Origin: an uncultured Ilumatobacter sp.
GTDB taxonomy: Bacteria > Actinomycetota > Acidimicrobiia > Acidimicrobiales > Ilumatobacteraceae
DNA: 34,297 bases
Direction: 5' to 3'
Assembly (NCBI GenBank): GCA_938044705.1
Contig: CALIOL010000181.1
Location: forward strand, 1-34,297
Part shown: in pieces, positions 1 through 34,297 of the stretch
Position numbering within the stretch: the stretch's first letter is position 1
Layout of the letters: the number at the start of each line of letters is the position of its first letter
Program-made: the position numbers and the translations under genes
Notes under the pieces: generated by a model
Told to the model about the DNA's origin: nothing
Database searches by the model: none
What the model saw: the letters and a program-made list of their open reading frames with translations, nothing else

Positions 1-1
1 C

Positions 2-250
2 CACCAACTCGACGACGGCTCGTTCCGCATCAACGGGACCTTGCGCCACGACGAGTTCGAGGAGTGCACCGGTACGGCGTTGCCCGAAGGGGACTGGCAG
101 ACCGTTGCCGGGTACGTCATCGCTGCGCTGGACGAGATCCCTGCGGTGGGTGACCGGGTCAACACCGAGATCGGCCAGTTCGAAGTGCTGTCGATGGACG
201 CATACGCCATCGACACGTTGCGAGTACGCCTCAACGCCGACGCCTCCTGA
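2..250 (+). CDS. CorC/HlyC-type transporter-associated domain protein, C-terminal fragment
   Basis: The frame is open from the left edge and ends with TGA at 248-250, so only the last 82 codons are present. The visible residues (DGSFRINGTLRHDEFEE, then a Trp-Gln-Thr-Val-Ala-Gly-Tyr segment and an EIPAVGDRV turn followed by a beta-strand) match the CorC_HlyC transporter-associated domain. That domain closes hemolysin-family membrane proteins (DUF21, two CBS domains, CorC_HlyC). Family knowledge links these proteins to magnesium/cobalt efflux or ion homeostasis at the cytoplasmic membrane. The membrane and CBS parts would lie upstream of the window. The domain call is fairly secure, but the exact paralogue cannot be told. 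Confidence 0.8.
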   Translation, partial: HQLDDGSFRINGTLRHDEFEECTGTALPEGDWQTVAGYVIAALDEIPAVGDRVNTEIGQFEVLSMDAYAIDTLRVRLNADAS

Positions 251-301
251 TCGCCCGAAGGAGCGTCGAGCAACCGGACGCAGGGACGCTGAGGGCTGTC
301 G

Positions 302-307
302 TAGTGT
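302..307 (+). promoter_or_regulatory. -10 element of a leaderless promoter for the DinB-family gene
   Basis: TAGTGT fits TANNNT and lies 7 nt before the ATG at 315, with no Shine-Dalgarno sequence between them. The same arrangement precedes many other genes in the window, and it supports the ATG at 315 over upstream in-frame starts. Confidence 0.5.
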
Positions 308-314
308 CGACGAG

Positions 315-908
315 ATGGCCCTTTCAACAGACCCGAAGTCGGTTGCGGTGCGATACCTCGACGTCGCACACGAGGCGGTGCTGTGGAAGCTTGAGGGTTT
401 GAGTGAGTACGACCTTCGGCGGCCGCTCACGCCGACCGGCAGCAACTTGCTCGGCCTCGTCAAGCACCTGGCGACGGTCGAACTCGGCTACTTCGGGGTG
501 GTGTTCGGTCGCGAGCACGGACTCGAACTCGCCGAGTACGACGAGAACGAGCCCAGGGCCGACATGTACGCCCGCGCCGACGAGTCGAGCGGCGAGGTGT
601 TGGAGCTGTTCCGGGCGGCGCGAGACCATGCGGTCGCCACGATCGAGGCGCTCGACCTCGACGCCCCCGGTCATGTCCCCTGGTGGGGTGACAACAATCC
701 GATCAGTCTGCAGCTGATCATCGTGCACATGACCACCGAGATGTACCGGCACCTCGGCCAGATCGACATCATGCGCGAGGGGCTCGATGGTGCCGTCGGC
801 CTGCGAGAGGGCAACCACAACACAGCGCCCGGTGATGACGACTTCTGGCCGACGTACGTCGCAAAGCTCGACCAAATCGCTGAGGGGTTTCGAGACGTCG
901 AACAGTGA
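315..908 (+). CDS. DinB-family protein (DUF664 type)
   Basis: A 197-residue protein, a normal length for the DinB/DUF664 four-helix-bundle family. The helical pattern starts with SVAVRYLDVAHEAVLWKLEG and includes the family segment LLGLVKHLATVE. It ends with a helix carrying HMTTEMYRHLGQIDIMRE. His51, His138 and His146 are placed as the usual metal-binding triad. Members of this superfamily include thiol-dependent enzymes such as mycothiol-dependent isomerases and transferases, as well as uncharacterised stress proteins. The substrate here is unknown. The ATG at 315 was chosen because the family's first helix begins there and a TANNNT element sits 7 nt upstream. The stop is followed by a hairpin, so the gene is probably monocistronic. 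Confidence 0.85.
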   Translation: MALSTDPKSVAVRYLDVAHEAVLWKLEGLSEYDLRRPLTPTGSNLLGLVKHLATVELGYFGVVFGREHGLELAEYDENEPRADMYARADESSGEVLELFRAARDHAVATIEALDLDAPGHVPWWGDNNPISLQLIIVHMTTEMYRHLGQIDIMREGLDGAVGLREGNHNTAPGDDDFWPTYVAKLDQIAEGFRDVEQ

Positions 909-969
909 TGCGGATGCCGAGCTGGAGGCGTCGGTCCGGTGCCTGGTGTCCGAGGCGTGCCCCGTGGAT

Positions 970-991
970 GGGCGTGTGTGTGCGTACGCCC
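970..991 (+). terminator. Possible terminator hairpin after the DinB-family gene
   Basis: GGGCGT (970-975) and ACGCCC (986-991) form a perfect 6-bp stem around a GT-rich loop, followed by gctgtttcg. The T-run is short, so this is only a weak intrinsic terminator candidate. Confidence 0.35.
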
Positions 992-1010
992 GCTGTTTCG
1001 TGGCGACGTT

Positions 1011-1039
1011 TTGCCGAAATGAGTGGCCAAGGTTAGGTT
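1011..1039 (+). promoter_or_regulatory. Leaderless promoter of the secreted repeat protein
   Basis: A -35-like TTGCCG (1011-1016) is separated by 17 nt from TAGGTT (1034-1039). Six nucleotides later comes the GTG start at 1046, so the transcript probably begins at the start codon. Confidence 0.5.
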
Positions 1040-1045
1040 CGGCGG

Positions 1046-3265
1046 GTGACTCTGAGACGAACGAATGCTCGGCGGTGGCGGGCGACCATTGCGTTCGCAG
1101 CTGGGATCGCTGCGATGGTCCCGGGCACAGCGTCGGCCGGAGAGCCTGTTGCCGTCGATGTCGCCCGTCAGGCAGCGATCATCTCTGACGAGGAAGTCGA
1201 TGGGAGGCCACTGGAGTTCGGAGCCCTCGTGTTCGACCCGACGATCGAGGCGCCGGTTGGGATTCCCGGCACGAACGAAGTGGTCGGCGTACTCGAAGGT
1301 GATCGCCGTGTCGCTCGCCTCGATGTACGAACCGGCCGACTCCAAATCGGGGACTCGGTTCCGCACACGTCCGGGTTTCGGAAGTTGCCGACCATCACCT
1401 CGGATGGGCAATCGGTCGTCGTGTTCAGTACCGACACCAACCGGGTCGTTCGTGCCCATCGCTACAACCTGGAAACGCTGAGCCTTGGTTCCACCGTCAA
1501 TCTCACGCCGGCGCTCGGCGCGAACGAGGTCGTCTTTGGGGCGCACGCCGTTGCTGGAGGCGGTGACGCGATTGTCGTACATGGTCGGCGCATTGCGTTT
1601 CTCGTCGACGAGATTGGAATCGCTCCCAACCGGGTCGTCACTGCCAGTGAGCTGTACGACGTGGACGCATCCGTCCCCGGTCGGGCCGTGGTGAGCGTCG
1701 GCGTTGATGACGACATCGACATCGACTCGCTGGGCGGGATCCACGCGCTGGAGATTGACGATCAAGGTCTGACGCTTGGTGAGCGGATCATCGAAGGATT
1801 TGCTGACTTCGACGGGCTGTTCGTGCGTGGCGACGAGATCGTCACTCAGAACGCCGTGCATGATCTCGACGGCAACCGACTTCGAACGGCGACGCCGTTT
1901 GACCTCGCGATCGACGACCCGACCGAGCCCCTGAGGTACACGCATGCTGACAGCTCGCCAGTCGTCGTCTTCGACGAGGTCGACGGTGAGGCGTTGACCG
2001 AGGGCCGTGAATGCCGCTTCTCTTCGGGATACGTGGTCATCGGCAATGGGCTGGCGGCGAAGCGAGGTGCGGTGGGCGGCACCGTCATCGTCAACGTTCT
2101 CGATGCATGCGGTTCGTATGGTGAATTCACGCCTGTCGACCCTGCGCGAGTTCTCGACACCCGCACCGGGCAGGGGCTCGGAGGTGCACCGGCGCGAATC
2201 AACGGTGGCGACACCCTTAGGGTCAAGATTCATGGGTTCGCTGGCGTGCCCGAGGACGGGGTCGAATCGGTGGTGCTGAACGTGACGGGTCTTCGTCAGC
2301 GAGACACCGAAGGAGTGTTGAACTTCGTCACCGTCTGGCCGGCAGGGTTCGAGCAGCCAACAGTGTCGAATCTCAACATCGGTGAGAACGAAGTCGTCGG
2401 CAACATGGTGACGGTGTCGACTGCGGCGGGAGGATTCGTCGACGTCTACAGCGACGTCGGGACCATGGATCTCACCATCGACGTGATGGGCTACTTCGCC
2501 TCGGCGACAGCGCCGGCCGCAGCCCGATTCCAGAACGTCGACAACGTGCGCCTTGTGGACACTCGGGAAACGGGTACCCCGCTCGGTGAAGGACGTCGGT
2601 TGACCGTGGATGCGAGCGAATCTCGGGTCGTTCAAGAAACGGTCGCCGATGAGATCGTTGCGCTCGTCGTCAACGTCACGGCGGTCCAGCCGACGAAGCG
2701 GAGCCATTTCCGGATCTTCCCGAACGGGGCGCCAGTGCCGGATGCATCGTCAGCCAACTTCGAGGCGCGGCGGAACACCAACCGACTCGTCACCGTGAAG
2801 TCGGCTGGTGGTGCGATTGACGTGTGGAACAGCGAAGGCGAAACTCACCTCACCGTCGACCTCGTCGGGGTCTACGTCGATGGAGGCGGTTTCGTGCCGG
2901 CCGGAGGTCGGTTCATCGGCTTGGTGCCGTTTCGCGAGCTCGACACCCGCGTCGACAGTCCATTCGAGGGGAACGGCTCCATCCCGGAAGAGTTCTTGAT
3001 CTCGATGCCGGGTTGGCGGTCACACATCGAACTGGTCGTCAACCTGACGGCGATCCGGCCGACGAGGACCGGGTTTCTCTCGGCCGGTCCGTGGACGGGC
3101 GACTTCGAACCATTCCTGGAGACGTCGGCGTTGAACTTCGGTCCCAACGCTGTCGTGGCCAACCAGTCGATCATTCGCACATCGTCCGATGGTGAGATCG
3201 GGGTCTTCAACGGCGCCGGAAATACCCACGTGGCAATGGACGTGTTCGGGTTCTACACGCCGTAG
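1046..3265 (+). CDS. Secreted protein with three C-terminal LDTR/VLNVTA repeats
   Basis: A 739-residue protein with an N-terminal signal peptide: a basic start (TLRRTNARRWR), a hydrophobic core, and a likely cleavage after Ala-Ser-Ala near residue 31. Residues ~35-355 are beta-rich with repeated short strands, perhaps a propeller-like fold, and match no family I can name. From ~359 to the end are three related modules of ~125-130 residues (about 359-487, 491-614, 615-739). Each opens with a phrase like PARVLDTRTG, continues with VVLNVTAV-type and SNLNF-type strands, and ends with THLTVDVxGYF. Similar modules are common at the C-termini of secreted proteins from Actinobacteria, where the role is unknown and cell-surface binding is only a guess. 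The start is supported by a -10 element 6 nt upstream. It ends 53 bp before uvrB, which has its own promoter. Confidence 0.75.
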   Translation: MTLRRTNARRWRATIAFAAGIAAMVPGTASAGEPVAVDVARQAAIISDEEVDGRPLEFGALVFDPTIEAPVGIPGTNEVVGVLEGDRRVARLDVRTGRLQIGDSVPHTSGFRKLPTITSDGQSVVVFSTDTNRVVRAHRYNLETLSLGSTVNLTPALGANEVVFGAHAVAGGGDAIVVHGRRIAFLVDEIGIAPNRVVTASELYDVDASVPGRAVVSVGVDDDIDIDSLGGIHALEIDDQGLTLGERIIEGFADFDGLFVRGDEIVTQNAVHDLDGNRLRTATPFDLAIDDPTEPLRYTHADSSPVVVFDEVDGEALTEGRECRFSSGYVVIGNGLAAKRGAVGGTVIVNVLDACGSYGEFTPVDPARVLDTRTGQGLGGAPARINGGDTLRVKIHGFAGVPEDGVESVVLNVTGLRQRDTEGVLNFVTVWPAGFEQPTVSNLNIGENEVVGNMVTVSTAAGGFVDVYSDVGTMDLTIDVMGYFASATAPAAARFQNVDNVRLVDTRETGTPLGEGRRLTVDASESRVVQETVADEIVALVVNVTAVQPTKRSHFRIFPNGAPVPDASSANFEARRNTNRLVTVKSAGGAIDVWNSEGETHLTVDLVGVYVDGGGFVPAGGRFIGLVPFRELDTRVDSPFEGNGSIPEEFLISMPGWRSHIELVVNLTAIRPTRTGFLSAGPWTGDFEPFLETSALNFGPNAVVANQSIIRTSSDGEIGVFNGAGNTHVAMDVFGFYTP

Positions 3266-3284
3266 CGCCCCGAGGTCGTGCTGG

Positions 3285-3298
3285 CGAACGCCTGTTCG
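3285..3298 (+). promoter_or_regulatory. LexA/SOS box of uvrB
   Basis: CGAAC-GCCT-GTTCG is a perfect palindrome with the CGAAC-N4-GTTCG pattern bound by LexA in Gram-positive bacteria and Actinobacteria. It lies 7 nt upstream of the -10 element and covers the expected -35 region, so LexA binding should repress uvrB until DNA damage. Confidence 0.8.
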
Positions 3299-3305
3299 TT
3301 CGGGG

Positions 3306-3311
3306 TAGAAT
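3306..3311 (+). promoter_or_regulatory. -10 element of uvrB (leaderless)
   Basis: TAGAAT is one mismatch from TATAAT and ends 7 nt before the ATG at 3319. No Shine-Dalgarno sequence is present, which implies a leaderless mRNA. Confidence 0.7.
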
Positions 3312-3318
3312 CTGATCC

Positions 3319-5454
3319 ATGACCGACGTCGCTGAACCAGGAGTCGAGCCTGTGGGGAACGCTGCGAAGATCGAGCAGGACCTGCTTCTCCTCGACGGTG
3401 ACGTGCAAGCCGAGAATTACGGCGTGGGCGAAGACCGCAAGTTCAAGGTCGAGTCGGAGTGGGAACCCGCAGGGGCTCAGCCCGCGGCAATCGAAGCGCT
3501 GTCCAAGGGTGTGGACGAGGGGCAGCGCTTCCAGACGCTGCTCGGCATCACCGGGTCCGGCAAGTCGGCCACGATTGCGTGGACGATCGAGAAGACGCAG
3601 CGGCCCACGCTGATCCTTGCGCCGAACAAGTCGCTCGCCGCGCAGCTGGCCCAGGAGATGCGTGACTTCTTCCCGAACAACCGGGTCGAGTACTTCGTGT
3701 CGTACTACGACTACTACCAACCCGAGGCGTACATCCCGTCGAGCGACACCTTCATCGAGAAGGACTCGTCGGTGAACGACGAGATCGACCGGTTGCGTCA
3801 CTCTGCTACCGCAGCGCTGCTGACCCGTCGCGACACGATCGTCGTCGCGTCGGTGTCGTGCATCTATGGCATGGGGAACCCCGAGGAGTACCGCGGGCAC
3901 CTGCTCGATCTCAATGTTGGCGTCGACTACGACATGCGCTCGATCCTGCGTCGGCTCGTCGACATGCAGTACGACCGCAACGACATGACCCTCGGCCGCG
4001 GCAACTTCCGAGTCCGGGGTGACACCATCGAGGTTCACCCCGCCTACGAGGAAAACGTGCTGCGTGTCGAGATGTTCGGCGACACCATCGAGCGCATCAC
4101 CACGATCGACCCGATCACCGGGGAGAACCTGCGTGATCTCGATCGCGCCTACGTCTTCCCGGCCACGCACTACGCCACGTCGGCAGAACGTCTGCAGACG
4201 GCGATGGGCAAGATCGAGAATGAGCTGCAGGTGCGGCTCAAGGAGTTCGAAGAGCAAGACAAATTGCTCGAAGCCCAACGACTTCGCATGCGGACGTCGT
4301 ACGACCTCGAGATGATGAGCGAAGTCGGCTACTGCAACGGCATCGAGAACTACTCGATGCACATGGACGGACGCGAGTACGGCGAGCCCCCGTTCACCCT
4401 GCTCGACTACTTCCCCGAGGACTATCTGCTGGTCATCGACGAGAGTCACGTCGCGGTGCCCCAGCTCCATGGTCAATACGCAGGAGACCGAAGTCGTAAG
4501 GACATGCTCGTCGAGCACGGTTTCCGGCTTCCGTCGGCTCGAGACAACCGGCCCCTCACGTTCGAAGAAGTGCTCGGGCGCGTCAATCAAGGCATCTTCG
4601 TCTCGGCAACGCCGTCCGAGTACGAGACGCGCGTGTCGACCAACCTCGTCGAGCAAGTCATCCGACCGACCGGCCTCGTCGACCCCGAAGTGATCGTGAA
4701 ACCCACCAAGGGCCAGATCGACGACTTGATGGAGCTGGTCAATGGGCGCATCGCCATGGGGGACCGGGCGCTCGTCACGACGCTGACCAAGAAGATGGCC
4801 GAGGACCTCACCGACTACCTCCTCGAACAAGGGCTGCGAGTCCGGTACCTGCACTCCAACATCGACACCATTCAGCGCATCGAGATCCTCCGCGCGCTGC
4901 GTCTCGGCGAGTTCGACGTACTGGTGGGCATCAACCTCTTGCGCGAGGGTCTCGACCTGCCCGAAGTCTCGCTCGTCTGCATTCTCGACGCTGACAAAGA
5001 AGGCTTCCTGCGCTCCGAGACGTCGCTGATCCAGATGATCGGCCGTGCCGCTCGAAACGTCGACGGCCAAGTCGTGATGTACGCCGACAAGATCACCGAC
5101 TCGATGCAGACAGCGATCGACACCACCCAGGAGCGTCGCAAGGTCCAGCTCGCGTACAACGAAGAGCACGGAATCAACCCCGAGACCATTCGCAAAGCAG
5201 TCGGGGACATCTTGTCGATGCTGCGAGGGCCCGAAGATCGCGCACCGGTGCCGGGCAAGGACCGCCGCCGTCAACGCGAGCGCGACAAGGTGCAGAGCGA
5301 GTTGAAGAATCTGCCGCAGCAGGAGCTGACGCGCCTGATCCAGACCCTCGAAGAAGAAATGCACGCCGCTTCTGCCGACCTCAAGTTCGAGTACGCGGCG
5401 AAGCTGCGCGACGAGATCAACGATCTGCGTCGTCAAGTGGTGGATGCCGGCTGA
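3319..5454 (+). CDS. uvrB: Excinuclease ABC subunit UvrB
   Basis: UvrB is the DNA-loading and damage-verifying helicase-like subunit of nucleotide excision repair. It accepts DNA from UvrA and positions UvrC. The 711-residue protein has Walker [11 protein letters not shown] (Lys82). The damage-verification hairpin region is [21 protein letters not shown]-like. The helicase motifs include VIDESHV and [12 protein letters not shown], and the IGRAARN arginine motif is present. A UVR domain at ~670-706 is the UvrC contact. The usual PAGDQPxAI motif reads PAGAQPAAI. About 40 residues precede the conserved core, a longer acidic N-terminus than usual. The start is fixed by the leaderless promoter, and the next possible starts would cut into the core. 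An SOS box covers the promoter. Confidence 0.97.
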
Positions 5455-5513
5455 CCAGCTTGGTCGATCAGGCGTGAGCGCACGCGCTAGCTCTTCGGCA
5501 GTTTAGAAACCCG

Positions 5514-5519
5514 CAGTAT
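5514..5519 (+). promoter_or_regulatory. Possible -10 element of the PAS-GGDEF-EAL gene
   Basis: CAGTAT (matching TATAAT at positions 2, 5 and 6) ends 6 nt before the ATG at 5526. The spacing equals that of the other leaderless promoters here, but the first base is off consensus. A perfect 4+4 inverted repeat, GTTTAGAAAC (5501-5510), lies just upstream and could be an operator. Confidence 0.35.
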
Positions 5520-5525
5520 CGGCCG

Positions 5526-7760
5526 ATGACATCGTTGATGGACTCGGTGTTCCGGAACCGTGCGGGGGATGCTCCGAGGGCTGCGCAAATCGGTCGCGGC
5601 CTCGAACAGCCGGTTTCACCGAGAGACGCGTATGTAATCGCACGGTTCATCGCCTTCGCAGCGCTTGCGCTGGTGGCATGGAGCTTTCAGGACGGGGCGA
5701 CGTCGCAGCGTCTCGCGTTGTTGCTTGTCGGCGCCGCAATTGCCCAGCCGGCGCTTCCGCTCTTCGGGAGCGATCAGGACTCGTATCGACTCGTGCAAGT
5801 CATTTCGGACGTGCTCACCTCTGCGATCGCAGTGTTTCTCGCTCCGGCGTACTTCTGGCTCGGCGTGGTCGGGGTGGCGTCGATCGTCGCCAACTTTGCC
5901 GTTCTGACTCCAATGCGCAGATACGTCCCTGTAGCGATCTGCTCGGTCGCCGCAATCGGTGCGGCCGGTGCGTTGACGGGGATCGATCAGTTCGCTCGCG
6001 CCGCCCTGCTGTTGGCGATTCTCGCGGCAGGCCATGGCTACATGGGCGCTCGAACGCGCCAATCGATGGGCGCAGCTCGTGGCGATGTCCTCGAGGCGAT
6101 CAGCGCCGCAGGCGGATTCGCGTACGTTTGTGACCTGCAGACTGGACGCATCGTGGACGTCGCGGGTGACGTCGAGCGCGTCGTCGGGTGGGATACGGAC
6201 TCTTGGAAGCTGGTCGACCACCGAGATCTCATCCATCCGGACGATCTGTCCGGATTCTGGCTCGATTTCGACGATGCGAAGGTCGGCGAATACGCGGACC
6301 GAACCGCACGCTTTCGGCGCCCAGACGGCACATGGGTCTGGATCCGCGATCTGACGCGCGTTGTCACGATCGCAGGGCGTCGCTCCCTCCGCGGGTTCAG
6401 CATCGACGTGTCCTCCCAGCAGGACGGCCTCGCCAGAGTCGAGAACGAGGCGGCAACCGACGAGCTGACCGGACTTCCCAACCGGCGAGCTCTCCTTGCA
6501 GAGTTGGCTGTGCGCGAGCATCAGGTGGGCCATCATCTCGTCCTGATCGACCTGAACCGTTTCAAGGAGGTCAACGACACGCTCGGACACGACGCTGGAG
6601 ACGAATTGTTGGAGGTCGTTGCTGATCGCGTCTCCGCATGCCTCGGCCCGACTGATGTGCTGGCTCGGCTGGGAGGAGACGAATTCGCCATCATCTTCGA
6701 CGGCGAACTCGACGAGGTGCACGTGGCCGCTGAAGTAGAACGAGTTGCGTTCGAGGTCGAACGGCCGGTGGAAGTCTCTGGAGTCGTGGTCACGGTTTCG
6801 TTGTCGGCGGGAATCGTTCGTGCCGAACAGGGGGCAAGCGACCCAGTCACGATGCTTCGCCACTCGGACATCTCGATGTATGCGGCCAAGCGCACCGGCG
6901 TCACGTCTGTGCTCTTCGACCGAGCGCTCGAAGCCGTGACGAGCCGACAGGCTGCGATCATCGGTTCGCTGAGGGAAGCCCTCGACTCGGGCGACCTGTG
7001 CCTCCACTTCCAGCCGATCATGGACGTCGGCACCGGGGTGATGGCGGGCGTCGAGGGACTCGCCCGGTGGGATCACCCCGACTTCGGACTGTTGACCCCT
7101 GAGGCGTTCCTGAACACCGTGTTGATGTCGGAGCAGTCGGGTGAGTTCACACGTCGCATGGTCCTCCATGGAGTGGCCGCCGCCAGCGAGCTGGTCTCAG
7201 CAGGAATCGACGTCACCGTCGCTGTGAACCTGCCGGTGCGAGTCCTCGAGGATCCGGCCTTTGACCGGTTCGTGCTCGAGTCGTGCGACGCCCATGGAGT
7301 CGACACTGGACGACTCGTCTTCGAGATTGCCGAGCAGGACATTCACGACACGGTGTCGATCACGTCAGCGATCGACCGAGTCGTCCAGATGGGTTCGACG
7401 ATCTCGGTCGATGACTTCGGAACCGGACATGCGACCTTTGAGCGACTCCGCTGGGGCAACGTCGAGCAGCTGAAGCTTGGCAACGAGGCGATTCGCGACG
7501 CGGTGGAACGCTCCCGCGACCGGGCAATCCTCAAGTCGGTGCTCGGTTTGGCGGTCGAACTCGGGTACTCCGTGGTCGCGGAAGGAGTCGAGACGCACGA
7601 GCAACTCGATCTCCTTCGGACGTTCGGGTGTCCGTTGGTGCAGGGCTACCTCTTTGCTCCGGCGATGCCGATCGATGCGGTCATCGAGTTCGCAGCAGCG
7701 CAACGAGGTCGCGGTGAAGCCGGGCGAGTCTCCTCGGTGCCTCCGAGGCCGTTCGACTGA
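5526..7760 (+). CDS. Membrane-bound PAS-GGDEF-EAL cyclic-di-GMP protein
   Basis: This 744-residue protein is predicted to make and/or degrade the second messenger cyclic di-GMP. Residues ~37-170 hold about five hydrophobic segments, a membrane sensor input. A PAS fold of the PAS_3 type follows at ~186-297 (IHPDDLSGF, FRRPDGTWVWIRD). The GGDEF domain (~308-470) opens with ATDELTGLPNR and has an intact GGDEF at 383-387. The inhibitory RxxD site upstream reads GPTD, so product inhibition is probably lost. The EAL domain (~485-730) has EGL in place of EAL near residue 509. It keeps the other catalytic-type residues: Asn in VAVNLP, Glu in FEIAEQ, the DDFGTG pair near 628, Lys in QLKLG, Glu in VAEGVET, and QGY. 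Both activities therefore look possible. No ribosome binding site is seen, so a leaderless start is likely. Confidence 0.9.
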   Translation: MTSLMDSVFRNRAGDAPRAAQIGRGLEQPVSPRDAYVIARFIAFAALALVAWSFQDGATSQRLALLLVGAAIAQPALPLFGSDQDSYRLVQVISDVLTSAIAVFLAPAYFWLGVVGVASIVANFAVLTPMRRYVPVAICSVAAIGAAGALTGIDQFARAALLLAILAAGHGYMGARTRQSMGAARGDVLEAISAAGGFAYVCDLQTGRIVDVAGDVERVVGWDTDSWKLVDHRDLIHPDDLSGFWLDFDDAKVGEYADRTARFRRPDGTWVWIRDLTRVVTIAGRRSLRGFSIDVSSQQDGLARVENEAATDELTGLPNRRALLAELAVREHQVGHHLVLIDLNRFKEVNDTLGHDAGDELLEVVADRVSACLGPTDVLARLGGDEFAIIFDGELDEVHVAAEVERVAFEVERPVEVSGVVVTVSLSAGIVRAEQGASDPVTMLRHSDISMYAAKRTGVTSVLFDRALEAVTSRQAAIIGSLREALDSGDLCLHFQPIMDVGTGVMAGVEGLARWDHPDFGLLTPEAFLNTVLMSEQSGEFTRRMVLHGVAAASELVSAGIDVTVAVNLPVRVLEDPAFDRFVLESCDAHGVDTGRLVFEIAEQDIHDTVSITSAIDRVVQMGSTISVDDFGTGHATFERLRWGNVEQLKLGNEAIRDAVERSRDRAILKSVLGLAVELGYSVVAEGVETHEQLDLLRTFGCPLVQGYLFAPAMPIDAVIEFAAAQRGRGEAGRVSSVPPRPFD

Positions 7761-7768
7761 CATCGCAA

Positions 7769-7774
7769 TACCCT
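7769..7774 (+). promoter_or_regulatory. -10 element of the LOG-like gene (leaderless)
   Basis: TACCCT fits TANNNT and lies 6 nt before the ATG at 7781, only 8 nt after the stop of the preceding gene. No Shine-Dalgarno sequence is present. Confidence 0.5.
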
Positions 7775-7780
7775 TCGAAC

Positions 7781-8896
7781 ATGATCGAAATCCACACGTT
7801 GGAAGAATTCGACGGCCACATCGAGCGGGCACAGTCGCTCGAAGGTGTCGTGGTCCAGGGCGTCGACCTGTCGGATCGCTCCAGGCAGATCCGAGGCGTG
7901 TCGTGCGTCGGCGGCACGTTTCTCGGTTGTCGTCTGATCGGTGACGCCTTGGAACATGTCGTCGATGGCGGGGCGGTCGTCTTTCCTCGTTTGCCGGCGA
8001 TTCCGTTCGATCCGTACCGCCCGCATCTGTACGAGCAGGGCGAGTTGCTCGCTGGGTGGGTCCCCGGCCAGTCGAGCTCGTTCGACGAGGAAGCGCTCGA
8101 CTCTCGGATCTACGCGTGGTCCTCGCAGCACCCGAAGGGCCAACCGTTGCCGGTCCTGGACGCGTTGGCGCGTCGACTCCACGACCACGCGATCGACGAT
8201 GCGCTCGGGGCTCACCTGCGCAGCCAACCCGAGGTCGTGGCGGTCATGGGCGGGCACTCGATGAAGCGTGACGAGCCTGCATACCGCCTGGTTGCCGAAC
8301 TCGGCCGCTCGATGGCGCGAGAAGGCTGGCACGTCGCGACCGGGGGCGGCCCCGGTGCGATGGAGGCGGCAAATCTGGGTGCTTGGCTGGCGCCTCAGCC
8401 CGACAGCGCATTGGACGCCGCTCTGGAGCTCTTGATCGACGAACTCGAGTACAGCAACGCTGATCGATATCTGAGTGCCGGCCAGGCGGTCCTCGACAGG
8501 TTTCCCGATGGTGCGTCGAGCCTCGCGGTCCCGACCTGGTTCTACGGCCACGAGCCGACGAACCAGTTTGCGACGCACGTTGCCAAGTACTTCGCGAACT
8601 CCATTCGCGAAGACGGACTGCTGGCGATCGCCACGCGTGGTGTGGTCTTCGCGCCCGGAGCGGCCGGAACCACCCAAGAAGTCTTCCAGGACGCCACGCA
8701 GAATCACTATGCGGTGTTCGAGAACGCGAGCCCGATGGTCTTTCTCGACCGGACCTTTTGGAACGAGACGCTTCCAGCCGAACCACTGCTCCGAACGCTT
8801 GCGGCCGACCGCCCGTACGCGTCACTGATCGGGTCTGCGGACTCCGCCGACGAAGCCATGGACTTCTTGCGGAGTCATCCTCGGATCGACTTCTAG
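7781..8896 (+). CDS. LOG-like Rossmann-fold nucleotide-binding protein with N-terminal extension
   Basis: A 371-residue protein. Residues ~150-360 show the LOG/lysine decarboxylase-like Rossmann fold: VVAVMGGHSMKRDEPAY, then ATGGGPGAMEAANLGA at ~186, then APGAAGTTQEVFQDA at ~291. The usual signature is PGGxGTxxE. Here the second Gly is Ala and the tail is TTQE, so the Glu is kept. Canonical LOG proteins hydrolyse cytokinin or other nucleoside monophosphates to free base and ribose phosphate. Members this long are uncharacterised. The first ~150 residues contain an unusual Gly/Cys-rich beta segment (GVSCVGGTFLGCRL) and have no family I recognise. It is likely cytosolic. Enzymatic activity is uncertain because of the altered loop. 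The start is supported by the -10 element. Confidence 0.75.
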   Translation: MIEIHTLEEFDGHIERAQSLEGVVVQGVDLSDRSRQIRGVSCVGGTFLGCRLIGDALEHVVDGGAVVFPRLPAIPFDPYRPHLYEQGELLAGWVPGQSSSFDEEALDSRIYAWSSQHPKGQPLPVLDALARRLHDHAIDDALGAHLRSQPEVVAVMGGHSMKRDEPAYRLVAELGRSMAREGWHVATGGGPGAMEAANLGAWLAPQPDSALDAALELLIDELEYSNADRYLSAGQAVLDRFPDGASSLAVPTWFYGHEPTNQFATHVAKYFANSIREDGLLAIATRGVVFAPGAAGTTQEVFQDATQNHYAVFENASPMVFLDRTFWNETLPAEPLLRTLAADRPYASLIGSADSADEAMDFLRSHPRIDF

Positions 8897-8902
8897 CACC
8901 TG

Positions 8903-8932
8903 TTGGGTAAGCCGTTGCCTTCCCGCTACCTT
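8903..8932 (+). promoter_or_regulatory. Possible promoter of the CotH-DUF4956-VTC operon
   Basis: TTGGGT (8903-8908), an 18-nt spacer and TACCTT (8927-8932) would start transcription near 8940. That leaves a ~48-nt leader that contains GAGGGA about 13 nt before the ATG at 8988. Confidence 0.4.
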
Positions 8933-8987
8933 CTGTTCACCTCCTCGTCGGTGCGTCGCGAGGGGTGTGAGGGACGGAATCTTCTGT

Positions 8988-10493
8988 ATGTGGAAAGCGA
9001 TATCTGCGCTGTGCGTAGCAGGACTTCTCGCTGCGTGTTCTTCTTCTGATGCTTCGGATCCAGGAGTCGCGGAATCGGTAGCCCCGCTTGAGGAACCGGA
9101 CGACGCCACCGTTGACCAATCGCCGTCGGAGGCAGAGTCTGACGACGGCGAGGAATCGAGCGGCGACGGTGACGACGACCGAGCCGAGAGCGATGACGAA
9201 GGAAGTGCCGCGGGTGGGGAGGAAGAGGACTTCCTTTACGCAACCGAGGACGCAACGGTGTTGTTCGATCCAAGCGTGGTCCACACCTTCGACATCAACC
9301 TCGCCCCGGAAGCACTCGCCGAGCTCGATGCCGAACCTGCCGCCGAGGAGTACGTCGAAGGGTCACTGACCTTCAACGGCGAAACCCTCGAGAGCGTCGG
9401 GGTGCGGTACAAAGGGTCGGTCGGCGCGTTCGTGGGGTGCACCGATGGGCCGAACCCGTTCAGCCCGAGTGGCCCCAAGACGTGCACGAAACTGTCGCTG
9501 AAGTTGCGGATCAATTGGAACGGGGCAGACACCGAGTTCTATGGCCAGCGCCGTGTGCAACTCCACGCAATGAATCTGGACGAGTCGCTGTTGCGCGAAC
9601 GCCTCGGCTACGAGATGTTCCGCTCGGTGGGCGTGGCTGCGCCGCGGAGTACCCACGCCCGGGTCAACGTCAATGGCGAGTTCGTCGGTCTGTTCGCCCT
9701 CGTCGAGCAAGTCGATGGACGCTTCACGCGTGACCGGTTCGACGACGGAACCGGCAATCTCTACAAAGAGGTGTGGCCATTCGACCAATCGGGCGCGGTG
9801 ACCTCGTCGGAAGCGCTGATCGACGGGTTGGAGACCAACGAGGACGACGAGGATCTGTCGGTCGAGATCATCCAGTCGTTTGCACAGCAACTGTTGGATG
9901 CCAATGCAGCGAACGATCCGGATGCCGCCCGCCAAGTGCTCGGCGAGCGAACGGACCTGGACACGCTCATCTCCTACGCAGTCGTCGACCGTGCGATCAA
10001 CCACGACGACGGCCCCTTCCACTGGTACTGCGATGGCGGTCCGTGCGAGCCCCACAACTTCTACCTGTACGAGGACCCGTCGTCGCAACAGGTCCACATC
10101 ATTGCGTGGGACCTCGATAACGCCTGGCGCACCAACGGCATCGTCTACGAAGCCGTCGGCATCGCCGACGGCTGGGGAGCGACCAGCAACGACTGCGAGC
10201 CGTTCCCGTTCGGTCAGTTCAACTTCATGCAGGTCTCAGCGGCATGCGATCCGTTCGTCGCGGCATGGTCGTCGCTCGACGCTGAGTTCGCAGCAGCCGA
10301 CGCAGCGTTCCGGAGCGGACCATTCGCTCCGGACAACGTTCGGTCGCTGATCGATGAATGGTCCGCACAGATCGAGCCGATCGTCGCCGAGGCTTCGGCT
10401 GCGCACGCTGATGCACCAACGGTCGAAGAGTGGCGTGCAGGCGTCGATGCGTTGATCAACGACTTCGTCGTGCCCGCAGAGCAGGAGAGCTAA
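8988..10493 (+). CDS. CotH kinase-family lipoprotein
   Basis: This 501-residue protein is predicted to be exported and lipid-anchored. The N-terminus MWKAISALCVAGLLAAC has an LLAAC lipobox with Cys17. A long Asp/Glu/Ser-rich linker (~35-80) follows. The CotH fold starts near 95 with a short FDINLAPEALAEL strand-helix. It includes VRYKGS (Lys142) and LHAMNLDESLLRERLGYEMFRSVGVAAPRS-type helices. Further on are NVNGEFVGLFALVEQVD, DRAINHDDGP (Asp340/Asp341) and the metal-binding type segment IIAWDLDNAW (Asp375, Asp377). Cys151/166 and Cys348/353 suggest disulfides outside the cell. CotH proteins are atypical kinases that phosphorylate secreted proteins in spore formers. An extracellular ATP source would be needed here, so activity is an open question. 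An upstream GTG at 8967 is possible, but the lipoprotein signal fits ATG 8988 better. Confidence 0.85.
   Translation: MWKAISALCVAGLLAACSSSDASDPGVAESVAPLEEPDDATVDQSPSEAESDDGEESSGDGDDDRAESDDEGSAAGGEEEDFLYATEDATVLFDPSVVHTFDINLAPEALAELDAEPAAEEYVEGSLTFNGETLESVGVRYKGSVGAFVGCTDGPNPFSPSGPKTCTKLSLKLRINWNGADTEFYGQRRVQLHAMNLDESLLRERLGYEMFRSVGVAAPRSTHARVNVNGEFVGLFALVEQVDGRFTRDRFDDGTGNLYKEVWPFDQSGAVTSSEALIDGLETNEDDEDLSVEIIQSFAQQLLDANAANDPDAARQVLGERTDLDTLISYAVVDRAINHDDGPFHWYCDGGPCEPHNFYLYEDPSSQQVHIIAWDLDNAWRTNGIVYEAVGIADGWGATSNDCEPFPFGQFNFMQVSAACDPFVAAWSSLDAEFAAADAAFRSGPFAPDNVRSLIDEWSAQIEPIVAEASAAHADAPTVEEWRAGVDALINDFVVPAEQES
10483..10488 (+). promoter_or_regulatory. Ribosome binding site inside the cotH-like 3' end
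   Basis: AGGAGA lies 5 nt before the GTG at 10494 and within the last codons of the CotH gene. It decides the GTG start of the DUF4956 gene over the ATG at 10509 and implies translational coupling. Confidence 0.6.
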
Positions 10494-11045
10494 GTGCCCG
10501 CATCCGTCATGATCCCGATCGATGTGGTGGCTGTGCTCCTCCTTGTCTTCGGGCTGTACTTCCCTCGACATGGCCGTCGCGACATGGTCGTCGCGCTGTT
10601 GGGTATCAACGTCGGCGTGCTCGCGGTTGCGACCGTTCTCTCCGGCTCGTCAGCAACCGCCGGACTCGGTTTGGGACTGTTCGGTGTCCTGTCCATCATT
10701 CGACTGCGGTCGCAGGAGTTGGATCAAGAAGAGGTCGTCTATTACTTCACGGCCTTGGCGCTGGGCCTCATCGGCGGAATTCGCGTCGACCCGGCGTGGA
10801 TCGCCCCGTCGCTGGTGGCAGCAATGCTGTTCGTCATCTTCGTTGGCGACCACCCGCGATTGTTCGCGCAGACCCGGAGCCAGATCGTGACGCTCGATCG
10901 CGCGTACGCCAGCGAACCAGAGCTGACGGTTCGCCTCGCAGAGCTGCTCGACGCCGACATTCGTCGTGTCAAGGTCAAGCGACTCAATCTGGTGAATGAC
11001 ACGACCGTCGTCGCCGTCCGCTACGTCATGCGCTCGGCGACATGA
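10494..11045 (+). CDS. DUF4956 family membrane protein
   Basis: A 183-residue protein with four or five hydrophobic segments in residues ~5-120. The family motif is GLFGVLSIIRLRSQELDQEEVVYYFTALALG-like, giving way to a soluble C-terminal tail (~125-183) of ferredoxin-like strand-helix pattern with several Arg and Lys. DUF4956 proteins have no assigned biochemical role. They are repeatedly found next to CotH-kinase and VTC-domain genes, as here. The GTG start immediately follows the CotH stop (TAA-GTG), and the stop overlaps the next start in ATGA. All three proteins are therefore made from one message in coupled fashion. A reasonable inference is that it is the membrane partner or channel of the adjacent polyphosphate polymerase domain, by analogy with the membrane part of yeast VTC. 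Confidence 0.85.
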   Translation: MPASVMIPIDVVAVLLLVFGLYFPRHGRRDMVVALLGINVGVLAVATVLSGSSATAGLGLGLFGVLSIIRLRSQELDQEEVVYYFTALALGLIGGIRVDPAWIAPSLVAAMLFVIFVGDHPRLFAQTRSQIVTLDRAYASEPELTVRLAELLDADIRRVKVKRLNLVNDTTVVAVRYVMRSAT

Positions 11046-11839
11046 CCAACGCCGGTGCCGGAGGGTTCTTCGAACGGGTCGGTTCGATGGCACCGGTCAG
11101 CCTTGCAGAGCTCAACAGCGGCGCAGAGTTGCTCACTCGGACGGATCGTAAGTACATCGTGTCGACGGAACAATCGACCGAGCTGATCGCTGCGTTCGCA
11201 GACCACTGTGCGGTGTTGGAGATGGATGCACGACGTTCGTTCTCCTATGCGACCACCTACCACGACACTCCCGCACGTCGGCTCTACCGGGACACTGCGC
11301 ACCGCCGTCCGCAGCGATTCAAAGTCCGGCTTCGGGAGTACATCGACTCCGGACTCTGGATGCTGGAGGTCAAGACCAAGAACGGGCGCGGCCGGACCGT
11401 GAAACACCGAATGAACGTCGCTGGGTTCTCGACTCCTCCGCAAACGGCGCACGGACCACTCACCGATGAGATGGTGGCGGCGATCGACGGTGTGTTGGAC
11501 ACGGATCTGACGATGTTGCTCGAGCCGGCGCTGCGCATCGACTTTCAGCGAACCACGCTGCTCACCGACGCAGGGGCATCGCGTTGCACGATCGATATCG
11601 GTCTACGAGGTACGGACCCCCACGGGCGGGCGGTCGCTCCCGACATGATCGTGATCGAGACGAAGTCTGCAGATCGAGCGAGTGAGATCGATCGGTGGTT
11701 GTGGGCGCACGGCACCCGGCCGGCACGAATGAGCAAGTACTGCACGCTGACCGCAGCCCTCGACTCCTCCCTGCCAGCGAACCACTGGCACCGCCAGCTC
11801 AACACGTACTTCGCGCCGCGACTGAGCCCTGCGGTCTGA
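11042..11839 (+). CDS. VTC-domain polyphosphate polymerase
   Basis: A 265-residue protein of the VTC/triphosphate-tunnel family, which in yeast Vtc4 builds inorganic polyphosphate from ATP inside a basic tunnel. The tunnel-type residues are visible: Lys37 in RTDRKYIV; Arg92, Lys94, Arg96 and Arg98 in RFKVRLREY; Glu109 and Lys111 in WMLEVKTKNGRG. They continue with Arg165 and Arg170 in ALRIDFQRTTL, Glu206 and Lys208 in VIETKS, and Lys232 in MSKYC. There is no membrane segment or signal, so it should act on the cytoplasmic side. Its start overlaps the DUF4956 stop as ATGA. The gene ends 11 nt before the convergent membrane-protein gene. Polyphosphate synthesis is an inference from family knowledge and intact residues. 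Confidence 0.88.
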   Translation: MTNAGAGGFFERVGSMAPVSLAELNSGAELLTRTDRKYIVSTEQSTELIAAFADHCAVLEMDARRSFSYATTYHDTPARRLYRDTAHRRPQRFKVRLREYIDSGLWMLEVKTKNGRGRTVKHRMNVAGFSTPPQTAHGPLTDEMVAAIDGVLDTDLTMLLEPALRIDFQRTTLLTDAGASRCTIDIGLRGTDPHGRAVAPDMIVIETKSADRASEIDRWLWAHGTRPARMSKYCTLTAALDSSLPANHWHRQLNTYFAPRLSPAV

Positions 11840-11850
11840 CTGTGACCGGG

Positions 11851-14121
11851 TCACTCGAACGACTTGGTGAACAGCTCGGCCAGAGACTCCAGGTCACCGG
11901 GACGTGTGTGCGGCGAATTCTCGAGTGGCGAGCCGGTGCGCGTTGGCAGGAACGGTCGTTCCGATCGCTCTAACATCGCAGCGAGCGTGAGGAGTCCCAC
12001 GCCGCCGACAGCGATCCAGATCCACGTCGGAGCTGCTGCGAGTCGGTCGCCGACGGAGATGACGCCGGTTGCGAGCAGCCCGGCAGTCCCGAAGACAAGT
12101 GGCGACGCCAGTCGACGGGCGCCGCCGACGCCGATGGAGATCACACCGATGACCAGGGCACCGAATGTGGCCCAGTCTGCGTCGGATCGCGTTTGGGCGA
12201 TGAGCAGCCAGGCGAAGGTGAGGCCGAGTCCGGGGGAGTAGGCGAGCCATGTGGACGTCCGTTGAACGGTGCGTAGTCCCGCTCCGCCCGCGAGCAGTCC
12301 GAGTGCGGCGGCGCCGAGCGCGACGTCTTGTCCGCTGGCGCCGTACGGGGCGATCCGGTCGATGACGAGGTCATTCGTTCCGGTCGTCCACCACAAGCTC
12401 AACAACCCGGTTCCTGCCAGTCCGGCCGCCCAGGCGGCGAGCGTGACACGATGGAATGCGACGGCGTAGATCCACACCTGAGCAGCGAACAGCGTGATCG
12501 CGAGCGACACGCCAGGGGCGCTCGAAGTGACTGCGATCGACGCGGCACCGAAGCCAAGTGCCACGGCGAGTGTGTCGCCAGCGTTCCAGCCGGTGCGTCG
12601 CATCGTGAGACAGGTCGCGGCGATCGCTGCGAGCGCGATCGCAGCAGCGAGTGCCGCTCGGTCGGATGGCCATTGCGGTGCGAGCAGCGCACAGCCGAGC
12701 AGCGCTGGCACGGAGACGGCGTACCGCCCGAGTTCCGTTCGGTGCCACGCGAGCAGCGCAACGACGACGATGCCGAGGGAGGCAACGATGAACACGGTCG
12801 CCACGCTGGGATCAGCGTCCGAGGTGGCCACCGCGAGGAGTGCCAACGTCGCGTGAAGCACCGTGATGGCAAGCCAGGAACGCCAGCTCGTCACTGTCGT
12901 CGTCAGCCCCCAGGCCGCAAGCGCAGCGGCTGCGACGATGACCAAGTCGGCGGACGTCGCTGCGACCGCTGCGACGAATGCGGCCGAGCAAGCGGCGCGC
13001 AGGATGTCGTCGAGGAGCGCAGTGCGTTCGACGGTCGTTGCTAGAAACACCATGGCGGCGAGAGCCACGGCGGATGGCAGCACGAGCTCACCGGCCAACG
13101 GCGCACCGGTGGGACCGTCGATCCACTTGACCCAGATCAGGACGATCGGAGCGATCATCGACGCGCCGCCGAGCATCGCGGCGAGCGGGGTACGTGCTTG
13201 GCCCGCCCACCTCGAGAAGATGGAGTGTTCGCCGCCGAGCGCCACCACGCCGACGAGCAGCGTGGCTGCGGGCGGCACACTCAACCAGATCGAGAGGGCA
13301 GGCAGCGTTTCGAACAGTGCCCAAACACCCGAATACGCAAGCACCGCCAGGGAGCTCGCTGCGATGTCCGCACGCCGTGAGATCTGGCCGTTCACCGCAA
13401 TGGTGAGCCCAGCGATCAGCGTCGAGACCGGGACCACCCAGTCCTCGACGGAGACGACGCCGACACGTTCGAGAACGCCGGGGCCGATGCCGGATTCAGC
13501 GAGCAGCCACAGCGCCGGGACGAACGGAACGAGTGCAGCCAACACGAAGCTCCGGCGGCGTGCACCCAAGATGAGGGCGACGACCGCGGCGCCCGCTCCG
13601 AGAACGGCTGCCGGTGTGTCGATGATGTCCGCAAGGCCGGTGACGAGCAAGCCGGTAGCGACGACGGTGGCAGCCTTCAGCGTGCGAAGTTGCCATCGGC
13701 GCGACTGCAGTTCGCACGCGAGAAGCGCCGCTCCTCCCCCGATGGTGATGCACAGCGGCCAGCGACCTTCGAGCGCTGCGGTGGCGGCGATACCCACGGG
13801 TGCGGTGATGCACGCGGCGAGTCCGGCGAGCGACGTCGCTGTCGTCGGAAGACGATCCCTCGACGCCTCGGCAGCGAAGTAGACCGCAAACAGTGCCCCG
13901 ACGAGGCCGGCGAACCGGGCGGTCGGCCCGATCGCGGCCCACTGTCCCGAAACGACGACCACGGACGCGACGAGCAGCAGGCTGCAACCGGTGACCGCGA
14001 GCCAGCCCGGTCCCGAGAGCAGCGGAAGGGTGGGGCCGCCAGGCACGATCGAACCGGGGTCCGGCGGAGGTGCCGTTGTCTCGGGCGGTGGTAGGTCTCG
14101 TGGAGGCCGTAGGTCGATCAT
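11851..14121 (-). CDS. Large polytopic membrane protein of unknown function
   Basis: A 756-residue protein. The N-terminal ~35 residues are Pro-rich and cytosolic (PPRDLPPPETTAPPPDPGS). About twenty or more hydrophobic segments follow and run almost to the end, with a short charged tail. The first membrane region (SLLLVASVVVVSGQWAAIGPTARFAGLVGALFAVYFAAEASRDRLPTTATSL) resembles the repeated unit of SCO7613 C-terminal-type actinobacterial membrane proteins. That resemblance is from memory and only moderate. No transport or catalytic motif was found. It is the last gene of the FHA/two-component operon, 105 nt after the response regulator, and is preceded by three hairpins. Its level may therefore be set separately. 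GTG 14130 is an alternative start three codons upstream. Confidence 0.65.
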   Translation of the reverse strand: MIDLRPPRDLPPPETTAPPPDPGSIVPGGPTLPLLSGPGWLAVTGCSLLLVASVVVVSGQWAAIGPTARFAGLVGALFAVYFAAEASRDRLPTTATSLAGLAACITAPVGIAATAALEGRWPLCITIGGGAALLACELQSRRWQLRTLKAATVVATGLLVTGLADIIDTPAAVLGAGAAVVALILGARRRSFVLAALVPFVPALWLLAESGIGPGVLERVGVVSVEDWVVPVSTLIAGLTIAVNGQISRRADIAASSLAVLAYSGVWALFETLPALSIWLSVPPAATLLVGVVALGGEHSIFSRWAGQARTPLAAMLGGASMIAPIVLIWVKWIDGPTGAPLAGELVLPSAVALAAMVFLATTVERTALLDDILRAACSAAFVAAVAATSADLVIVAAAALAAWGLTTTVTSWRSWLAITVLHATLALLAVATSDADPSVATVFIVASLGIVVVALLAWHRTELGRYAVSVPALLGCALLAPQWPSDRAALAAAIALAAIAATCLTMRRTGWNAGDTLAVALGFGAASIAVTSSAPGVSLAITLFAAQVWIYAVAFHRVTLAAWAAGLAGTGLLSLWWTTGTNDLVIDRIAPYGASGQDVALGAAALGLLAGGAGLRTVQRTSTWLAYSPGLGLTFAWLLIAQTRSDADWATFGALVIGVISIGVGGARRLASPLVFGTAGLLATGVISVGDRLAAAPTWIWIAVGGVGLLTLAAMLERSERPFLPTRTGSPLENSPHTRPGDLESLAELFTKSFE

Positions 14122-14165
14122 GGTGTCCACATGCGTCGACGGTGACGAATGTGGCCATCCGGCGA

Positions 14166-14189
14166 ATCCCCCAGGTCGACCTGGGGGAT
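14166..14189 (-). promoter_or_regulatory. 24-nt perfect palindrome upstream of the membrane-protein gene
   Basis: ATCCCCCAGGTC is followed directly by its exact reverse complement. As RNA it gives about a 10-bp GC-rich stem with a tight loop. As DNA it is a strong dyad operator. It lies 44 nt before the ATG at 14121. Confidence 0.6.
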
Positions 14190-14195
14190 CCCCAG
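14181..14195 (-). promoter_or_regulatory. Alternative hairpin overlapping the 24-nt palindrome
   Basis: Read on the minus strand, CTGGGG-ATC-CCCCAG forms a 6-bp stem with a 3-nt loop. It shares the CCCCAG arm with the 24-nt palindrome, so the two structures exclude each other, as in attenuators. Confidence 0.4.
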
Positions 14196-14200
14196 CAGCA

Positions 14201-14214
14201 CTCGCTCACGCGAG
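14201..14214 (-). promoter_or_regulatory. Small hairpin after the response regulator gene
   Basis: CTCGC-TCAC-GCGAG gives a perfect 5-bp stem with a 4-nt loop, 13 nt past the response-regulator stop codon. No T-run follows, so it is more likely a message-stability or attenuation element than an intrinsic terminator. Confidence 0.35.
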
Positions 14215-14226
14215 GTTCGAACGTGG

Positions 14227-14871
14227 TCAGTCGAGTCCGTGTTCGACGGCGTAGCGAACGAGATCGCTTCGGCGACTGAGATGCAGCTTGCCGAGAATGT
14301 TGCGGACGTGGTTCTCGGCAGTCTTGGGTGAGATCGAGAGTTCGCTCCCCAGCTCCTTGTACGTGTGGCCGCGTGCGACCAACTGCAGCACTTGGCGTTC
14401 GCGATCGGTGAGCGGATTGGTATCGGTCGACTTCGCCATTCGACGGAACTCGCCGAGCACCAGCGCAGCGAGCGACGGCGAGAAAACCGGTTCGCCCGCG
14501 GCAGCAGCGACGAGCGACGAGCGCACATCGTCGATCGGGGAGTTCTTCAGGAGATACCCCGCCGCACCAGCAGCGACTGCATCGAGGAGATCCCGTTCTG
14601 CTTCGCTCACGGTCAGGATGACGATCGGACACACCGTGGCACAGGCCTGCACCACGGCGAGCCCGCCACCGCGCGGCATGTGCAGGTCGCTCACGACGAG
14701 GTCGGGTTGGCGGGCACTGATCACGTCGATCGCCCCTTCCGCGTCGTCAGCCTCGCCGACCACCTCGAATTGCTCACCCAGCTCGCTGCGCATGCCTGAC
14801 CGAACGATCGCGTGGTCGTCAGCGAGGACCGTTCGGATCGGTGGGGGAGGAACGTCTGCAGAGGCGGTCAT
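14227..14871 (-). CDS. NarL/LuxR-family response regulator
   Basis: A 214-residue two-domain regulator. The receiver domain (~12-128) has the acidic pair Asp18-Asp19, the phosphoacceptor Asp62 in LVVSDLHMP, Thr87 and the conserved Lys109 in YLLKNSP. A short linker leads to a LuxR-type helix-turn-helix (~152-214) with LTDRERQVLQLVARGHTYKELGSELSISPKTAENHVRNILGKL. It should be phosphorylated by the adjacent histidine kinase and then bind DNA as a dimer. Its ATG overlaps the kinase stop in ATGA, which is typical translational coupling. Likely targets include its own operon, where a 24-nt palindrome lies just downstream of this gene. That target assignment is inference. Confidence 0.95.
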   Translation of the reverse strand: MTASADVPPPPIRTVLADDHAIVRSGMRSELGEQFEVVGEADDAEGAIDVISARQPDLVVSDLHMPRGGGLAVVQACATVCPIVILTVSEAERDLLDAVAAGAAGYLLKNSPIDDVRSSLVAAAAGEPVFSPSLAALVLGEFRRMAKSTDTNPLTDRERQVLQLVARGHTYKELGSELSISPKTAENHVRNILGKLHLSRRSDLVRYAVEHGLD

Positions 14872-16061
14872 CGGCTCCAGACTCTCACTTCGGTACCGGT
14901 GCTCGGTGCACTCACGATGTCGACGCGGCCGCCGATGGCTTCGACGCGTCGGGTGATCGATCCGTCGAGACCCTGCCCTCGTCGGATCGACTGCGGATCG
15001 AACCCGGCACCGTCGTCGCGGACACTGGCGAAGACCTGGCCGTCGTCGTCCGTTTCGACGTACACGATGATCGACGTGGCACTTGCGTGCTTGATTGCAT
15101 TGGTCACGCCTTCGCCGACCGCCCCGGCGATGGCCTCCTGACCCTCAGTGTCGACGTTGCAGCCCAAGTCCAGGACGTTGACGGTCACATCGATGTCGTG
15201 GTCTCGCGTCGATCGCTCGACGGCCAGACGAATGCGTCCTTCGAGGTCATCGGCCGGGAGCGCGGAGGCACCGAAGAGGAAACGCCGGAGATCGCGGTCT
15301 GCGTGGCGTGCAGCTTGAGCGAGTTCGGGGTCGTCGTCGCCTGTTCGATGCTCGACGAGCGCAAGTGTCTGCAGGACGGTGTCATGGAGGACGAGCGCTA
15401 CTTCGTCGCGGGCGCGCTGATCGGCGATCTTGCCTTCGACACGTCGTAGCAGACGGCCGAGCCACCCGAACAGTGCGCCAGCGCAAGCGAAGAAGATCGA
15501 GGTGGCGACGATCGAGAACGTGTGGCGAAGCGACCACGGCGCAAACGCATTGAGTTCAGCGGCCCACAACTCGGCGGGGCCGATCAACACACCCAACGAC
15601 GCGGCGATCCACGGACCGAAGGTCAACCCGGCGGTCGCGAGCGCGATGAGCGGGTACTGCGTTGCGAGACTCTGGGATGTCTCGAAGACGTGGCCGGGAT
15701 CGAACACCCAACCGTCGACGGTACTGAGCACGAACGCAATGATGAACTCGGTCGCAGCAAACCGCGCGGACATCACTCGCCCGGGCGCGCTGCGAACCGC
15801 AACCGTGGCGAACACGCACATCGCCAGAACGGCGGCAACGCACAGCCAGGCGACGAGCGGCTGACGCAGTGCAGTTCCGGCCCCGGTCAGATCGTCAGAT
15901 CTGGTGCTGTCGACCTCGCGTGTCGCAGCGACGGCGACCACGCCGACCATCCAGAGCCAGGTGAGCCACCGGGCGGCGGCGAGGGCTCGCACCAACGTGA
16001 CGCCGGTGGGAAAGACACGAACGGGATCGGTGGCGCGCTCCACGTTCGTCGTCGCGCTCAT
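14868..16061 (-). CDS. Membrane sensor histidine kinase (NarL-partner type)
   Basis: A 397-residue protein. Residues ~25-205 contain about six hydrophobic segments and little external loop, so it may sense within or near the membrane. The dimerisation/phosphoacceptor helix has EVALVLHDTVLQTLALVE with His226, the HisKA_3-like pattern. The ATPase domain has the N box EGVTNAIKHASA (Asn321), the G1 box DDGAGFD (Asp350) and the G2 region GQGLDGSITRR. It should autophosphorylate and pass phosphate to the neighbouring LuxR-type regulator. The start at 16061 leaves 4 nt after the FHA gene. An upstream ATG at 16091 would overlap it by 26 nt and adds nothing conserved. Confidence 0.92.
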   Translation of the reverse strand: MSATTNVERATDPVRVFPTGVTLVRALAAARWLTWLWMVGVVAVAATREVDSTRSDDLTGAGTALRQPLVAWLCVAAVLAMCVFATVAVRSAPGRVMSARFAATEFIIAFVLSTVDGWVFDPGHVFETSQSLATQYPLIALATAGLTFGPWIAASLGVLIGPAELWAAELNAFAPWSLRHTFSIVATSIFFACAGALFGWLGRLLRRVEGKIADQRARDEVALVLHDTVLQTLALVEHRTGDDDPELAQAARHADRDLRRFLFGASALPADDLEGRIRLAVERSTRDHDIDVTVNVLDLGCNVDTEGQEAIAGAVGEGVTNAIKHASATSIIVYVETDDDGQVFASVRDDGAGFDPQSIRRGQGLDGSITRRVEAIGGRVDIVSAPSTGTEVRVWSR

Positions 16062-16065
16062 CGGA

Positions 16066-16779
16066 TCATTCCGGCGCAGCTGCCTCGACATCGTCCTGGG
16101 TGACGATGCCCGCCTCGACGACGTGTTCGGCGAGTCGGGTACGGCGGTCCTTCGCCAGGCGATCGCTCGAACCGTGGAGGCCGGCGACCCCGGCCTTGGA
16201 GTACTTGGCGCACAGTCCGTCGAGCTTGCGGTTGAACTTGGTGACCGTCCAATCGAGTGATGCGGCGATGATCCGGTTGGTCGGCATCGGGACGTCGTTC
16301 ACGATCGGTCGAGCGAGCGCCACCAGCAACGTGAACTGATCCTCGGTCAACGGAATGTGCGACGTTGTCGCAGTCTGTTCGTCCGGGTTGATGGTGATCT
16401 CCGGGTGAACGGATTCCTCGTCGGCGTCGTCGGAGAGGTCCGGGCCGATCACGTCGAGCGAGAGCTCATAGGACGTTCCGCCTGCGTCGAATCGAAGGGT
16501 GGCCGAGTCGTAGGCGATCGGCGTCGACGTGCCCGGAGCGATCCGCGCCGAGGACGTGCTTCCGGCATCGTTGAGGGCGAGTCCGATGGACGAGCCGACG
16601 TTGTCGATCCACCACAGCCCATTCGCATGTCGGAATTCGGCGAGGACCCGGTGCAGAAACTTGTTGTCGTCGATGATGATGTCGGCCGATCGCCCGATCG
16701 TGAGCGTCTGATCATTGGTCGCGGAGTACTCCTCCCCGCAGAACTCGACGCGGAGTTCGTGATCGTGGTCGGTGTTCAT
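16066..16779 (-). CDS. FHA-domain protein with a C-terminal helix-turn-helix-like region
   Basis: A 237-residue cytosolic protein. Residues ~8-110 form an FHA domain that should bind phosphothreonine peptides. Visible parts are LTIGRSADIII (Gly29-Arg30-Ser31), FLHRVLAEFRHANGLWWIDNVGSSIG and a closing LRFDAGGTSYEL strand. After an acidic linker (~112-140), residues ~142-230 are helical and winged-helix-like (LTEDQFTLLVALARPI, TNRIIAASLDWTVTKFNRKLDGLCAKY). That suggests DNA binding steered by phosphopeptide recognition. Its start overlaps the stop of the upstream FHA gene in ATGA, and its stop is 4 nt from the kinase start. No Ser/Thr kinase gene is in the window, so the phosphorylated partner is unknown. 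Confidence 0.82.
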   Translation of the reverse strand: MNTDHDHELRVEFCGEEYSATNDQTLTIGRSADIIIDDNKFLHRVLAEFRHANGLWWIDNVGSSIGLALNDAGSTSSARIAPGTSTPIAYDSATLRFDAGGTSYELSLDVIGPDLSDDADEESVHPEITINPDEQTATTSHIPLTEDQFTLLVALARPIVNDVPMPTNRIIAASLDWTVTKFNRKLDGLCAKYSKAGVAGLHGSSDRLAKDRRTRLAEHVVEAGIVTQDDVEAAAPE

Positions 16780-17903
16780 CGGGTCTCGTTCCGTTCGGGC
16801 GGTGGTGCGGTCGGTTCGAGGCCTGCTGGCACCCGAAGCTCGGTTGGATCAGTGATCGTCAGTGTGGTCGGTCCGCCGAGCTGGATCGTGTCACCGATCT
16901 CCACGCGACGCGGCTGCCAGGGCTCGAGTGCGACGGGTGCGCCGCCGCCGGCGGGCGTCACGGCTGTTCGTCCCCGCGCTCCACAGTCGGTCGCCGTGAC
17001 GATGCCGGCATCGAGCCGAAGCAGAACATGAGTGCGCGACACGGTTCCGGGAGCTTCGATCGCGACGAGGCGAGGAGTGTTCTCCAGCCGTGCTCCCTCG
17101 GCGGACGGCGACCGGCCGACCGCGATCGACCGGTTGATTGGAATGACGCTGCCATCTGGGAGTCGGAGCCCTGCGATCGCCGTCGACGGCCGCGGCCCGG
17201 AGCGGCCTGCGGTCGCGTCGAGCGAATCGCCGCAGACGCGGCACACGTTGTGCGTGTTCGGATTCGCGTGGCCGCGTGGGCAGCGCACATCACCGGAACG
17301 CCGAAACGTCCGGTCGGTGTCGTCATCGGGGTATGTGGTCGGCCCCACCGGCGCGAGCGTCACGTCCAGATCGGTCAGTTCTTCGAACTGCTCCGGCTCA
17401 GCGGTGACGTCCGCTGGCTCGGAGCGTCGCGCAAGGCGGTGCTCATGACTCATCCGTGGGACGTGCAGCTCGAACCCACCAGCTGGTACCTCGCCACTGC
17501 GGAGGTCGCCCGGCAGGCCGACCTGCCACCCGCCATGGCTCGTGATCGAGAGCTCGGCGGTCACTTCGGGGTCGACCGTGTGTCTCGGGCCTGTCAGCGG
17601 GTACTGGCTCCATGCGGTGACGCCGTCCCCGGCGATCACGACGCCCTGCAGGTCGATGGTGGTGTCGACCTCGATCGGGTCATCGATCTCGCCCCACTCG
17701 ATGAAGCACCGGGGAAGGTTGGTCGACCGAGTTTCATCCGTGGCTCCGGAGCGGTCGAAGCGCTGCATGAGGTCATCGACCTCGGGTTGGGTCACGACCT
17801 CGCTCGGCGGGACGAAGAGCAGGCAGTTGCCACGTCGCGCGAGTCGACCCTCACCCGCAAGCACGCCGAGGCGCACCGGTGGTGGGCCGCCTCGTTCGTC
17901 CAT
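16776..17903 (-). CDS. Zinc-ribbon and FHA-domain protein
   Basis: A 375-residue soluble protein that opens the operon. Residues ~9-195 form a beta-rich domain I cannot name (RLGVLAGEGRLARRGNCLLFVPP, later SITSHGGWQVGLPGDLRSGEVPAGGFELHVPR). A short zinc ribbon follows (CPRGHANP...CRVCGD; Cys208, His212, Cys221, Cys224). A C-terminal FHA domain (~245-350) has AVGRS (Gly263-Arg264-Ser265) and VSRTH (Ser289-Arg290-Thr-His292), the residues that usually contact phosphothreonine. The ATG at 17903 was chosen because longer versions would run through the uvrA promoter and into uvrA. The gene is divergent from uvrA, with 97 nt between the two starts. Confidence 0.8.
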   Translation of the reverse strand: MDERGGPPPVRLGVLAGEGRLARRGNCLLFVPPSEVVTQPEVDDLMQRFDRSGATDETRSTNLPRCFIEWGEIDDPIEVDTTIDLQGVVIAGDGVTAWSQYPLTGPRHTVDPEVTAELSITSHGGWQVGLPGDLRSGEVPAGGFELHVPRMSHEHRLARRSEPADVTAEPEQFEELTDLDVTLAPVGPTTYPDDDTDRTFRRSGDVRCPRGHANPNTHNVCRVCGDSLDATAGRSGPRPSTAIAGLRLPDGSVIPINRSIAVGRSPSAEGARLENTPRLVAIEAPGTVSRTHVLLRLDAGIVTATDCGARGRTAVTPAGGGAPVALEPWQPRRVEIGDTIQLGGPTTLTITDPTELRVPAGLEPTAPPPERNETR

Positions 17904-17909
17904 CGCCCC

Positions 17910-17915
17910 ATGTTG
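17910..17915 (-). promoter_or_regulatory. Possible -10 element of the FHA/two-component operon
   Basis: On the minus strand CAACAT ends 6 nt before the ATG at 17903. It matches the leaderless spacing seen elsewhere but lacks the initial T, so it is a weak call. Confidence 0.3.
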
Positions 17916-17963
17916 CCAAACCCTGGTGCAAACCCGGGTCATCACGTTGACGCGGTCTTGGCT

Positions 17964-17991
17964 TTGAGAACACACGTTCGGCCGATATCCT
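17964..17991 (+). promoter_or_regulatory. Promoter of uvrA (leaderless)
   Basis: TTGAGA (17964-17969), a 16-nt spacer and TATCCT (17986-17991) end 9 nt before the ATG at 18001. There is no Shine-Dalgarno sequence. The SOS box covers the end of the -35 element. Confidence 0.6.
17967..17980 (+). promoter_or_regulatory. LexA/SOS box of uvrA
   Basis: AGAAC-ACAC-GTTCG keeps the GAAC-N4-GTTC core and only the outermost base is off palindrome. It overlaps the -35 region of the uvrA promoter and matches the box in front of uvrB. Confidence 0.75.
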
Positions 17992-18000
17992 TGGCCGCTC

Positions 18001-20937
18001 ATGGCTCCTCGCACGACCGCCACCGCATCGCCGTCCGCCGCAACAACGCCGAAGAAGGCCCCAGCGAAGAAGCGGAGCGCTCGCTCGAAGAACGGGCACG
18101 ATTCGTCCAAGATCGTCGTCAAGGGTGCGCGTGAACACAACTTGAAGAATGTTGATGTCGAGATGCCCCGAGACAAGCTCGTGGTGTTCACCGGTCTGTC
18201 TGGTTCGGGCAAGTCCAGCCTCGCGTTCGACACGATCTACGCAGAAGGCCAGCGCCGGTACGTCGAATCGCTCAGCGCATACGCGCGTCAGTTCCTCGGC
18301 CAGATGGACAAGCCTGACGTTGACGTGATCGAAGGGTTGTCCCCGGCGATCTCGATCGACCAGAAGTCGGCGTCACGCAACCCCCGCTCGACCGTGGGCA
18401 CGATCACCGAGGTCTACGACTACCTCCGTCTGCTGTACGCGCGGATCGGCATCCAACACTGCCCGAACGACGGAACGCCGCTGCAGCGCCAGACTCCGCA
18501 ACAGATCGTCGATCGAATCTTGGAGATGGAACAGGGTCTCCGGTTCCAGGTGCTCGCGCCCGTCGTGCGTGGCCGCAAGGGCGAGTACGACACGTTGCTC
18601 GAAGATCTCTCCGGTCAGGGCTACGTGCGAGCAGTGATAGACGGCGAAGTGGTCGATATCGATGAGTTTCTCAAGCGCGATGAACGCCTTGCGAAGTACG
18701 AGAACCACAAGATCGCGATCATCGTCGACCGTCTCGTGCTCAAGGAGGGCATCGAGCGTCGCCTCACCGACTCGCTCGAGGGCGCGCTCAAGCTCGCTGA
18801 CGGCGTCGCCGAGATCGAGATCGTCAACAAAGACGCTGACAACGAACACATCACGTTCAGTCAGCACCTGGCCTGCCCGAAGTGCGACAGCAGCTTCGAC
18901 GAGCCGGCGCCGCGCAACTTCTCCTTCAACTCGCCGTACGGCGCGTGTGCGAAGTGCGATGGGCTCGGTACGACCTTCGAAGTCGACCCGGAGTTGATCA
19001 TCCCCGACGGCGAAGTCTCGCTGGGAGACGGAGCGATCGCTCCGTGGCGCAGTGCGAACACCCAGTACTTCACGCGAATGCTGGAGTCGGTCGCCAACGT
19101 CAACGACATCGACCTCGCAACGCCGTGGGAAGACCTCACGGCGAAGCAGCAGAAGGTCGTACTGCACGGGGTCAAAGGCAAGATGACCGTGAAGTACAAG
19201 AACCGGTACGGGAGACAGCGTTCCTACTCCACCGAGTACGAAGGCGTCATTCCTTGGCTGAAGCGGCGTCATGAAGGCTCCGATTCGGAGTGGGCGCGAG
19301 AGCAGTACGAGGGCTACATGCGGCTCGTCGCCTGTTCGGCATGCGACGGGTTCCGGTTGAAGCCGTCGACGCTCGCGGTCACGATCAACGACAAGCACAT
19401 CGCAGAGGTCTGTGACCTGTCGATCGCTGATGCTGCTGAGTTCCTCGGTGCGCTCGAGCTGTCAGAACGCGATCGGATCATCGCCGAACAGGTCACCAAG
19501 GAGATCAACGCCCGCCTCGGCTTCCTGCTCGCGGTCGGCCTCGACTACCTCACCATGTCGCGGTCGGCAGGCACGCTCGCCGGCGGAGAAGCGCAACGTA
19601 TTCGTCTGGCATCTCAGATCGGATCTGGCCTCGTCGGCACGCTCTACGTTCTCGACGAGCCTTCGATCGGACTCCACCAGCGCGACAATGCTCGGTTGAT
19701 CGAGACGCTGACTCGGCTACGAGACCTCGGTAACTCCGTCGTCGTCGTCGAACACGACGAAGACACCATCCGCACGTGCGACTGGATCGTCGACATCGGG
19801 CCAGGGGCTGGCGAGCACGGAGGCGAAGTCGTCTACGCCGGCCCGGTCAAGGGAATCGAGAAGGTCAAGAACTCGGTCACAGGCCAGTACCTGTCGGGGA
19901 AGAAGTCGATTCCCCTACCGGCCGAGCGTCGTTCGCAGAGCCTCGACAAGTTGCAGATCGTCGGCGCTCGAGAACACAACCTGCAGGACCTCACCGTCGA
20001 CATCCCGCTCGGAAACTTCGTGTGCGTGACCGGCGTGTCCGGCTCGGGCAATTCGACGCTGATCCGAGACATCCTGCTCCCTGTCCTGATGCAGAAGATC
20101 TACAAGTCGAAGGTGCCGGCCGGCAAGCACAAGCGCATTCACGGCATCGAACACCTGGACAAGGTCATCGACATGGACCAGTCGCCGATCGGGCGAACGC
20201 CCCGGTCGAACCCGGCGACCTACACCGGCGTGTTCGACAAGATCCGCAAGCTCTTCTCGTCCACGAACGAGGCAAAGATCCGCGGCTACCTGCCCGGTCG
20301 CTTCTCGTTCAACGTGAAGGGTGGCCGCTGCGAAGCATGCGCAGGAGACGGCACGATCAAGATCGAGATGCACTTTCTTCCCGATGTCTACGTGCCGTGT
20401 GAGGTGTGCAAGGGGGCGCGCTTCAACCGGGACACGCTGGACATCGAGTTCAAAGGGAAGAACATTGCCGAGATCCTCGACATGCCCGTCGCCGAGGCGG
20501 TCGACTTCTTCGCCAACCAGCCGGGCATCGCTCGCTACATGGAGACGCTGATGGACGTAGGTCTCGGCTACGTCCGTCTCGGCCAGTCCGCCCCGACGCT
20601 CTCGGGCGGCGAGGCGCAGCGCGTCAAGCTCGCCACCGAGCTTGCAAAGCGTTCCACTGGCAAGACCATCTACCTGCTCGACGAACCGACCACGGGTCTG
20701 CACTTCGACGACGTTCGCCGTCTCCTCACCGTGCTCCAGCGGCTGGTCGACAAGGGCAACACCGTCCTGGTCATCGAGCACAGCCTCGACGTGATCAAGA
20801 CCGCAGACTGGATCATCGACCTCGGACCCAACGGGGGGAGTGGCGGTGGCACGATCGTGGCCGAAGGCCCGCCTGAGCACGTTGCCAAGGCCAAGGGCAG
20901 CTTCACCGGTCACTACCTGAAGCCGTTGCTCGCCTGA
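18001..20937 (+). CDS. uvrA: Excinuclease ABC subunit UvrA with altered second Walker A
   Basis: UvrA is the damage-sensing ABC ATPase dimer that loads UvrB. The 978-residue protein has the first Walker [10 protein letters not shown] (Lys71). Zinc modules are CPKC...CAKC and CEAC...CEVC, and the second signature [18 protein letters not shown] and [10 protein letters not shown] are present. The first signature reads [12 protein letters not shown], a mild variant. The second Walker A reads [10 protein letters not shown]: Asn684 (codon AAT at 20050-20052) replaces the invariant Lys needed for ATP hydrolysis by the C-terminal domain. In E. coli, mutating the matching Lys646 cripples repair. Everything else is intact, so this is either a true lineage variant or a base error. 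About 36 Ala/Lys-rich residues precede the conserved core. The start is set by the leaderless promoter and the gene is under an SOS box. Confidence 0.97.
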
Positions 20938-20980
20938 GTGTTTCGTGTTGTGATCACCGTCGGGGTGAAAGACTCACCCA

Positions 20981-22249
20981 GTGACGATCGAAGCGACTGA
21001 GGGAGCGACCGCAGCCGAACGGCAGGCACTTCAGCGTCGAACGCTCAACTCCCTGCGACTCGCAACGGTGCCAGGCCAGGCGGCGGTCGCTGGCATGGTC
21101 GCAGTGGTCTCGTTGCTCGCGAGCGACCTGCTCGGGTCTGATCGCCTCGCCGGCATCGGCAGTGCATCGTTCACCGTCGGCGCCGCCCTCACGTCGATCC
21201 CCTTGGCTGCCTTCATGCGACGCCGTGGACGGCGCATCGGACTCGCCCGTGCACTTGGGGTGGGGGCGATCGGCTCCGCTGTCGCAGCGCTCGGCGGTGA
21301 ACTGCGGCTCTTCCCGATCTTCGTCGTCGGCATGATCCTGTTTGGTTCGGGGCAGTCCGCCACACTGCAGGGCCGATATGTCGCTGCCGACCTCGCGGAA
21401 CCGTCCAAGGCCGGTTCCGCAATCGCTGCGATCGTGTGGGTGGGCACGCTCGGAGCGGTTTTCGGTCCGCTACTGACGCCGGTCGAAAAGTCGATGGCGT
21501 CCTCGGTGGGGCTCGACGAACTGGTCGGTCCGTTCATCGTTGCGTCGGTGCTGTTTGCGGCGGCGTCGATCATCATCACGTTGCGACTCCGCCCTGACCC
21601 GCTCGAGGTGCTCGGCACGTTGGATCCCGGTGCGGAGCGCGTCCGGCCGCTTCGTCAGGTGCAGCGATCCGCTCGCGTGATCGCTGCGTCCGCTCCAGCC
21701 CGGCTCGGGTTGGTGGCCATGGCGGTCTCCCAGGCAGCGATGGTCGGTGTGATGACGATGACGCCTCCGCACATGAAGGACCACGACCACGCCGACCTGT
21801 CGGCAATCGTCATCGCTGTCCACATCGTGGGCATGTATGGGCTCGCTCCGGTCGTTGGCCGCCGGGTCGACAGCATCGGTGCGAACCGGGCGATTCAGGT
21901 CGGCGCGATTGTTCTCGGAGTCGGCACGGTGTCGACCGTGGTGGCTGGCTATGTGCCAGCGCTGATGTTCGTCGGTCTGTTCTTCCTTGGCCTCGGCTGG
22001 AACATCGGGTTGATCGGCGGTTCCACCTTGCTCACGAAGTCTGTCCCGGAGGGCACGCGTGTCGAGGTGCAGGGCACCGCTGACCTCACGATGAGTCTGT
22101 GTGGCGCTGTCGCGGCGTTCGGTTCAGGGTTCGTGAAAGAGTCGTTTGGGTTCCACCTGCTCGCAAACGGTGCCGCTGTGCTCGCCGCTGGGTTGCTCGT
22201 CCTCGCGTGGTCGACCGTAGGCGCCCGCCCCACCCCCTCGATCCGGTGA
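20981..22249 (+). CDS. MFS transporter
   Basis: A 422-residue membrane protein with about twelve hydrophobic segments, the normal size for the major facilitator superfamily. After helix 2 comes the cytoplasmic loop FMRRRGRRIGLARALG, a form of MFS motif A. A longer, charged central loop (RPDPLEVLGTLDPGAERVRPLRQVQRSARV, ~205-235) divides the two halves. A second GRRVDSIGANRAI loop lies in the C-half. The transport substrate cannot be told from sequence. Efflux of a small molecule is the usual default. The GTG start is 43 nt after uvrA and has no strong ribosome binding site. The TGA stop lies inside the first palindromic repeat at 22245-22282. Confidence 0.85.
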   Translation: MTIEATEGATAAERQALQRRTLNSLRLATVPGQAAVAGMVAVVSLLASDLLGSDRLAGIGSASFTVGAALTSIPLAAFMRRRGRRIGLARALGVGAIGSAVAALGGELRLFPIFVVGMILFGSGQSATLQGRYVAADLAEPSKAGSAIAAIVWVGTLGAVFGPLLTPVEKSMASSVGLDELVGPFIVASVLFAAASIIITLRLRPDPLEVLGTLDPGAERVRPLRQVQRSARVIAASAPARLGLVAMAVSQAAMVGVMTMTPPHMKDHDHADLSAIVIAVHIVGMYGLAPVVGRRVDSIGANRAIQVGAIVLGVGTVSTVVAGYVPALMFVGLFFLGLGWNIGLIGGSTLLTKSVPEGTRVEVQGTADLTMSLCGAVAAFGSGFVKESFGFHLLANGAAVLAAGLLVLAWSTVGARPTPSIR

Positions 22250-22282
22250 GCCAACCCGCGCCCCGGCCGTGGTTCGCTCACC
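22245..22282 (+). repeat. 38-nt palindromic repeat, copy 1 (with copy 2 downstream)
   Basis: The arms GGTGAGCCAACC and GGTTCGCTCACC pair with one mismatch around a variable ~10-nt centre. CGCG occupies positions 13-16, as in all four copies. The TGA stop of the MFS gene is part of the left arm. Extending outward, CCGG on both sides also pairs. Confidence 0.85.
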
Positions 22283-22295
22283 GGTCTGAGTTCGG

Positions 22296-22333
22296 GGTGA
22301 GCCAGTTCGCGTCGTGGTCGGGGTTCGCTCACC
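22296..22333 (+). repeat. 38-nt palindromic repeat, copy 2
   Basis: It has the same length and orientation as copy 1 and starts exactly 51 nt after it. The arms are GGTGAGC and GCTCACC. The reverse-strand TGA stop of the DUF559 gene (22329-22331) lies in the right arm. The pair sits between two convergent genes and may act as a bidirectional terminator. Confidence 0.85.
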
Positions 22334-23264
22334 GGAAGGTGGTCGAGCGGTGGTGGTAGACCACGACGAGCTGTTGGATCGCGGCGTCGAATGCGTGGTC
22401 GTACTCGTTCCGGCTGATTCGCGAAACGAGCCAGCCGAGCGATGCGGCGCCTGCGTCTCGTTGTTGGTCCGACGCACGTCCCTCGGTTCGTTCGTGACTC
22501 GGGTGCACGTCGACTTCGATTGCCCACTTCAGTCGTGGGACAGCCAGGTCGAACCGGGCCGGGCCGTAGCCCGGGAGCAGAATCTTGTGCTGACGTGAGA
22601 CGTCGGTGATCCCGGAGCGTTTCAATGCTTGGCCGACGCGGGACTCGGCGCCTGATTCAGCGGCGCCGCCGTCGAGGCGACGGTCGAGCAACTCGAGGAA
22701 GGTGTACGCCCAGGGTCGTCGCTTCGACAGCCAGTCGACCGCGACGCGACGCATGTCGGCGGCGGTCAGATCGCCGTCATGGAGCGCTTGCTCGATCACC
22801 GAGAGGAGAGCTTGTGGACGCAGCGATCGGCTGAGATCGAACGCAGTGCGCTCTCGGGTGGTGATCCTGATTCCGTCAGCTCGCTCGATCTGGTCGGACG
22901 GATGAATCGCTGCCGTGCGATACACCTTCACGACCGGGTGACAAGCAGGTTGTGCGTGAGGTGGTGCGATGACGTGGATCCGACGGTCGGAGCTGACATG
23001 GCGAAAGCCCCACAGTCGTCCGGCCGTCGGCCCCGAGATGCAGATGTCGGGTCGCGCAAGGCAAAGCGCAGTGCAGTGCGCGAGCTCGTCGATCTCGACG
23101 CTGGGCGACGCATATGCGCCTCGCCTCAGGTGAATCAACTGGCCGCATCGACAGAGGTGCTCGATCTGTCGTTGCGTCAGGCCAGCGTGGTGTAACTGCT
23201 CGAGGCTGGCGATGCCATGTTGCACCCGAAAATGCCGATGAACGTCGGCGGGAAGGTTGGCCAC
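22329..23264 (-). CDS. AbiEi-like/DUF559 protein (PD-(D/E)XK nuclease-fold relative)
   Basis: A 311-residue protein. Residues ~12-55 form a winged-helix-like AbiEi antitoxin-type N-terminus (GIASLEQLHHAGLTQRQIEHLCRCGQLIHLRRGAYA). The middle (~60-190) has the strands and helices usual between the two parts (GPTAGRLWGF, RTAFDLSRSL). Residues ~205-300 are the DUF559 domain of the restriction-endonuclease-like fold: Glu in ESRVGQAL, Asp in ARFDLAVP, then AIEVDVHPSHE. The usual E-x-D-G reads E-V-D-V, so nuclease activity is uncertain. No AbiEii-type toxin gene is adjacent. Such orphan genes are abundant in Actinobacteria with unknown role. The GTG start has a good ribosome binding site. The gene is bracketed by two pairs of palindromic repeats, which suggests a small inserted unit. 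Confidence 0.8.
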   Translation of the reverse strand: MANLPADVHRHFRVQHGIASLEQLHHAGLTQRQIEHLCRCGQLIHLRRGAYASPSVEIDELAHCTALCLARPDICISGPTAGRLWGFRHVSSDRRIHVIAPPHAQPACHPVVKVYRTAAIHPSDQIERADGIRITTRERTAFDLSRSLRPQALLSVIEQALHDGDLTAADMRRVAVDWLSKRRPWAYTFLELLDRRLDGGAAESGAESRVGQALKRSGITDVSRQHKILLPGYGPARFDLAVPRLKWAIEVDVHPSHERTEGRASDQQRDAGAASLGWLVSRISRNEYDHAFDAAIQQLVVVYHHRSTTFR

Positions 23265-23270
23265 GTGTTG

Positions 23271-23277
23271 TCTCCCT
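23271..23277 (-). promoter_or_regulatory. Ribosome binding site of the DUF559 gene
   Basis: On the minus strand AGGGAGA lies 6 nt before the GTG at 23264. This is one of the few clear Shine-Dalgarno sequences in front of a first gene in this window, and it marks the gene as different from its leaderless neighbours. Confidence 0.6.
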
Positions 23278-23340
23278 GATGTCGAACAGCAAGGGAGGAG
23301 CCGGTGGCTGAAATGTTATCACTTGCCCGACCCAGGGATC

Positions 23341-23378
23341 GGTGAGCGAGTCCGCGCCGACATGGGGATTGGCTCACC
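23341..23378 (+). repeat. 38-nt palindromic repeat, copy 3
   Basis: The left arm is GGTGAGCGA and the right arm TTGGCTCACC, with CGCG at positions 13-16 and a variable centre. Orientation and length equal copies 1 and 2. It lies upstream of the DUF559 gene start. Confidence 0.85.
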
Positions 23379-23391
23379 GTTTGGGTGGGTT

Positions 23392-23429
23392 GGTGAGGGA
23401 GTCCGCGTGGGGGTGGGGGTTGGCTCACC
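23392..23429 (+). repeat. 38-nt palindromic repeat, copy 4
   Basis: It starts 51 nt after copy 3. The left arm is GGTGAGGGA (one arm mismatch) and the right arm GGTTGGCTCACC. The 13-nt spacers after copies 3 and 4 are also alike (G-rich, ggtTTGGGTGGG-type). It sits 36 nt from the 3' end of the rhomboid-like gene. Confidence 0.85.
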
Positions 23430-23464
23430 GGTTGGGTGGGGTGGGCCAGGAGGCTGAGGTGAGT

Positions 23465-24415
23465 TCAGCGGTTGCGGAGGCGCTTGCTGAGTTCGTTCAA
23501 CCGTTGCTTCTCGGCACTGGACAGCGCATCCATGCCGACGTCGCTGATCTTGTCGAGCAGCCCGTCCATCTCGGCCTGATCTGTCGGAGACGGGCCGGGT
23601 GGGGGAACGATCTTCGGTGCGGACGCCTCGGGCTCGCGACGCCATGGCCCTTCGACCACGCGTTGGCCGGCGCCGCCCCGCTTCGGACGCTTCGGCGAGG
23701 GCTTCGATCGCTTCGAGCGACGACCGCCACCCGAACCGATCCCCGCGCCGAGCGGGATGTGTGGAATCGGCCACGCGGTAGCGAAGCCGAGCGACCGCCC
23801 TGCACTCAATGCGGCAGCGATCGAGATCAGCAGGAACAAGATGCCGCCCGATGCTCGCGCTCCGGTGAACTGCAGCAACTGCAGCAACGTGAAGACACCG
23901 GCGATCGCCCACAGCGGGATGATCTCAAACCAGCGAACGTTCGGGTAGGTCGCGGCATACACCCAGATTCCCGCGAGGAAGAGTGGGCCGAGTCCGAAGG
24001 TGAAGCTCGTGACGTCCAGGCTCGGGCTCGCCAAACCCAGCAGCGTCAGTGAGATCGAGGGAACCAAGGTGACGGCGAGCACCCACATGAGGAACTTGTT
24101 CCGGCCGAACATGCCTTCGATCTGCTGACCGAACGACCAGAAGAAGGCAATGCTGATGACCACGAAGATGCTGCGGCTACCGCCGAGTCCTTCGGCAACG
24201 GGCCAGGTGAACAGCCGCCAGATCTCGCCGCTGCGAACGGACGGTGCGCTGAAGATCAGTCGGGCCCAGAGCCCTGAAGGGCTTGCTGCCCACAAGAAGA
24301 TCGACAGGATCGAGAGTGCCGTCATGATGTCGACCGTGGTCAGGTCGTATCGGCTCACGCGGAACCAGCCCTCGTTGGGCCGACGGCTGAACATTGCGGC
24401 GAAGTACTGCGACAT
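23465..24415 (-). CDS. Rhomboid-fold membrane protein lacking the protease motif
   Basis: A 316-residue protein with about six membrane helices in ~28-212. The rhomboid landmark EIWRLFTWPV (64-73) is followed by IAFFWSFGQQIEGMFGRNKFL, which corresponds to the family's WRL-T, FG-x-x-LE and G-x-x-RFL positions. The catalytic serine motif GxSG is replaced by GLGPLF (141-146), and the usual His/Asn near helix 2 are missing. It is therefore probably a pseudoprotease of the iRhom/Derlin kind. After a basic, Ser/Pro-rich linker (~228-275), the C-terminus (DGLLDKISDVGMDALSSAEKQRLNELSKRL) matches the short DUF6576-type tail found on bacterial rhomboid proteins. ATG 24415 was chosen over GTG 24454 because of a TANNNT element 9 nt upstream. 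The gene is divergent from uvrC. Confidence 0.72.
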   Translation of the reverse strand: MSQYFAAMFSRRPNEGWFRVSRYDLTTVDIMTALSILSIFLWAASPSGLWARLIFSAPSVRSGEIWRLFTWPVAEGLGGSRSIFVVISIAFFWSFGQQIEGMFGRNKFLMWVLAVTLVPSISLTLLGLASPSLDVTSFTFGLGPLFLAGIWVYAATYPNVRWFEIIPLWAIAGVFTLLQLLQFTGARASGGILFLLISIAAALSAGRSLGFATAWPIPHIPLGAGIGSGGGRRSKRSKPSPKRPKRGGAGQRVVEGPWRREPEASAPKIVPPPGPSPTDQAEMDGLLDKISDVGMDALSSAEKQRLNELSKRLRNR

Positions 24416-24424
24416 CAGCTGACC

Positions 24425-24430
24425 ACGGTA
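24425..24430 (-). promoter_or_regulatory. -10 element of the rhomboid-like gene (leaderless)
   Basis: On the minus strand TACCGT ends 9 nt before the ATG at 24415, with no Shine-Dalgarno sequence. Confidence 0.4.
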
Positions 24431-24534
24431 CCTGCACCTCGGCGGCCCGAACACGTCACTGCGTCACGTCCTGCACATCTCGCTGCGATCGCAGCGCCCA
24501 CAATTCAGTCGGTACGGCGGCGTCGCAGTGCACG

Positions 24535-24540
24535 TAGCCT
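24535..24540 (+). promoter_or_regulatory. -10 element of uvrC (leaderless)
   Basis: TAGCCT ends 8 nt before the ATG at 24549. It argues for this start rather than the GTG at 24528, which would lie upstream of the transcript start. No SOS box was found in the preceding 100 nt. Confidence 0.5.
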
Positions 24541-24548
24541 CAGCTCCG

Positions 24549-26477
24549 ATGGTCACGCGCCCGCCAGCCGGAACGATCCCCGACGAGCCTGGCTCGTACC
24601 AGTTCAAGGACCGTCACGGACGTGTGATCTACGTCGGTAAGGCCTCGAGTCTGCGTCAGCGGCTCTCGAACTACTTCCAGAATCCGCGCAACATGCATCC
24701 GCGGACGGCGCAGATGGTGGAAACCGCTGACTCGGTCGAGTGGACGATCGTGCGCAACGAGGTCGAAGCCTTGATGCTCGAGTACTCGCTGATCAAGGAA
24801 CACGATCCGCGGTTCAACGTTCGGTTGCGGGACGACAAGAGCTATCCGTTCCTGGCGGTGACGAACAGCGACGTCTGGCCGCGTGCGGTGGTCATGCGCG
24901 GTACGAAGAAGAAGGGCACTCGCTACTTCGGGCCGTACGCGCACGCCTACGCAATCCGGGACACGCTCGATCTGCTGCTGCGCAGCTTCCCGATCCGCAC
25001 GTGCAGTCAGAACAAGTTCAACGAGCACGAGCGCCTCGGTCGGCCGTGTCTGCTGTTCCATATCGAGAAGTGCTCGGGGCCGTGCGTCGGGGAGATCGAG
25101 GAGATGGAGTACCGCCAGCTCGTGACCGAGCTCTGCGAGTTCCTCGATGGCGACACCGACGAGATCGTGAACCGGCTCGATGTCGAGATGCGCAACGCAG
25201 CTGGCGACCTCGACTTCGAGAAAGCAGCACGTCTTCGCGATCGGCTCGAAGCGGTGCGCAAGGCCATCGCGAAACAGCAGATGGTCGCGGACAAGAACGA
25301 GGACCTCGACGTGATCGGCATCGCCGAAGACGAACTCGAGGCTTCCGTTCAGGTGTTCTACGTTCGCAAGGGCCGGGTCATGGGTCGTAAGGGGTTCATC
25401 CTCGACAAGGTGGAGGCGCTGACGCCGGGTTTGCTCATCGATCGCATTCTCGAGTCGATGTACGGCGAGGAGCCCGTCGTAGGGATCCCGAAGCAGGTGT
25501 TGGTGCCGTACGAGCCTGACGATGCCGACACGTACGAGCAGTGGTTGGAGATGGTGCGCGGTTCGAAGGTGCAGGTGCGCGTGCCGCAGCGCGGCGACAA
25601 GAAGGCGCTGCTCGACACCGTGACGCTCAACGCGAAGGAAGAGTTCACCCGGCATCGGATGAAGCGTGCGAGCGACCACAACACTCGAAGTCGCGCGCTC
25701 ACCGAGCTCCAGAAGCACCTCGACCTGCCCGAAGCACCGTTGCGCATCGAGTGCTACGACATGGCGCACCTCCAGGGCACCGACTACGTCGGCTCGATGG
25801 TGGTGCTCGAAGACGGACTGCCTGCCAAGCGGGAGTATCGCCGCTTCAAGGTGAACGGTGTCGGCGGCGACGAGGTCGGCCACGGAAGCGATGACTACGC
25901 GGCGATGGCCGAGGTGGTGCGCAGGAGGCTGACCGCCTACCTCGTCGAGCGTGACAAACCAGTCGACGAGCGTGTCGGCCCCGAGGACGACGGCAAAGCC
26001 GATGGCTCGGGCAAGAAGGAGCGCAAGTCGGGGAAGTTCGCATACCCGCCGCAACTCCTGCTGGTCGATGGTGGCAAGGGGCAGGTGAGCGCGACCCAGG
26101 CCGTGGTCGTGGAGCTCGGCTTGGAAGACGAGATCCCGGTGGCGGGGTTGGCGAAGCGCTTCGAGGAGATCTACGTGCCGGGTCGGTCCGCTCCGGTCGA
26201 GATCCCGCGCGGTTCGGACGCACTGTTCATGCTGCAGCGGATCCGGGACGAAGCACACCGGTTCGCGAACACGTTCCACCGGGAGCGTCGAAGCAAAGGC
26301 ATGACCGTCAGTGCGCTCGACGACATCCCCGGCCTGGGGGAGGTTCGCAAGAAGAAGTTGACCAAGGCAATGGGTGGCGTCAACGCGGTGAAGCGGGCGA
26401 GCCTCGAAGAGTTGAAGGCCAACAGCTTTTTGCCCGATGCGGTCGCTGAAGCAATTCACGAGAAGTTCCACTCCTGA
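24549..26477 (+). CDS. uvrC: Excinuclease ABC subunit UvrC
   Basis: UvrC makes both incisions in nucleotide excision repair after UvrB has bound the lesion. The 642-residue protein has a GIY-YIG nuclease domain (~8-90: PGSYQFKDRHGRVIYVGKA, LSNYF). A Cys-bearing region follows (SFPIRTCS, EKCSGPCVG). A UVR domain at ~220-242 (DLDFEKAARLRDRLEAVRKA) binds UvrB. The RNase H-like second nuclease has IECYDMAHLQGTDYVGS (Asp and His kept, Ser of the usual DISH changed to Ala) and LLLVDGGKGQ. Tandem helix-hairpin-helix motifs lie at ~590-642 (IPGLGEVRKKKL). Length and order are standard. An Asp/Lys-rich insert (~475-495, EDDGKADGSGKKERKSG) is mildly unusual. It is convergent with the LLM gene. Confidence 0.97.
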   Translation: MVTRPPAGTIPDEPGSYQFKDRHGRVIYVGKASSLRQRLSNYFQNPRNMHPRTAQMVETADSVEWTIVRNEVEALMLEYSLIKEHDPRFNVRLRDDKSYPFLAVTNSDVWPRAVVMRGTKKKGTRYFGPYAHAYAIRDTLDLLLRSFPIRTCSQNKFNEHERLGRPCLLFHIEKCSGPCVGEIEEMEYRQLVTELCEFLDGDTDEIVNRLDVEMRNAAGDLDFEKAARLRDRLEAVRKAIAKQQMVADKNEDLDVIGIAEDELEASVQVFYVRKGRVMGRKGFILDKVEALTPGLLIDRILESMYGEEPVVGIPKQVLVPYEPDDADTYEQWLEMVRGSKVQVRVPQRGDKKALLDTVTLNAKEEFTRHRMKRASDHNTRSRALTELQKHLDLPEAPLRIECYDMAHLQGTDYVGSMVVLEDGLPAKREYRRFKVNGVGGDEVGHGSDDYAAMAEVVRRRLTAYLVERDKPVDERVGPEDDGKADGSGKKERKSGKFAYPPQLLLVDGGKGQVSATQAVVVELGLEDEIPVAGLAKRFEEIYVPGRSAPVEIPRGSDALFMLQRIRDEAHRFANTFHRERRSKGMTVSALDDIPGLGEVRKKKLTKAMGGVNAVKRASLEELKANSFLPDAVAEAIHEKFHS

Positions 26478-26507
26478 TCGCCGCCGGTCGCGCGGAGCGG
26501 GGCGGAG

Positions 26508-27419
26508 TCAGCTGAGCTGGCTGATGATGTCGCCAGCGAATCGCTGATATGCAGCAACACGGGCATTGGCGTCCGCGCCGAGCGTGAAGTCTGGGACGAT
26601 GACCTCGTCGAAGCCCAGCTCGGCGTACCGACCGAGCTGTTCCACGAGGTGATCGTCTGAGCCGGCGATCGTTCGGTCGCCCATCGGCGCCTCGAGCGCC
26701 TTGCTGACCTTGTCCGGGTCGTCCTCCATGAACACCAAGGCCTGGACCGACGTGTGCAGTGAGTCGGGGTCGGTGCCGGCCGATTCGCATGCGTCGGCGA
26801 ACGTGCGGCGGCGCTCAGCTGCCAAGTCCGGCGCACCCCACGTGTTCCACTCCTGAGCGAAACGTGCGGTGATCTTCAGCATTCGCGGGCTGCCGGTGCC
26901 CACGAGGATCGGGAGCTTGTCCTGAACGGGGCGCGGCTCGCACGGTGCATCGGTGACGTCGTAAAAGTCGCCCGAGAACGTCGTCCGTTCTTCGTCGAGC
27001 ATCGAGCGGACGATTTCGATCGACTCTTCGAATCGGCTGACGCGAGTGCCTGGGGCCTCGAGGTCGATGCCGAAGGCTCGGTGTTCGTTGATCTGCCACC
27101 CGGCGCCGAGCCCCAGCGTGAATCGTCCGTTCGACAGTTGATCGATGGTGGCGGCACGGTTGGCGAGGAGGGCGGGGTGATGGATCGAGGTCGGGGCGAC
27201 GAGCGGACCGAGCCGAAGCCGTTCGGTCACGGCGGCGACAGCAGGAAGGATCGCCCAGCACTCGTGCACGTCGCCGGGCTCGAACGATTCGTCCCCGGTG
27301 TTGGGCATGTAGTGGTCCGCGTACCACAGGCAATGCCAGTCGCCGGCGTCCGCGAACCTTGCAAGGTCGAGCACCTCTGCAGGAGGTCGAGACGGGTTCG
27401 GCCAGATCGAGAACTTCAC
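26508..27419 (-). CDS. LLM-class (F420-dependent type) oxidoreductase
   Basis: A 303-residue TIM-barrel protein of the luciferase-like monooxygenase superfamily. Visible parts are the N-terminal MKFSIWPNP strand, WYADHYMP, LRLGPLVAPTSIHHPALLANRAATIDQLSNGRFTLGLGAGW (cofactor-binding core), the ILVGTGSPRMLKITARFAQEWNTW segment, and the closing FDEVIVPDF. The pattern is closest to the actinobacterial group predicted to use coenzyme F420. The substrate is unknown. The GTG start at 27419 is supported by TACGGT 7 nt upstream. The gene is divergent from the methyltransferase with only 23 nt between the two start codons, so the pair may be co-regulated. Confidence 0.88.
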   Translation of the reverse strand: MKFSIWPNPSRPPAEVLDLARFADAGDWHCLWYADHYMPNTGDESFEPGDVHECWAILPAVAAVTERLRLGPLVAPTSIHHPALLANRAATIDQLSNGRFTLGLGAGWQINEHRAFGIDLEAPGTRVSRFEESIEIVRSMLDEERTTFSGDFYDVTDAPCEPRPVQDKLPILVGTGSPRMLKITARFAQEWNTWGAPDLAAERRRTFADACESAGTDPDSLHTSVQALVFMEDDPDKVSKALEAPMGDRTIAGSDDHLVEQLGRYAELGFDEVIVPDFTLGADANARVAAYQRFAGDIISQLS

Positions 27420-27426
27420 TCGAGCG

Positions 27427-27432
27427 ACCGTA
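27427..27432 (-). promoter_or_regulatory. -10 element of the LLM gene, overlapping the opposite promoter
   Basis: On the minus strand TACGGT ends 7 nt before the GTG at 27419. Its first two bases are shared with the plus-strand -10 element at 27431-27436. Confidence 0.55.
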
Positions 27433-27436
27433 CCCT
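27431..27436 (+). promoter_or_regulatory. -10 element of the methyltransferase gene, overlapping the opposite promoter
   Basis: TACCCT ends 6 nt before the GTG at 27443. The central GTAC makes both strands read TA at the same place, so RNA polymerase cannot open both promoters at once. Confidence 0.55.
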
Positions 27437-27442
27437 GACCTG

Positions 27443-28168
27443 GTGACGGACGACCTCTGGGAGACCCACGCTGACTGGTGGATCGATGGGTTCACCGATG
27501 GTGTGGATCCCGAGTACGTCGAACAGATCATGCCGCTCGCGGCGGGGGAGCTCGCTGGTGCACGGACGGTGCTGGACATCGGTTGTGGCGATGGGCAGAT
27601 CGCTCGACTCGCCGCAAGTGACGGGGCGACGGTCGTCGGGGTCGACCCGACCTGGAATTGCGTGCGGGTGGCTGCCGAGCGCGGCGGGGGACCGGCGTTC
27701 GTGCGGTCTGGTGCGGCCGCACTGCCCTTCGCTGACGGTTCTTTCGAGGTGGCGGTTGCGTGCCTCGTGTTCGAACACATCGACGACGTCGACGACGCGA
27801 TTGCCGAGGTCGCCCGAGTGGTGCAGCCCGGCGGGCGCTTCTGCTTCTTCTTGAACCACCCGATTCTGCAAGCGCCGGGCAGCGTGTGGGTCGACGACCA
27901 CATGGTCGACCCGCCGGAGCAGTACTGGCGGCTCGGCCCGTACCTCGATGAGACCGAGACGACGGAGGAAGTCGAGCTGGGGGTGTGGATTCGGTTCATT
28001 CATCGCCCGATGTCGCGGTATCTCAACGCGCTCGCAACGAACGGGCTCACGCTGGAGTGGATGTCCGAGCCGGCTCCGCCTCCCGGGTTTCTCGAGCAGG
28101 CCCCGGGGTACGCCGCCAGCGCGGCATTCCCGCGGCTGTTGTACATGCGCCTCGTGAAATCAGCTTGA
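27443..28168 (+). CDS. Class I SAM-dependent methyltransferase
   Basis: A 241-residue soluble protein with the Rossmann methyltransferase core. Motif I is VLDIGCGDGQIARLAA (~43-58). An acidic strand end GVDPTWNC follows, then ALPFADGSFEVAVACLVFEHIDD (Methyltransf_11-type motif with the aromatic/acidic post-II segment), and VVQPGGRFCFFLNHP. The C-terminal third (WRLGPYLDETETTEEVELGVWIRFIHRPMSRYLNAL) probably forms the substrate lid, with no clue to the acceptor. The GTG at 27443 was chosen because the protein's conserved start and the -10 element agree on it. It ends 16 nt before rapZ, which has its own -10 element. Confidence 0.85.
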   Translation: MTDDLWETHADWWIDGFTDGVDPEYVEQIMPLAAGELAGARTVLDIGCGDGQIARLAASDGATVVGVDPTWNCVRVAAERGGGPAFVRSGAAALPFADGSFEVAVACLVFEHIDDVDDAIAEVARVVQPGGRFCFFLNHPILQAPGSVWVDDHMVDPPEQYWRLGPYLDETETTEEVELGVWIRFIHRPMSRYLNALATNGLTLEWMSEPAPPPGFLEQAPGYAASAAFPRLLYMRLVKSA

Positions 28169-28172
28169 CCAC

Positions 28173-28178
28173 TACGAT
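28173..28178 (+). promoter_or_regulatory. -10 element of rapZ (leaderless)
   Basis: TACGAT ends 6 nt before the ATG at 28185, in the 16-nt gap after the methyltransferase stop. No Shine-Dalgarno sequence is present. Confidence 0.5.
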
Positions 28179-28184
28179 CGTCCC

Positions 28185-29030
28185 ATGGCCGACATCGCAC
28201 TCATCACCGGGATGTCCGGGGCGGGGCGGTCCGGTACGGCAGATGTGCTCGAGGACCTGGGCTGGTACGTCGTCGACAATCTTCCCACTGCGTTGATCGG
28301 CACGATCGTCGATCTCGCAGCGAAGCCGGGGAGCGACATCGCCCGCCTGGCGCTCGTCGGAGGCCGCCAACACGACGTGCTGCTGGAGAAGATCGGCGAG
28401 GTCCGTGCGAGTGGTCACCGCGTCCGAGTGGTGTTCCTCGACGCATCGACGCCCGAGCTGGTCCGTCGGTACAACGCAACCCGCCGCCGCCATCCGCTCG
28501 CCGATCAGGTCGAAGGACTTGTCGAGTCGATCGAACTCGAACGCGAGCGCCTCGATCCGGCGCGAGCGGCCGCTGATCTCGTGGTCGACACCACCGATCT
28601 CAACGTCCACCAGCTGAAAGATCGCATCGTCGACGCGTTCTCCTCGTCGACGGATTCGCGACTCCAGGTGTCGGTCGAGAGTTTCGGTTTCAAGCACGGA
28701 CTACCGCTCGATGCCGACATGGTCCTGGACGTGCGGTTCCTCCCCAATCCGCACTGGGTTCCCGACCTGCGTCCACTGACGGGTCACGATCCCAAGGTTC
28801 GAGATCACGTCTTGGAGACAGCGGCGGGTTCGGAGTTCGTCGATCGGCTCGATGATCTGTTGGTGTCGCTGCTGCCGCAGTACGAAAAAGAGGGGCGCTC
28901 CTATCTCACGGTGGCGATCGGCTGCACGGGTGGCCGGCACCGTTCGGTCGCCACGGCGGAGGAAATCGCGGCTCGTCTGCGCGGCCGCGGAGTGGCGGTT
29001 CGAGTGGCTCACCGCGACGTCGCCCGCTGA
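28185..29030 (+). CDS. rapZ: RapZ/YvcJ-family nucleotide-binding protein
   Basis: A 281-residue protein. RapZ is an RNA-binding adaptor that controls glmS small RNAs in E. coli. In Gram-positives the homologue YvcJ is a nucleotide hydrolase of less clear role. Walker A reads GMSGAGRSGTA, where Arg stands for the usual Lys, as is normal for actinobacterial homologues. EDLGWYVVDNLP follows directly. The C-terminal domain has the conserved SFGFKHGLPLDADMVLDVRFLPNPHW and AIGCTGGRHRSVATAE. In most Actinobacteria it lies between uvrC and yvcK-whiA-gap. Here uvrC and rapZ are separated by two genes, and the next gene is already gap. Confidence 0.95.
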   Translation: MADIALITGMSGAGRSGTADVLEDLGWYVVDNLPTALIGTIVDLAAKPGSDIARLALVGGRQHDVLLEKIGEVRASGHRVRVVFLDASTPELVRRYNATRRRHPLADQVEGLVESIELERERLDPARAAADLVVDTTDLNVHQLKDRIVDAFSSSTDSRLQVSVESFGFKHGLPLDADMVLDVRFLPNPHWVPDLRPLTGHDPKVRDHVLETAAGSEFVDRLDDLLVSLLPQYEKEGRSYLTVAIGCTGGRHRSVATAEEIAARLRGRGVAVRVAHRDVAR

Positions 29031-29159
29031 CCCGGAACGAACCGGGAACGTTGCGCGTCGTCCTTCCGGACGGCCCGCTACAGTCGACCCGGTTCGCAAT
29101 CGTGTCAACCGACACGGCATCCCCCGCAAGCAAGCAACACCAAGAAGGAAAATCCCACC

Positions 29160-30173
<1,014 letters not shown>

Positions 30174-30189
30174 CGAGCGCACGAACTTC

Positions 30190-31308
30190 ATGAGCGAGAT
30201 CCCGAAGCTCGAGGATCTGGAGTCGGCGTTGGGTGACCTCGCCGGCAAGCGGATTCTGGTGCGCACCGACTTCAACGTCCCGATGGACGACGACGGCTCG
30301 ATCGTCGACGACTTTCGGATCAAGGCGGCACTCCCGACCATCAACTGGCTGACCGAACGTGGCGCGAGTGTCGTGACGGCCAGCCACCTGGGTCGCCCGA
30401 AGGGTGAGCCGAACCCCAAGTATTCGATGGATCCGGTGCGCGCTCGACTTGCCGAGCTCGCACCGGGTGTCGAGCTGCTCGAGAACCTCCGCTTCGACGC
30501 AGGCGAGACCGGGAACGACGCATCGTTCGTCGCGCAACTGATCGAAGGAGTCGACGGCTACGTCAACGACGCGTTCGGTGCGTCGCACCGATCGCACGCG
30601 TCGATCGTCGGTCCTCCTCAACACGTTCCGTCGGCGATGGGGCGGCTGCTGGAGAACGAAGTCGAGGTGTTGCTCGGTCTGCGCAACAAGCCCAAGCGGC
30701 CATTCGTCGCCGTGCTCGGCGGCGCGAAGGTGTCGGACAAGCTCGGTGTGATCGAAGCACTTCTCGATGTCGTCGACGAGATCGTGATCGGCGGTGCGAT
30801 GTGCTTCACCTTCTTCCTGGCACAGGGCAAGACCGTGGGCGCATCGCTCCACGAGCCCGACCAGGTCGACGTCTGCAAGGGCCTGCTCGCGAAGGCGACG
30901 GAGATGGGCAAGACAATCCACCTCCCCGATGACGTGACGGGTACCGATGCGCAGGGCAACTTTGCGCAATTCGGTTCGCGTCTCGGCGAGGGTTCCGTCG
31001 GCTACGACATCGGCCCCGGATCGGCAGCAGCATTCACCGACGTGATCATGGACGCCCGCATGGTGTTCTGGAACGGTCCCATGGGAATGTTCGAAGACGA
31101 GCGATTCGCCTCGGGTACCCGGACTGTCGCGCAGGCAATGGCCGACACAAAGGCGTTCACCGTGGTCGGCGGTGGCGATTCTGCGGCCGCCCTCGCTCAG
31201 TTCAAGCTCGATGATGAGGTCTCCCACGTCTCGACCGGCGGGGGAGCCAGTCTCGAACTGCTCGAAAACGGCGACCTGCCGGGCCTCGCCGCGCTGCGTG
31301 GCGCCTGA
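30190..31308 (+). CDS. pgk: Phosphoglycerate kinase, short form
   Basis: It transfers phosphate from 1,3-bisphosphoglycerate to ADP. The N-domain has RTDFNVP (25-31), SHLGRPKG and ENLRFDAGETGND. The C-domain has VLGGAKVSDKLG, FWNGPMGMFE, VVGGGDSAAAL and STGGGASLELL. At 372 residues it is about 20-30 shorter than most bacterial forms. The missing part lies between the RPKG loop and the LLEN strand, where KYSMDPVRARLAELAPGVELLEN replaces the longer helix-strand unit. The active-site residues are unaffected. The gene begins 16 nt after gap with no clear Shine-Dalgarno sequence and is followed by tpi after 40 nt. Confidence 0.97.
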   Translation: MSEIPKLEDLESALGDLAGKRILVRTDFNVPMDDDGSIVDDFRIKAALPTINWLTERGASVVTASHLGRPKGEPNPKYSMDPVRARLAELAPGVELLENLRFDAGETGNDASFVAQLIEGVDGYVNDAFGASHRSHASIVGPPQHVPSAMGRLLENEVEVLLGLRNKPKRPFVAVLGGAKVSDKLGVIEALLDVVDEIVIGGAMCFTFFLAQGKTVGASLHEPDQVDVCKGLLAKATEMGKTIHLPDDVTGTDAQGNFAQFGSRLGEGSVGYDIGPGSAAAFTDVIMDARMVFWNGPMGMFEDERFASGTRTVAQAMADTKAFTVVGGGDSAAALAQFKLDDEVSHVSTGGGASLELLENGDLPGLAALRGA

Positions 31309-31348
31309 ACGCTGACAAGATTCCACCGACTACTCCTGAGGCCGATCA

Positions 31349-32122
31349 ATGACCAACCGCACTCCACTCATCTCCGGCAACTGGAAGATGAACCTCAACC
31401 ATTTCGAGGCGATCCAGACGGTGCAGAAGCTGCACTACCTCGTGCCCAAGGAGACCTTCGAAGGCGTTGAGGTGTCGATCCACCCGCCGTTCACCGACAT
31501 CCGTTCGATTCAGACCTTGATCGAAAGCGAAGACCTGGACTTCTCACTCGGCGCACAGCACTGTCACTTCGAAGACAGTGGGGCGTTCACCGGTGAAGTG
31601 TCTCCAGGGTTCCTCGCCAAGCTCAACACGAAGTATGTGATCTGCGGCCACAGCGAGCGTCGCGAGATTTTTGGTGAGACCGATGAGATGGTGAACGCCA
31701 AGGTCCTGTCGATCCTGAGACATGAGATGACGCCGATCCTTTGTTGCGGCGAAACGCTTGCCGAGCGCGAGGCAGGCGAGATGGAAGCGAAGGTGCTCGG
31801 GCAGATCGAGGCGGGTCTGGCGGGCGTGTCGAACGAGCAGATCGCGTCGATGGTCATCGCCTACGAGCCGATCTGGGCGATCGGGACGGGTAAGACGGCG
31901 ACCGCTGAGGACGCTCAGGCTGCTTGTGCCGCAGTGCGTGGAAAGATTCGCGCCATGACCGACGACGCCACAGCTGACTCGGTGCGGATCCAGTACGGCG
32001 GGTCCGTTAAGGGTGGCAACGCTGCTGAACTGATGGGACAGCCGGATATCGACGGCGCCCTCGTCGGTGGCGCCAGCCTCGATCCCGACGAATTCGCTCG
32101 AGTCATCCAGTTCAACGGCTGA
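31349..32122 (+). CDS. tpiA: Triosephosphate isomerase
   Basis: It interconverts dihydroxyacetone phosphate and glyceraldehyde 3-phosphate. The 257-residue TIM barrel has Asn11 and Lys13 in GNWKMN, His101 in ICGHSERR, the catalytic Glu173 in AYEPIWAIGTGKTAT, and the phosphate-binding YGGSVKGGNAAEL. TGAGG about 9 nt before the ATG serves as ribosome binding site. It closes the gap-pgk-tpi operon. The secG gene often found next in Actinobacteria is not there. Confidence 0.97.
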   Translation: MTNRTPLISGNWKMNLNHFEAIQTVQKLHYLVPKETFEGVEVSIHPPFTDIRSIQTLIESEDLDFSLGAQHCHFEDSGAFTGEVSPGFLAKLNTKYVICGHSERREIFGETDEMVNAKVLSILRHEMTPILCCGETLAEREAGEMEAKVLGQIEAGLAGVSNEQIASMVIAYEPIWAIGTGKTATAEDAQAACAAVRGKIRAMTDDATADSVRIQYGGSVKGGNAAELMGQPDIDGALVGGASLDPDEFARVIQFNG

Positions 32123-32167
32123 GTTTTCCGGAGGCGTGCTCGTGCGTCGTGCGTGGCGTCGAGCCGT

Positions 32168-32188
32168 CTGACCTGCTTAAAGCGTCAG
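32168..32188 (+). terminator. Possible terminator after tpiA
   Basis: CTGAC (32168-32172) and GTCAG (32184-32188) pair around an inner GC stem and a TTAAA loop, followed by TTTCG. The stem is short and bulged, so the call is weak, but it lies where the glycolytic operon should end. Confidence 0.4.
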
Positions 32189-32230
32189 TTTCGCCGTCAA
32201 ATTGATTAACGCAACGGAAACAGCGGACCT

Positions 32231-32260
32231 CTACCGCTCGGTAGGTCATGCTGCTATGGT
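32231..32260 (+). promoter_or_regulatory. Promoter and operator-like palindrome of the ABC substrate-binding gene
   Basis: An extended -10 (TGC-TATGGT, 32252-32260) would start transcription near 32267. CTACCG-CT-CGGTAG (32231-32244) is a perfect 6+6 inverted repeat lying on the -35 region, in the right place for a repressor. Confidence 0.5.
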
Positions 32261-32266
32261 CACCAA

Positions 32267-32408
32267 TCTCTGGTTCACCGGGGAGGGCTCCAGAGCGTCG
32301 TTCCACACAAGGTGCGGCGAACGCGGTTGAACGTCGGTGCAAGCCGAGCGGTTCCTGCGATCAACAGACACCTCCCGTCTGTAGTAGTCCAACACAGGAG
32401 GACACCAC
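32267..32408 (+). promoter_or_regulatory. About 140-nt structured 5' leader of the ABC substrate-binding gene
   Basis: The leader contains several small stems (TCGG-CCGA near 32330-32346, and the hairpin 32364-32382). It ends with AGGAGG (32396-32401), 7 nt before the GTG at 32409. The hairpin has arms ACAGAC/GTCTGT and a loop holding CCTCC (32371-32375), which is complementary to the AGGAGG site. GTCC (32387-32390) can also pair with GGAC at 32400-32403. The region holds no gene. It looks like a translation-controlling leader, but I cannot match it to a named riboswitch. Confidence 0.45.
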
Positions 32409-34241
32409 GTGAACACCACCCGACGGAGCCACAAGCTCCTCGCAGCCGCCACGGCTTCTGCGCTCGTCTTCGCGGCTTGCGCCAGCGATGACGATGCCGA
32501 TGAAGTCGTCGAAAGCACCGACGAGGAAGTCGCCGAAGAAGACGGCGACGAAGAAGCCATGGAAGAAGATGGCGACGAAGAAGCCACCGAGGATGAGGGC
32601 GACGAAGGCGCCGAAGCTGCTGATTTCATCGCATACGGCGACGCTCAGGAATTCAGCAACTACAACAACAACCTCGGCACCAGCAACTCTGTCAAGAACG
32701 GCATCATCCTCAACGAGGTGCAGCCGAGCCCGTTCAACTTCGGCGGCCCCAGCGGCGGTCTCGTGCTCGATGAAGAGCTCATGGACAGCGCTTCGGTCAC
32801 GAGCGAGGATCCCCTCACGGTCGAGTACGTCGTGAATGCCGCTGCGGTGTGGTCCGATGGCGAGCCCATCGACTGCGACGACTTCCAGCTGCAGTACCAC
32901 GCCAACAACGGCGCCTACTTCCAGCTCGATGACGCTGGCGAAGTGGTCGTCGACGAAGAGAGCGAGACCGAGCTGTTCCTGTTCGACCTGGTGGGCACCA
33001 CCGGGTACGACCAGATCGACTCGCTGGATTGCTCCGAGGATGGCAAGACCATCACGGCCACCTACGGATCGTCGTTCGCTGACTGGCAGTCGCTGTTCGG
33101 TGGACAGGTTCCGGCCCACGTGATCGAGCGCGAGTCGGGCGTCGAAGACCTCGTCGCAGCATTCGAGAGTGGCGACCGTGCATCGATCGAGGCCATCGCC
33201 GAGACGTTCAACACGCTGTACACCGTCGACCCGGGCACCATCAACCCGGAGACCATGCTGTCGGGCGGCAAGCTCGCCTTCGGCGCATGGGAAGCCGGTC
33301 AGAGCTTCACGCTCGTCCCGAACGAGGCGTACTGGGGAACCCCGGCAGCCGGTACGGTCGTCGTGCGGTACATCGCTGAGGAAGCACAGGCACAGGCACT
33401 CGCCAACGGTGAGATCAACGCCATGAGCCCGCAGCCGACTCCGGACCTGCTCGCTCAGCTCGACGGCACCGACGGCGTCACCGCCGTTCCGGGTGGCACG
33501 TACATCTGGGAGCACTTCGACTTCAACTTCAACAACGAAGCGTTCCAGAACCGCGACGTCCGTGAAGCCTTTGCGAAGTGCCTGCCCCGTCAGCAGATGG
33601 TCGACAACTTGATCGTGCCGCTGCAGCCTGACGCTGAGGTCCTCAACAACCGTTGGATCCAGCCGTTCGAGGACGGCTACCAGGACACCTCCGGTGGCCT
33701 GTACGACGAAGTGGACATCGAAGGCGCAGCAGCGCTGCTCGAGGGAGCCGGCCAGACCGGACTCACCGTGCGCATCGGCTGGTTCGACAATGGTGGTAAC
33801 CAGCGTCGTACCGACCAAGTCGCACTGACCATCGAGAGCTGCAACGCAGCTGGCTTCGACATGCAAGACGGTGGCTCGGACACCTTCTTCGACGTCGAGC
33901 TCGCCGCAGGCGACTGGGACATTGCGATGTTCGCATGGGCCGGTAGCCCGCTGCGTTCCGGCGCCACGGCCACCTACCGTCCCGGTAGCGGCAACAACGT
34001 CGGCAACATCGACATCCCCGCAATCCAGGATCTGATGGACCAGCTCGAGGCAACGCCTGACGTCGCTGCTCAGGACGAACTGGCCAACCAGATCGACGTG
34101 ATCCTCTGGGAAGAACTGGCGACCATCCCGGTCTTCAGCTTCCCGGCCGTCACGGCCTTCTCCGACGATGTCGCGAACGTGATCGAGAACCCGTCGCAGA
34201 ACGGGCTCACGTGGAACGCTTCCCAGTGGCAGTTCGTCTGA
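32409..34241 (+). CDS. Peptide/nickel-type ABC transporter substrate-binding lipoprotein (SBP_bac_5)
   Basis: A 610-residue exported lipoprotein that captures oligopeptides or similar solutes for an ABC importer. The signal sequence ends in LVFAAC (lipid Cys24). Residues ~26-75 are almost entirely Asp/Glu/Ala, including a threefold 9-residue repeat, a probable flexible tether. The SBP_bac_5 fold follows: FNFGGPSGGLVLDEELMDS, VWSDGEPIDCDDFQLQY, FTLVPNEAYWG, VVRYIAEEAQAQALANGEIN, FDFNFNNEAFQNRDVREAFAKCLPRQQMVD, and a C-terminal WEELATIPVFSFPAVTAFSDDV. The strong acidity suits a marine or saline habitat. It has its own promoter and long leader. A hairpin and a Shine-Dalgarno sequence after the stop suggest permease genes beyond the window. 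Confidence 0.9.
   Translation: MNTTRRSHKLLAAATASALVFAACASDDDADEVVESTDEEVAEEDGDEEAMEEDGDEEATEDEGDEGAEAADFIAYGDAQEFSNYNNNLGTSNSVKNGIILNEVQPSPFNFGGPSGGLVLDEELMDSASVTSEDPLTVEYVVNAAAVWSDGEPIDCDDFQLQYHANNGAYFQLDDAGEVVVDEESETELFLFDLVGTTGYDQIDSLDCSEDGKTITATYGSSFADWQSLFGGQVPAHVIERESGVEDLVAAFESGDRASIEAIAETFNTLYTVDPGTINPETMLSGGKLAFGAWEAGQSFTLVPNEAYWGTPAAGTVVVRYIAEEAQAQALANGEINAMSPQPTPDLLAQLDGTDGVTAVPGGTYIWEHFDFNFNNEAFQNRDVREAFAKCLPRQQMVDNLIVPLQPDAEVLNNRWIQPFEDGYQDTSGGLYDEVDIEGAAALLEGAGQTGLTVRIGWFDNGGNQRRTDQVALTIESCNAAGFDMQDGGSDTFFDVELAAGDWDIAMFAWAGSPLRSGATATYRPGSGNNVGNIDIPAIQDLMDQLEATPDVAAQDELANQIDVILWEELATIPVFSFPAVTAFSDDVANVIENPSQNGLTWNASQWQFV
32535..32615 (+). repeat. Three tandem 27-nt repeats coding an acidic tether
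   Basis: Units 32535-32561, 32562-32588 and 32589-32615 encode EEDGDEEAM, EEDGDEEAT and EDEGDEGAE in frame. The first two units differ at only a few bases, so the tract could change length by slippage. Confidence 0.75.
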
Positions 34242-34258
34242 TCAACTGAGGTGTTTCA

Positions 34259-34273
34259 GCGCCTTCTGGGCGC
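34259..34273 (+). promoter_or_regulatory. Intercistronic hairpin after the substrate-binding gene
   Basis: GCGCC-TTCTG-GGCGC is a perfect 5-bp stem 17 nt past the stop, without a T-run. Such stems often stabilise substrate-binding-protein messages relative to downstream permease messages. Confidence 0.4.
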
Positions 34274-34287
34274 ACTGACATCCTGAC

Positions 34288-34292
34288 GGAGG
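34288..34292 (+). promoter_or_regulatory. Ribosome binding site of the next gene, cut by the window edge
   Basis: GGAGG lies 46 nt after the preceding stop and 5 nt before the end of the window. The start codon it serves should be just outside, most likely in a permease gene of the same transporter. Confidence 0.5.
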
Positions 34293-34297
34293 TGGCG

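Follow-up and report, generated by a model that had tools for sequence, protein, structure and literature searches.

The systems closest to the locus described here are the REP and REPIN palindromes with their RAYT (Y1 transposase) genes, in which intergenic imperfect palindromes have the doublet as their main unit, a single gene is bracketed by them, and one genome may hold several families that are each tied to their own gene. REPINs are said to fold as a long single-stranded hairpin. Some REP families, such as the CGTC REPs, have no known transposase (PMC3733652). Two further systems bear on the protein described below. AbiEi proteins, of the AbiE type IV toxin-antitoxin system, are reported to shut down their own promoters by way of inverted repeats that come in pairs; two repeats of 23 bp, inverted to each other, are bound by AbiEi and two pairs of such repeats by Rv2827c, with 3 and 13 bp, respectively, between the repeats of their operators, which is a step of about 10 bp (PMC7319586). 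The homing endonuclease I-Bth0305I, of the EDxHD group, is reported to dimerise and to have a target of nearly 60 bp (PMC3943268).

Here we analysed a stretch of 34,297 nucleotides from an uncultured Ilumatobacter sp. (henceforth referred to as 'the window', in genome G000), in which a solitary AbiEi/DUF559 gene lies between two pairs of palindromes (henceforth 'doublets'). The features are as follows.

20981..22249, plus strand: MFS transporter gene, in convergent orientation to the DUF559 gene.
22245..22282, no strand assigned: palindrome 1 of the doublet 3' of the DUF559 gene; its left arm contains the MFS gene stop codon.
22296..22333, no strand assigned: palindrome 2 of the 3' doublet; its right arm contains the DUF559 gene stop codon.
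22329..23264, minus strand: AbiEi-DUF559 gene, 311 aa, with an AbiEi-fold N-terminal and middle part and a Vsr/I-Bth0305I-like nuclease C-terminus as predicted by Pfam, PADLOC and a model with fold search.
23265..23340, no strand assigned: gap of 76 nt between the DUF559 gene start and the 5' doublet.
23341..23378, no strand assigned: palindrome 1 of the doublet 5' of the DUF559 gene.
23392..23429, no strand assigned: palindrome 2 of the 5' doublet, 36 nt past the DUF6576 gene end, with one arm mismatch.
23465..24454, minus strand: DUF6576-domain gene, located upstream of the 5' doublet.

The initial annotation had placed four copies at 22245, 22296, 23341 and 23392 with a 51-nt period; all four positions were verified and the start-to-start distance is 51 nt in both pairs. 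When the window was scanned on both strands for the arm-plus-CGCG pattern, allowing up to three mismatches, the pattern was found in four places only (8 matches over both strands), compared to 0.18 on average and 2 at most in 100 dinucleotide shuffles; the four 38-nt palindromes are real and well beyond chance expectation. The pattern itself is exact in three copies but carries one mismatch in the copy at 23392. The arms do supply TGA stops, at 22247-22249 for the MFS gene and at 22329-22331 on the minus strand for the DUF559 gene. The proposal that all copies share one orientation holds for the CGCG block, which is on the same side in four of four, but not for the mismatch at arm position 8, which by eye reads C/C in the copies of the first pair and G/G in those of the second; aligned with each other, the two flanking units match slightly better directly than inverted (27 vs 21). 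Folded singly, the window copies gave z scores of -0.7 to -3.1, and Rfam at its gathering threshold had no match at positions 22000-23700. The 51-nt unit had also been read as an in-frame 17-residue peptide repeat, and the window period is indeed divisible by 3; such a coding repeat is ruled out by the periods of 50, 52 and 60-63 in relatives, which are mostly not multiples of 3, and by copies that lie after stop codons, leaving this reading with practically no probability.

The window protein matches AbiEi_4 in Pfam above the cut-off and REase_MTES_1575 below it. Its AlphaFold model (pLDDT 87.6, pTM 0.71) was matched by Foldseek to AbiEi (6y8q, E 3.3e-7) and Rv2827c (1zel, E 4.1e-5), as well as to the catalytic domain of I-Bth0305I (3r3p, E 8.2e-3, TMt 0.80) and to Vsr (1cw0, E 0.097), the nuclease matches having E values above 0.001 yet ranking high by target coverage. 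Five residues, conserved among 95 homologues in 93 (E207), 94 (D239), 93 (E250), 91 (H257) and 90 (D266), are predicted from the fold to be catalytic. The protein falls in no NCBIfam family and has a single weak match in PHROGs (E 0.0092). No plasmid record matched it; separately, two distant members of the family matched five plasmid records in total. The likeness to EDxHD homing endonucleases and Vsr lies in the predicted fold of the catalytic domain and in what appear, by fold, to be the conserved E, D, H and D; unlike them, the window gene stands alone, intergenic between palindromes, carries an AbiEi DNA-binding part and is associated with neither intron nor intein. With the AbiE system as reported in PMC7319586 it shares the AbiEi fold and paired inverted repeats in steps of about 10 bp, but it differs in its extra nuclease domain and in palindromes that are found at both ends and dispersed. 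At the window locus, where the neighbours are the MFS and DUF6576 genes, an AbiEii nucleotidyltransferase toxin is absent beside the gene.

Relatives were gathered with searches for the window protein family, and their flanks were scanned for matched palindromes with no arm sequence assumed; counts refer to distinct proteins with both flanks available, mostly from the window's order, some being known only as Actinomycetota. A matched palindrome of 33-51 nt was found on each side in 51 of 89 relatives when up to two mismatches were allowed, in 42 with at most one and in 30 with none. The remaining 38 failed the test, although six of these have a one-sided doublet. The bracketing is lineage-specific, the palindrome sequence varying with the protein lineage (for example GATGAGAGATG.., CGAGGGTTCC.., TTGTCGCTTTA.. 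and AACGCGTGAGGT..), and 49 of 86 clusters at 80% identity and 24 of 40 at 50% identity contain at least one bracketed member. From the closest to the most distant class by HMM score the rates were 7/10, 13/20, 17/24, 5/14, 9/19 and 0/2, and each of the three unbracketed genes of the top class has a one-sided doublet. Shuffled flanks never scored (0/880 pairs); flanks swapped between different DUF559 genes scored in 330 of 7832, partly through pairs that are true relatives. Across the phylum, solitary AbiEi/DUF559 genes were matched in 59 of 149 sampled genomes, and in a phylum-wide sample 8 of 24 genes were bracketed (shuffles 1/480), four of the eight reaching only the two-mismatch limit, so that some may be chance; 16 failed. 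One gene of the sample belongs to the window's order and passes, and outside that order the count is 7/23. Among 53 bracketed elements, similarity of palindrome arms correlated with similarity of proteins (Mantel r 0.456, a value reached in 0 of 2000 permutations), which also follows from plain common descent. Either relative orientation of the two ends occurs (25 direct, 21 inverted, 7 unclear). Overall, we regard the architecture of palindromes around an AbiEi-nuclease gene as near certain.

A crude gene caller supplied 472 control genes from the window, 659 kb of G025, one stretch of G016 and eight stretches of congeners, and three of them were bracketed. Two are DUF559 genes, that of the window and that of G025 C54; the third, a RAYT of G007, is the sole non-DUF559 control gene bracketed likewise and an unplanned positive control of the test. 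Y1 transposase genes are present in eight of nine congeners and in G043, and a RAYT or another transposase could accordingly move the palindromes, with the DUF559 gene as a passenger. We consider this very improbable: PF01797 was unmatched in G000, G025, G026 and G059, drafts of about 76-98% completeness that all contain copies, and the flanks of the G043 RAYT have neither matched palindromes nor the GRTGAG motif.

Further copies were found in the window's own genome and in relatives, and they are linked to gene ends and DUF559 genes. The family recurs three more times in G000 (82% complete): as doublets that follow gene ends on C367 (period 50) and on C357 (period 51), and as a single palindrome on C115 that by eye seems to lie between divergent genes. 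In G043 we counted 60 palindromes, all of 39 nt, in 34 clusters (22 doublets, 2 triplets and 10 singles), with 24 of 26 spacings at 61-62 nt; the doublet at the C144 DUF559 gene is of the same type as this dispersed family. Placement of the G043 clusters, at loci chosen for holding the motif and with genes from the crude caller, was convergent in 21, tandem in 6, divergent in none, inside genes in 2 and at edges in 5, and for 26 of the 27 placed ones the 3' end of a called gene is no more than 17 nt away. The 659-kb sample of G025 was taken regardless of the motif, except for contig C54, which holds a DUF559 gene; here 15 of 19 pattern clusters are intergenic and none is divergent, compared to 83 divergent gaps among 302, and the four clusters inside genes resemble background. 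A strict scan of the same 659 kb gave ten doublet calls, six with period 50 (the family of the C80 gene) and four with period 62 (the family of the C54 gene), which include two in one array and one that is the 3' doublet of the DUF559 gene itself; no doublets were found there outside the families that flank the two DUF559 genes of G025. Gene-free doublets of the same families as the bracketing ones thus stand at gene 3' ends, and the 'REP-like family' and 'ends of a small mobile unit' of the initial annotation, both good leads, belong together as a gene bracketed by a family whose members are also scattered at gene ends. In 290 kb of G043, of which 213 kb are contigs mostly known beforehand to hold copies, 13 of 13 core-bearing perfect-arm copies have G[GA]TGAGC..GCTCACC arms, and all ten G025 doublet calls have GATGAG..CTCATC arms; these samples hint, and we do not lean on it, that the palindromes at the syntenic G043 and G025 DUF559 genes changed alongside the dispersed copies. 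A loose 41-nt pattern matched 116 of 119 genomes, a count that is a hint only, with a background of tens per genome that the reversed control missed.

These placements bear directly on whether the protein might instead be a regulator or defence nuclease that moves nothing, the palindromes being operators and terminators at both gene ends and the dispersed copies a regulon or reused terminators. The autorepression reported for AbiEi through paired inverted repeats (PMC7319586), the AbiEi call of PADLOC for the N-terminal part, a 5' doublet within the leader and the closeness of the G043 clusters to gene 3' ends are all in keeping with such a role. However, a copy of the operator 3' of the gene would be unnecessary for autorepression, and the dispersed copies, mostly at 3' ends and in G043 and G025 never divergent, are placed opposite to promoters, with the C115 single as a seeming exception; in addition, the bracketed genes among the 472 controls are DUF559 and RAYT genes only. 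We therefore consider a purely regulatory or defensive role unlikely, if worth keeping in mind. The position of the palindromes fits their initial description as 'terminator-like', which leaves unexplained that the palindromes on the two sides are peculiar to each DUF559 lineage. By eye we noticed no U-tract after the stem, and a paired stem kept by compensatory change, a trait of intrinsic terminators, was not seen in 40 distinct G043 copies. In the RNA-covariation check, inner arm positions 8-12 of these copies paired no better than shuffles and the inner block was fully complementary in one of the 40, whereas the outer arms and CGCG hardly vary and are uninformative for covariation. The missing covariation together with the fixed outer arms suggests selection for the reading of half-sites by a protein or, alternatively, for a hairpin that retains an internal bulge.

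The step between doublet periods recalls that between the AbiEi and Rv2827c operators. GRTGAG-type families have periods of 50-51 or 60-63, a related CGTGAGC family has 52, and other families have 57, 73 or 93; the step of about 10 nt is close to one DNA turn. From the near edge of the 5' doublet to the gene start the distance is 74-76 nt at five of nine loci, two of which are one locus in sister species, and 107-132 nt at the other four. The near edge of the 3' doublet lies -5 to +11 nt from the stop at nine of twelve loci and at -34, -20 and +18 at three. As single strands the G026 doublets form one long hairpin (z -7.9 and -12.9), which is also said of REPINs. The outer arms of doublet mates, which in REPINs are inverted to each other, are inverted-identical in G026 (L352, L354) and, by eye, direct in G043 and the window.

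Comparison of orthologous loci with and without the DUF559 gene, as had been proposed, showed that G008 has the gene and its doublets at the window site, in the order DUF6576 gene, doublet, DUF559 gene, doublet, with the stop TGA again supplied by a doublet arm. The G008 and window proteins are 61% identical and on the same strand relative to the neighbour, and the G008 doublet period is 61, compared to 51 in the window. The other eight congeners examined have neither the DUF559 gene nor palindromes in the orthologous gap; in seven of them the MFS gene adjoins the DUF6576 gene, in G009 uvrA does so, and G003 has a close homologue about 2.4 kb past its MFS gene, in a different gap nearby. The gene and both doublets are thus present or absent jointly at this site. 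Since G000 and G008 share the unit at one site although their proteins are only 61% identical, the unit is old there, not restless. A gene that homes into solo palindromes, cutting them as targets and using them as homology while the palindromes spread by other means, would agree with the C-terminal match to I-Bth0305I, with two full site copies around the gene, and with the occurrence of sites both with and without the gene. The eight congeners have no palindrome at the window site, so that no target is left for homing, and the multiplication of doublets goes unexplained; this possibility is in our view doubtful, and more so than a regulatory role.

Possible movement was followed in G026 and three congeners. 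G026 and G059 are 91-93% identical at three DUF559 loci, and of four G026 doublets followed in G059 three are present, the fourth site being at contig ends. G044 cleanly lacks two of the four at the orthologous site, has one as a single palindrome, and gave no clear match for the last; matches of G071 to the four sites are only partial. Doublets are therefore present in two congeners but not in a third, although G044 may have lost them. At the C54 site G044 has, by eye, what seems to be a native hairpin terminator, and the G026 doublet sits within its left arm. No target duplication can be claimed at the sites compared between G026 and G044, and we saw no case, with exact junctions, in which a unit carrying the gene had moved.

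Taken together, we think it more likely than not that doublet, AbiEi-nuclease gene and doublet form a compact selfish element of which the gene-free doublets are non-autonomous copies, and equally likely that the AbiEi-nuclease protein has a role in palindrome movement. By analogy with AbiEi proteins and their paired inverted repeats, the AbiEi-fold part would bind the palindromes of its own element; the nuclease would nick or cut at them, on duplex DNA or on hairpins; and repair would then place a copy of the doublet, in some cases together with the gene, at a further terminator-like site. The reported target span of I-Bth0305I is close to one doublet period.

The system is REPIN/RAYT-like in its mode of life and a non-member by its enzyme: it differs from REPINs and RAYTs in that the bracketed gene encodes AbiEi plus a Vsr-like nuclease and no Y1/HUH transposase, most copies adjoin gene 3' ends, and by eye no GTAG/CGTC tag was noticed at the base of the palindromes. 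We set it apart as a new kind because the Y1 transposase, the defining enzyme of the only system that resembles it, was tested for and is absent; if any REP-like palindrome counts as one kind, it would be a variant of REPs. The CGTC REPs, as described in PMC3733652, are alike in comprising REP-like repeats and dimers without a linked RAYT and unlike in their arm sequences and taxa. Among the matches listed from the open PMC literature, a scope outside which subscription journals mostly fall, no title or abstract ties DUF559 or AbiEi genes to bracketing palindromes. More broadly, and with a slight leaning in favour, we propose that, throughout Actinomycetota, AbiEi-nuclease genes encode the enzymes that mobilise a class of selfish palindromes so far without a name, and represent a second enzymatic route to the REPIN lifestyle. 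Every protein lineage would have its own cognate palindrome, in many cases a doublet whose spacing (50-52 or 60-63 nt) changes by roughly one helical turn. Palindromes that propagate in the absence of RAYTs would thereby gain a concrete candidate class of enzymes, and solitary AbiEi/DUF559 genes a testable role. If true, a phage-defence antitoxin fold became the DNA-recognition part of a selfish element.

Outside the window contig, a lone palindrome of the window family was found in the same Ilumatobacter genome (G000:C115, L007, 1501-1538), seemingly in the gap between divergent genes, a place that contrasts with the usual gene-end position of these palindromes. A DUF559 gene of another genome, G051, carries two GAGTCGC palindromes on each side at a period of 93 nt, which equals 62 nt plus about three turns of DNA:

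L216 (G051:C459), 135, 228, 1342 and 1435: GAGTCGC palindromes by the DUF559 gene

Another doublet family, GTCAGCAGAAACC.., with a period of 61 nt, was found in the relative G043, with extra copies on a different contig:

L403, 5460 and 5521: GTCAGCAGAAACC.. family
L387, 3192 and 19068: GTCAGCAGAAACC.. family

Since palindromes adjoin assembly breaks or runs of N (G059:C80:14-152, G059:C151:75-215 and L279 near 13360), the copy numbers obtained from draft genomes are likely to be underestimates.

Tandem repeats containing CACGCAGGCCGCGTGAACGCTCGCTCCGCTCGC lie at about 3450-3720 of G016:C38 (L131), flanked by uvrA and a DUF6576 gene. Two RAYT-like genes (RAYTs are the Y1 transposases of REP/REPIN systems) are present in one stretch of G007:

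L134 (G007:C1:3740000-3759500), 16450-17295: RAYT-like gene
L134, 2036-3355: RAYT-like gene

One has matched palindromes, GCGGACGGTTTGTCTC.., on both sides, and the other is surrounded by tandem repeats with the single-frame reading ISAQAxCRRVGV.
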